NCBI GenBank assembly: GCA_020152595.1
Contig: JAIGNY010003789.1
Location: 305,001 to 369,000 of the forward strand
Length of the DNA stretch: 64,000 nucleotides
Direction: 5' to 3'
DNA from: Chiridota heheva
Taxonomy: Eukaryota > Echinodermata > Holothuroidea > Apodida > Chiridotidae
This document shows positions 1 to 64,000 of this stretch, in pieces. The position numbers and the translations under genes were made by a program. The notes beneath the pieces were generated by a model. The model was not told the origin of the DNA and did not search any database. It was given only the letters and a program-made list of their open reading frames with translations. Numbering within the stretch: the stretch's first letter is position 1; the number at the start of each line of letters is the position of its first letter.

Positions 1-49
1 ATAATATAAAGATTATTATTATTATAAATATTATTATTTATTATTATTA

Positions 50-80
<31 letters not shown>

Positions 81-118
81 CATTAATATCATTATTGTTA
101 TGATTACAAGTTTATATA
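1..118. repeat. ATT/TTA trinucleotide tract
   Basis: Imperfect (ATT)n runs broken by single-base changes. No coding frame. It may be the tail of a retroelement lying outside the window, which cannot be tested here. Confidence 0.8.
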
Positions 119-303
119 TCTTTAGTGTTTTTTTAATATAAATTAGAACATGCCACCCTCTAAAGTAAAGCAAATCTGTTGATGTGTTTGGAGATCAGTC
201 ATGCAATCCACGTAGTAGCTGATCTCATCACCACTTGTCACTTAGCAATGACCTATCCTTCATAAGATTGTGGGTCATGACTGTATATCAGCCTTGAAAC
301 GTT

Positions 304-430
304 TACCTCATAACAGTCACCTTTGACTTTTCCCATCACAGCAACAATGCTATAAGCTCCCATAAGGCCCCCATAAATGCAAAATCCTATTCACCCCATT
401 CAAACACTGCAGCAGAAATGTGAAAATAGG
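304..430 (+). repeat. Diverged direct repeat, copy 1
   Basis: About 130 bp beginning near CCTCATAACAGTCACCTTTG and ending in GCAGAAATGTGAAAATAGG recur in the same orientation at 1151-1280 with scattered substitutions. The two copies flank the TIR element at 658-1127. The short open frame here is not a credible gene. Confidence 0.7.
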
Positions 431-657
431 TGTATTACCAGAGTACCAATTGATATTTGTATTCAAAAGTCTGCGCTGCACAACTTCACCCTACAAGGTA
501 ACATGCTACCACTTTGGATCACAATCGGCCGTGTACTTTTTATGTTAATATTCGCTCAAATCTCTTCATTTTGAACAAATATTTCACCTTTGACTCTTGA
601 CGTTTTCAAAAGCTAAACTATCACATGCATATCACAAGTTACACTGCTATACCTTTT

Positions 658-1127
658 AGGTAGCACGGAACTAATAAGGTATCAATCCGCCATCCAAAAG
701 TGAGAACCCTAAGAGAAAAGGCTAATAAAAATATTTTGAGAGGTCCCATTTCATAGGACAGGAAGCTGAGGAGTTGAACATTTCAGGAATGGTAGAGAAA
801 GGATAGGTCTTGACTATGCATATCCAAACTTGACGAGATTTGTTTCAGTAAAAGTTTCATGGGGAACTATTTTACCATGGACCCACACCAAAATTTGAGT
901 GATTTGGTGAGGGTGTATAACACCTCTTCACTTCAGCCTAAAAAAAAGGGCCAAAACCTCTGGTGACCCCCTATTGAAAGTACCCTCATCCGAGAGATAT
1001 TAGATGATACTTTTTGGAAAACATCACAAAAGATCCCAAATCTATAACATTCTGGTACAAAAAGGACCCTAACTTGACTCTTTCATCATAGGCTTCAATG
1101 GGGCAAATAATTAGTTCCGTGCTACCT
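658..1127. mobile_element. TIR element of about 470 bp, non-autonomous
   Basis: An 18-bp perfect terminal inverted repeat, AGGTAGCACGGAACTAAT, lies at 658-675 and inverted at 1110-1127. There is no ORF inside. A related stretch of interior sequence (GAGAACCC..AGAGAAAAGGCT) recurs near 1950-1980, which indicates a dispersed family. No clean target-site duplication was found, so the superfamily is unassigned. Confidence 0.65.
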
Positions 1128-1150
1128 GTATGTCCCTTTCCACAACTCTA

Positions 1151-1280
1151 ACTTTGACCTCATAACAGTTCACCTTTAACTTTTCCCATCACAACAATGC
1201 AATAGTTCCCATTAGGCTCCCATAATGTGCAAAGTCCCATTCACCTCATTCAAGCACCTCAGCAGAAAGGTGAAAATAAG
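1151..1280 (+). repeat. Diverged direct repeat, copy 2
   Basis: Second copy of the 304-430 unit, same strand. Together they suggest a segmental duplication into which, or between whose copies, the TIR element sits. Confidence 0.7.
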
Positions 1281-3180
1281 CTTCATTGTCAGTTTATGTA
1301 TCTAAAGTTTTGTTGATATAAGAATCAGTAAGCTGTTGTAATTTAACTATAAGGAATTTACCACTTACTATTTAATAATTACTATTTTTAGACATGTTAT
1401 TGTTTTTCTCTTTGAATATCATTAGTCTAGGCCTATCTGTAACATATCGAGAACAGAAGAAAAATAAGATTAATAAGTAACAAAGTTAATAAAAAAATTA
1501 GGTAACTTACTGAAAAGGAAACGAAGTATTTATTATCAAAATTCGTTGAGGACATGCAATGAAACACTGGTTTTAATACCAATACTCTGTTCTTACATGC
1601 TTAGGAGTTATATTCTTTATAAAAATACATGTTTTGAATATTTGCATCTGCAATATACCCATGGCATGGTAAGAAAAACTATTTCTAAATACGTCTGTTC
1701 CGGTGTTTTGATTTTGCACTCGGCGGCGCATACGATATACGGGAAGATTACAAATCGTCCACCTTGGGTACATGGGAGAAGGGACGTTATCACAAATCAG
1801 GATTTAATGGTACGTGTAAATGTTATTTCTTTAATGAAAAAATCATGATGAAAAAATAATTATCAGGATATTTGACTAAAACTTAGCATTTCTATCGAAT
1901 GTATAATGTTAATTGCTTCGTAGAATTTTGACATGTACTACCTGACCAAATGAGAACCCCCAGAGAAAAGGCTTAAGAAATAATTTCTTTGCCAATATGC
2001 CACTATACATTATGGCGTTAGGCCTACGTCCACGTTTTGTGCATCACAACAAATGATAAACATATATCAAATACGACTTACGACTAAAACAGATAAAAAA
2101 GAAAGAAAAAATCGGAACTAATTTGTCTTGAAACAGATCATTGTGGTGGGTGCTTTAGTGTTTTCGATATGCAGTAGGCGTGCGTGCGCGTAAACGCCTG
2201 AGAATTTGAATATGCCGCGGTAAAGGGGTACTCTAACGCGGCTGGTTGTTTGTTTACAAAAACATTCAATTTATGCGTACCATGCGTACGCAACACTAAC
2301 GCTAGTCCAAATGTACCTTACGGTTTATGCATAATGCACTGACTACTGGGATTCCTACGACTTTGAACAATTTATTTTAGATTTATTTTTATTTTTCTTG
2401 ACGCCAGGATGTCCTATTAGTATGCATGATTTTAAGATTTCTTTAGTTCAGCACACAGTGTAAACATTTTCAATTTCGTTGACTTCTCTGTAGAACCCTA
2501 TCATCGTCAGCGGATCGAGACTAGCCTAACGTAATCTGTACAGGCGTAGGCCTAAGTGTAGGCTCATATCGCAAAAGAACATTAAAATTGCAATGTTTAG
2601 TAAGAAATCAATATAATAAATAGCCGAATATAGTATGAAAAGATAACTGATTAATTTCTTCAGCATTTTGAAAATATATCTAAGGAAAATATTTTTTATC
2701 TCCACATTATTTTGTGTATTTTCTCTTAATTCAGGGCACCCCAAATTCCAAGAATTTGACATAAATATATCGAAAAGTTATTTTAACGGTCAGGTATCAT
2801 CTAAATTACATAATCTAGAAAAAGAGGTGATTATGTTTAATGAATTGATCCTTGAATTTCCATTTTTCTCCTTTTTAATTTCATGTGCCATTGGCATCAA
2901 TCTGAATGCAGGAATTAACACTTGAATTCTGAACCCTCAAAAATCAATAGTTTTAGACATGTTGCACTAAATTCGATACCATATCCAGTCTTTTTGTTAA
3001 AAAATGACCCCAAATATATTACCTTCACTATTCAAACCCTGTTATTATTGGTTTTATTATTTCTATACTTTATTATATAGTAATTATTATTATATATTAT
3101 TTCATATATTATATTGTTATATTTCTATATTATATTTTTATGTATTATTGATATGACTTTTCTATATATATCAAAGATAA
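1281..3180. other. No gene recognised
   Basis: AT-rich sequence. Open frames of 60-100 codons exist (for example 1546-1848), but they lack recognisable motifs, splice context or homology that I can name. A fragment around 1930-1985 resembles the interior of the 658-1127 element. Confidence 0.5.
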
Positions 3181-3185
3181 TATAT

Positions 3186-3380
<195 letters not shown>

Positions 3381-3481
3381 TATGTTATAAACTTTGAGTT
3401 ATGCAAGGTAAAAGGTAAAATCTATGAATCTATAAGGGTATTCACATGTTTAGCTTTGATTTATAAAATTAGGTAAAATTA

Positions 3482-3626
<145 letters not shown>

Positions 3627-3771
3627 ATGAAAATTATATTCATGTGTATGTGTTTGTTTTCTTACTTATAAGTTAAAATCCATGTAACGTCTATAAGAGT
3701 ATACTTATCTAAGTTTGAATTGTACGTATAAGATAATTGTTGTTATGACTTTATATGATTCAATGTTTTTC

Positions 3772-4926
3772 TTATACTTCGTAGATATTTGCTTTCCCAT
3801 TTTCAAAGCAAATGACCATCAGGTTCTCAAGGGTATCAATCCCAACAGGAGCACCTGTTTCTTCCGCGGTACCCCTTGCAATAACCCGCATAAGTGAAGA
3901 CATGAATTCGTACTGCACTATTTCCCAAGAAGGTACAACAGCTGCATCATTAATCAGATCATTAGATTGGTCAGCTGATTGATCACGTGTGACCCATAAA
4001 GCTATCCACCCGCTTAGCGAACATTTCACAATTTTGCATATGAGATTATGGTATTCTGAATTGGCAGCGGGAAGCAAATACGCCACCTGTTTGACTGTCG
4101 TACCGTCCCAGTCATGTGATACAACCGTAACTTGACTGTTGTCATGACAACAAAGAGCTGTCCTGTAGTACTTGGTACTGCACATCGAGACAGGCGGTCC
4201 AATGCCCCACTCGAGCTTAGAGATATCAAAGAAGCTATTAGCAGTAAAGTCTTTGTTGTAAATATTTATAATTGTTGAATTGTTCGTCGATACGAGAATC
4301 TTCTCATCATGTCTGACAGTAATAGCAGAAATATATGAATCTTTAGGAAATACAAGATCACCCTTTGATTCGATGTCCGCCAAGACGGCGACATTTTTTC
4401 GCTCAATATCTTGTAAACGAAGTTTGAATATTTCAGATCCAGTACCTACAATGGTCACACCTGGCAACAATGTGTTGCTTATGACGGTGATTGGACATCG
4501 TGTTTCCTTAGGCTGCAACACCTGTTCCCATCGCACATCGCTTACATCATCCGCACTAGTACAGCGTAATAAAATAGTGTCATTATCTTGACGTTTGTCT
4601 GCCACGAGCACTATCTCTTCCTTTGAGAGGCATACCACTGCAACAAGTTGGATCAGTGTATCAAGGTAACCGATTGATATGTCGTCTGATGTAAACTGTT
4701 GGTTAAAGTACAAGCCTAACGATTTCGAAAGGGTTTTCTTTTGTAAAACGCAAAGCTTTTTCTCCACATTGTTAATCATGTTCTCCATCCCACCTTCCAT
4801 TTCAGTTCCGGTAGTCACATTGACATCGTCCCGTTCAATGGCGGCAATGATTGATGAAGTGACTTCTTTAGCGCTGAGTACGGTCGCTTTAAGTACTTTT
4901 GCTGATTCGATAACAGCGTGAATGTC
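3772..4926 (-). CDS. RING/coiled-coil gene, terminal exon (coiled-coil end plus C-terminal propeller-like domain)
   Basis: Terminal coding exon, 385 codons including the TAA at 3772-3774. The 5' boundary is an acceptor (AG at 4927-4928 behind a CT-rich tract), entering in phase 0 at a GAC codon. The first 60 or so residues (DIHAVIESAKVLKATVLSAK onward) continue the amphipathic coiled coil of the exon at 10394-11100. The remaining 300 residues are beta-rich with recurring hydrophobic strands and Gly/Asp turns, such as LVSTNNSTIINIYN and WIALWVTRDQ. This is what is expected of an NHL/WD-like propeller in TRIM-type proteins, but I could not assign blades with confidence. There are no TM segments. 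In TRIM ligases this region binds the substrate. A GTG at 4816-4818 is not the start; the frame runs back to the acceptor. Confidence 0.8.
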   Translation of the reverse strand, partial: DIHAVIESAKVLKATVLSAKEVTSSIIAAIERDDVNVTTGTEMEGGMENMINNVEKKLCVLQKKTLSKSLGLYFNQQFTSDDISIGYLDTLIQLVAVVCLSKEEIVLVADKRQDNDTILLRCTSADDVSDVRWEQVLQPKETRCPITVISNTLLPGVTIVGTGSEIFKLRLQDIERKNVAVLADIESKGDLVFPKDSYISAITVRHDEKILVSTNNSTIINIYNKDFTANSFFDISKLEWGIGPPVSMCSTKYYRTALCCHDNSQVTVVSHDWDGTTVKQVAYLLPAANSEYHNLICKIVKCSLSGWIALWVTRDQSADQSNDLINDAAVVPSWEIVQYEFMSSLMRVIARGTAEETGAPVGIDTLENLMVICFENGKANIYEV

Positions 4927-5164
4927 CTGTGTGGTAAGAAAATCAAAATATCATTATAAAACGAAAATATAAGATGATATTTCCAAACACGTATTTGGTT
5001 GGCCATGTGGGTCGTAAGTGTCTCCTAATGTCACGCCTAAGAATTATCAATTCTTTCGTCGTCAGGTAGCAATCAGCTTTTACGTCGTAACAATTCCATT
5101 TCATACGTCTAAAACGGTCACTAACTGGCTGTTTCCTTAAGACGTAAGAATAGACATAATTTTA

Positions 5165-5400
5165 CGCGTGAAAACTTCACAAAATTTCCCTAAAAATTGA
5201 AGAAGATTGCCTACAAATAAACAAAGTTTCCCGATAATTGCAAAAAATGAACGCAATTTTCCTAAATTTAAAGAAAATTGTCAAAAAATAAAGGTAAAAT
5301 CGAAAAAATGTTCGGTAGAATTACTTGAAATTTTGATCGAACTTGTCTACAAATTCCTGAAAATGGTCCAAAAATGAAAAAAATATCCCCCAAATTGATT
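5165..5400. repeat. Degenerate 20-25 bp A/T repeat block (family R1)
   Basis: Loose tandem array of units resembling TTCCCGAAAATTGAAGAAAA. The same family recurs, in either orientation, at 5830-6190, 6590-6745, 13800-13945, 14110-14215, 38515-38835, 55015-55500 and 58640-58950, usually next to C-rich or G-rich tracts. Confidence 0.7.
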
Positions 5401-5829
5401 GAAATTGCATGGGCCGACTGGAGGCAGGTGCTCTCACTTTTTCGCAAATCATAAGAAGCCTACAATTTTGTAACAATTACTGTTCCAAAAGACAGAAAGA
5501 TATGATCATGTCCACTAAAAACTCATATTTAGAAAAAGTCAAATAAAATGTCCCATCTGATTAGGGCGTGCATGATTACAGTTATAAAATAAGTGAAGGC
5601 CACGAGAACTGAAAACGTGAATAATTTTGGCAAAATATTTGGTTAAAGTATCACAATACAAGGCAGTCAGGTCGTTTTAAACTCTAAACTTAAAACAACT
5701 CTAAAGGAACTGGGCGAGCCAGGGCAAGCCCCCCACCCCCTCCATGATTTTATTGGGGGAAAGTACCATTTCGACCACCCAATAAATGAAGGTCTAACGA
5801 ATTGATTGTGAAGAGTCAGATTCCATGGG

Positions 5830-6190
5830 ATTTTTCTTCCGGAAATCTTTAATTTTCGTAAAATTTCCATCATTTTTATGGAATTTGCTTCATTTTTCGT
5901 AAAATTTTCTTCATTTTCGTAAAATTCGCTTCCCTTTTTGAAATTTTCTTCATTTTCGGGAAATTGTCTTCAATTTTCAGGTAATATTGCCAAATTCTAC
6001 CCCAATTTCCAAACATATCACGAACCCTCTCCTTTTTTACAAATAGTTTTTAGACCCTGCTAAGACCCTGCGTGAAATTTCATTTGGGGGAAAAGTTTTT
6101 CAAATTTCGAGAAGTTTGCTTTAATTTTCGGAAGGTCTCCTTCAATTTTCGCAAAATTTCCTTCATTTTCGCGAAATTTACTTCAATTGC
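5830..6190. repeat. R1 degenerate A/T repeat block
   Basis: Same family as 5165-5400 in the opposite orientation (repeated CTTCATTTTCGTAAAATTT-like units). It reads into CCCTCCC-type sequence. Confidence 0.7.
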
Positions 6191-6589
6191 CATGAAAACA
6201 TTTAACAATCCCTTCACCCCCTCCCTTTACAATGACAGGTTTTGGACCATAATAAGAGAGTCAAACATTTTTTTGACATTTGGAACAAAAATTAAATCTA
6301 GCTTCCCAATGTCAAATATCTTCATACCCCGCTGACGTAGTCACATGTATTATTTTTCAGGTTTCATAACAAGTGAACAACATAAACATTGTAGCAATAT
6401 CATGTCGAAACTATCTTTTTATGGGGTGTGGGGGTATAAGGAGAGGAGGGGGTTAAGTTAGGAAGAAACCGAAGAGATTAATTATTTATCAATACACTCA
6501 TTTTGCATCTCCGTCTTTCCGATCAGTCGTTTTAAACGTGCGTGCCCCTCTACTTGAAATATTGTTCCGCGGCCCATGAATTATCCTAA

Positions 6590-6745
6590 AATTGTCGATA
6601 AATTATAAAGAAAGTGTCCAAGATTTCCCGAAAATTGAAGAAAATTGCACATAAATGAACGAAATTTCCCTTAAATTGACAAACAATTCACAGAAAATAT
6701 TAAAAAAAGTACCCAAAAATTTCCCTAAAATTAAAGATTTTCCGA
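6590..6745. repeat. R1 degenerate A/T repeat block
   Basis: Units such as TTTCCCGAAAATTGAAGAAA, followed by a C-rich tract (6780-6925) as at the other copies. Confidence 0.65.
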
Positions 6746-7325
6746 TTAGCAGCAACATCAGTGATGAAACGTATTTGACCCCCTCCCCCATTTCCACCTT
6801 TCCTTCCTCGATAGGTGACCCTTCCTATGTCTACCAATATGATTGGGAGTTAGTGAAATATAATGATGCTTGTTATTTTCGCCCTTTAAGTCTTCAGCCT
6901 CCCCCCTTCTCTTCCCCCACCACCACCACTTCAAAAATTGCTCCTCGGTCCCTGACACGTGGAACATTTTGAAGGTTGTTTCTATGTTCTTTGTGACATT
7001 AAAAGCTGTGACAAAATAATAATGTAAATTAATTGTGCAGGTTATTGGTACGGCCAAGGTAGTATAGTGGCTGGCCTAACACTGGCTTTCCACAACAAAC
7101 TAGGAAATCAACTGAAGCACATTAGCAGATTAGTCGCAGATAGTGATGCGTTGCAAGAAATTAATAACAAGAGTGGGGGCGTGTCTCGTCCGTATTGTTA
7201 AATGCGAGCTCGAAGAGTTTTGCCTTTTCCTTTCCAAAGAGATAATGAAATTCTTCGGAATTTTGATCCTTGAAACAAATGTTTTGGAATTTTGGCGCCG
7301 TGGCGGAGTTTAGTTCTTCTTTAAT

Positions 7326-7964
7326 CAGTCCGGCAGCATGCCTATTAATGAGGACATAAATGTTCCTATTAATGGGAACATTTTGCTACATGGCAGCCGC
7401 CATTTTGTGATATTTCCCATGATCCTTTGCTATCTTAACGTTAAAGCCTTATGCAATGTTACATTTTTCAAATTTGAAATACGTCTGGGCAAAATACTTT
7501 TTCTAGGGGAAACTTAAAACTTATGAAAATACCTTCATTACTGTCATGGCTAAAACTTTTCCACTCCCATTTGATATATTCACTACGCTGTTTTCGAAAT
7601 ATTAGATAAAATAGAAAATAGAGCTAGGCTTTTAGGCGTGAAACGGCCATTTTGAAAATTCAAATGTTTTTCAACACAATGTTTTTTTAATACTTCATGT
7701 ACCTAAATTAGAAACTATGACATTTTATAGCAACATCTGAACAATATGGCTGCATGACTTCAATATTCTCGTGTGTTATAAAATAATCATATTAATAGGC
7801 GTGCTTCCGGACTAAACAATATGGCTGCATGACTCCAATATTCTCGTGTGTTATAAAATGTTCATATTAATAGGCATGCTTCCGGACTAAACAATATGGC
7901 TGCATGACTTCAATATTCTCGTGTGTTATAAAATGTTCCTATTAATAGGCATGCTTCCGGACTG
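7326..7964. mobile_element. CAGTCC-type MITE, copy A
   Basis: Termini CAGTCCGGCAGCATGCCTAT (left) and the inverse of CAGTCCGGAAGCATGCCTAT (right) give TIRs of about 32 bp. A TTAAT target-site duplication flanks it (7321-7325 and 7965-7969). The right end carries three tandem copies of a roughly 75-bp subterminal unit containing CAATATGGCTGCATGACT. No transposase ORF is present. Related copies lie at 16892-17378 and 20613-20919. Confidence 0.85.
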
Positions 7965-7974
7965 TTAATGTATT

Positions 7975-8250
7975 TTAAAAGAAAATTGATTTAGAATTTT
8001 GAATACTTGGAATTTTTCTGAAATTTGTTTTCAGAAAGTAATTTACAGTATTCTGTTTTGCTACTTTTCTGACGTATCTAATGATGTTTAACCCGCAACA
8101 TCTCAGTGAAATGAAATATATCGCAGAATCATGAAGAAGTGACTTCACAACTAGTCTGATTTCGTTCATGTCTAACATTTCTACACAATAGAGAGATTTA
8201 ACGGAATGAAGTAATGGGAGTTATTTCTTAACCATTTCGTTTCTTTTGTA
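7975..8250 (-). repeat. Partial foldback-family repeat (family R4)
   Basis: Contains diverged versions of segments also seen at 18885-19310, 19845-20600, 28455-28690, 30323-30665 and 40830-40960, for example ACAACTAGTCTGATTTC. It abuts the MITE at 7326-7964. Confidence 0.55.
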
Positions 8251-9099
8251 GTCCTCACTTGACAACTTGGCGCAGGTCTTATTCTTCAAAATATGATATT
8301 TCGCGTACAAGTAAACTGGGTTTTTCAACCTTGTACTTTGATCACGTGAGATGTCAGATGTATTTCCGCTAGTAAATTTTTCCCCGAGTAAATTTGGGCC
8401 CCCCGGCCAAAAACCCTGCTTTAATCAATAGTACTAATCCCAAGAAAGGTATACTAATTTGTTCTTTTCAGAGAAAAAAATATAGAAAACTCTCTTTTTA
8501 TCATAGGTTTCTATTGAGAACATAATCAATCCCATGATACCTATGTGATTTCTTATTGTAAAGAACACCGGGATTCCCCACAAATGATTCATCTAACACC
8601 AGTACATTCAAGGTAAACCGTTCATAAAGGCACACGCATTTTTTTTTTCACGGGTTTAAAGAGCTGAACAACAAAAGAGCAGTTAAAAAGCTTGCTGTTG
8701 GGCTGAAATGTAAATACGTGCTTCTTTCATTACGAAATAATGGGGTTATGTATTTTAAGCCAAGAACAAAACAAGTTTGGTTGTCTGATCATTCGAGGGT
8801 GATACCACCCGGAGTTATGCAAGGGTTATAGGTAAGAAGTACACGGGGGGAAAAAGAGGGGGTGGGGGGGCGTAGACACTGCTGCGTATATCACCGGAAA
8901 AGAAGGAGGTGCAAGGATACGTTCAATAGGTTACTTCACTGCGCTGAAAGGGGAGGGGTAGACACACTCTCATAATTTTGTAACGTTCAGTAAAACATAT
9001 GGGAAGGCGGCCCCAGCCATTTGTTTGTGCATGTTCGCGACAATTTTAGGGATTAAAACTTGACGCGCGGCATATTATTTTTATGAATAGCTTGGAACA

Positions 9100-9330
9100 T
9101 AGGCGGGATTCAAAGGGGGAAGGGGCACTACCCCCACTTTTTAATTACGAATTTGTATTTTTTGTGTGGTGATTTTTTGCATCTCAGGGTGATTTTGTGA
9201 TTCCCCCTTCCCCCACTTTTGACTGTCCCCCTCACATTTTTGACTCTGTCCCCCCATTTTTGACTTTGCCCCCCCCCCCTCCCCTGACTTTCAATAGGCA
9301 AATGCGTGGGATATCTGACACCCCGACTTT
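9100..9330. repeat. Dispersed repeat R5
   Basis: Sequence around GGTGATTTTTTGCAT followed by C-rich text also occurs at about 47845-47965 and 59595-59775. It includes two copies of GACTTTCAATAGGCAAATGC. No coding content is convincing. Confidence 0.6.
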
Positions 9331-10393
9331 CAATAGGCAAATGCTCGGGATATCTGATAACAGGATATTTTGTGTTTTTTGTTCTTATTTTTGGTTCGTT
9401 GTTATTCACGCTTTAGCTCTTACTTTTTTTAAGGTTATATAAGGCACCTACCCTATTGCAATGGTTTGGGTTTCTAGCAGAATGGGTGAGCATTTACTCT
9501 TTGAATCGCATGCCCATCCATAGCGTGCATGTTTTGACCTCGCCACGCTTCCAAAGTGTGCACTGTGACATCTTGGAATGTAAAGTGTTAGGGTTCTTTT
9601 CTTTTGCAATATTATCACAGACTTTGCTATCATTCTTATTGAGTGTTTGCTGGACTTTGCAACACTCAGTACGCTGTGGAATTCAAAATATTTGCATGAG
9701 TAAATACTGTTCAAGCCACAATGCACTTACTAAGCTTCGCAATTTCTTGCTCAAATATAGGTTTCTTTAAAGCTTGAAAAACACAATGTTGGTAATCTGT
9801 ACTAGATGAGCATAATGTCGAAGAAACCGTTTTTCCACTTCTCACTCCCTTAAAAGCTCAAAATTGCGTAATCGATTTGTACGTGGTTCATGTCATTGGA
9901 ATATAACTCTGTACAGTATAGTAATCCTCCTTCACAAAGGAGGTATGAAAAGAAGGGGGAAGGGTACAATGCGGCCACAAAATTACCTACACAAAGTAGG
10001 GGGACAATATTTAACAAAACATTTCTTTTAAATTCTGCTGGAAGGTGCCAGAGAAGTACAGCCCTCAGGCTGATGATAGTACAATTGTCCCTATCATCAT
10101 CCTTCGGTTTCCAATCACCATCTACCCTTTAATCAGCTTCTTCATTTCATCACCCCGTCCTCTTAAGATAACCCGTCCTCTCATCACCCTTCGCCCTCTC
10201 ATCAGCTCATCCATCCATCAGCCCCATCCCCTAATCAGCCCCATCCCCTCATCAGCCCCATCCCCTCATCAGCCCGTCCCTTTATTACCCATTCTCTCAT
10301 GCCCCTTCCTCCCATTACACCACGTCTTCCCTCATTGTCCCTCCTGTGTCAACATTCTGTCGCCACCACTGTAACTTTAAAAAGTGCACTGAC

Positions 10394-11100
10394 CTTCTGT
10401 TTCTCCTCTGATATTTGTCCAACTTGATCTTTCATTGCTGTTTTCTGATTATCTATCTTTTTAGTAATTGTACTTAAAAAACTCTTTGCAGCCTCATCCA
10501 CTTGCTTTTTAACACATCTTCGTTTCTCACTAGTGACACATTCGCCTCGGCGGTTTGTTCCAGTAACTTCTTGATTTCCGAGACATGTTGGGTTAATTTC
10601 TCGAGTAATGAAACAAAGTGCACTTTCTTTTCTTGTAATATTTCTTGATGTTGATGAAAACCATTAATTTCTGTATCTGGATTATCCTGGGCTACATCAT
10701 CAGAATTCTTGCTAGAAATGGTGAGAGATCCGTTGTAATTTTGGGATGGTAAATATTTGCCGTCCACGTTGCACTGTAGAAACAATTGATGATCGTTATT
10801 GTTCTTATCATTCAAAGAGAGATGGTTGAAATCCTGGGATATATTTAGCGTTCTTAGTACTGATATCAAACAGTGGTTTCTTGCAAGATGTTCCATTTTA
10901 CCTGAAGGGGGTAATGCAAAATCATCGTTGCAGTCTGGGCAGCGGATAGGTTCATCCCCTGTTTCCTCGCTTACCGCTTCCAAACACGACAAACAGAACG
11001 TGTGTCCACAAGATAAGACTCTCGGATCACGGAAAATATTAACACAAAGCGAGCAAAGAAACTCTCGCTTCATGCCAGTGGATATCATAAAATCCGACAT
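10394..11100 (-). CDS. RING/coiled-coil gene, first exon (TRIM-like E3 ubiquitin ligase)
   Basis: ATG at 11098-11100 with A at -3. Residues 16-57 form a C3HC4 RING: CSLC, CGHTFCLSC and CPDC hold the zinc ligands. RING proteins of this kind recruit E2 enzymes for ubiquitin transfer in the cytosol or nucleus. Residues 58-145 are polar and Asn-rich and contain no B-box Cys/His pattern. From about residue 150 an amphipathic coiled coil starts (KKVHFVSLLEKLTQHVSEIK). The open frame stops at 10474, but after one missing A in the A-run at 10506-10510 the next frame continues as coiled coil (VDEAAKSFLSTITKKID) to a donor AAG|GTCAGT at 10394/10393. With that base the exon is 708 nt, exactly 236 codons, phase 0. 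The whole protein would be about 620 residues. Either an assembly indel or a recent inactivation explains the break. Confidence 0.85.
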
Positions 11101-12000
11101 GATTGGTGAGTTACCATATGCACTTCAACAATTGAAATGACAGATATTTCATTTCCTTGCCTGAACTTTCAAATGTGATTACAAGGAATTAAACAAGCAC
11201 CCGTTCACGAGTAAGTGCATCCTGCAGTACCCTTTATAGCTTCACGAATAAATTCAGCGCCGGCAGGCTGGCAGGTCACCATATAGTATACGTTCCAGTT
11301 GACAGGTTAATGATGTTGTGATGAATAATTCAGGTAATTCTCTTCAATTGTGACTCAGTTTTGGTTTGAATGGCAGACTCATGTGTAATCGCTAGCCCAT
11401 GAATTAGAGACGAAAGCTTCGCAAATATACATTCAATACTGTAATAAAAAGTGTCCAAACAATCAACTGACCTCTTACGTCTGTAAACAGTGAATGATTT
11501 CTAAGCAAGGAAAAAATCCCATTCATAAAAATGTTTTCATATAAGCAAAGAGCTTCTGTGTAAAAGCTCTTTGACATAAGCAAAGACCATAAGAGCAGTC
11601 CATTCTTTATATATAAAAACGTTGTTTGTTATTGTATCTAACTATATACCGAAAACTATTTTAACTGTTTAGAATTTAGATCTTCGAAAGGCATGGAGCA
11701 GTTTATAGCTACATGGAAAGGCTAGCCCGCTTGTAGTAAAAGATAAAAACCACAAACAAATAAAAGGACATTCTAACAATGCAGTTAGTTACTAATGCTA
11801 TGCTCTGGAAGATCTAAAAGGTTCCTTATGTCGATTAATCCCTTGGCAAAAGCTTACATTGACAGGTTGACTTAGTCACTTGTTGTCGATTGGGTACTGT
11901 CATTTTTCAGTGTTTCTTTCAACGAGGATTTACTTGTACATCCTTGGATTGAATTCGGCTCCTTGTTCAGTGGCGGCGCTATGGGGCAGGGGCAAGGGGG
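11101..12000. other. Upstream region of the RING gene; no gene recognised
   Basis: It should hold the RING-gene promoter, but I see no convincing TATA box or other motif. There are no ORFs with recognisable products. Confidence 0.4.
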
Positions 12001-12065
12001 ATTTTCCCCACGAGATCGCTTTGCTTCCTTACTTTCCCCCAGATAATTTTGTAAAGTGACATATT

Positions 12066-12301
12066 TTGCAACTCCTTGAATTTTGATAGTGTCGCATGCC
12101 AAGTGGCCTTTTGAACAGCTGCATAACAACACGAAACAACAGGAAAATCTGATTTTTGCCAGCATGGCGGCGCTCCTGGAATTGTTTATGGGACGATACC
12201 TTTCGTAAGTTAAACAATATTTTAACAAAATCAAACAGGAACACTGGCGGGCCAGATTTGGAGTCATGGGAGCAAAGAGAGGTAATGTTGTCTTATGGGA
12301 A

Positions 12302-12305
<4 letters not shown>
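12066..12305 (+). repeat. Left arm of a long inverted repeat
   Basis: About 240 bp matching in inverted orientation 12690-12932 at very high identity, with one small difference near 12245-12265. Together with the central TA array this forms a potential hairpin of nearly 870 bp. ORFs in both arms are mirror shadows. Confidence 0.9.
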
Positions 12306-12684
<379 letters not shown>

Positions 12685-12689
12685 GTATT

Positions 12690-12932
12690 TGTTTTCCCAT
12701 AAGACAACATTACCCCTCTCTTGCTCCCATGACCTAAATCCTGGCGCCGCCAGTGTTCCTGTTTGATTTTGTTAAAATATTGTTTAACTTACGAAAGGTA
12801 TCGTCCCATAAACAATTCCAGGAGCGCCGCCATGCTGGCAAAAATCAGATTTTCCTGTTGTTTCGTGTTGTTATGCAGCTGTTCAAAGGCCACTTGGCAT
12901 GCGACACTATCAAAATTCAAGGAGTTGCAATT
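12690..12932 (-). repeat. Right arm of the long inverted repeat
   Basis: Inverted counterpart of 12066-12305, from GTATTTGTTTTCCCATAAG to AATTCAAGGAGTTGCAA. Confidence 0.9.
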
Positions 12933-12939
12933 TTGCCCT

Positions 12940-14400
12940 GAAGGTCAATGTCGACATTTACATCTGTCTGTCTGTGCGAGATCTTCGGTCTGTACATGCA
13001 CGATATGAAGAATTGTTTTCCCCAGGAGGCCGAAAGTTTGAGATTCGAATTGCTGCCTTTTACTACCCCCCCCCCCTCCATTAACATCCCCCATCAAAAT
13101 GCTTCTGTGAATACCTTTGGGTGATGGGGTAGAAGGTGACTGAAGATTCATGATTTAATTCATTCTCTTGTTAAGGAATTGTAGGCCTATAATGATGTTT
13201 AGCCATTAAAGGCTAAGAAACCTCCAATAATTTTAGGTGAACATGTGTCATTAAATTACGCGACGTAATTACCCCCCCCCCCCCTCCCCTTCTAATATCA
13301 TCACATATCACCTGACCTCATAAGCCCCTCCCCCCAAATATTTTGAACTCTCCGCCTCCCCTGTATGCTGATTATTTGATAATAGCCACAAAAGATATTC
13401 TGTTATTTGATAAAGGTGGGGAGTGTAGTATACTTCACCCCCACACATATATTTTACTGACGAAGATGAAGCCCTCGCCCCTCCAACAGTCTCACTGCTT
13501 CCCCTTTTGTAGTCCCGTACCAAATACAGGCGAACAGCCTAGTGTTAAAGAATATTTCGTGAGTTTTTATTTATATGATAGAGAAATCAAAAACAAATTG
13601 AGGAAAATAATGTTGATATCTTATTCCGTTTAAGATTTATATTATTTCAAAGATTGCCGTGTAGAGTGCAGGGACGTAATCAGGGAGAGCGGTGGTAGCG
13701 ACACCCCCCCCCCCTTTCGTTCTTGGTGACGTCAAACGGGGAAAGGCGAGAAAGGAGACGTTTAAAGAAGCAGTTGAAGTAAATTTCTTGTAGTTTGTCT
13801 GAAAAGAAAAGGGAATTTCCCGAAAATTAAGGAAACTTCCAGCAAATCAAGTTGTCCGAAGTGAAAAAATTATCCCCAAAATTTCCCGAAAATTGTCCGC
13901 AAATAGGAAATTTCCAGAAAGCTTAAGAAAATGAAGAGGATTTTCAGATTAGTAACAACTATTGATGGATTTATCAGTGCAAATGTGTCGGGTGTTAAAC
14001 AAATTTTCCCCTGGCCCTTTGAGCGACTTAATGAATAACTGTAACAGTTTAATTGTGACATGTACTGATGTATAGGCCTCTAAGCTTCTCTTATTGCTCA
14101 TTATCTGAAAAGCTTGGGTAAATTTTTCACAAATTCAGCTCAATTTTCCTAAACAATCAGTCACTTTTCCGAAAACCTTTGTTCAGTTTTCCAAAAGAAC
14201 TAATTATAAGCCCTTTAGAAAACCGGTGAAAAAGGTCAGACCCAACATTTTGGGTATTTTGGGCAACGAGAGTTCAGACTCCCTCCCCCTCCCCTCCCTC
14301 TTCCAGTAGAGACAAGTCCCTTTAGCGCATAATCTCATCGGGTCCCCCTCCCTTTCAATTGTCTGGCTACGTCCCCGGTAAAGTATGAAATCATAATTGC
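12940..14400. other. No gene; C-rich tracts and R1 repeat blocks
   Basis: R1-type A/T units occur at 13800-13945 and 14110-14215, with poly-C or CCCTCCC tracts near 13068, 13272, 13705 and 14280. Short ORFs here are not supported. Confidence 0.5.
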
Positions 14401-15022
14401 AGATCCGAGCTAGTTCTTGATATATTTCTATAAAATCAAATGTATTTTTCTTTCATTCAGAGTGTCAGGTACAAATGGGCAAATCGTGTCATGTTGTACC
14501 CCATCTCAATAATTAACAAAAAAAACAAAATAAAAACTTTTATTATCTAAAGGCAATTAACTTTCAAAAAACATTACAAACATTTGTTTTGGATCTCACA
14601 CCGTCAGACTTACATACATACTGGCATGCCTGCAATATACAGATATAGCGAGGCGATTTATATCTGCCCAACTGACGTTCAGATGAGGTCATAAGTCAAT
14701 CTTCATTGGTTGCCAAATATTTTTGTATATTTGTCTAGAAAAATAAAGGAATATAGTTTATCAAAGTGGCTTCCATGGTATGTTGACATTTGATCACCCG
14801 AAGGGTTTTAGGTACACCTCTTCAGACTATATGTCAACCCAGCACAGCCTTTGGTCAATTAGTAAATAAAGGAGACGGACAAGTTTGAAGTATTCATGTA
14901 AATTTCGTAACTTGATGCCATTCCAAACTGCCAACTTTTTCAACCTTCCCCTATAGCAAATTATTACAGATAAGATGAGTGCGCCATAATCTGCCAGGTA
15001 TTCTATGCACTATTGGGAAGAT
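14401..15022. other. No feature recognised
   Basis: Ordinary AT-rich intergenic sequence with no repeat or coding signal that I can support. Confidence 0.4.
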
Positions 15023-15074
15023 CCAAGGGCGCAAATCCGTCATAAATAATGGTGGGGACGCGTGTCGGGCGGCG

Positions 15075-15988
15075 CTTTTTTTTTCTGCAGTCCAAAATTG
15101 CCATTACAGATTTTTCAGCCAATCATATACAAGAATAACGATGACGTAATCAAATAAGAATATTCATATACAACTTATGACATATCGCCTTCCAAAATAA
15201 TTTGGGACTTAGTAATTCCATAACCGCAAGTGAATAACATTATTTTGCCGGAAAACAATGGAAAAAACCTGACACTACAGAAACGGTACAATTTAAAATG
15301 TGCTACGAAGCGAATTTCCCTTTGAATTTTGAGGAAGTAGTTAACAATATCTCGGTAAGTGGTGTTCTGAGTAAAGTTCTAACACTCGCTCCTTGTATGA
15401 AAATTAAGACATAATTCATTAAGTAGTAGTTAAGCGACTTTTTCTTGCATTAAAGTTACAGCAGTGTTTGCACTATGGAGTATGAAAGTAACTATAGAAT
15501 ACCCTGCAAATTGAAAGCTCCCTTTTTTAAGGTGGAGATCGTAGTCGTAGTGAGTTTCATTGTTTGTTTTATTGGGCTCTAACTTCCTAAGTCCCATATT
15601 TCTTTCCTTTTTGGACAAAAAGTTTCAAGTTTACACTGGAGAAGCGTGCAACATGCTTCCTAGTTTCTGAATATGCCTTTGCAATTTGCACAAACATGAC
15701 GTAATGACAGCCAAAAGTACTAGAAATGGCTAGTTTGAAGCTTTAAATCTTAGTCATTTTCAATCAAATAATTTGACAGTTGCGAAATTTACTTTAAAAA
15801 AAAACTATACATTAATCGTGGCATATATACAGCAGTTCAGATGGTGTCTGCCAACATATATGAATATGCAACGTTGAACATCCTAATGTTGTATATGAAT
15901 ATTCATATTTAATTACGTCATTGTCATTCTCGTATATGATTGGCTGAACAAATCTGTAATGGCAATTCTGGGCTGCAGAAAAAAAAAG
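15075..15988. mobile_element. Foldback (long TIR) element nested in 15023-16719
   Basis: Arms 15075-15174 and 15887-15988 are inverted copies sharing CTGCAG next to a T/A run, ATTGCCATTACAGATTT, AGCCAATCATATAC and GAATATTCATATAC. The interior of about 710 bp is non-coding, apart from an unsupported minus ORF at 15430-15618. Confidence 0.75.
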
Positions 15989-16139
15989 TCGCTGTCGGGC
16001 GAGTGTCGATTCTGTCGGTATCGGATCTGTGACACTATCTTAGCGGAGCGCCACCATCGGTTGGCGCGGAGCGTAGGAATTTTTGTTCCTAAACATACCC
16101 CCTAGATCGCCAGAAATAACACTTCCCAGACACTTCCCT

Positions 16140-16510
16140 CATAATAATAATAATAATAAATAAAACTTAAATACGCCATTTACCAAAGTACCATGGCGCT
16201 TACAAAGTAAAATAAAACAAAATGAAAAATATCAAAATAAGTGGATCTTTAAGAGTTTTTTAAATACTGTGGTGGATGGAGAAGTTCTTATGTGGGTGGG
16301 TGAAGTGTTCCAGGATCTGGATGCAAGTATTTCAGATCTTTTGTCACCTATGGCAGAATTGGATATGGGTATGTGAAGTCGGGTGGAGTCATTACTCGAT
16401 CTGAGTTCACGTGTGGGTTTCCTTATCTTGATCATATCCTTTAAATACCAAGGCGCCTCATGACTTAAAAATTTAGACTTGTAATAATTTGGTGAGATAC
16501 ATAAGCGCCG
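16140..16510 (-). mobile_element. 3' end of a CR1/L2-like non-LTR retrotransposon
   Basis: The minus frame 16232-16435 encodes the reverse-transcriptase C-terminus typical of CR1/L2-like LINEs: a stretch containing LRSSNDSTRLHIP, then SRSWNTSPTHIRTS and VFKKLLKIHLF before the stop. Downstream on the minus strand is a short 3' UTR with GCGCCATGGTACTTTGG, ending in an (ATT)n microsatellite near 16143-16160, as expected of this clade's 3' ends. It is 5'-truncated, so only a dead fragment remains. Confidence 0.75.
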
Positions 16511-16891
16511 TTGGGCCGAATTAAATTGGAAAATTCATATTTGGAATTAGTTCTGCCGGATCAAATTGCGCCAAAGTTCAATACTGAAGTACCCGAAATA
16601 CAACGTTTTGAAAACCATCGGTCAAGAAAAATTGGTGGGGACACAGTATATCATGTCCCACTACTAAAAAAGTTGGTGGGGACGCGCCCCGCTAACCCCA
16701 CTTGAGTTTGCGCCCTTGGGGCGATCGCAGCCTGCCCTACATCGCATGAGAAAAAAGTGCATTTTGTGGATGTTTTTCTTCAAATCGTTTTTACGCCAAG
16801 ATATTCCGAAACATTTTAACTATGGAATGATGAATAATAGCTGTGCTCGTAATGAAAAGTGCAATTGGCCTACCAAGTTTGGTCCCATTAT

Positions 16892-17378
16892 CAGTCCGGC
16901 AGCATGCCTATTAATGGGAACATACATGTTCCTATTAATGGGAACATTTTGCTACATGGAAGCCGCCATTTTGTAATACTTCCCATGATCCTTTGCTATC
17001 CTAACGTTAAAGTCTTATGCATATTACATATTTCAAATTTGAAATACATCTGGAAAAATATTTTTGCTAGGGGAAACCTAAAACTCATGAAAATACCTTG
17101 ATTGCTGTCATGGCTAAAACTTTTCCACTCCCATTTGATATGTTCACCACGCCGTTTTCGAAATATTAGATAAAATAGACAATAGAGCTAGGCTTTTATG
17201 CGCGAAAAGGGCCATTTTAAAAATTCAAATGTTTTTTCAACGCAATGATTTTTAACATTTCAAGTACATAAATTAGAAACTGTGATATTATATCACAACA
17301 TCTGAACAATATGGCTGCATGACTTCAATATTCTCGTGTGTTATAAATGTTCCTATTAATATGCATGCTTCCGGACTG
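16892..17378. mobile_element. CAGTCC-type MITE, copy B
   Basis: 487 bp with the same TIRs as copy A at 7326-7964, flanked by ATTAT duplications (16887-16891 and 17379-17383). It has a single subterminal unit at the right end where copy A has three. The interior shares GAAGCCGCCATTTTGT-type sequence with the other copies. Confidence 0.9.
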
Positions 17379-17383
17379 ATTAT

Positions 17384-18290
17384 CTAAATACAATTGAACG
17401 AGAAAAGGGCAACAGGCAAATATCAAAATAAGAGCGCATTCTATGGTAAGCAAACAATTGGATCCATGAGCGTATGGGTGCAACCGGGGGATCAGAAGGA
17501 TTGCCTGATCTCTACAGGCCTGAGAAACATTGAGATTTTGTGGTCCCAGCAATAACTACGGTATCTGCAACGGTCTCGACTGCACGCTGGCCCAAATCTC
17601 ATATTGTTGCGTGCGTTCAAGGTTTGGCCGTAATGCTGGAAAAATGGCGTCATGACATAATATCAAGCCTCTGTGGTTGTGGTTCTGAGCCCTGGACGAT
17701 GCAATACATGCATACTTCAGTACTTGCCCACGGCTGCAGGATTCATGTTCAGTCATGTCATGTACAAAGACGAAGATTAATGTTGTTTACTTTATGTACA
17801 TCACGACAGAAGATATATCTGTAAACGTAGATGTTTAACCCCGTCCCTTCAAATTCTTTAAAAATGGTTATATATCCATTTTAAAAGTAATTCAGAGAAA
17901 AAAATCCGTCTACAGAATTAATAATACTGAAACAAAATAAGTATTGTTTCATGTGAGTAGGCCTACTCTTGTTGAGTATATATTGTTCAGCGATTGATTG
18001 TCGAATTATACGGTACACCCGACATCCGGGGATGTCTAAAACAGCACTCGCCACGTACATTTGTCTAAATATTGACAAAGATCAAGGGTAAGTCTGAATA
18101 ACATTTTTATAATTTGGATATAAAAAACGACATATAATTCAAGTTTAGAGGAATATAAAGTTTGATATATGCAATCAACAGTTCGAGAAAAAAACAAAAA
18201 CATTAGTTTCAGTAATCAATCAGATCCTTCGAATAAGGAATTCCATCATTAATACAATAACCTCACACATAATGAATGCCCACACAATCT
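17384..18290. other. No gene recognised
   Basis: Open frames at 17540-17824 (plus) and 17556-17756 (minus) overlap one another and show no domain that I can name. No repeat was seen. Confidence 0.4.
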
Positions 18291-18294
18291 GGCG

Positions 18295-18603
18295 CAAAAA
18301 CAGGTAGATTTCTAGAGAAGTTTTGAATGATTATATCAAAAACAGAGGTAGATTTCTAGAGACGTTTTGAATGATTATATCAAAAACAGAGGTAGATTTC
18401 TAGAGACGTTTTGAATGATTATATCAAAAACAGAGGTAGATTTCTAGAGACGTTTTGAATGATTATATCAAAAACAGAGATAGATTTCTAGAGACGTTTT
18501 GAATGATTATATCAAAAACAGAGATAGATTTCTAGAGACGTTTTGAATAAATATATCAAAAACAGAGGTAGATTTCTAGAGACGTTTTGAATGATTATAT
18601 CAA
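18295..18603. repeat. 44-bp tandem repeat, seven copies
   Basis: Unit contains GGTAGATTTCTAGAGACG followed by TTTTGAATGATTATATC. The copies are nearly identical with a few substitutions and there are no spacers, so this is a minisatellite and not a CRISPR array. Confidence 0.95.
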
Positions 18604-18884
18604 ATGAAATGGAAGACAACATCAAATTAATTGAAAACCTGATTAAAAACACCCGCCACAACTGCCTAAAGGATGCTTAGTAAAAAGAGAGGGATATATT
18701 TAAGCATGTGTATACAAAAATACACCACCGAGATTTTAGGTTGCTCTGATCAGAAAGTAGTAACATCCATATCAATGTGGTCCTCTTTCATTCAAAATGA
18801 AGACGTTATTTATGCGCTAATCCTCAGAAGATTATTTCATTGGTCCAACAAGGTTATCTTATGAAAAAGGACTTTACGAGAGAC

Positions 18885-19310
18885 AGAATGGTTAAGAAAG
18901 CATTAAATCATTTTATTCTGTTAAGGAGATAATCAAGTTTAAAGCTATGTCTTATCTATGTAGAAATGACTGGTGTAGTAAGTCTACTATGGAAGGTTGG
19001 CGCCCTCATATTAACATTCCTAAAAATTGTATTTTAAAGGAAATGTATTGAACTGTTTTACTATTTAAGTTTCCTCGAGGTTTCTTCAGGTGATAAATTA
19101 TAATTACCCTCACTAGGTTGTATTTTCCTAACATATCCAATAGTAAACATTACCTTACCGGAATAAGATTTTTGAATGCTTTCTTCGCCGTTTTGTTTCA
19201 TATGTATTTCTCTGTCATATAAGATTGATTTGTTTGACCTCTGAGCTAATCCTTGAAAGTGACGTTTATATATGAATAGTCTCGTTTCTCTCACCCATAA
19301 ATGATTCACC
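18885..19310. mobile_element. Foldback-family repeat R4, one copy
   Basis: The two ends are inverted relatives: AAGAAAGCATT.. with ATTCTGTTAAGG on the left, and inverted ATTCCGGTAAGG with AGAAAGCATTC on the right. The middle carries GTAAGTCTACTATGGAAGG and GTTTCTTCAGGTG, both shared with other copies. Confidence 0.6.
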
Positions 19311-19351
19311 CATAAATGATTCCATTAACTGGTTAATTAATTTGTCTACCC

Positions 19352-19500
19352 ACTGTGGTGTAGCGGTTATTACACATGTCTACAGACCACGAGGCCTTGG
19401 GCAGCTGGTTTCAAGCCTGGGTTGGATAGACAGGTAGACACGCCAGTGCATCACAACTGGTTATCAAAGGCCGTGGACATTGACTTGGTTGTCGATGTTA
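19352..19500 (+). mobile_element. tRNA-derived SINE-like element
   Basis: A pol III A-box-like TGGTGTAGCGG lies at 19356-19366 and a B-box-like GGTTTCAAGCC about 50 bp downstream, the spacing of a tRNA promoter. This is followed by a body containing ACTGGTTATCAAAGGCCGTG, a core also found inverted at about 36955-37005. No intact cloverleaf can be drawn, so it is a SINE head and not a tRNA gene. Confidence 0.6.
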
Positions 19501-19844
19501 TGTCTGTCCGTACGTCGTACCTGTGTTCTCGTTCATGTCGTCTTAAGCGTTTCGTGATAGCATTGTTATTATCATAACCGAATACGCAGGCGACGAACCC
19601 GGCCCGTCGTCAGGGTTAAATGATTCGTTCACGGCTACTTATCAGAGAGAATGCCAATCCCATTTGAAACTCTAATATCACTGGCTCGAGAAAGAATTTT
19701 GGGGACCATTGCACTGCGATATGATTTTTTTCATGAGACTTCCAGGGAAAGCGAAATTTTATTTTGAGGGTAACTTTTGCAAGCCTTAACGTAGACGTGA
19801 TAACGTATTCCATACGGAAAACGTAGTTCATGTTTGCCTTCAGA

Positions 19845-20600
19845 TTAAAGGATGAGTTCAGGGGTCAAACAACGTTAGCATGCCGACCTCAAACAGTGAA
19901 AATGATTCACCTCGCAACCTTTCACAAAACTTGGTCCAAAATATCTGGATCAGTATCAACAACCAATTATACTCGTCAGATATTTTTGTATCTTAAACAT
20001 TTATGCTTCGGCCCTCATGAAAACGATAATGATTATGAAATTTAATTCAAGCATTAGTTCAAGGGTCAAGTAAAAGAGGTCTTCAAAATAAACAAAATAG
20101 TGAAGAAAGCATTCAAAGATCTTATTCCGTTAAGGAGATATTTAAGTATGACGTTTGGCATTATTTGTGTAGAAACTACTGAAATCAGACTAGTTGTGAC
20201 ATCACTCCCTGAGATTCCTCGAAGTCTGTTTGTATTCTATCATTTTATTTGTCCTGCGATTTTGTGGCTTAAAAACCATTGGATATGTCAGGAAAGTAGC
20301 AATATGAGTCTTGTAAGGATAGTTATAATTTACCACCTGAAGAAAGTTCGAGGGAAAATAATTGAAATAAGAAAAAAAATTTAATATATTTTCTTTAAAA
20401 TACATTAACAATTGTTACGAATGTGAGGATAAAGGCGCCAACCTTCCATAGTAGACTTACTACACCAGTTTTTTCTTCAAAGAAAAGACAGAGCTTTAAA
20501 CTTGAATATATTCTTAACGAAATAAGATTTTTAAACGCTTACTTCACTAGTTTGTATGAATTAAAGTCCTTTTCAAGCTGATCTTGCTTAACCATTGAAT
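19845..20600. mobile_element. Foldback-family repeat R4, longer copy
   Basis: The left end has AGGATGAGTTCAGGGGTCAA and the right end the inverse of a similar TTAAAGGATCAATTCAATGG. The interior includes GAAGAAAGCATTCAAAGATC, then TTATTCCGTTAAGGAGATAT, and inverted counterparts near 20515-20550. There is no coding capacity. It ends directly beside MITE copy C. Confidence 0.6.
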
Positions 20601-20612
20601 TGATCCTTTAAC

Positions 20613-20919
20613 CATTAGGTAGCATGCCTATTAATGGGAACATAAATGTTCCTATAAAAGGGAACATTTTGCTACATGGAAGCCGCCATTTTGTGACATT
20701 TTCCATGATCCTTTGCTATCCTAACGTTAAAGAGGTTTTTAGGCGCAAAAGATCCATTTTGAAAATTTAAATATTTTCCAACACAATGATTTTTAATATT
20801 TCAAGTACATAAATTAGAAACTATGACATTTTCTCGCAACATCTGAAGAGTATGGCTGCATGACTTCAATATTGTCGTGTGTAATAAATGTTCCTATTAA
20901 CAGGCATGCTTCCGGACTG
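20613..20919. mobile_element. CAGTCC-type MITE, copy C (internally deleted)
   Basis: About 307 bp. The right TIR is intact (GCATGCTTCCGGACTG); the left end has diverged (CATTAGGTAGCATGCC). The interior lacks the middle third present in copies A and B. No clear target-site duplication was found. Confidence 0.75.
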
Positions 20920-20989
20920 ACGTTAACTGTGAAGGACCATGTGGGGTAATAACGAATCACGAGAATAAACGTTGCATTATGCGCAGCAC

Positions 20990-21250
20990 CATTAATGTAA
21001 TATCCAGTGGTTGAAACATTGGTGGTATGTGCCCCTCGACTCCCGCTCCTACGTCCATAGCTCTATTTGTATTCAGTGCGCCGGCAAGGGGGAACATGGG
21101 GGCACGTACCCCCAAACCTAAAATTTCCAAAAATTCAAAATGGTTTTGGTGTATATTTGACATGATTTTTAAGCAATTTCCTGTCACCTCAACCACGAAA
21201 AAATGTAGGACTTCCTGGGAAAGGGGGATTTTCTCCTTACCTCACACAGT
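20990..21250. repeat. Dispersed repeat R6, copy 1
   Basis: Shares, in inverted orientation with 57190-57390, segments such as AATTTCCAAAAATTCAAAAT followed by GGTTTTGGTGTATATTTGAC and GCAATTTCCTGTCACCTC. It lies just beyond the 3' end of the LRR-ZP gene. Confidence 0.7.
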
Positions 21251-21315
21251 GGCTATTAAGCAGGCAACCGCTTCGCGTGCGCAGTACCACCATAGGCGGT
21301 GCACAAATTATATCA

Positions 21316-21323
21316 TTTTATTT
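21316..21323 (-). promoter_or_regulatory. Candidate polyadenylation signal of the LRR-ZP gene
   Basis: AATAAA on the minus strand about 190 nt beyond the stop at 21513. The position is plausible, but AT-rich sequence makes chance matches common. Confidence 0.3.
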
Positions 21324-21512
21324 ATGCCCCCAATTTAAAAGAAAATGGCTGTTTGGCGGCGCCACTGTTTCCATCGCAAAATGTGAAAGAAATTGGAATA
21401 TACACCTTGTAACGTTGGGTGAATCTAACTACTGAGGAAGCAAAGAAAATACGGCATACATCGCCTTTTTATCATCAAAAGCAGTGTTCTACAATAGAAC
21501 AACGCTAAACTG

Positions 21513-21677
21513 CTAAATAGTAACTTCGATTGGTCCCCGACTAACTCTGTACGAATCATAGTCCACAACATTTTCCAGGTTTCTGATGACGTCATCATGT
21601 GACTGATACCCACAATGCCGTGTACATTCTTCCATGGCTGTCTCGTAGCAAACGCGAACGTCACAATGTATGTACAC
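21513..21677 (-). CDS. LRR-mucin-ZP gene, exon 5 (end of ZP domain, C-terminus)
   Basis: 55 codons including TAG at 21513-21515. Acceptor TTAACAG ends at 21678 and the exon enters in phase 0. It encodes VYIHCDVRVCYETAMEEC and then RHCGY, which is the closing ZP-C signature (hydrophobic-His-Cys-x-Val-x-Val-Cys, then Cys-x3-Cys). A short tail contains RVSRG, a possible basic cleavage site. No transmembrane segment or GPI-type hydrophobic tail follows, so this form would be secreted. A GTTAGT at 21545-21540 could act as an alternative donor, giving a longer C-terminus from an exon not identified. Confidence 0.85.
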   Translation of the reverse strand: MYIHCDVRVCYETAMEECTRHCGYQSHDDVIRNLENVVDYDSYRVSRGPIEVTI

Positions 21678-22016
21678 CTGTTAACGAAAAGGTCTCAGAT
21701 TTATGATTGTCTATCTTTTATCGGTTTATAATAGAGGGCAAATTACTTACATGAATGCAAAGAAACTTCTTTGATGTTTCTTACAATTCGAGAAATATCA
21801 AGTTTCAAAGACGTTGGAAAATAAAAATAGCGTACTATGAGAAGAGTTACGTCACATCTTCACTATGTTTGTGTACTTAAATGAAAATGTATCTAACAAT
21901 TTTGCATGGTAAAGAAATTTTTCAAAGTTTCTTTAGATGTTAAATGAGACTTAATCCCATATACTATTTAACTCTACTATTTTACTGTTTTCGATTTGGC
22001 TAATTTCGCTTCAAAC

Positions 22017-22550
22017 AGTCTGAGAGCAACCCGAAAACTGGGTACTTTGAAATACCCAAAAAATTGAATACTTTTATGTATTACGTCATAGAACGAGCTT
22101 ACACATTTGACTAGCCCACACTAAACATATGGGGTTTCTCATTTTCCGCTCCGGATTGTCCAAAATTTCATGGGATATCCTGAAGTTTTGGAGACGGATA
22201 GTAAATAAATATTCAAAACTTTTCGCCGCTGCTTTTTGAAATTCATTGTTCCCTTTTATAGAAAATCCATAAAACCGACTGCTCTAATCTGTTTTATTGA
22301 TTTTTGAATAAAGTGACGATTAATTTCAAAAAGCAGCGGCGAAAGGTTTTGAATATCTATTTACTATCCGTCTCCAAAATTTCAGGATATCCCATGAAAT
22401 TTTGGACAATCCGGAGCGGAAAATGAGAAACCTCATACATTTTGTGTGGGCTAGTCAAAAGTGTAGGCTCATGCGATGACGTAATACATAAAACTACCCA
22501 ATTTTAGGGATAATTCAAAGTACCCAGTTTTTCGGGCTGCTCCCGGACTA
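22017..22550. mobile_element. Near-perfect foldback element in intron 4 of the LRR-ZP gene
   Basis: Arms 22017-22252 and 22325-22550 are inverted copies sharing CGGATTGTCCAAAATTTCAT, GGATATCCTGAA and the AAAAGCAGCGGCGAAA stretch, with a loop of about 70 bp. No ORF. The whole unit would fold as a hairpin in the pre-mRNA of the ZP gene. Confidence 0.9.
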
Positions 22551-22718
22551 TCAAATCGAACATACATTGATTATCAGTTGTTTTTTTCTCCATTGTATTC
22601 GAAATTTCCCTCAAGGGGGAATATTCCCTTCCTTCCTTCACCAGCTAGCTAAGCTGTCTTTGATTATAATTTTAATTTCATATGAGCAGGAAGTAGAACA
22701 TAAATGACAAAACGTTAC

Positions 22719-22815
22719 CCGTCCATTACGCGAGAAGTTTCGGATATCTACCGCGAAGTTTTCTTCTTTTGGATCATCAGAATCAAAGAAGATTGCTCCA
22801 TTGTCAACCGGGCAC
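22719..22815 (-). CDS. LRR-mucin-ZP gene, exon 4 (middle of ZP-C)
   Basis: 97 nt, too short to stand out as an ORF. Acceptor TGATGCAG ends at 22816; donor CGG|GTAACG begins at 22718. The first base completes a Gly codon split across the junction (phase 2). Then follow CPVDNGAIFFDSDDP and an Asn/Phe/Arg-rich end, RNFSRNGR. It supplies the conserved ZP GCP motif and the hydrophobic stretch between it and the last four cysteines. Both junction phases agree with the neighbouring exons. Confidence 0.85.
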
Positions 22816-22905
22816 CTGCATCAGAAAAATACAATCAATCAATAAAGGATTGACTAAATGCTCAAATATTTCTGTCGCATAGAGGATCAAAAAGGAGCAT
22901 AAAGG

Positions 22906-23237
22906 TTTCCGGATAACTAATTTAAATAATGTCACATGGCCGAGATTCACGTGTCCATGATGGACCAATCGTATACTGGAGGAATCTTATTGACCAATAA
23001 AATACTGGAGGAAGCAGCAATACGCTCGCGTATTTTCTTCACGTATAACGCACGTATGATACGTGCTATTGAAAACATTTTTCATACGCTTGGTCCCATA
23101 CCGTGCGTGAATTGTGCAGACGGCCAAGATTCCTCCAGTATTTCATTGGTCAATATGATTCCTCCAGTATACGATTGGTCCATTATGGACACGTGAATCC
23201 CGGTCATGTGACATTGTTTAAATTATTTATCCGGAAA
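22906..23237. mobile_element. MITE with about 105-bp TIRs in intron 3 of the LRR-ZP gene
   Basis: Ends TTTCCGGATAA and TTATCCGGAAA. The inverted arms share ATTCACGTGTCCAT, GACCAATCGTATACTGGAGG and AATACTGGAGGA. The plus-strand ORF inside it is a by-product of the inverted repeat. Confidence 0.85.
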
Positions 23238-23239
23238 TT

Positions 23240-24860
23240 GCCGATTCAAATTTGAAAAGGTTTATAAAATAAAATGAAATGAAAACAGCAAAAATTCACT
23301 GTAATATCGGTATAAAGCTGCCGATTTAAAGCATTTTAACACTTACAAAATTATATACCTAATTAGCATAAGTTGCGCAATATGTTGTGACTTCAGAGTG
23401 TGTCAACGAGAATATTGTGAATGGGAGAAGTTGGCAATAGTGAACTGAAAATTGGTTATTATTATGACCTTGACCAAACAGTAGAAGTCAATTTGAGAAA
23501 CTGTTGATATTTGAAATTTGGAAACGAAATATAAAAAATCATATTAGAGAACTTTACCTGTATTCCCTTTAAATACATTATCATCACTTTTACACGTGCT
23601 GAAAATGTTTACAAACTTCCATTTGTTATAACTTTAAAAGTATATTAATCTTACTATTTAATGACTGTTATGCTCGAAATGTAACTTGCTCTTTCCTCTG
23701 GATTAAAAGTCTCTACCCGTCCAATACTTATCTAGGACAGTATGATGTCTTCTTTCGTATAAAGTTATGTGTAATAAGTTTGCTTGAAAATGACTGCTGT
23801 AAAAAGTCTACAGTAGAATATATTTGGGGGAAATTGTGCACGGTTATTCAACAATGGCAGCATTAGTTACGTTTATGTAATTAAAGATTAATGTTGACAG
23901 TTTGAAGCGGAGTGTCTAAATGTGTATTTAATGCACTTGGCAAAGAGCTTTGGCCCCAAGTTGAATGACCCGACTTTAAAAGAGTTATTCGCGAGTACAG
24001 AGTCCTTTGAACCGTGCAATAAATACTATATAAACACGATGCTAAAAACACTTATAGAATTTCCGTGTTAGATTGTTTAAAATGCATTTAAAACAACAAT
24101 AAATAATGAAAAACGGAAAACTTTACATATATTTTTTTCGCTTTGGTAAGAAATGCGCCTGTAATGAAATTACTCACACTCGTGCATTACGGGAATTTGA
24201 TGCACGGGTCATAACAATGCAAATACTACATATAAAAACCCTTCTTAGTAGCCAAAATTGTATCAAAATTAGTTAAAACACTTAACACTTTACAGCATTT
24301 TAAAATATCGGGTATCACTTTGCATATTTCATACAAATTTTGTGGCGTCTTACCTGGCCACTTCGTACTTTCTTTAGTAAATCCTTTGTTGTTGGTGGTG
24401 GCAGCACCAAACATTTTTCGAGTGTTTTCCACGCCCCCCAAGTAAAATAAAACTCAAACACTAAAACGCCTTTTTTTTTTTCAAAATTCTCAAACTAATC
24501 TGCTCAGACTGTCAAATTTTAAAACTTTTTTAATTAATTTAAAAATGGATACATTTCCACAGAACTTAAATGATAATTGATTTCCCTACTGTAATGACTG
24601 TAAGGATTGTAGATTATAGTTTGATCTAGGGTGACAGTTTTGTTTGTTTGTCAATAGCTTATAAAACGATATTTTGGATAGCTAGAGTTATCTCTGAACA
24701 AAAGTAAGATTTCGGTTATAAATCTCACCATTTTGTAAATATGTTTTCTCAAAATCTAGATTGAATATCATGGCTCAACGTCGGTAAATAAATGTGTATT
24801 ATTTTCCAAAGGAAACTGTTCAAATTCAACCCTTTCCCTTGTTTTAATTAAAACATATAA
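23240..24860. other. Rest of intron 3; no gene recognised
   Basis: AT-rich intron sequence. A minus ORF at 24226-24441 (contains FTKESTKWPGKTPQNLYEIC) looks protein-like, but I could not identify it or give it splice context. Confidence 0.4.
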
Positions 24861-24865
24861 TTTAC

Positions 24866-25271
24866 CCATTGTAGATGAAGTAATGCCCACTTCTACTGCT
24901 TTTGGGATTAAATGACAGAGATGATTTGCAGCTCGTGGTAAAGAGTGTGACGTCATCTGGCTTTGTATTAAGACGTGTGCTGAAATACTTCAAATGCCCT
25001 CCCGTGTTATTCCAAGAGTTGACCACGTTCACATTCGTTTCCTTTGATGACGCAGGGAAGAGTTCGTCGATAGTTATTCGGAAGTCTGAGCTGTACTCGT
25101 ATGTAGGAGGGTCTTCCATCCCTTCACCCGGATCTATGCATATATCCTCCGTAATTGGAAACACGCAACGCACGTCTTGAGTCACAGATAGCCGTCGCAA
25201 GCCATTTTGTGTATCCTCAGGACCCTCACATTTATGGTGTTAGATACCACAATTGCGGGTGAACCTTGCAC
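24866..25271 (-). CDS. LRR-mucin-ZP gene, exon 3 (ZP-N/ZP-C junction and first half of ZP-C)
   Basis: Acceptor TTTGCCAG ends at 25272; donor AATGG|GTAAAT at 24866/24865. It opens in phase 0 with IVVSNTINV, the strand that typically follows the CGT motif of ZP-N, then passes to a second frame containing LSVTQDVRCVFPITEDICI, which is the start of ZP-C, and TLFTTSCKSS and HYFIYNG, the sCwat-like and pre-GCP positions. The switch needs one extra base at the C-run 25223-25225 (G-run on the coding strand). With it the exon is 407 nt, phase 0 in and phase 2 out, matching exons 2 and 4 exactly. Confidence 0.85.
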
Positions 25272-25439
25272 CTGGCAAATATAATCGAAGAAAATCATTA
25301 AAATGACGACGATGAAATGATGAAATCTTAATATAATTCTTTAAACTACCTTCCTAAATTACACTCACTGAAAACTGTGACAAAGTATATTCCTGCTTGT
25401 AATCGACCAAAATGTGTCACAAAAAAACAAAAACATTTG

Positions 25440-27850
25440 AGCAGAATCAAGGTGGAAACAACACATTATATTAAGCAATGGTGCAAACAACACATTATAT
25501 TAAGCAATGGGGCAAACAACACATTATATTAAGCAATGGTGCAAACAACACATTATATTAAGCAATGGGGCAAACAACACATTATATTAGGCAATGGTGC
25601 AAACAACACATTATATTAAGCAATGGGGCAAACAACACATTATATTAAGCAATGGTAGAAACAACACATTCTATTAAGCAATGGGGCAAACAACACATTA
25701 TATTAAGCAATGGTGCAAACAACACATTCTATTAAGCAATGGTGCAAACAACACATTCTATTAAGCAATGGTGCAAACAACACATTCTATTAAGCAATGG
25801 TGCAAACAACACATTCTATTAAGCAATGGTGCAAACAACACATTCTATTAGGCAATGGGGCAAACAACACATTCTATTAAGCAATGGTGCAAACAACACA
25901 TTCTATTAAGCAATGGTGCAAACAACACATTATATTAAGCAATGGTGCAAACAACACATTCTATTAGGCAATGGTGCAAACAACACATTATATTAAGCAA
26001 TGAAGCAAACAACTCATTACATTAAGCAATGGTAGAAACAACACATTCTATTAAGCAATGGTGCAAACAACACATTCTATTAAGCAATGGGGCAAACAAC
26101 ACATTCTATTAAGCAATGGTGCAAACAACACATTATATTAAGCAATGGTGGAAACAACACATTCTATTAGGCAATGGGGCAAACAACACATTATATTAAG
26201 CAATGGTAGAAACAACACATTCTATTAAGCAATGGTGCAAACAACACATTATATTAAGCAATGGTGCAAACAACACATTCTATTAAGCAATGGTGCAAAC
26301 AACACATTCTATTAAGCAATGGGGCAAACAACACATTATATTAAGCAATGGGGCAAACAACACATTATATTAAGCAATGGTAGAAACAACACATTCTATT
26401 AAGCAATGGGGCAAACAACACATTATATTAAGCAATGGTGCAAACAACACATTATATTAAGCAATGGTGCAAACAACACATTCTATTAAGCAATGGTGCA
26501 AACAACACATTATATTAAGCAATGGGGCAAACAACACATTATATTAAGCAATGGTGCAAACAACACATTATATTAAGCAATGGGGCAAACAACACATTCT
26601 ATTAAGCAATGGGGCAAACAACACATTCTATTAAGCAATGGTGCAAACAACACATTCTATTAAGCAATGGTGCAAACAACACATTCTATTAGGCAATGGT
26701 GCAAACAACACATTCTATTAAGCAATGGTGGAAACAACACATTCTATTAGGCAATGGGGCAAACAACACATTCTATTAAGCAATGGTGCAAACAACACAT
26801 TATATTAAGCAATGGTGCAAACAAGACACTCTATTAAGCAATGGTGCAAACAACACATTCTATTAGGCAATGGGGCAAACAACACATTATATTAAGCAAT
26901 GGTGCAAACAACACATTATATTAAGCAATGGGGCAAACAACACATTATATTAAGCAATGGTGCAAACAAGACATTCTATTAGGCAATGGTGCAAACAACA
27001 CATTATATTAAGCAATGGGGCAAACAACACATTATATTAAGCAATGGTGCAAACAACACATTATATTAAGCAATGGTGCAAACAACACATTCTATTAGGC
27101 AATGGGGCAAACAACACATTATATTAAGCAATGGGGCAAACAACACATTATATTAAGCAATGGTGCAAACAACACATTATATTAAGCAATGGTGCAAACA
27201 ACACATTCTATTAGGCAATGGGGCAAACAACACATTATATTAAGCAATGGTGCAAACAACACATTCTATTAGGCAATGGGGCAAACAACACATTATATTA
27301 AGCAATGGTGCAAACAACACATTCTATTAGGCAATGGGGCAAACAACACATTATATTAAGCAATGGTGCAAACAACACATTCTATTAAGCAATGGGGCAA
27401 ACAAAACATTCTATTAAGCAATGGTGCAAACAACACATTATATTAAGCAATGGTGCAAACAAGACACTCTATTAAGCAATGGTGCAAACAACACATTATA
27501 TTAAGCAATGGTGGAAACAACACATTCTATTAAGCAATGGTGGAAACAACACATTCTATTAAGCAATGGTGCAAACAACACATTCTAGGGAGCAATGGTG
27601 CAAACAACACATTATATTAAGCAACGGTGCAAACAAGACACTCTATTAAGCAATGGTGCAAACAACACATTCTATTAAGCAATGGTGGAAACAACACATT
27701 CTATTAAGCAATGGTGGAAACAACACATTCTATTAAGCAATGGTGCAAACAACACATTTTATTAAGCAATGGTGCAAACAACACATTCTATTAGGCAATG
27801 GGGCAAACAACACATTATATTAGGCAATGGTGAAACAATACATTCCATTA
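25440..27850. repeat. 29-bp minisatellite, about 80 copies, in intron 2
   Basis: Unit contains AGCAATGGTGCAAACAACAC followed by ATTATATTA. Copies differ mainly at three two-state sites: GGTGC or GGGGC, TTATATTA or TTCTATTA, and AAGCAATGG or AGGCAATGG. A few copies carry GGTAGA, GGTGGA or AAGACACTC. The array fills most of the intron between exons 2 and 3. Confidence 0.98.
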
Positions 27851-28261
27851 GGCAATGGTGTAAACATAGAACATGATATATTCGATAATATTCAAATGAT
27901 ATTCATAATGAATTAAGAAAAGGCATTTGACAATGACTCAAAGAAATTCATCATCCTCGATACGTTATGTATCGGAAGCTTGAAAATAGGCAGATGCAGT
28001 GTGGGTAAATATTGCGCAATGTCTCCACACCAGGAGCGTATGCCATACATCTTAAGGTTCTTTCAAATTGCTTATCCTATTTTAGAATGCAGAATTAGAT
28101 CATACAACAAGTGAGCGAAACAGACTTCAAATTTTAGTTGAAATTTGATTTTAATTCTACCGGATTATTTGCATTGGCCTATACGAGGAGATTGTGGAAT
28201 TCCCGAGAAGTTATGCAAATGAGGCCGACAATATAAATGAAATGACAGCTTTTGCACTAAC

Positions 28262-28443
28262 CTTGGCTGTCGTACCGCATGCATCGTAAGGAGTATATAA
28301 AGTTACTCCACCGGCACCGTCCTTCACTTCCACGCAGGTCTCATCGTTAAGATGATGTTGGACATTTTGTACTGAGCAAAGTCTGTTAGCCAGGTTTATC
28401 TGCATTCCTCCCTGTGTACACTCAACTGGTTGAGCTGGAAGGA
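28262..28443 (-). CDS. LRR-mucin-ZP gene, exon 2 (ZP-N)
   Basis: 182 nt: acceptor ATATCAG ends at 28444, donor AAG|GTTAGT at 28262/28261. The first two bases complete a Val codon begun in exon 1 (phase 1), then 60 codons follow. Cysteines in PVECTQGGM, RLCSV, DETCVEV and YDACGTTAK give the four-cysteine ZP-N pattern, with the diagnostic CGT motif at its end. ZP domains polymerise into extracellular filaments in egg coats, tectorial membrane and epithelial matrices. A longer open frame to 28211 runs past the donor into the intron and is not coding. Confidence 0.88.
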
Positions 28444-28454
28444 CTGATATCACA

Positions 28455-28690
28455 GAAAAGAACTTAAAGGGTTAGTTCAGGGTCAAGCAAGTCCATCTTA
28501 TGTAAAAACGACTTCAAAAGAAACAAAATGGCGAAGAAAGCGTTTAAAATTTCTATTCCGTTAAGAAGATGTTCAAGTTTAAAGCTCTGCCTTATTTGTG
28601 TAGAAATGCCTGCAGTAAGTCTACTATGGAAAGCTGACGTCCTCATCCTCACATTCCTAGCAATTGGTTATGTATTTTAAAGAAAGCCAA
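28455..28690 (+). repeat. Partial foldback-family repeat R4 in intron 1
   Basis: Contains AGGGTTAGTTCAGGGTCAAG, AAACAAAATGGCGAAGAAAG and TAGAAATGCC..CAGTAAGTC, all shared with 18885-19310 and 19845-20600. It begins only about 10 bp upstream (on the gene strand) of the exon 2 acceptor. Confidence 0.65.
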
Positions 28691-29390
28691 TTTACATTTT
28701 TAGTGAGCATGCGAAGCATACTGCAAACCTATGTAATGGTCCACAGTTTTTCTGAGGATTTCTTAAAGATGTTAAAGTTTCCGGAGTTCCTGTTTTTTTA
28801 CAGATAACCTTATGGAAGGTTAGAATTTTTACAAAATGTTTAAGTTTTTCAGAGACACTTAAGACAGACTGAAGACTATAGCTTTCTTAAAAAGTCTACA
28901 AAACATTTGATATTTCCTTAGAAGATAACTGTAAAATGATATAATTTTCCAATAATCTTAAGAGATCAACAGACGTCTCTCTCGTGGCACTGCATATTTG
29001 AAATCCCTAAAATTCTTCAAAATATTAGTGCACCAACGGTTGTATCAGGCAGGATTATCAAACATCGCCTTTATTATTGTGTACATTTGCATAAAGTTGC
29101 TACAGTACGTGAACTGACCAGACTTTTTATTCTATTTAGTATGCTCAGTCAGGGAGTGTGATAGTATGTGACTGCAGATGGACATAGGAGGTATGCCATG
29201 TGGAACATGGATGGGGCCGTGCGATACATATAATACAATATATACCATATAGTATACACCAAGGGCTATATCAGGCATAATTATTTGACTCTGCTTTTTT
29301 TTTTCTTATTCAACAAGTCGTTTGCATATAAGTTATTATATGAAGTGACACTTTCATACATAGTATGCTCAATCAGGGACTGTGATAGCT
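28691..29390. other. Intron 1 sequence, nothing recognised
   Basis: Two similar short stretches near 29145 and 29370 (TATGCTCAGTCAGGGAGTG and TATGCTCAATCAGGGACTG) suggest a local duplication beside the minisatellite that follows. Nothing else was seen. Confidence 0.4.
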
Positions 29391-29394
29391 AGGA

Positions 29395-30250
29395 CAAGAC
29401 TTCTTATGGAGCCTATGGGATGTCATGTGGGACATGGGGTGGGATGCCATGTAGGATATATGGTGGAATGCCATGCGGGACATATGATGGAATGCCATGC
29501 GATGGGATGGGATGTCATGTGGGACATGGGATGGTATGGGATGTCATGTGGACATGAGGTGGGATGCCATGTGGGACATGGGGTGGGATTCCACGAGTAA
29601 CACAGAGTGTTACATAGGTTGGGATGTCATGTGTGACATAATGTAGAAGGCTATGTGAGACATAGGGTAGGAGGCCATGGGGACATGGGATGTGATGCTA
29701 TGTGGGACATAAAGTGGAATGTCATTGGGACATTGGAAGGGATACCATGTGGAATATATGGTGGGATACAATGTGGGACATAACGGTGGGCCATGGGGAC
29801 ATAGGAGAGATGTCATGTGGGACATCAGGTACATAGGGATGGAAGCCACTGATGCGGGCATACGGTGGGATGCCATGGGGGACATACTGTATGGTGGAAT
29901 GCCATGTGGGAGATATGGTGGAATGCCATGTTGGACAAGGCATGGGATGGGATGCCATGTGGGACATGGGGTGGGATGTCATTTGGCGCATGTGATAGGA
30001 TTCATGTGGGACATAGGGTGCGATGCCATGTGGGTAATATGATGGGATGCCATGCGGGACATATGGTGGAATGCCACATGAGACATGGGATGGGATGTCA
30101 TGTGGGACATGGGGTGGGATACCATCTGGGAGATATAGTGGAATGCCATGTGGGACATGGGATGGGATGGGATGTCATGTGGAACATGTGGTGGGATGCC
30201 ATGTGGAACATGGTATGCAATGTGGGACTTAATGTGAGATGCCATTTTCA
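29395..30250. repeat. Degenerate minisatellite of about 23-26 bp in intron 1
   Basis: Units resembling GGGATGCCATGTGGGACATG with variable length and many substitutions. Open frames on both strands (Met/Gly/Cys/His-rich) are repeat artefacts. Confidence 0.9.
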
Positions 30251-30322
30251 TAATTGGCCTTGTCAAATGATATCGTGTCAATTTGCATGGATATGCGAAC
30301 CATGACGGTATTTACTGTTCTA

Positions 30323-30665
30323 GTTTACTATTTAAATTATTTTTCCTCGAACTTTCTTCAGGTGGTATATTATAAATAACCTTACTAGATTCAGTTTTAC
30401 TTCTTTTCTGACATATTCCATTGTTTTTAAGGCACAAAATCGTAGGTGAAAATATGATAGAATACATCAAGACTTTGAGGAATCTAAAATTATGACATCA
30501 CAGCTAGTCTGATTTCAGTCGTTTCTACACAAATGATACCAAACTTTAAACTTAGATATCTCCTTAATGGAATAAGATTTTTAAATGCTTTCTTCACTAC
30601 TTTGTTTCTTTTGCATCCTCTTTTATATAAGATAGACTTGCTTGATCCTTGAATTAATGCTTTAA
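30323..30665. mobile_element. Foldback-family repeat R4 in intron 1
   Basis: Shares CTTTCTTCAGGTGGTA, ACAGCTAGTCTGATTTCAG and GCTTGATCCTTGAATTAATG with other copies. Further shared text follows, including GGTCGGCATGCTAACGTTG at about 30815-30840, inverted relative to 19870-19890. Confidence 0.6.
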
Positions 30666-31809
30666 CTAAATTTCATAATCATTATCGTTTTCATGAGAGA
30701 TGAAGCAAAAATGTTAAAGATACAGACAAATCTGACGAGTATAATTGGTTGTTGATACTGATCCAGATAACGCACTACATTTGGACCAATGTCATCATTC
30801 TAACTGTTTTGGGTCGGCATGCTAACGTTGAAATAATGTCGGGTCGACTCACTTTAACCAACGTTTGGTCTTGTTGTCATGCTAACCTTTGACTAACATT
30901 GACCCTACCAAAGCGTTTTATCTAGGGAACCCTCCCGGACCCGATTGAGACGGTGTTATCGATGGACTGCATCTCGCAGCTAGCCCGATTGTAGAATCAG
31001 TTGAGACGTCTTAATTTCGAGATAGAAAAATAAATCATATTTAATAGATCCTGGAAAATATCCCGGCTATAAAGGAAATATTGTTTGATTTTTTGAGCCG
31101 CAACATTACTCAGCTTTGGCGAGAAAAACGTCCATCGCCCTTTTGTGAGTAGTGTTCCAGCTATATGACAACACTAATTATTATCTTTTTGTCTGCATAG
31201 TTAAGTTCAAGCGTGTTTTATGACAATACATGATACAATAAACGAAAGAATTGATTCGTTACCAACTTTTTAAGTAACTTCGAGAAGCATCATTCTTACT
31301 AAGTTAGTTTCTTAATATAGTGTTTTAACATACTTGCACATATTGAGACAATTATCTCAGACTAATTCTCAGTGCATTAGGTCTATGTATGACAAGACGA
31401 AATAAGTTCCGCGTCTAACGATGATTTATTTTGTCGATGCTACACAGGATCATACATTTCAGTGAAATATGTTAATAGTATCACTTTGATATGAACATTA
31501 AGATGGGCCATCGTCACATGCTAAAACAACAAAATTGAATTCCCCAACCTGTGATATTTCCTGAATTTTGCTCGTTAGTAGATATATTTTGTTGTCCCTG
31601 TTGCATGCGCAACATTTTGGCATGACAAACTGTTGCAGAACAAGTTTTTACCTGTTAAGCTGCCAAGATTGTTCAAAATTTAAAACAATGAAGCATAATT
31701 GATGTAAATATGTACGATATATAACAATACATATTGCATTTGAAGCTTTTTATTGGTCTGTCATCACACTTTAGAACCGTAATTAACGGAAGTAGATTTA
31801 TACGCTTAC
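30666..31809. other. Start of intron 1 (gene-strand), nothing recognised
   Basis: AT-rich intron sequence between the exon 1 donor at 31809 and the R4 copy. No coding or regulatory motif is supported. Confidence 0.4.
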
Positions 31810-34800
31810 CTTTTGCCTTCGTGGTTTCTTCAATTGTGGGCTCTATTGTTGCAGGTTTAGTAGCAATGATAGCCAGAGGGGTGTTTTCTTCGTTTGTCAT
31901 TTCAGCTGCTGTTGGAAGCATTGTGCTTACTTCAATCACAGGATCAGTCACCTTTACAGTCACTTCTGCCATTGTCTGTTCGGCTAGCATTGTTGTAGCT
32001 ATAAAACACTTCTGCTCAGTCGTTTCCTCTTCTTCTGTTTGGGATGTTGTAGATTCTCCGGAGAGAGGGTTTGAACTTTCTTCAGTTGTTTCTTCTTCTT
32101 CTTCTGCTTTCGGCGCCAATGTTGTTACGTGGGGTAAGCTTTCTTCCTCCGTCGACTGTTTGTTATTCTGTTGTGGTTGTGTTGTTTCATCTTGAAAAGT
32201 TGACTCTGTAGTTTTTCTATCTCCATTCGAAGCGTTGTCTCAGGATGAGTTGCTTCCTTGTCCAATTGCGTGGTTATTTTCCGTGCGTGAGTTGTTTCAT
32301 CGACCACTTGCTTGGTTATTTTCGGTGCGTGAGTTGTTTCATCGACCACTTGCGTGGTTATTTTCCGTGCGTGAGTTGTTTCATCGACCACTTGCGTGGT
32401 TATTTTCCGTGCGTGAGTTGTTTCATCGACCACTTGCGTGGTTATTTTCGGTGCGTGAGTTGTTTCCTCGTCCAGTTGTGTAGTTGCTGCTGGATTTGGT
32501 GGAAATAGCGTTGCTGCTTCCGTCGTTTGTTCTTTTGTCTGCGACGGCAATGTTGTTACGGAGGGTAAGGTTTCTTCATTCGTCGATTGTTCCTTTGTCT
32601 GCTGTGGTTGCGTCGGTGATCCTGCAGTCGTTTGTTTCGCGGTATGAGGCTTCGTCTGAAAAATGGTAGGTGGTTGATGGGTTGTTTCCGCCTCCATTCT
32701 TCCGGTTGTTTTTGTATCAGAAGTTCGTTCTCTTGTTAGCATTTGTATAGTAGTCTCCTCGAAACTTTCACTACTGCTATCAGATTCATTACTGCTATCA
32801 GATTCATTACTGCTATCAGATTCATTACTGCTGTCAGATTCATTACTGCTGTCAGATTCATCACTATCACTGTCGTTACACGAGTTTTTGTCATTGTCAT
32901 TCGAGTCATCACTATCATTGTCTTCAGACGAATTTTTGTCACTCTTACTGCCATTGCTTCCACTGCCTTTGCTGCCTTTAGATGATTTCTTATCACTTTC
33001 GTCACTGTCACTAGACTTGCTACCATCGTCTCCATTGCTTCCACTGCCTTTGCTGCCTTTAGATGATTTCTTACCACTTTCGTCACTGTCACTAGACTTG
33101 CTACCATCGTCTTCATTGCTTCCGCTGCCTTTGCTGCATTTAGATGACTTTTTACCACTTTCGTCACTGTCACTAGACTTGCTACCATCGTCTTCATTGC
33201 TTCCGCTGCCTTTGCTGCCTTTAGATGACTTCTTACCACTTTCGTCACTGTCACTCGACTTGCTACCATCGTCTCCATTGCTTCCACTGCCTTTGCTGCC
33301 TTTAGATGACTTTTTACCACTTTCGTCACTGTCACTCGACTTGCTACCATCGTCTTCATTGCTTCCGCTGCCTTTGCTGCCTTTAGATGACTTCTTACCA
33401 CTTTCGTCACTGTCACTAGACTTGCTACCATCGTCGTTATTGCTTCCGCTGCCTTTGCTGCCTTTAGATGACTTCTTGCCACTTTCGTCACTGTCGCTAG
33501 ACTTGCTACCATCGTCTTCATTGCTTCCGCTGCCTTTGCTGCCTTTAGATGCCTTTAGATGACTTGCTTTACCACTTTCGTCACTGTCACTAGACTTGCT
33601 ACCATTGTCTTCATTGCTTCCGCTGCCTTTGCTGCCTTTAGATGACTTCTTACCACTTTCGTCACTGTCACTAGACTTGCTACCATCGTCGTTATTGCTT
33701 CCACTGCCTTTGCTGCCTTTCGATGACTTCTTACCACTTTCGTCACTGTCACTAGACTTGCTACCATTGTCTTCATTGCTTCCACTACCTTTGCTGCTTT
33801 TCGATGACTTTTACCACTTTTGGTACTTCCATTACTTTGACTTGTTATTTCTTCACTTTTGTTGTCATCAATGTTTTCAGTACAGGACATGTCACTTAAC
33901 GTCAGGGAAGATACTATCTTTCCCTGTGCACTATCTGGTGTGTTACAAATGACCTTATCAGATGTGAACGCTGCTAATGGATGAGATTTGATCCAGCGAA
34001 TTAATGTTGCCAATTGGCAGTTGCAGGTCCACAAATTTCCCGTAAGATGTAATTCAACCATGTCTATCAATCGGTCTAAGAACATGTCTGGTGTGAATTG
34101 TAGTTTATTTTCATCAAGTCTTAGAAACTGTAGTTTCTCTACGCCGCTAAGAGAATCCGCATACAGTCCTTTGGATTCGATGCGGTTATGGCTCAGGTCG
34201 AGTCTTAGTAGTTCGGGATTTGCATGGAACACGTTGCTTGGTATTGTGGTAATCAGGTTGTGTTGAAGATGTAGTACCTCAATAGTGGTAATTGCTGTAG
34301 AGCAGTCGGAATGTATACCAACCGAGCTGAACCAAGATATAGTGACTGCAGTGAAGATAAATTTATGAATGCTAACTCACCAATACTCTCAATAGGGTTG
34401 TTATTCAAGTGAAGCGATAACAACTGTCCGTTTTGCTGGAATACCCTATTTTTAATCTCCTGTAGCTTGTTGTGACCCAAATGCAAATCCTCTAGGAATG
34501 TTAGGGCAACAAACATTGAAGGCGATATATCTGTAAGTTTGTTATACTGTAAAAACAATTGAGTTATTTGAGAGGATTTACCAAACGCTGTCTCGTGAAT
34601 CGTTTTGATCTTGTTCAGTTTTAAATTAAGCTCTCTTAAATGTAGATTATTTCGAAAGGAGTTATCAGGAATTTCTTTTATCTTGTTGTGAACAAGCTTC
34701 AATGTCGTCAAAGCAGGAAGAAACTGAAGAGCCTCGACTGGGATATGTTCTAGACGATTGGATTCTAAAGTAAGAGATTGCAGCTCCACCAATCCACTGA

Positions 34801-35307
34801 ACGCTCTCTGATCAATCCGCGATATGTAGTTAAGAGACAAATCGAGAGATCGCAAATTGGGAGTATTCGTGAAAGACATTGTTTTCACGCGAACGATGTT
34901 ATTGCTTTTCGCACTTAGTGAATCTAGCTGGGTCAGTGGTCGAAGGCTCTCAGTTGGTACTTCGGATAGCTGGTTATCGTTAAGACTAAGGTGTTGTAAC
35001 TTGACCAAATTTTCAAATGCCTTGAATCAATGTTTCTGATAGCGTTGTGAGAGAGTATCAGGGATTCGAGATTGAGAAGATCCTTGAATGTTAGCTTCGG
35101 TAAGCTTCGGATGAGGTTGTGTGACAAATCAAGCTGAGTTGTGTCTACCGGGATATCGTCTGGTACCTCTTGAAGATTTTGACCTGAGCAATCTACTATT
35201 GTGTCCTTGCAGGTACATGACTTCGGGCAGGCAAAAGACCCTCCTGAAAACACAGACATTACTATCAAACAAAAAAGGGTTGGTTGGAACCGCTTTGATA
35301 GCTCCAT
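31810..35307 (-). CDS. LRR-mucin-ZP gene, exon 1 (signal peptide, LRR domain, Ser-rich repeats, Thr-rich tract)
   Basis: Start ATG at 35305-35307 (A at -3, G at +4) precedes a signal peptide, MELSKRFQPTLFCLIVMSV.. ending near SFA. LRRNT is CPKSCTCKDTIVDC. About sixteen LxxLxLxxN repeats follow, then LRRCT (WTCNC, CNTPD, DMSC) ending near residue 475. Next come about ten 27-residue repeats (KSSKGSKGSGSNEDDGSK type), an acidic Asp/Ser/Asn run (NESDSS repeats) and a Thr/Gln/Glu-rich tract with about six copies of a 14-residue unit containing VVDETTHARKITT. Donor AAAG|GTAAGC lies at 31810/31809. The frame changes four times, each needing one base: near 35022, 34281, 33810 and 32214, all in homopolymers. 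Adding four bases gives 3502 nt, phase 1, matching exon 2. LRR domains bind protein ligands; the Ser/Thr tracts would be glycosylated stalk. Confidence 0.85.
32240..32480 (-). repeat. 42-bp coding tandem repeat (14-residue Thr/His unit)
   Basis: About six near-identical 42-bp units inside exon 1, encoding ITTQVVDETTHARK-type repeats. Potential O-glycosylation sites are frequent. Plus-strand ORFs over it are shadows. Confidence 0.9.
32750..33830 (-). repeat. 81-bp coding tandem repeat (27-residue Ser/Gly/Lys/Asp unit) and acidic tail
   Basis: About ten units of 81 bp between roughly 32940 and 33830. In the frame that joins the LRR part to the Thr-rich part each reads K-S-S-K-G-S-K-G-S-G-S-N-E-D-D-G-S-K-S-S-D-S-D, then E-S-G-K. 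One unit near 33550 has a small in-frame duplication. A (Asn-Glu-Ser-Asp-Ser-Ser)n tail follows at 32755-32850. The Met/Val/Ala-rich frame and the plus-strand Leu/Ser-rich frame are also open, but do not connect to the flanking domains. Confidence 0.9.
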
Positions 35308-35350
35308 CTTTACGTTTGCTGTCACGATTCTGTGCGAGAAAGGGGAAATG

Positions 35351-35357
35351 ATATATA
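35351..35357 (-). promoter_or_regulatory. Candidate TATA box of the LRR-mucin-ZP gene
   Basis: TATATAT on the minus strand about 45 nt upstream of the chosen ATG. A start site 25-30 bp downstream would give a very short leader and would exclude the in-frame upstream ATG at 35388. This supports the ATG at 35307. Confidence 0.4.
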
Positions 35358-35483
35358 GTGGGATGCGCTTCACGTGTAAAACGAACACTAAACAATCATA
35401 TTGTTAATCTTGCATGGTAATCTTACATTAAATCGGAAGAGGACAAACTGAAATAGAAACTGAAGTGTTAAGAAACTACTTCA

Positions 35484-35602
35484 ATAGTCACTTTACATCA
35501 TGTCAATCGTCACTTTACATCATGTCAATCGTCACTTTACATCATGTCAATCGTCACTTTACATCATGTCAATCGTCACTTTACATCATGTCAATCTTTA
35601 GA
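35484..35602. repeat. 22-bp tandem repeat, five copies, upstream of the LRR-ZP gene
   Basis: Unit GTCAATCGTCACTTTACATC plus AT, nearly identical copies, 130-250 bp upstream of the candidate TATA box. Confidence 0.95.
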
Positions 35603-36145
35603 AAATGTCAGAAACGTGATTGAAAATGACTGAAATCATTGATTTTGTGGAAGGAGTCACACAATCACTTTTTTGAAAATTGTAACTGTATTTGAGTATA
35701 TTTATTTCCGACTGAATTTTTTTCAAATTTCAAATAAAATAAATATCCAAATGCATATATGATTGCCATTATATTTCGTCATGAACAAAAAATTTCGCAC
35801 TACAATATTATGATTGATACCACATCAGTTTTGTGCTCAAAATCTATTAAGTTTCTAGAATTATTAAACATATCTTGGAGTTATCATGTGAGTTATATTA
35901 TTTAACAAGATATTAAAAGGTATTGGGAATTATTGATTGTCTTTAAAATCAACTTTCTTGTAATATTTTGCTTATGCTTCATAGTAATTTATTATTGCAT
36001 TATATTTCATATTCCAGTGTTTACGGTGTCTTTATACACGTCATCTTAATGATTTTTTCAGAAAAAGTATGCGAATTATTTTCCATGTCATGTCAATATC
36101 GTGCCCTGAGACATTGGTACTCGCAGCGCCCTTACTAAGTATTTC
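35603..36145. other. No feature recognised
   Basis: AT-rich intergenic sequence. Confidence 0.4.
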
Positions 36146-36149
36146 TTAA

Positions 36150-36420
36150 CTAATGTACACGCTGTGTCCGCTTAAACCATTCCCGAAATAAACTCCGTAC
36201 GTACAGTGTATGTATAATTGTGCACTGTATTTATTGAGTGCAGGGCAATGATGCGGGGCAGTGGTGTGGGGCAGTGGTGTGGGGAAGTGATGCGGGGCAG
36301 TGGTGTTGAGGCAGTTATGCCTACATTTTCGGTGGCCTTGAGATATACGATTTTCTAACATGTGCAAAAACCGAAGATCGCTGATGTAAGGGCGCGAATC
36401 TTTCATATTTAAACACGTTC
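36150..36420. repeat. Dispersed repeat R8, copy 1
   Basis: The ends share, in inverted orientation, sequence with 46545-46700: a TACGTACAGTGTATGTATAA block and a GCGCGAATCTTTCAT block. The middle contains a GGGGCAGTGGTGT repeat of about 15 bp. Confidence 0.55.
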
Positions 36421-36894
36421 AACATATTTGATTCCGTTAATTACCGTTTTTCTATTTTCATTAACCTTTTTACGAAGTTTGTACGAATGAAATTCTTGGC
36501 AAAATTCAATTCCATAATTTGAAATATTCCATGGATTGTTTTCTACCTACGGGTAAGCAAAACTCAGTGTGCGAGCTGTCAGTCGTGGCAACGTTATTTC
36601 TTAAAAAGTGGAGTCAAGATTCTAAAATGCGATTATGTAAGGAGCGTTTCTTTTGTTCTTGAGTTTACTCAGGAATATAAAAAAATTACATATGATATAT
36701 GAGCAAAACATGTTATCCTAGAATTCAGAGAAAAAGATATTAAATGACAAATTAATTTGATAATAATTAATAAGGATGTCACCAACGTTACCGAATACAG
36801 TGTTAAAGCTTAATAACAAAACTTTGACACATAATGGCACATCGATTCGCAAAAAAAAAACATTTCACGTATATAGCTAAAACACTTGCTGCAT

Positions 36895-37015
36895 TGTTTA
36901 TAGCATAGCATAGCATAGCAATATTTAACGTTCCGAAAGCATCCAGTGCTGGACATTATATCAAGACAACCACGGCCTTTGATAACCAGGTTGTAAACTC
37001 ACTGGTTGCAGACCC
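36895..37015 (-). mobile_element. SINE-like fragment with (GCTAT)n tail
   Basis: On the minus strand, ACCTGGTTATCAAAGGCCGTG is nearly identical to the core at 19455-19475. The element ends in GCTATGCTATGCTATGCTAT, a pentanucleotide tail typical of SINE/LINE 3' ends. No A/B box is clear, so it is probably 5'-truncated. Confidence 0.5.
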
Positions 37016-38360
37016 ATGCTATTACGATAACATTAAATGCGGAAAATAATGTTGACAATGCCAGCTATTTGCATAGCAGGTCTGCTTTTCCACAGATATT
37101 TATTCCAAACAGTAATTCTATAAGTTCTTCATATTCGATTCGATTATTAAAGAATATATTCCTATTTACAATATGTTGTTTTTCGTTTGTGTTTCTTCAT
37201 CTGATTCTTCAATAAAATGACCATTCCCCATCCACATCAACTCTACCAGCCCAGTTCGTACTCCCGATCGGGAGATCTCATAGTCCGCCCGTTCGGGAAA
37301 TCGGGACATGCGCAGTACGAGACTATTCAATAACGACAATTCGCCATAGTCTTTGGTGTAGTCGCTTTATGTGTGTATCATTTCTTAATACTCTGTTTTA
37401 TTACAATAAAATGAAAATACGAAATAGTGATTTGACTCTTATGATATTTATTAAAATGCTAGTCAAAAATAATTACCGAACCAAACTTCAAAATGTGTTT
37501 TTTTTTTCTTCCTTACAAAATCCCATTAAAGTGCGACTGCATATAATAAGAAGTCCACTTTTTTTCAAATTTCTCGAATATTTCACGGTAAATTTCAAAA
37601 CAAAAATTTTACCTTTGAAAACAAGTTACTCGCTCCAACAAACAACAGTGGTGTTCAGCGGTATCCTTTTAGAACGAAAATGAGGGGCTGAGGGGAGTTA
37701 ACTGGTGTTAGCAGCAGATTACATTTGAAGTGTTATTCTATTTACAGTTCAAAAATAGAGTGCAACAAGTGCTCTTGACACCAACCATCAGAAATGATGG
37801 ATTTTGTAAACAAAATTTCTAAACTTTCAAATAATTTCTCGAAATATCTTCAGCTTATGTTTGACTTCTAGGAGGGTCCTTGTCCAGCAATTCACCTGTT
37901 CTTTATTTATTTTTTAATCCAACTGTCAAAAGAAATTTATCTACCTAAATAAAGAGAAATGAAGAATTTGTAAATAAGCACATCCCGTGTTTTCTTTTTG
38001 ATGTAAGAGATATTTTCTTTGTCAATTTGTGCAATATTTTTTATATCACATCTTTTTTGACAATTTTTGTAAGTTGTATGCAGAAGCATGAAGTATATTG
38101 TTTTCACTTTCTTTTCAGAATACCATGCATGTTTTATTATACCATCGCGCCATCGTCTTTGAAATTAATGATACACAATTAAGCTGCTTTGGCATTCAAG
38201 CAAAAACCCTGTGACCCTGTAGTACATGTTTCAAATAGCTTAAGTATATTTACATTGGAAAAGTGATTATGATTACAACTGTATACAATATTAACAATTA
38301 GGTAGGAGCAAGGATGTACAAACACAGGTTCAAGCTTCATTAAGAAGAGCTAGAGATCAT
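37016..38360. other. No gene recognised
   Basis: Around 37240-37330 there is a short hairpin-rich segment (CCCGATCGGGAG). Part of 37470-37620 resembles 57750-57900 (ACTTCAAAATG, GCGACTGC), so it is a dispersed repeat. Confidence 0.4.
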
Positions 38361-38364
38361 CGCA

Positions 38365-38442
38365 CACACAGACACACACACACACACACACACAAACACC
38401 CCCACCCACGCACACACACACACACACACGCGCGCGCACACA
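38365..38442. repeat. (CA)n microsatellite
   Basis: ACACAC runs with CCCCCACCC and GCGCGC interruptions. Confidence 0.95.
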
Positions 38443-38514
38443 CCAAATGTTTCTATTGTACTTCTGTACCGTAGTCTAACGGAACGTCAAAAACCCTGCA
38501 ACCCTGTAACTTTT

Positions 38515-38835
38515 GCCCCAAAAATGGAAGACAATTTTCCGAAAATGAAGAAAATTTGAAGTGAAAAAGTGAATAAGATTAGGAACATTTTGGTAAATTT
38601 AAAGGAGGAGCTTCCCGAAAATTGAAAAAACTTTCCTGAAAATTGAGAGGAAAAAATTCCAAAAGAAAAGGAAATTTCCCCAAAATGGAAGGAATTTCAT
38701 AAAAAGTGAAGTGAAAGTGAAGAAGATAAAATAATTGGAAAAATTGAATAAAAAACGTCCCCCAAATTGAATCAACATTCCCGAAAATCGAAGAAAATTT
38801 CCCAATAATGAAGAAATTTCCCAGAAAATTCAGTA
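38515..38835. repeat. R1 degenerate A/T repeat block
   Basis: Units such as TTCCCGAAAATTGAAAAAAC. The minus ORF across it (Phe-rich) is an artefact. Confidence 0.7.
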
Positions 38836-38894
38836 ATTTCTTGTCAATATATGATATGAAGAATTAAATACTTTATACCAGAGTTGTAACCAAA

Positions 38895-38990
38895 TCAAAT
38901 TTTTCAAGTCAAGTCACAAGTTATTAGCGAACAAGTCAAGTCACAAGTCACTTTTCGTCAAGTAAGTCACAAGTCATTAGCGAACAGGCG
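38895..38990. repeat. Outlying AAGTCAAGTCACAAGTC repeat
   Basis: Three diverged units of the array found at 41245-41640, separated from it by 2.2 kb. Confidence 0.8.
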
Positions 38991-39135
38991 AATTAGGCGT
39001 TTGGATTTTCTGATATGGTATACAATACAATTGTATAAAAGTCTACAACGATTACAGGAGGAAAACATTTGGATTACAAATTAAATCATCTTTAAAGGTT
39101 TATGCAGCAATTGATATATTGGTTTTTATTCATGC

Positions 39136-39735
39136 AAAATGTGTGACATGTGGCAGACATATCAAAATGTGTGATGTGTGGCAGACAGCTCAAAATGTGT
39201 GATGTGTGGCAGACAGCTCAAAATGTGTTATGTGTGGCAGACAGCTCAAAATGTGTGATGTGTGGCAGACAGCTGAAAATGTGTGATGTGTGGCAGACAT
39301 ATCAAAATGTGTGATGTGTGGCAGACAGCTGAAAATGTGTGATGTGTGGCAGACAGATGTGTGGCAGACAGCTCAAAATGTGTTATGTGTGGCAGACAGA
39401 TGTGTGGCAGACAGCTGAAAATGTGTTATGTGTGGCAGACAGATGTGTGGCAGACAGCTGAAAATGTGTGATGTGTGGCAGACAGCTCAAAATGTGTTAT
39501 ATGTGGCAGACAGCTCAAAATGTGTTATGTGTGGCAGACAGCTGAAAATGTGTTATGTGTGGCAGACAGATGTGTGGCAGACAGCTCAAAATGTGTGATG
39601 TGTGGCAGACAGCTGAAAATGTGTGACGTGTGGCAGACAGATGTGTGGCAGACAGCTCAAAATGTGTTATGTGTGGCCGACAGCTGAAAATGTGTCAAGT
39701 GTGGCAGACAGATGTGTGGCAGACAGCTCAAAATC
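39136..39735. repeat. 28-bp minisatellite with half-unit variants
   Basis: Unit contains GTGTGGCAGACAGCTCAAAA followed by TGTGTGAT. Shortened 15-bp units (TGTGTGGCAGACAGA) are interspersed. The Cys-rich plus ORF at 39475-39687 is an artefact of the repeat. Confidence 0.95.
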
Positions 39736-40144
39736 TGTATGCAATTCTTTAAACTTCCTTCCTAAATCTTAATCACGGAAATAATTGGCAGGTCTATTTC
39801 TGCTACAATTTTATTTGGAGCATGCATTAGAAACACTTGCATTAGAAATGCCCTGGCAGAACCAGGGAGGACAGGGGGCACGTGCACCCCACTTTCCTCA
39901 AAAGTTTAATAAGTGCCCTTTTTCAGAGAGCAAAAGTGCCCGTTTTCTGAGGAAAAAGTGCCCTTTTTCAAAACGAAAAGTACATTTTCAAAGAGGCCAA
40001 GTGCCCTTTTTAGAGAAGGAACCTGTCCTTTTAAACATCGAAAAACATTTTCTTCAAAGACTATATATGTGATCTTTTCATTAAAGAAGTAACATAAATA
40101 TCGCCCTACAAAGACTAAATTTGTGAAATTTCAAATATAGTATT

Positions 40145-40171
40145 AATATATATATATATTATTATTATTAT

Positions 40172-40203
<32 letters not shown>

Positions 40204-40225
40204 ATTATTATTATTATTATTAATA
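40145..40225. repeat. TA and (ATT)n microsatellite
   Basis: Short TA run leading into ATT trinucleotides. Confidence 0.9.
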
Positions 40226-41240
40226 ATTTCAATATATTCCGATTCATGACCAACTGAAATACAATTTGCCAATCATGATCTATAAGTCTAAATCCTTTCG
40301 ATTTGAAGACTCATGTTCTATAAATTTTCCAATTTTGGTAGATTTTGGTATAAATTTGTTTTATTTTACCCAATTTTGGACCAAAATATCTTGAACTTTT
40401 GAAGCAGATCTTAAAAAGGAAGGGGAAATGGGTCACTAGTAATATTCGGAAAAGTTTAGACATTTTCTTTAAAAAAAAAGCTTCCTCAAAGTCATTATTT
40501 GAGTATTCGATCATCCGGGCATTTGATCGAAGTTCTTTTTTACGCACGCGATCTGACCAATAAGGGTTTCTGATTTTGTTATAATTTACGCAGTTATTTC
40601 TTCTTAGTTAGTCGAATAAAATATTTTGAAAACTTTCTCATATGTTGATCTTCATATTGTTTACAACATTAGGTCAAGCTTTCATGTATAGGCGGCAGGG
40701 AATTAAAAATATCTTTGCACAAAGTTGGCCGTTGTAACGTTAGTGTCAATGGAGAGTAGAGTTGTTTTCAATCGCCAATTCAATTGTGCGCGCAATGTGA
40801 CGTCAGACCGACTTAAATACATTGCGTTTTTAGTTTGTACTGCAATTTTGTGGCGCAAAACCATTTGATATGTCAAAAAAGTAGTAAAACAGATTAATTT
40901 AAACAGATTAATTGTAATTTACCACCTGATGAAAGTTCGAGGAAAAATAATTCAAATAGACTCAAGAGATATACGCTAAATACCACTTACAACGCTGAAT
41001 AGTTCCAATGGGATTGTCCTATATTATAAGTATATAACGAAAAGATAAATGATCTTACCTTTCATCCAGTCGTTTTTATATCATTCATTCAGGTTACCCT
41101 TGCATCTTTGGATACTTTCAAAAGCAGTAAGGCTATGTGCGTTCTGTGTACAAATTGTATTGCATGCAGAATCTTCCAAAGTTATACGTATCGAGTTACT
41201 AGTGTGTGCCTCATTTATTTCTTGATTTTTGTGTGAAAAT
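40226..41240. other. No gene; partial R4 repeat
   Basis: ACCACCTGATGAAAGTTCGAGG at about 40920-40942 matches the R4 family. The remainder is AT-rich and unrecognised. Confidence 0.4.
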
Positions 41241-41244
41241 GGTA

Positions 41245-41640
41245 ATGTCACAAGTCATTTGATAGCAAGTCAAGTCAAGTCACAAGTCATTTGATAGCAA
41301 GTCAAGTCAAGTCACAAGTCATTTGATAGCAAGTCAAGTCAAGTCACAAGTCATTTGATAGCAAGTCACAAGTCATTTGATAGCAAGTCAAGTCAAGTCA
41401 CAAGTCATTTGATAGCAAGTCAAGTCAAGTCACAAGTCATTTGATAGCAAGTCAAGTCAAGTCACAAGTCATTTGATAGCAAGTCAAGTCAAGTCACAAG
41501 TCATTTGATAGCAAGTCAAGTCAAGTCACAAGTCATTTGATAGCAAGTCAAGTCAAGTCACAAGTCATTTGATAGCAAGTCAAGTCAAGTCACAAGTTAT
41601 TTGTTTGCAAGTCAAGTCAAGTCACAAGTCAAAAAAATGT
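41245..41640. repeat. 32-bp tandem repeat, about 12 copies
   Basis: Unit contains AAGTCAAGTCACAAGTCATT followed by TGATAGC. Copies are nearly identical, with one shortened unit near 41360. Confidence 0.97.
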
Positions 41641-43960
41641 GACTCGAGTCCAAATCACGAGTAAACAATACTGTTATATAGCTTATCCCATTGTCATAAT
41701 ATTTTATAAACCGTAACTTAAGAATTTTCTCATGGTATATGAAAGTATTATTAGAAAAAAACTCAGAAAGGTCATGGCCAACCGTACCAACTTCCTCTGG
41801 ATACGCCCCTGCTGCAGTGAATATTAAAACCAGGGATATATGTTGCTGGTTCCATGTTTCAATAATTAACTTTAATACAGTTTCATTTGAACTCTTACTT
41901 CAGGTTTTACCATTTCATTACAATAAATGCCAAAAATATACACGAGCACCGTGGTTTTGTGATTGTTGAGAATTATATGTGTTCTACAGATACATCCATT
42001 CATGCGTCCACCTTATTCAAGAGAGTAAAGAGAGTTTGGACCGAACCAGTTTCTATGACTCTTGTGAAATAATGCCCGAAAATTGATGGTAGGCCTACAC
42101 TATCATCAACGAGTCAATACTTATGCGGATGACATTTTAGTTTGCCTTTCTAATTTTGTTCGATTTTGTTCATTTTCAGCGCTGCTATGGGGGAAAGTAC
42201 TCTCTCTCTCTCTGTTTAGAATGATAAGCCCAAAATATATCATTAAGGTCATTTGACTGTTACAATTAGAATTTTTTCTTTCCCTCACCGAGACTATTTG
42301 AAGCTATAAGATCGACAATAATATAATTCATATCATATCATTTATATCATATCAATTTAAAGCTATCTTGGGGCATCAAAAACGCGGAATATGAATAGCT
42401 TTCGGAGGCTTTGCTTCGCCCCCTGGACTGCATGCGGCAGAAATATTGTTTTAAAATTAACGTTGTTCTGCTGATGCAGGCGTATGTGGAACAAACATTT
42501 TCAAGCGTGGAAATAGTGTCGTTGACTAGATCAGACAATTTTATCTTGACAAATTTTGACTGATTTTTATTACTAGAATTTGTGACAAACTACCAGCAAA
42601 ACATATTACTTTCCACGCTTTTGATGCCTTTTCACAGCTATTTGACTCAAATAGTTCCAATAATATCCTGCTCGAATTTTTAGGGAATTATTTTTTTACT
42701 TTGTCCCTGGACCTAAGTTTTTGCCATAATTTTCTCAATTTTCAGAAATAATTCTGCTCTGCCTGTTTAGAAATGGTAACCACAATGCTTGTCAGATTTA
42801 TCTTAACGTTATCATGTTATAGAATCTAACATTTCCTTTTCATCAATTGAATTTATAAATATATGTGTTTGATGTAATCCATTTTGGGGCTTCAAAAACA
42901 ATTAATCTTCAGAGCTTTAGCGGATTTGCCCCCTGAACTCCACCAGGGGCCCTATGGCGGGCTGCTGGACACCACTTCGTTATGCGCACACTATGCGTGC
43001 GTAGTGCCGCCTTTGCCGACACATTTTCTGTCGGGGCAATCAGTCGTCGGACCTTAGTGGAGCCCCTCTTCTTGGGGTGTCTTAGACTAAGGGGTACAGG
43101 GGGCTTATCCCAATTGTTCAAATATTCCGATATTTACGGGGACAATTCAACGCAGCTTTCAAACTTGGTTCGGCCTTATAAAGAAGTACAGAGAATTAGC
43201 ATCATTACAACATGTGTTTACATCAATATTTCCTACCGTGACCAACCCCCTCATCCTGATATCTATTTCAGTATTTTCTATCTTGGATTTTCTTTATCTT
43301 TTGCTTTTCAATCATTTCTGGCAGAAGCTGGTCATGTTGACCACGCATGGACTCACATAGTCGTTACTGCTTGATCTAAAAAGACACCTCCAAATCTTAA
43401 AAGTTCTCTTCATTTCTCTCCATGCCCTGGGCCTTGACGCAAATGACTTTCAAGTTAGATGTTGATTAATATTCACTTTTATACTCCGTCAGAAATTTCA
43501 TCATCAACAGTTTGTTTTAAAATCTTGCAGCAGAGCAGATAAACACAGCAACAATGTAACATTCATTCATGAATCAAACATTTCCATAATTCCATTATTA
43601 TATGGCCTGGGCTTTTTTTAAAGGATTTTTCACTGGTGGGCCAATTGATTGCAAAAATGATATCGGTGACAGTGAGATCAGAAGTGGGCCGGGCCACCGG
43701 GAGAGACAGATCCTCCACTTTTTTTTTCTTTTTTTTTTTGATAAGAAAAAATATTGAAAGCAAATGGATAAAAGTACCCCTTGAAAGTAAATTTTCTTCC
43801 AAACCATAAAAATTGCTTTACTGTAAATTCTGATTTGTCAAAATACATTTACTTAAAAAGTAATTGACTTAAAAGGATTGGCTTAGGATTAGAATAGCGC
43901 CTCGTATGCATAATATGCTAATTAGGTGTAATTGATATTATCAATGTAATGAACCTTACT
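41641..43960. other. No gene; degenerate dispersed repeats
   Basis: Pieces with TTTGCTTCGCCCCCTGGACT (about 42405) and GGATTTGCCCCCTGAACTCC (about 42923) belong to a repeat family also seen at 48570-48600, 48800-48860 and 60065-60085. The 130-codon ORF at 42982-43374 has no domain that I recognise. Confidence 0.4.
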
Positions 43961-43964
43961 AGAA

Positions 43965-44545
43965 ACTGCAGAAACTTTACAAGACATTTACCCCAAAGAA
44001 TCAATAATCCCAGCCTTCAGAAGAACTAAACATCTGAAAGAATTTTTTGCCCCCTCTAATCTCAAACCCACTCCTTCAAGTGAGCATGAGATAGGAGGTT
44101 ATTCTAAATATGACAGTAAATCGATTTGTACCTAAACTTCTCGCAAGCAACAAACACCATTCAAAGCCAGGCCACTGGACGCCATTTTAAAATAAAACAA
44201 AATATGACTTGTACTACACGCAATGCCATCTATCTCATAACATGCTTAAAATGTAAACTTCAATACGTGGGATGAACATCCACACAATTTAAAGTGCGTT
44301 TTCGCAATCACAATTCTTCGATGGTTACCAACAAAAAGACCTGTGAAGTTGCTGTCCATTTTTGTCGTACCCCCCATAACCTTTCCGACTTTCAATCCAT
44401 CCCATTTGAAAAATTCTAGATTCTCAAAACACCGAAAGAAAGCTGCTTACACGGAGAGGTACATTGGACAGCCCAACTACACACTTTGCAGCCATACGGA
44501 CTTAACAAAAGACAGAACTTCATTCAAAAAGCCTGGTTAGTTACA
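43965..44545 (+). pseudogene. Penelope-like retroelement ORF remnant with GIY-YIG endonuclease
   Basis: Pieces in shifting plus frames give a linker (IIPAFRRTKHLKEFFAPSNL at about 44003) and then the GIY-YIG domain of Penelope-like elements: NAIYLITCLKC and LQYVG, an R..H segment (VRFRNHN), VAVHFC, and a C-terminal PYGLN. In intact elements this endonuclease nicks the target for reverse transcription. Here stops and frameshifts occur (after YVG, after PFEKF, and around 44100-44200) and the reverse transcriptase part is not recognisable upstream, so it is a dead 5'-truncated copy. Confidence 0.8.
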
Positions 44546-44676
44546 CATCATAGACCTTCCCTCACTCCCAACTTTGTTTGTTGTTATTTTCTTTGTACTC
44601 AGTTTCGGCTCTAGTAATTTGTTCCACTTAATGTACATTAGCTTTATTATAGTCTTTTCACTTACTTGCATTTGTT

Positions 44677-44710
44677 CAACTGATGAAGGTCGAATGACCG
44701 AAACGTCTTG
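44677..44710 (+). ncRNA. Hammerhead ribozyme-like motif of the Penelope-like element
   Basis: CTGATGA (44680-44686) and GAAA (44700-44703), the two core boxes, enclose a GGTC/GACC stem with GAAT loop. Downstream is a very short stem III (C..G) leading to GTC, and CAA before CTGATGA can pair with TTG after GTC as stem I. Minimal type I hammerheads are known in Penelope-like elements. An unpaired A beside stem II departs from the consensus, so activity is uncertain. Confidence 0.55.
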
Positions 44711-44871
44711 CTTTTTTAAGTTTTTACTAAAGTTACTCCAAGGAGTGGTTGGGAGTTGTATTTTCTTTTTTCTGCAACGTATTCAATTTATTATTTCAAA
44801 GGAATTACTATGCATCCGTCCCGAATCCTTCCACCAGCAGTCCATTGTTTGGGTTCTTACTTCATATACTT

Positions 44872-47020
<2,149 letters not shown>

Positions 47021-47024
47021 CACA

Positions 47025-47705
47025 CTGAAACCTTTGTTATGTCCCCGGACACTATGCCCAGACTCGCAGCAATCACAGCACAACAGTCGACACACCGAAA
47101 CCTTTGCTATGTTCCCAGGAACTATACCCAGAGTCGCAGCCATCACAGCACAACAGTCGACACACCGAAACCTTTGCTATGTTCCCAGGAACTATACCCA
47201 GACTCGCAGCCATCACAGCACAGCAGTCGACACACACTGAAACCTTTGTTATGTCCCCGGGGACTATACCCAGACTCGCAGCCATCACATAACAGCAGTC
47301 GACACACCGAAACCTTTGCTATGTTCCCAGGAACTATACCCAGACTCGCAGCCATCACAGAACAACAGTCGACACACACTGAAACCTTTGCTATGTCCCC
47401 GGGGACTATACCCAGACGCATAGCCATCAAAGCACAACAGTCGACACACACTGAAACCTTTGCTATGTCCCTGGGGACTATACCCAGACTCGCAGCCACA
47501 CACACTGAAACCTTTGCTATGTCCCTGGGGACTATACCCAGACTCGCAGCCATCACAGCACAGCAGTCGACACACACTGAAACCTTTGCTATGTCCCCGG
47601 GGACCATACCCAGACTCGCAGCCATCTCAGCACAACAGTCGACACACATTGAAACCTTTGTTATGTCCCCGGGGACTATACTCAGACGCGCAGCCATCAC
47701 ATCAC
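47025..47705. repeat. Minisatellite of about 60-72 bp, ten or so copies
   Basis: Unit contains GAAACCTTTGCTATGTCCCC, GACTATACCCAGACTCGCAG and CAACAGTCGACACAC. Length varies by small indels, which is why several long frames on both strands stay open. No gene is implied. Confidence 0.95.
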
Positions 47706-49390
47706 AGTAGGCGTAAACCAACTACAGATACCGCTATATTACCATGCTCCTTGTTATGCTATGCTGAGCAGTCAGCTCCAACCGGGCAGCAAGTCACATA
47801 TTAAAATCATTAGGCATGACCTTGCCGTGAAACGAACCCACGACCTATGGGCATTTTTCCCCTCCCCCACACTTTTCTCATATTTATATCTTTTGTACGG
47901 TGATTTTCTGTATTCTAGGGTGATTTTCTGATTTTGCCACCCACTTTCGGTGAGTAAATCCCGGTTATGTGTATTACTCTGATAATGTGCCTTATAAATA
48001 ATGAAATGACTTTCTTAAGAAATTATAATTTGTTCAATATAAAGGATTTTCATAAAAGAAAAAACTAGCATTCTTGCTGTTTGAGTTTAGTAAATGTCAA
48101 AAAAAATTGAGAGCTTTCGTAAACTTTGTCCCCTAAATCGGGCCTGGATCCTAACTGTGTTTCTCCCCACCAACCACAAGGGTCAATAATCTGGTACTGG
48201 AGTCTTGGACCACACACCACCAGTGGTGTGGTGGCAGGGGTTAGGGGAAAGCTGCCCTCAGTGAAGGTTTTGGAGAGGGCTCAGAATGCTCGCAAAAAAT
48301 TGTCCTGAGAGTATATTTTTAAAGAGTTTTTCATTCTCAACTTTTGCAATTTTTATCATTTCAGGACAAGCGTAAATGTTTTTTCTCAAAGCTGTATTCT
48401 TACATCAAAAACATGGAAATTCTCCCTGCATGGACCCAAGTATAAAGGCACATGCATATTGTAGTCAATGGGATCTTACCTTTGAACATTCGTTTCATAA
48501 AACTTAAGCGTGAAATTGACACGATCCTAAGCAATTTTCTGATATCAAAATCATGCCAAAAAACCGCTCAGTTTCCGGGAGCTTCGTCCCCTGGACGCCA
48601 ACCAGGACTTTGACCCTGGGTTCGACAGTGCTATCACAAGCATGAGAAATGCAGGGGTTGCCTCTAGTTTGACACAATTTGTTAAAACAAATTTTCTGCT
48701 ATCAAAATCACGAGCATCGTATAAAGCTTCCTACCAGGGTTTCGCCCTATAGATTTGACTCGCCTCATATATTTGATACATTTTAAAGCAATTTCCTGTT
48801 ATGAAAATCACGATAAACGTGGGGCTTCTGCGGACTTTGCCTCTGGGTCCCTAGTAGGGAGGCGGGGTCAGAGAGGAAGAGGGGGAGGGGGGAGGCAATT
48901 TCTTTAAAATTGAACAATTCTACTATTTTCAGGCAAAGGTTTAAAAGAAATTCGGCCAAAAATACCAAACCAGAAATTTGTGTAATGCAAAGGGGGTATT
49001 TTATGGGTGCTTCCTTTTGCCAACTTTGCGCCTGGAAATTCGAGATTTTTGGGCAATTTCCCTTTGCCCCCTAAGTAAATTAGGGCTCCTATGCCCTTGG
49101 TCCCTACCAGGGATTCTCCCCTAGACTTCTAGATTTGTCACAATGTTTAACAATTTTTGGCTACCAAAATCACGAGAAGCACAGGGAGTAGTATACACAA
49201 GGGGGGTTCTGGGACACTTTGGCGGTCGTTTTTGTTTCTACTGATTCTGCGACACTTTTGCGATCGTTTTTGCATCGTTTTTGTTTCAACTGCTTCTTGG
49301 ACACTTTTGCAATTGTTTTTTTATTTCTTTTGGTGGACTGGGGTTCTGATACACTTTTCACCCACTACTATTGAAAATTTATAACAGAAA
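47706..49390. other. No gene; dispersed repeats
   Basis: An R5 copy at 47845-47965. About 48230-48500 is homologous to 59090-59330 (shared CTTACATCAAAAACATGGAA). GCTTCGTCCCCTGGACG-type pieces lie near 48580 and 48820, and TTTTGCGATCG-type short repeats at 49220-49330. Confidence 0.45.
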
Positions 49391-49397
49391 AATATGT

Positions 49398-49460
49398 AAA
49401 TATATATATATATATATTTATTTGTGTTTATTTTTATTTTTAATTATATTTGTATTATCT

Positions 49461-49528
<68 letters not shown>

Positions 49529-49530
49529 TT
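49398..49530. repeat. (TA)n tracts
   Basis: Two TA runs at 49398-49418 and 49461-49522, directly beyond the 3' end of the polymerase pseudogene. Confidence 0.9.
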
Positions 49531-49552
49531 CTTTATATATATATTTTGTATG

Positions 49553-52500
49553 CGTAACCCCTGTAGTCAAAGGCCATAGTGGTGGGTGATCCACTCATAA
49601 CCCAGCGCTTGGTATCAAGAAATGACAAGGAAATTGTATTCATTCGCATGCTATATATAATGTGGTTTTCGCTTCTCAATAGATTCATACCATGACTAAA
49701 TTTCTTGCTGTCATACAGTGCTTCTTTGTACTGCTGATGTCGTTTATTTTTTCTCACAACATACTTTTTAACACCTTTTACTTTTCGGATCTCGCCTCCA
49801 TCTTCCTTCAGGATAGAATACATTTTGGGTTGAAGTCCTATATACTCGCTAATGGGTACTCCAGCACATTCGTCTTTCATTTTTCCAAGCACCTTTTTGT
49901 TCGTGGTGTTGTGGAGCGGGTGGTATGTCGGATAATCACTCGTGTCATAGAGGTGTGACTCAGAACTCATATCAGCATACACATCCTCGGTTTGGATTAC
50001 AAGTGGAAGACTATCCGTATAGAAAAGATTGCAGGGCTCCACATATTGCTCCTACAGGTTGTTGTAATAAAAGTCGTACATCAGATGTTTACTCAGGTCC
50101 AGGACACACATCCCAACGTAGACTGGTCGGTTAAGCATCAGCCGACGTTTGTGTATGTGTAGGGCGGCTAGATGATCATCAAATACCACATGCCTTGCAA
50201 AGCGGGGCTGGCGATCCACCGGCGAAGCTTGTCATCTTCAGAGGCTCTCACGAGTTTGATATCTACACGCTTACGCAGATTTTCTATAGTCTTATCAAAG
50301 ACGCTGTTGTTCCTAAGTTTGTAAAGGTCCTTCTTAAATCTGGTCTTGGCCTTCTTGCGGAGTTCTGTATTTATTCTGATGTAGGGTTCCATCCACTTGC
50401 TTTGATTGTACCGAATTGCACGATGTATTTTTGTCAGCTTCATACCTAGAGAGAGGTAGAGTTATAAATTTCGGTAGTGCACAACACAGCGCTTTTTATC
50501 ACAGAGATTGGGAACCAACTTTTCAACATCAGTTGACGAGTTTAGAAGCTCTTTCTGATAATCGACAGCCACTCCTTTGGAACCTTCATACGTTCCGGAA
50601 CAAGTGGGTATGCATTGTGGACGCCGTGTAGCTCTAGGGGATACTCAAGATCCACCTGTAACCCTTGTGTGCATCGGGTGAAAGCGTATCCAGCGGAGGC
50701 ACTTCATCCACCCATTCGAATCCACCCGTGGGTAGTGCTTGACTCATCGTCCAACCATACAGGTTATTTGCATCTAGGTAGATAATATGGTTGTTAGGCT
50801 TGGAATCGTCATAGCCTGAGACATAGGGGTTGTTGGCTTTAGCATAGCGCTTGGATGCCATGAAAATACCACCTATCATGCCTTTCTTGAAGAACAGGTG
50901 CATGTCATAGTCAGTTAACAGTTCCAATTCTACACCTGTATATTTCAAGAGTGCATCCCAAGATAACCCAGGGCTTGTATAATAGTGTGCTGCATCCTGA
51001 CAATACTGCCGCAAGCAAGTCTTCCGATATATTTTGAAGACATCAGCTAGTAGAAGCACATCAGTCCGCAGGTATAGGTCGTGATAATCTCCCATAGTAT
51101 CACATTCGAATGCCCCCAAAACCTCCTGCGCATGTTGATAATCCTCACTGGAGATATGTTCTTCCGTAAGCTTGCTATAGAAGGCATCTTGCGGAGCTAG
51201 GCACTCTCCAAAGCGTTCCCATAAATCCATATACTCATAGGGATACATCCCCTTACGCAATAACAATTGTCTCTTTTTATCATTTGGTTCATATTCAGTT
51301 GTGATACGGAAGTCAACAGAGTTGTTAGCCGCAACCAGCTTATCCAATGACGCAAGCAGGAATTGTGCGCTATCGATGAACCTCAACTGACCTAAGGAGA
51401 AGGATATATATTTCTCCATGTTGTTGGGGATGCAGGTTATCTTTCCTTCCACTTTGCTGATGGCTTGCATGGTCAAATGCGAGTCATAGCCCCGCAGGTT
51501 ATGAAACACAACTGGGATTGTGGTTGGTTTGGAGCTCAGGCGCAACTTCAGGCTGCAGGCATTGTGCGCAGCACCTCTGTACTTACCTGTAATATGGCAG
51601 TGGTCGCGGACAGAGTCACCATGTAAAGGTTTTTTACATATTTGACAATCCTGTGCTGTCTGGTGTGCGCGCCAATCCTTTCTGGTGATTATCATAGGTC
51701 GAGGGTTTGTCAGGACTGCTTTGATCTTAGTTTCTTTCTGCTGCAAAGCCTCAAGGAATTTCTCAGCTGCATTTTGCCCTCGATATACTACAGGAGGTTC
51801 TGTACGACCATCACACCTGACCACAACATACCCATAGCCCAGCACACGCTTCGTGCTGTTAATTTGTTTGGGTATTGGATTGTGCGGGGTTAGATCCAGG
51901 GCCATTTATCTTACAGGTGAGAGCCTCAAAGTCTGCGTAGATTACGTAGGGCGCTAGAAGCTGCTTGTGATGGTTTTGGAAGGGCAGCTTGTTTTCGCCT
52001 TTGTTCGGCATGTCAATACATACAGCTCTTTGACCAATTCCCATACAATCAGGTCTATGGGCCTCGAGCAGATCTTCCCTGGAATAGCCATGCAGACAAC
52101 TCTTACAGAATGCTTACGCTCTCGATGGGTGCTTTGATTAAAGAGCAGGCGGCTGAGGCTTTTGACCCACGTGTAGTGAAACTTACATGCCTTCTCAATG
52201 AATAGAAGGTTGATCCTGGGAATGTTTTTGTCTTGCTTGCTGAGTCTGTGAACGATCACCCCTTTATCCCAACCGAAGACGTTAATAGCCAGATTGTTTT
52301 GTTGTTCAACCTTCCCCGATCTGGGAGAGTGGAGCTGGAGCTTCTATTCCTCCAAAGTTTAAGCCGTTTTTTGAGGGATACTTGCTGCATCTTTCTGGAT
52401 GTATCTTGGCTGGAAACAGAGCAGATCGGAGAGCCCAGCGAAGACAGTTATCATCACGGGTTTTCACATTGATGATAGACTGTTTAGCTCAAAGTTCTTT

Positions 52501-53205
52501 CGGCAAACAAATATAGGACCCACCTCGTAGTGGTTGGTACCGAGCAATATTTATCCAGAGGTCCTGCACTCTATCCACCATCCATCCTGACCCTCTCTGA
52601 GTCCATTGCTCAAGAGGTTCTATCATGCGTGGGAAAGCATTATTGAGCGATGCATCAATCTCACCCACTTGCAGGACATCCATCTGACGGCTGCGAAATA
52701 CTGGGGTTGTGAATTATCTTTCTCCATCACCAGTATCTTTCTTTAGCCCCACTCTTAGTGCTAACTGGAATTTTAATATGCGAAGGGCTCCAACCTCTTC
52801 TGTTACCTTCCGGTGAATTGCGAGGCGAAGCTTATCAAAACGGGCTAGTGGGTTAGCTCCCAATCGGTATCCATCTGCGATATTCATCTGCCAGCTGCGG
52901 AGGTAATTGCCAATTGTCCCAGGGGCCCGTCTGAGCCTTGGAGCAGGCACAGGTCTTGGAGCAGGCACAGGTTTTGGTGCAGGCACAGGTCTTGGAGCAG
53001 GTCTGTGTGCTCTCGGAGAAGGAATCGGTGTTCTCGGTGCAGGAACCGGTCTGCGGGCTGGCATATACCTATGAGCGATGATGACATTTATGTAGTCCTT
53101 TTTGATATGATTTCCTCTTTTGCCTAATGGGTCATTAAGCAGGATATTGTTTTGAACCACATAGTTTCCCAACGCCTCGACTCTTTCTCTCTCTTCTAGG
53201 TGCAG
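49553..53205 (-). pseudogene. polB: Polinton protein-primed DNA polymerase B, broken into several frames
   Basis: The longest clean part, 50634-51905 (423 residues), carries an endonuclease VII-like Cys/His motif (CQICKKP..DHCHITGKYRG), FHNLRGYDSHL (exonuclease motif) and YLDANNLYGWTMSQALP (polymerase motif A). The N-terminal part lies at 52714-53205 (with PVPAPR-type repeats), 52489-52683 and 51859-52259, which holds YADFEAL of the exonuclease. The C-terminal part lies at 50060-50443, with a motif B-like FDKT where FGKT is usual, and at 49553-50042. The motif C region reads FYTDSL and is two residues shorter than the usual YxDTDS. Frame changes occur near 52720, 52490, 52260, 51905, 50640, 50170 and 50060. 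Family members copy the element's DNA. This copy cannot make a working enzyme. Confidence 0.85.
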
Positions 53206-53224
53206 TTCTATTTAAGTTATTCAT

Positions 53225-53625
53225 CATATGCCGCTATACTATAGAATGTTATTTCTCTAATTGGTTATTGTATCAGAGTTACACACCAGATTTGTATACT
53301 ATGTTATATCTTACCTCTGATTGGTTATCGTATCAGAGTTACACACAGGTTTGTAGACCATGGTATGTTATGCCTCTACATGGTTATCGTATCGGATTTG
53401 TATACTATAATATGTTATTTCTCTAATTGGTTATTGTATCAGAGTTACGCACTGGATTTGTATATTATGTTACATCTTATCTCTAATAGGTTATAGTATC
53501 AGAGTTACGCACCTGATTTGTATACTATGGTATGTTATATCTCTAATAGGTTGTCGCACCTGATTTGTATACTACAATATGTTATATCTCTAATGGGACG
53601 TCACACTAGATGGTATACTAAGATA
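53225..53625. repeat. Tandem repeat of about 60 bp inside the Polinton
   Basis: Six or seven imperfect units built from TCTCTAATTGGTTATTGTAT, CAGAGTTACACAC and GATTTGTATACTATG, filling the gap between the polymerase start and the small ORF. Because it lies between two genes read in the same direction, it could be regulatory or simple expansion. Confidence 0.85.
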
Positions 53626-53913
53626 CCGGTGTCGCAACAGCATCATTTCGGCAAGCACATTTTGAAAGTCTATACGAGCTTGTTTTTCAACGCGCAGCAT
53701 CTTTTCAACAACCCTTTTACCACCACAATCACGGCAAAGTTGTGTCCGAGAATAAACATTAACCCAACACTTGCGGCATAGTACTATTCGACGTTTACCA
53801 TTTCTAATCACTACTCGATGCTGCCAGCATTGATCATACATAGCAGATCTTCCACATGTTTCTTTCTTACCTAGCGGTAGCCAATTACACTTGTTCTCTG
53901 CACGTACCGACAT
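53590..53913 (-). CDS. Small Cys-rich (zinc-ribbon-like) Polinton ORF
   Basis: 107 codons from ATG at 53911-53913. Cysteines at residues 9, 20 and 29 with His32, then CRKC (46-49) and CRDC (60-63), suggest two zinc sites, followed by a basic helical region (KRVVEKMLRVEKQARIDFQN). It lies between integrase and polymerase on the same strand, so it is an element gene and not a host gene. It is the only undamaged ORF in the element. Function is unknown; nucleic-acid binding is a guess from the Cys pairs and the basic charge. Confidence 0.6.
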   Translation of the reverse strand: MSVRAENKCNWLPLGKKETCGRSAMYDQCWQHRVVIRNGKRRIVLCRKCWVNVYSRTQLCRDCGGKRVVEKMLRVEKQARIDFQNVLAEMMLLRHRYLSIPSSVTSH

Positions 53914-53953
53914 CTTATATGGTTATAATACCCTATCTCTAATTGCATGTTGC

Positions 53954-54535
53954 ATTATTTTGGTGGGAGCTTGGTGTTGTGAGGAACGATCAACAACTCT
54001 TCACGGACAAATCCACGGCCCGGACCATCTTGAAGAGAGTATATGACAGGCTCTCCAGGCTTTGTAACAGACCGTCCTATCCGATAAACATTAACAGACC
54101 ACACAGGGTCTGTAGCACGACGTCCCGATAAACATTAAGAGACCACACAGGGTCTGTAGCACGACGTCGACCTCCTTCCAGCACACCTGCTTGGTATAGA
54201 TAACGCAGTACAACATCGGTAGGCACTTTTTGCTCCTCCAAGCCAACAGGGCGATCAGCTGGAGATGCTGGTTTCTTTTTCACCATTTTAGCTTTAATAG
54301 CATTAACAGGCTTCTTTCCAATCAGTCGTGCGACTTCTTTGTTCAAAGCTAAAACAACGGCAGGTAGTCTTTCTACCCATTCTGTCGATCTCTCCCCCTT
54401 AGGCAATTTCATTTCCTGAGCATACTGATGTCCGAACAACCGTTCTGCTAGTGTACGATTAAACCGCTCTGCAAAAGCTTGATCGCGATGAACGTCTGGG
54501 ATTTCACGTCTCACCTCAACAAGACCTTTTTAGAG
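53954..54535 (-). pseudogene. Polinton integrase, C-terminal part, with a 44-bp tandem duplication
   Basis: The minus frame 54077-54514 contains AERFNRTLAERLFGHQYAQE, the segment around the last catalytic Glu of the DDE (rve) integrase core, then RLPAVVLALN and GKKPVNAIKAKM. The two upstream Asp residues are missing because homology stops near 54535 at a stop codon. The C-terminal SH3-like region (ATDPVWSVNVYRIG, then DGPGRGFVREELLIVP) is found at 53954-54125 in another frame, since a 44-bp segment (GGTCTGTAGCACGACGTC side) is repeated at 54080-54122 and 54124-54167. Intact integrases insert the element into the genome. This one is dead. Confidence 0.8.
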
Positions 54536-54540
54536 CTTGC

Positions 54541-57150
54541 GGTGGCTCCTCCCTCTGAACACCTACCAGGGCGCGCTTCGCCGATAAAACCCACATTAAT
54601 ATTACTTGATTTTTCTCTATTGTCAAGGGAATTTTCTCCTCTGCTTGTTTATGATTAACAAATGGTAACCCAAATGCTTAGCGGAGTAGATTGCAACATG
54701 ATAATTTAATATAGTTTTTTTTTTTGCATTTAAATTTTCGAGATTTTTGTTGATTTTTAGCCATTTTTGGACAGGAAAAACAGGGCCGCAGTGAGGAAGT
54801 TTTCAATGAAGGGGGGGGGGTGCAAGCTTTTATTTGCCAAAAGGTACTACTATTTTGCCAAAAAATTGGCAATTAAGTTTAGATTAAGTTGATTTTTGTC
54901 CCAACAAACCTAAAAAAGAAAAATGTACGAGTCTTTTATTACGGTAAAACTATTTGTGAAGGGGAAGGGGTGGGGTCGTGAAAATATTGGAAACTCGAGA
55001 ATGTTGTGAGGATATTTTACAAAAATTGAAACAAAATTTCCCGAAAATTATAGAAAATTGATTAAAAAAATTCGAAAATGAATGAGATTTCACAAATATT
55101 AAAGAAAGTTCACGAAAATTAATACAAATTTCCGGAAAATGAGGAAAATTTCCCAAAAATGAAACATATTTCACGAAAATTGATGCAAATTTTCCCGAAA
55201 TAAAGACAATTTTCCGAAATGAAGAAGATTTTACACAAATCATGGAAAAACATTTTACAAAAGTTGAAGGAAATTTCACGATAATTGATGCAAATTTTCC
55301 GAAAATGAAGAAAAAATCAAATGCAAACTTCTCAAAAAAGAAGAAGAATTCCCAATAATGAAAAACATTTTATTAAAATTGATGCAAATTTCCTCAAAAG
55401 GAAGAAAGATTCCCAAAAATGAAGGACATTTCACAAAAATTGATGCAAATTTCAAAAAGATTTCTCAAAAATTAAAGACGAAAGAAAAGATGCCATGATG
55501 GTATCCGACTCTTCAAAATCAATTCGTTAGACCTTCAAAATTGGGGGTGGGGTTGGGGAAACCCAATTTATCAAAAGTTATATTCAGAAAGGAAGCAAGA
55601 AATGGTCAACCTTAGAAATCTAAGGGTTTATGCTTAATTTTGCGTTAAACTTTCAAAATTCATTTACACCGATGAGCCAACAAGGTTTCCAAATTTGTCG
55701 ACGACCGCCACCTCCCCTACTCTTGGCAACGCCCCTGCCGGAAAATGTTTCTCGGTTCAGAAAGAAATGGTTGGAAGAAAAACGACGTTCAGACTTCTGT
55801 CGGGATTTAATCTTCTTTGTTGGGAAATGCGATGTTCAGAATTGCAGTGACAAAAAGACCAAAAAAACTAATCGATCGTTTGTCGGAAAATCTGATCTCT
55901 TGTCGTAAAATACAATGTACTGCCGACAGGCATGCCCAATTTGCCGACGACCACAAAGTTGGGAGGTGCGGAACCACCCCACCCCCTCCCCTCTCTCCTT
56001 TGGCTACGCCCCTGATGAAAAACAAGAAATCTTATGAGCTTTCGGGCTTGGCCCTGGACCATATAGGGTTTTGTCAAGGAACTTCACACTTTTTTCCAAA
56101 TTTTCTCAATTTTCAGGAGAACTTGAATTTCTCCTGTGTCTAGAAATGGTCGCCCAAACGCTTATCTGGGTAGAATTTAACATGAGAATTTAAAATTTTC
56201 TTTATCAAATAATTTTCCGAACTTTTTGTTGATTTCGCCTTTTTCAGCCAATTTGGAGAAATATTTAGAACTTGACGAAGACCTCTCGACTCTAACACCA
56301 AGGGTTGGCCCTTCTACCTCGCCATGGTCCCTTAAGTGGGCACAAGCGGGCTGTCACGGCTGTCACACCGTGCCGTATTTGGTACTTAGATATTGTGTCC
56401 ACAAGAGAAACTTTCTAGGGGACTCGGGGTGGGATCTATTCCCAATTGTTCTGTATTGTATTGTTGTAGACGCATGTATTACGTTTACAGACAGGTCGGG
56501 CAAGTGTAAACAATTTCCAGGCATATTTGTGTTACACCCTACACCCAGCACTATTAAACAAAAATGTGAAGAATTAATTTGTCTGTTGGCATTCACTTTC
56601 TTGGTTTCATGTTTTCATGACCGTTAATTTCCTTCAAACAATCAAAACATAGGGAGGAGGGGTCGGTCAGTATCGGGGTGATCGGGTTGTACAGTAACGG
56701 AGCCAGGGTTTTCTCATGGGAGGGGTGCATTTCCAGGGCCGGATTTAGAAATGTGGGGACCCTGAAAATTTTCACCCGTAAAAATACAACATAACTTTAG
56801 ATACCCGTGTTCCAACTATAACCCCAGCTAGCACCTGGCGACTTTGGTGACGACGATAAGAAAACGGTGCCCATCTTAGGAACCAAAAAGTCCATGAATG
56901 AGGCCTCGCATCGGGGAAGACGATCAGAAAAAGGACACCATATCTTAGTAATCGACGAGCCCCCTGAGAGGGGCCCCCACAACGGAGAAGGCGATCAGAA
57001 AAGAGGCCCATTATAACAACCGCCAAATTTTGTCCCCATGTGTTACGCCACTGAATAGCATAATTTCATAGCATATCTACATGGAAAATGCAAGGCAATC
57101 TCATCAAAAAACAATGATATTCATAAAGTAATCTAATAATGATTCAAAAT
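54541..57150. other. No gene; R1 block and dispersed repeats
   Basis: R1 units at 55015-55500 (TTTCCCAAAAATGAAACATA type). Around 55690-56010 two similar GGCAACGCCCCTG / GGCTACGCCCCTG pieces occur. ORFs of 60-130 codons show no domains. Confidence 0.45.
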
Positions 57151-57189
57151 GTGACAGCGGTAGTGGCGCCGCCAGAAAAAACTATTGGA

Positions 57190-57390
57190 GGCATAAATGA
57201 AAATTGTATGCATAAGTGTGTAACGTCTATAGTGGTGCTAGGCACGCGAAGCCCCAGGTTTTTTCGTTTTGAGGTGGCAGGAAATTGCTTAAAACCCATG
57301 TCAAATATATACACCAAAACCATTTTGAATTTTTGAAATGTTCAGGATTAGGGACACGTGCCCCCATGCCTCTCTTGCCGGTGCCACTAG
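57190..57390. repeat. Dispersed repeat R6, copy 2
   Basis: Inverted relative of 20990-21250, including GAGGTGGCAGGAAATTGCTT and CAAAACCATTTTGAATTTTT. Confidence 0.7.
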
Positions 57391-57399
57391 ACGGCGGCA

Positions 57400-60300
57400 A
57401 TAGGGAAGAAAAATCACACCTGGTGTGAAAGTTTCATTTCTCACCCAAAAAAAAGGCAATCATTATATTTTTGTCATAGTGTTGGGCACTATACACATTT
57501 CCAATTTTGAACAGTGGGCCGGCCCCACAGGAGGGAAATTTTTGGGCTCCTATTTGTGGAGACCCTGGGCACGTGTCCATGTGGCTCATGCTTAAATCCG
57601 GCACTGTGCGTTTTCACAGTAAAATGTCCCAATTTCGGCCTATAGGGAGGTATATGTGTATTAGACCTTAGCGGCCCTCTCTACGGGCCTGCCAAAGTGG
57701 GACGGAATGTTTTTGAGTAATAGGTCCAAATTTTGTACCGAATAATAGTTACCATGTTAGGCAAAAGTGATTCCCGAACAAAACTTTAAAATGTTTTCTT
57801 TTCTTTTTTTCTTTCAGAAATTCTTGTTAAAACGGGACTGCCTAACGAAATACACGTAATACAAAGTCACCAAATTTCTTCAAATTGATCGAAAACCGCA
57901 CAGTGAATTTTAAAAGCGCACGGTAAAAAAGGAATTCATATGCCATTATTTCAAATCGTGAAGACAAATTTGAACCCTTGTATTTACTTCCCCGCGCTCG
58001 AAATGTGTCTGAATCTTATGTTACAAGCTTTGAATTTGGATAGATGCATTGTGGGATACCTCTGTAAAGGGTCTTTCGTTCGAGAGAACAAAACTATTCT
58101 CGGGGTAAGAGCCGGACTGATTATGAATATACCCAGCCATGCCCACACATGTTTTGAAAATCCTAAGCCCCCTATGACATGGGGTATATTTGTGTCCCCC
58201 CCCCCTCCAGCGCTCGATGTCAAGTTACGCCCCTGGGAGTGGCCCTCGGAAACTTGGAGCATGGGGTCCTTGTGCCAATGACGCAATGACCAGCTCCGAC
58301 ACTGGCCCCTATTGCTAAAATTTTGATATATGAAAATATATTTTAAAAGGGGAGAACAATTTGCTGGCAGAGGTTTCAAAGTCTTCTAGTCCCATGAATA
58401 CGTGATGAAAAATTATGACTGGCAGAAGGATGTCAAAATGTGCTCGAATGTATACGTCGTAGGATCGAATTATGTGACCGCATTACTCAGAGGCCGGCAT
58501 AGGAGGTGTGGGTTGGTGGGATGAGGAGGAAGCGGGGGAAGGGGGGGGGAGGTAAACCTGCAGAGAATTTCACCTTCTGCGTTGAATACAGAAGTAAACT
58601 GGAGGAAATATTGACACAAAAGTGGTCAAATGTTTTGTAAATTTTTGTAATATTTGGTAAGATTTCCATAATTCAATTTGAAGAAAATTGCTGAAAATGA
58701 AAAGGAAAATCCTGAAAATTAAAGAAAATATTTGTTAGATTTTTTTTTTTAATATAATATATTTTTTGAAATTGAAGCAAATTTCACGAAAATGAAGGAA
58801 ATTTCTACAAAAATTAATAACATTTCCTAAAAAATGAGAAAATGTCCTGATATTTTACCAAAAATATCCCGAAATTTGAAGCAAATGTCCCATAAGTGAA
58901 GGAAATTTTACGAAAATTGAAAGAGTTGTCTCAAAAATTGAAGATTTTCAGAACAAAAAGTCCCATGGAATCTCCTTCATTATTGGGAGGGGAAAGGGGA
59001 GGCCAAAATAATACTCGATGGCCCCAGTTCATACGTGTTTCTACCAAACGTTTCTTAAAATCTGGAAATGCTCTGATAAGTGGCCGGGCCAGGGGGCAAC
59101 TTCCTCAAGTGAAGCTGTCTGCGAGGTCGCCGCATACTCTAGGGGCGCAAAAATTGTCCTCAATTATATCTTATTTTTAATCTCAACTTCTGCAATATGT
59201 ATTCAAAACACACGCTGTAAATGTTTCTCTAAAAGCAATATTCTTACATCAAAAACATGGAAATCATCCCTGGACCCCAACTAAAGACACATTTTACCAA
59301 TGGGTTCCTACATTTGAGCCTTAAGCAAAAGATATTCCTTTTAACTAACTTTATTGTGGAATTACACTATTTCAAGCAACTTTTTGATACTAAAATCACG
59401 TCACAAGACGCTAGGCATCCAAGGGCTTCGTCATTGGGGCCTTGAGTCAGGGGGAAGAAAATCAAATGAGGGCACTTTTTGACAGTAATTGACAGATTGA
59501 GGAGCACTTTTCATTTTCAAAAAGAGGTACTACTTTTGTCCGTTTTTGAAAAAGTGGGAGGCACGTGCCCCTGGCCCCGGGTCCTACACATATGGTTTGA
59601 GCATAGGAAGGATTTGAGGGTGCAAAGGGGAACTTGCCCCACCCTTACGTTTTCCAAATATATACTTTTGCACGGTGATTTTTTGTTTGTATCAAAGCGT
59701 GATTTTATAATTTTCCACCAACTCCCTCTCCTACTTTGGTTTTCCCCAACTTTCATATAAATCCCGCCTTTGGGTTTCAGATTCTGGAGCCTATGGGTTT
59801 TAGATTTTGGAGCCAAGACCAATGCTGGCAATTGCCCAACTTATGGTGAATAGTTAAAAGGCCTCCTTTTGAAAATTATTGCTTTAAGAATTATTCGGGC
59901 CGGCTCATGCCCGCTCCCCACCCCCTCTCACCCCTTCTTCCACAACGGTACAATTATAAGAAAATTTCTGCTACCAAAATTACGAGAAGTGCAAGACTTA
60001 GACCCTAGATTTGATACAATATTAAGCAATAATAGCAATCATAATTACGTGAAATGCAGAACTTTAGGCGGCTTCGCCCTTGGACCATGGCTTTTCCCAT
60101 TTATTTGAAACGCTGATTTTAAGCAATGCCAAACGGTGCATGCATTTCAGTCTTCTTATGGGCATGGGAAGGGGGGGGTGGTAGGGGGCGCAAAAACGCC
60201 CTTGGCAGTGCCACTTGCCCTCCCAGTCAAACATGAACAACGACGCCATTGCTCATAACCGTATTGAAACAGCCTTCTTATGGTTTGCAGATCTATTTTT

Positions 60301-61260
60301 ATTTGCTTAATTCCATGGTTTTTCACATCTGCTAGATGTCCATAGTCCTTTAAAACTGAATTCGAAAAAATGATGAATATTACAATTTATACCAAAATTA
60401 AAGTATTTTGGAATAGAGTACAAAAAGTGAGGGCGTTAGTTTTTGCTAATTTCATAGATATATTTTATATATGTGATTAATTTATGTGGATTTTAACCAA
60501 TAGAAGTCGCATCACACGGACTGCTTTTTACAGAAATTTTCAACTCCCAACGAATTCCAAAAAGTCAATACACCTAGTTCACAGTTCCAGTCTGTTCATG
60601 CGCACAAGTGCCTTCTACCTTCAAGTTGCGAGTAAACAAACCAGATGAGCACACAGCAAGTAAACATACAACGAGCGCACAGTAAACTACGCACATTGTA
60701 CATGGCCTAAGGTTATAAAATCAGCCCTCAATTTCACTTTCCGTGTTAGGACGATGTAAGTATTTCCCGATGACCTAATATTACCTAAAATATTCAAAGT
60801 TACATAGCATATTGCAATACAAAAGAATTAACAAAATTAAAATCGAAGCGACAGAATTTTAAATCGAAGCGACAGATGACGGATGGAACCGTGAACTGGT
60901 GTATGGAAAATCACGAACAAAATTCGAGTACTCGGGTCGGGATTTAGTAATGTTTACGAAATTTCATACCGCAAATGTATGCGATTTAGTGTGAGACTCA
61001 ACTTAGATACGTCCTCACTTTTCGGCCGCCAGCTCCACATTCGTCAGTTCGTACAGAATGAAATTACGCGAGCTGGGGCATCAATAAAGTTGATTCTGTT
61101 TTCCATGCTAAAGTTGTAGAATGGCCCGCGGCTGCCATTTGTGCCCAAATACTACCAATGATGAAATCATTTACCCTATATTTGTTAGCACAAAAGGATG
61201 TACTTCTATATAATATTTCTTGAAATTTTCTAATCAGCAGTTGTTCCTACAAAGCTATAC
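57400..61260. other. No gene; repeat-rich intergenic sequence
   Basis: R1 units at 58640-58950, an R5 copy at 59595-59775, a repeat at 59465-59590 shared with 62800-62915 (TTTGACAGTAATTGA), and the 59090-59330 copy of the 48230-48500 repeat. 60250-61260 shows nothing I recognise. Confidence 0.4.
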
Positions 61261-61314
61261 TGCTGTGTTACATGCTTTCAAAATATGACACTTGGAATAT
61301 GACACTTGGAAAGT

Positions 61315-61612
61315 GCCCTCGTATCCTGTGGCCCCTTGTATCCTGTGGCCCCTTGTATCCTGTGGCCCCTCGTATCCTGTGGCCCCTCGCATCCTGTGGC
61401 CCCTCGCATCCTGTGGCCCCTCGCATCCTGTGGCCCCTCGTATCCTGTGCCTCTCGTATCCTGTGCCCCCTCGTATCCTGTGGCCCCTCGTATCCTGTGG
61501 CCCCTCGTATCCTGTGGCCCCTCGTATCCTGTGGCCTCTCGTATCCTGTGGCCCCTCGTATCCTGTGGCCTCTCGTATCCTGTGGCCCCTCGTATCCTGT
61601 GCCCCCTAGATT
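61315..61612. repeat. 17-bp minisatellite, about 17 copies
   Basis: Unit CTCGTATCCTGTGGCCC with TTG/CTC/CGC variants and two shortened units near 61445-61475. Frames on both strands stay open across it (Gly/His/Arg- and Cys/Pro-rich) and are artefacts. Confidence 0.97.
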
Positions 61613-61619
61613 CAAACAT

Positions 61620-62340
61620 CTTCCGCCGCCTCTGTCAAAAAAACAATCTTAAAATAAAACAAGGATTTTGGGAATCGTTTACTACACTAATATGTTTTCA
61701 CATGGAAGTGAGTTATGCTTGTATCAGTAATTTCATATACAAATACAATTTCATAGACCCATGCAAAGGACAATTTCCGATGACCCAGAACATTCGAAAT
61801 AGATTACATATATCTTTTTATGAAGAACTGCGTTGATGATGTCATTTTTTGAGGACGTATATCTAAAGGTTTAATTGATTGGAATATGTGTTATATTGTT
61901 TTGGCAGATGTGAAATTTGCAGTCAAATGGACTTACAATTATTGCTAGTATTCGAAAAAAGAAATAAAATCAAACAGTATATCTTTTTTAACTATACCAG
62001 AAAACCAAACATTTGGAAAATGTAGCGATTCTTTCTGAAAGGTACTTTCTAAACCGTTTCTAAGAAAGTTTGCTGTTCTTAAGGGTCACCGGAGACTTTT
62101 GTACTTTTGCAGTTTTCAGAATATCACCCTTATCTTTTTACAGCTCTTTGGATATCCAAACAGATGGCAAGTAATTGCAGAGTCCAGTTCTTAAGACCCG
62201 ACTGCCTAATTGATAAATCAATTGAAATTTTGACTTATCTACCATGTGGAGTTTCAACGGTATATAAAAAGATTGTTATTGATATTGTTCGCAGTGTAAA
62301 GTTAATCATTTGTCATTTGACAGCTTTATCATGGATAGAG
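61620..62340. other. No feature recognised
   Basis: AT-rich intergenic sequence with no supported ORF or repeat. Confidence 0.4.
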
Positions 62341-62344
62341 CACA

Positions 62345-62425
62345 AACCATTCACCAATGCTGACTACCATTCACCAATGCTGACTACCATTCACCAATGC
62401 TGACTACCATTCACCAATGCTGACT
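62345..62425. repeat. 20-bp tandem repeat, four copies
   Basis: Unit ACCATTCACCAATGCTGACT, identical copies. Confidence 0.95.
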
Positions 62426-62429
62426 GACT

Positions 62430-63025
62430 ATATGACAATGCGTGTATGTCTAAATATGCGTGTGTAATTGCCTATGTCCACTGATGGCGTGCCATGGAGG
62501 TCGTCCGGGTCGTTACGACCTCTTCTTAGGGGCACTTTCCAAGCCATATTCATAATGTCCCCCATTCCACTCTGTAGATAGAATATGTGAGCCCAAAACC
62601 AACAAAGTAAAGTGAAAGGCGCACTACATTTTTCGAAAGGGTCGTTTTTTTCAATGGGGACACATTTCTCTCGTACGTGGTTATGATAAAAGTCGTCAGT
62701 TTCCTAATATAAGTAATTAAGTAATTAGGGGGCACTTCATTCTGTTAAGCTGAAAGGGGCATTTTTGTAATATTTTTGTAAAAAGTATGCGCACATTCTA
62801 CCAGTTCTTGCATCTTTGACAGTAATTGAGGGGCACTTTTGTCATTTTCAGGAGAAGTGGAGAGAATGTGCCCCCTGTTCCCATGGTTCACCTCTCCCCG
62901 GTTCCTACACCTATGAACACTATATCACTTAAGCTTGGATTGCATGAAAATTTCAATGAGAAAGGATTAAAAACATTGTATCGCATATCACAGTTTATAA
63001 ACTGCACGTCACAGATAAAGTTAAC
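62430..63025. other. No gene; dispersed repeat
   Basis: 62800-62915 resembles 59465-59590 (GACAGTAATTGAG..GGCACTTTT and GGTTCCTACACCTATG). Confidence 0.45.
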
Positions 63026-63029
63026 CAGA

Positions 63030-63655
63030 GTCTAGATTAATGCATTCGGCGTTTTAGCTTTTCTTAAAAAATTGTTGAGAAGTGCAAGATGTTGGTCTGA
63101 CCACTTGCTGGTCACCTTTAAACTCCAGCTTGCATCTAAGCAAAGAAGACATCGCCAAAGCCCACAGAGGAAGCTCAATTTCAGTGTTCTGTCTGATGAA
63201 GCCAAACGTGCTGGGCTATAGACCAAGCTGGTAGCAGAAGTTGACATCCCCCCTGGAACAGACGATGGCATTGAAACCGAAGACACAAATACTGCTGTAG
63301 ATGTCCTTGGTTTTGTCAAAAGAAAGCATCAAAACTGGTTTAATGAGAACGATGATGAAATTAAGAAGCTCCTAGTTGATACACACAAAGCTCACCATCT
63401 GTTCATTGCTGAAAAACAGTCTGCTGCCAAGAGAAATTCTTAGTACAGTTCGCAGCCGCCTTTATGTCATGAAAAACCGATGGCGGGAGTCCGGCTCTAT
63501 AAGTAGCAGCAGACAGACGCGACACTAGAGTGATTTATGTTGGATTGAGAGCTGTGTAGGGTCCACGGGTTAATAGTGCAGCATCAATTTACTCTGCTGA
63601 TGGAACTAATTTGTTAACTGAGAAATGTGTCATATTAGCAAGATGGACAGAGCAT
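63030..63655 (+). pseudogene. Non-LTR retrotransposon ORF2 fragment (endonuclease-RT linker)
   Basis: Plus frames interrupted by stops encode RSARCWSDHLLVTFKLQLAS, the end of an AP-endonuclease domain (SDH motif), then KRKHQNWFNENDDEIKKLL, and after further breaks IYSADGTNLLTEK with RWTEHF, the segment before the reverse transcriptase in many LINEs. Several stop codons make it dead. The RT itself would lie beyond the GAA array or is lost. Confidence 0.7.
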
Positions 63656-63661
63656 TTCATT

Positions 63662-63972
63662 ACATAGGAGAAGAAGAAGAAGAAGAAGAAGAAGAAGAAG
63701 AAGAAGAAGAAGAAGAAGAAGAAGAAGAAGAAGAAGAAGAAGAAGAAGAAGAAGAAGAAGAAGAAGAAGAAGAAGAAGAAGAAGAAGAAGAAGACAAAGA
63801 AGAAAAAGAAGAAGAAGAAGAAGAAAAAGAAGAAAAAGAGGAAGAAAAAGAAGAAGAAAAAGAAGAAGAAGAAGAAAAAGAAGAAGAAGAAGAAAAAGAA
63901 GAAGATGATGAAGAAAAAGAAGAAGAAGAAGATGATGAAGAAGAAGAAGATGAAGAAGAAGATGAAGAAGAA
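63662..63972. repeat. (GAA)n microsatellite
   Basis: Pure GAA for about 130 bp, then mixed GAA/AAA/GAT units. The poly-Glu and poly-Phe open frames are artefacts. It starts exactly where the LINE homology stops. Confidence 0.97.
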
Positions 63973-64000
63973 CTTGTTTGAATCTGGGAGCACTTGATCT

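Follow-up and report, generated by a model that had tools for sequence, protein, structure and literature searches.

An apparent LRR-ZP gene with a repeat stalk in the sea cucumber Chiridota heheva

A 64,000-nucleotide stretch of the Chiridota heheva genome (the window, to which all positions below refer) contains five minus-strand exons that together would encode an extracellular LRR head, a repeat stalk, a Thr-rich tract and a C-terminal ZP module. LRR and ZP blocks are normally found in separate surface-coat proteins. We think it fairly probable that this is one animal gene, and that its secreted product plays a role in an apical matrix. We advance more tentatively, as a possibility short of probable, that the locus is expressed as a single-chain fusion, with a ZP module joined through a phosphorylatable Ser/Asp repeat stalk to an Artichoke-like LRR head, hard-wiring the eLRRon and ZP parts of apical matrices.

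Gene model and the content of exon 1

The model runs from an ATG at 35307 to a stop at 21515-21513 on the minus strand, and the inferred protein has about 1450 residues (about 4.35 kb of coding sequence). Its elements are as follows.

31810..35307, minus strand: exon 1, with signal-like start, LRRNT, LRRs, LRRCT, Ser-rich repeats and Thr-rich tract; four frame changes inside
28444..31809, minus strand: intron 1, GTAAGC...TCAG, containing 24/48-bp minisatellites and interspersed repeats
28262..28443, minus strand: exon 2, encoding the beginning of ZP-N; entered in phase 1 and left in phase 0
25272..28261, minus strand: intron 2, containing a 29-bp satellite (83 copies, 25451-27866)
24866..25271, minus strand: exon 3, remainder of ZP-N, linker and beginning of ZP-C; one frame change near 25230
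22816..24865, minus strand: intron 3, GT-AG
22719..22815, minus strand: exon 4, ZP-C with the GCPVD motif
21678..22718, minus strand: intron 4, GT-AG
21513..21677, minus strand: exon 5, closing ZP-C cysteines, EHP-like GPIEV and stop
21317..21322, minus strand: AATAAA polyadenylation-type signal, about 190 bases past the stop

All four introns proposed in a preliminary description were recovered at these coordinates, with GT...AG borders and with local phases that agree (1/1, 0/0, 2/2, 0/0). When scored with matrices of general site frequencies, with no training on this species, the exon 1 donor (AAG/GTAAGC) ranks first among the 978 GTs of the minus strand between 20 and 36 kb. Two sites do poorly on the same matrices: 10% of 842 AGs reach the score of the weak to moderate exon 2 acceptor, and 6% of 978 GTs that of the weak donor of exon 3. 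A phase match between exons 1 and 2, taken by itself, has a chance of one in three. A tRNA search found no tRNA, and a sigma-70 promoter scan has no bearing on an animal gene.

Within exon 1 the following features can be distinguished.

35230..35307, minus strand: signal-peptide-like start MELSKRFQPTLFCLIVMSVFSGGSFA, hydrophobic, best 9-residue Kyte-Doolittle mean 2.99
35149..35232, minus strand: LRRNT cysteine cap (Pfam PF01462, E 2.3e-10)
34032..35139, minus strand: about 15-16 LRRs (counted by eye) of about 24 residues each, across three frames (PF13855, E 1.4e-47 and 5.5e-12)
33882..34031, minus strand: LRRCT-type cap, C-x-C ... C ... C, from cysteine spacing (PF01463, E 0.037, under cut-off)
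32952..33820, minus strand: 81-bp tandem repeats, 10.6 copies, 27-residue Ser/Asp/Lys/Gly-rich units (TRF)
32767..32865, minus strand: 18-bp tandem repeats, 5.5 copies, SDSSNE units (TRF)
31810..32766, minus strand: Thr/Glu/Pro-rich tract, with 42-bp repeats, 5.7 copies, at 32246-32485 (TRF)

An LRRNT and tandem LRRs behind a hydrophobic, signal-like start, which define an eLRR protein, are all found here by Pfam and by hydrophobicity. The earlier proposals of a secreted product and of this domain order are both supported. The closest solved LRR structure is IGFALS (7wrq, E 9.1e-70), with LRIG1 and LRRC15 also among the nearest. As a query, the LRR region retrieved 538 proteins at E <= 1e-10 out of 7982 scored, and many of the 120 listed are named artichoke, chaoptin or slit. 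Matches of the LRR piece to NCBIfam families lay far under the cut-offs and were set aside as generic LRR similarity to bacterial proteins.

The array periods of exon 1 (81, 42 and 18 bp) are each divisible by 3. The region had been called mucin-like, which suits the Thr-rich tract, probably O-glycosylated, but not the longer repeat tract. In the latter, a Ser-rich segment of 348 residues contains 131 Ser, 77 Asp plus Glu, 56 Lys and 23 S-x-E sites. A Ser-rich acidic composition with S-x-E sites is known from the acidic phosphoproteins of mineralised tissue, and we infer from the composition that the Ser/Asp/Lys repeat tract may be closer to a phosphorylated acidic stalk than to a mucin.

Reading frame and number of genes

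The reading frame is interrupted at five places in the assembly, four in exon 1 and one in exon 3. Along exon 1 the coding signal moves through minus-strand frames 0, 2 (from about 35,015), 1 (from about 34,280), 0 (from about 33,810) and 2 (from about 32,210), and in exon 3 it moves from frame 0 to frame 2 near 25,230, all these positions being visual estimates guided by the LRR pattern and by which stretches are open. Thus, the domain content given for exon 1 in the preliminary description holds, but its continuous open frame does not, the four changes having been missed, as was the one in exon 3. None of the three frames reads through the joined exons, and because the frame is broken five times, the full-length protein is a reconstruction, not a direct reading. 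The longest open stretch of exon 1 spans 561 codons, whereas 500 plain shuffles averaged 95 codons and never exceeded 176; such shuffles do not preserve the tandem arrays that this stretch includes. The LRR part alone (35307-33821) stays open for 257 codons, where 500 shuffles averaged 79 and reached at most 170.

Five frame changes within about 4.35 kb of coding sequence, along with two junctions that have weak sites (one acceptor, one donor), could indicate a decayed copy of an LRR-ZP gene that carries genuine breaks and yields no protein. We regard such a pseudogene as unlikely. All five changes go in one direction, with a single base missing or two extra, a uniformity not expected of random decay, and no other in-frame stop, such as a substitution would make, was seen in the coding pieces across about 1450 codons. 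Given these two observations, assembly indels are likelier than decay, and the assembly has most likely dropped a single base at each break in an allele that would itself be intact. The splice sites and the AATAAA are preserved, and runs of at least three equal bases occur in four of the five break intervals, although the intervals were picked by eye and AT-rich DNA has many such runs. The 27-residue copies also differ chiefly at third codon positions: in nine copies the variable columns number 4/3/10 at positions 1/2/3 (10 of 17 third-position, P ~0.03), and in eight, with the final boundary copy left out, 3/1/8 (8 of 12, P ~0.02). The 42-bp array has no codon-position pattern (2/3/1 in five copies).

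Another reading divides the locus into two adjoining genes, an LRR/Ser/Thr-rich gene that stops within exon 1 or beyond it, and a ZP gene starting from a first exon of its own, located in intron 1 or at some other place. The LRR and ZP domains are each independent of the other, exon 1 left unspliced meets a stop at about 31,676, about 44 codons further on, and the acceptor of exon 2 is of moderate strength. At a donor score of at least 0, the whole of intron 1 offers four phase-1 first-exon candidates, one of which (30467-30386) is mildly signal-like, with a hydrophobicity of 2.17 (2.99 in exon 1) and a donor score of 1.93. However, this candidate sits inside an interspersed repeat (81% match to 20369-20014), and raising the donor score to at least 2 leaves only two candidates, nested and non-hydrophobic. 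Exon 2 begins at the edge of ZP-N and has no in-frame ATG when extended upstream, and no donor in the region outscores the one that closes exon 1, whose phase fits exon 2. For these reasons we favour, on the sequence evidence, a single gene that would give one transcript, as first proposed, and consider two genes quite improbable.

The ZP module and the C-terminal end

Domain models (Pfam) recovered LRRNT, LRR, ZP-N and ZP-C in the order originally noted. ZP-N (PF23344) scores E 2.9e-6 and 27.9 bits on the joined piece, against a cut-off of 24.7, and E 4.6e-5 and 24.1 bits, just below that cut-off, on exon 2 with the start of exon 3. ZP-C (PF00100) scores E 7.8e-13 and 49.1 bits (cut-off 24.6), with cysteines at positions 1343, 1365, 1401, 1406, 1414 and 1418 of the joined protein. 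Type II ZP modules, the larger set, have ten cysteines, whereas this ZP segment has 12; by eye, ten of them can be matched to that set, leaving two extra. The closest solved ZP structure is uromodulin (6tql, E 2.6e-4). A match of exon 2 to PCMT (Pfam E 0.008, under cut-off) was taken as chance.

The sequence does not show the protein to be filament-forming. The F-X-F motif used in uromodulin polymerisation is absent from the ZP segment, where IRNF aligns with uromodulin MFRF. The segment has no furin-type R-X-[K/R]-R site, only a minimal R-X-X-R (RVSR) just ahead of GPIEVTI, and no membrane segment follows the module in the frame read. The protein as read stops right after GPIEVTI, whose GPIEV resembles the uromodulin EHP. 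A uromodulin construct ending after the EHP is secreted without polymerisation; as our protein, in the frame read, ends just after its EHP-like segment, filament formation is unproven here. Given the five other frame breaks, the C-terminal end as read may also be wrong: directly past GPIEV, the +1 frame turns hydrophobic (19-residue mean 1.63) and then reads KRRC. Most but not all ZP-module proteins have a furin-type site. Among invertebrate egg-coat ZP proteins, it is present in three of five from amphioxus and a membrane anchor in one of five, and six nemertean proteins have both a furin site and a membrane segment.

These features leave room for a variant that overlaps with the explanation we prefer, in which the protein is secreted but does not polymerise, the LRR head and acidic stalk act as a soluble or mineral-binding factor, with a ZP module that does no more than fold or pair. 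Consistent with this are the anchorless end after GPIEVTI, which resembles the cut uromodulin, the missing F-X-F, the likeness of the 348-residue segment to the acidic phosphoproteins of mineralised tissue, and the EGF-ZP shell matrix proteins named in a review table. The minimal RVSR immediately ahead of GPIEVTI and the possible misreading of the end, with its hydrophobic +1 frame and KRRC, speak against it, and we consider it rather unlikely.

Comparison with known systems and proposed role

The protein shares a C-terminal ZP-N and ZP-C, the GCP motif and the closing cysteine cluster with uromodulin, tectorins, egg-coat ZP proteins and EGF-ZP shell matrix proteins, and also resembles uromodulin and other ZP-module proteins in having an EHP-like segment (GPI) and an N-terminal head with a stalk. 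It differs from uromodulin-type proteins in lacking, as read, R-X-[K/R]-R, F-X-F and an anchor, and in its head. Heads described for ZP-module proteins in the texts consulted are EGF, D8C, CUB, VWD, vWFA, LDLa, PAN and trefoil, whereas here the head is made of LRRs. The ZP egg-coat proteins of amphioxus and nemerteans are likewise invertebrate and secreted, with extra N-terminal domains; these are LDLa and vWFA in amphioxus and EGF-like, CUB and VWD in nemerteans, not LRRs.

On the LRR side, a secretory start, an LRRNT and tandem 24-residue LRRs are common to this protein and to Artichoke, chaoptin and other eLRRon proteins. The latter have no other recognisable domain, whereas here, if the gene is single, a ZP module comes after the LRRs. 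The nearest solved relatives are IGFALS, LRIG1 and LRRC15, with Slit among the matches listed; we know of no ZP module in these or Slit-type families.

The preliminary description knew of no standard family with this domain order, and our homologue and literature searches, limited in reach, are consistent with that. PF00100 was present in none of the 120 LRR homologues listed (of 538). The ZP region within the full-length query had no match at E <= 0.01 among 2912 candidates, and the ZP module alone had none at E <= 1 among 94. The database includes animals, while the search finds only proteins that share 5-residue words with the query and fall within a length window, and its queries contain joins made by hand, so that the absence of a two-domain homologue is informative but weak. 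An IMG/VR scan with the ZP piece gave six stretches that fitted a pattern, none of them confirmed, and one of the six patterns crossed a by-hand join. Literature searches aimed at an LRR and a ZP domain in one chain did not find this architecture.

LRR-only and ZP proteins do share apical matrices in worms and flies, and direct contact between them is not described in the portions of this literature available. The worm embryonic sheath combines LET-4 and SYM-1 (LRR) with NOAH-1/2 and FBN-1 (ZP), the fly dendritic cap combines Artichoke with NompA, and a table of matrix components includes both classes. Loss of worm LET-4 left the secretion and luminal retention of the ZP protein LET-653 undisturbed, and let-4 was taken to act later, which disfavours a tight LRR-ZP partnership in that animal.

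By analogy, we suggest a likely role as an apical matrix or egg-coat component. The ZP module, alone or alongside other ZP proteins, would anchor the protein in an apical extracellular matrix such as an egg coat, a cuticle-like layer, or a mucous or sensory matrix. From there the long Ser/Asp/Lys-rich stalk and the Thr-rich tract would hold outward a head of the Artichoke/IGFALS kind, which may bind matrix or cell-surface partners. In ZP proteins the N-terminal region sticks out of the filament.

With an LRR head and a ZP module in one chain, the protein would therefore unite two functions that are kept apart in worms and flies. Much of the function of ZP proteins is set by what precedes the module N-terminally, and an LRR head would give them a versatile binding scaffold. 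If real, the fusion points to a direct physical partnership of the eLRRon and ZP families where they are separate proteins, and would back the testable hypothesis that LRR-only and ZP proteins touch each other.

Exon structure and reading frames

Features of the candidate LRR-ZP gene and its surroundings (window coordinates)
21513..35307, minus strand: candidate LRR-ZP gene, five exons and four introns
31810..35307, minus strand: exon 1, with a signal-like start, LRRNT, LRRs, LRRCT-type cap, Ser-rich repeats and Thr-rich tract
28444..31809: intron 1
29416-30228: degenerate 24/48-bp minisatellites in intron 1
30300-30700 and 28464-28685: intron 1 members of an interspersed repeat family, one of which comes within about 20 bases of exon 2; other members, 72-81% alike, occur around 18.8-19.3 kb, around 20.0-20.6 kb and around 40.9 kb
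25272..28261: intron 2
25451-27866: 29-bp satellite (83 copies, 92% matches) making up most of intron 2
50634-51905, minus strand: ORF matching DNA polymerase B (PF03175, E 6.9e-7) and, under the cut-off, recombination endonuclease VII (PF02945, E 2.3e-4); presumably a virus-like or Polinton-like mobile element
10474-11100, minus strand: RING-finger ORF (PF13445, E 1.8e-9) that may be a TRIM-type gene
3772-4818, minus strand: 348-residue ORF with no Pfam match at E <= 0.01

The four introns of the preliminary description were borne out, all with GT-AG borders and matching phases. Of the domains it named, Pfam recognises LRRNT (E 2.3e-10), LRR (LRR_8, E 1.4e-47 for the middle piece, 5.5e-12 for the third), ZP-C (E 7.8e-13) and ZP-N (E 2.9e-6 on the joined piece, put together across the frame change in exon 3 at a place judged by eye), but LRRCT falls under the cut-off (E 0.037). 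In the joined protein, residues 433, 435, 459 and 480 are LRRCT-type cysteines (C-x-C, C, C). Exon 1 contains tandem arrays with units of 81, 42 and 18 bp.

The agreement of phases claimed for every junction holds at each junction taken by itself, but the assembled gene does not encode the protein, because the frame changes within exons 1 and 3 and the joined exons have no read-through in any frame. In three-frame translation, the coding signal of exon 1 runs through frames 0, 2, 1, 0 and 2, and that of exon 3 passes from frame 0 to 2. Every change corresponds to one base lost (or two gained), and inspection of the coding pieces revealed no other stops. Runs of at least three equal bases occur in four of the five break intervals, which is weak evidence, as such runs are common in AT-rich DNA. 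The breaks are probably deletions in the assembly; decay of the gene into a pseudogene is a possible alternative.

Exon 1 is open for at most 561 codons in a row, although this stretch takes in the tandem arrays (mean 95 and maximum 176 in 500 plain shuffles), and the LRR part alone is open for 257 codons (mean 79 and maximum 170 in 500 shuffles). Ten copies of the 27-residue repeat were located by their GSKSSDSDES start, one of them with a four-residue in-frame insertion (33510-33600, minus strand). Comparison of nine copies, with the last included and the one with the insertion left out, gave 17 variable columns, split 4/3/10 over codon positions (P about 0.03); without the last, boundary copy, the remaining eight gave 12, split 3/1/8 (P about 0.02). 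The five 42-bp copies (2/3/1) give no support for coding.

One gene or two

Should the ZP exons form a separate gene, they would need a start of their own. Exon 2 begins at the ZP-N edge, and no methionine is present upstream of it up to the previous stop (28471). Minus-strand splice sites between 20 and 36 kb (978 GTs, 842 AGs) were scored with general splice-site frequencies. The exon 1 donor has the top score of all 978 GTs by these frequencies; 1.5%, 5.9% and 2.8% of GTs score equal to or better than the donors of exons 2, 3 and 4, and 10%, 3.6%, 0.8% and 0.5% of AGs do so for the acceptors of exons 2 to 5. Within intron 1, two nested ATG exons ending in phase 1 have a donor score of at least 2, neither of them hydrophobic, and four such exons appear at a threshold of 0. 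The candidate at 30467-30386 (donor 1.93, hydrophobicity 2.17 versus 2.99 for exon 1) might be taken for a weak signal peptide; it sits in an interspersed repeat with other copies in the window (e.g., 20369-20014 at 81%). Some 190 bases past the stop there is an AATAAA, at 21322. Because of the start-less exon 2, the splice-site scores and the AATAAA, and with the intron 1 candidates in view, we favour on sequence grounds a single gene joining the LRR and ZP exons.

The ZP tail and polymerisation

The C-terminus as read is RVSR-GPIEVTI followed by a stop, 32 residues past the last cysteine. The ZP segment contains neither an R-X-[K/R]-R site nor F-X-F, and no stretch reaches membrane-span hydrophobicity (best 19-residue mean 0.81). 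Its 12 cysteines are two above the ten of the type II module as described for amphioxus (PMC3543715). In the +1 frame right after GPIEV, a hydrophobic stretch (19-residue mean 1.63) is followed by KRRC (21400-21530, minus strand), and an anchor encoded in this frame may belong to the true C-terminus. A sixth break restoring the usual ZP tail would be opposite in sign to the other five. By analogy, a missing furin site or anchor would not be fatal, since of the five ZP proteins in the amphioxus egg coat, three contain the site and one a membrane segment (PMC3543715).

In uromodulin, cleavage frees the external hydrophobic patch (EHP) and the subunits then join; a version truncated behind the EHP was secreted without polymerisation (PMC7737619). 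Given a predicted tail without R-X-[K/R]-R, F-X-F or a membrane span, and the 12 cysteines, the LRR-ZP protein may or may not form filaments.

Relatives and a possible apical matrix

Uromodulin (6tql) is the best solved relative of the ZP segment (whole-sequence E 2.6e-4), in a search that gave four sequences at E <= 10. The best solved LRR relatives include IGFALS, LRIG1, LGR4 and LRRC15 (best 60 of 346 at E <= 0.001). Against 5.8 billion proteins the LRR region has 538 matches at E <= 1e-10; among the 120 listed, many bear the names artichoke, chaoptin or slit, and none lists PF00100. The ZP region had no match among the same proteins. No title or abstract start among the open-access papers listed for LRR with ZP reports the two in one protein. 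'Leucine' and 'LRR' are absent from a 2026 ZP review (PMC13361971) and from the amphioxus (PMC3543715) and nemertean (PMC11673550) egg-coat papers, as are 'zona pellucida' and 'ZP domain' from an extracellular LRR survey (PMC2235866). It is quite possible that the architecture has already been sighted in some database.

The 348-residue Ser-rich segment contains 131 Ser, 54 Asp, 23 Glu, 56 Lys and 23 S-x-E sites, the sites of the secretory kinase Fam20C. Its predicted composition suits secretory kinases and is reminiscent of acidic proteins in the matrix of mineralised tissue. Next comes a Thr-rich tract (77 Thr in the joined piece), which would suit O-glycosylation.

If the exons are one gene, the ZP module is C-terminal, behind an LRR and repeat-rich head. 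ZP proteins are described as polymerising via ZP-N and ZP-C with the N-terminal region protruding (PMC11673550). LRR and ZP classes both appear in a review table of matrix parts (PMC7886070), and the fly dendritic cap contains both Artichoke and NompA (PMC4970718). The embryonic sheath of the worm likewise has LRR proteins (LET-4, SYM-1) and ZP proteins (NOAH-1/2, FBN-1). In the worm, loss of LET-4 left secretion and retention of the ZP protein LET-653 undisturbed (PMC4970718), which by analogy would speak against a tight LRR/ZP partnership.

Broken frames, and a search that listed no homologue with both domains, weaken the case for the LRR-ZP architecture, but it is clean and testable, with a good functional hypothesis. 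The fusion would build an apical matrix in which LRR heads would be displayed by the ZP core on a stalk that is long, charged and rich in Ser and Thr.
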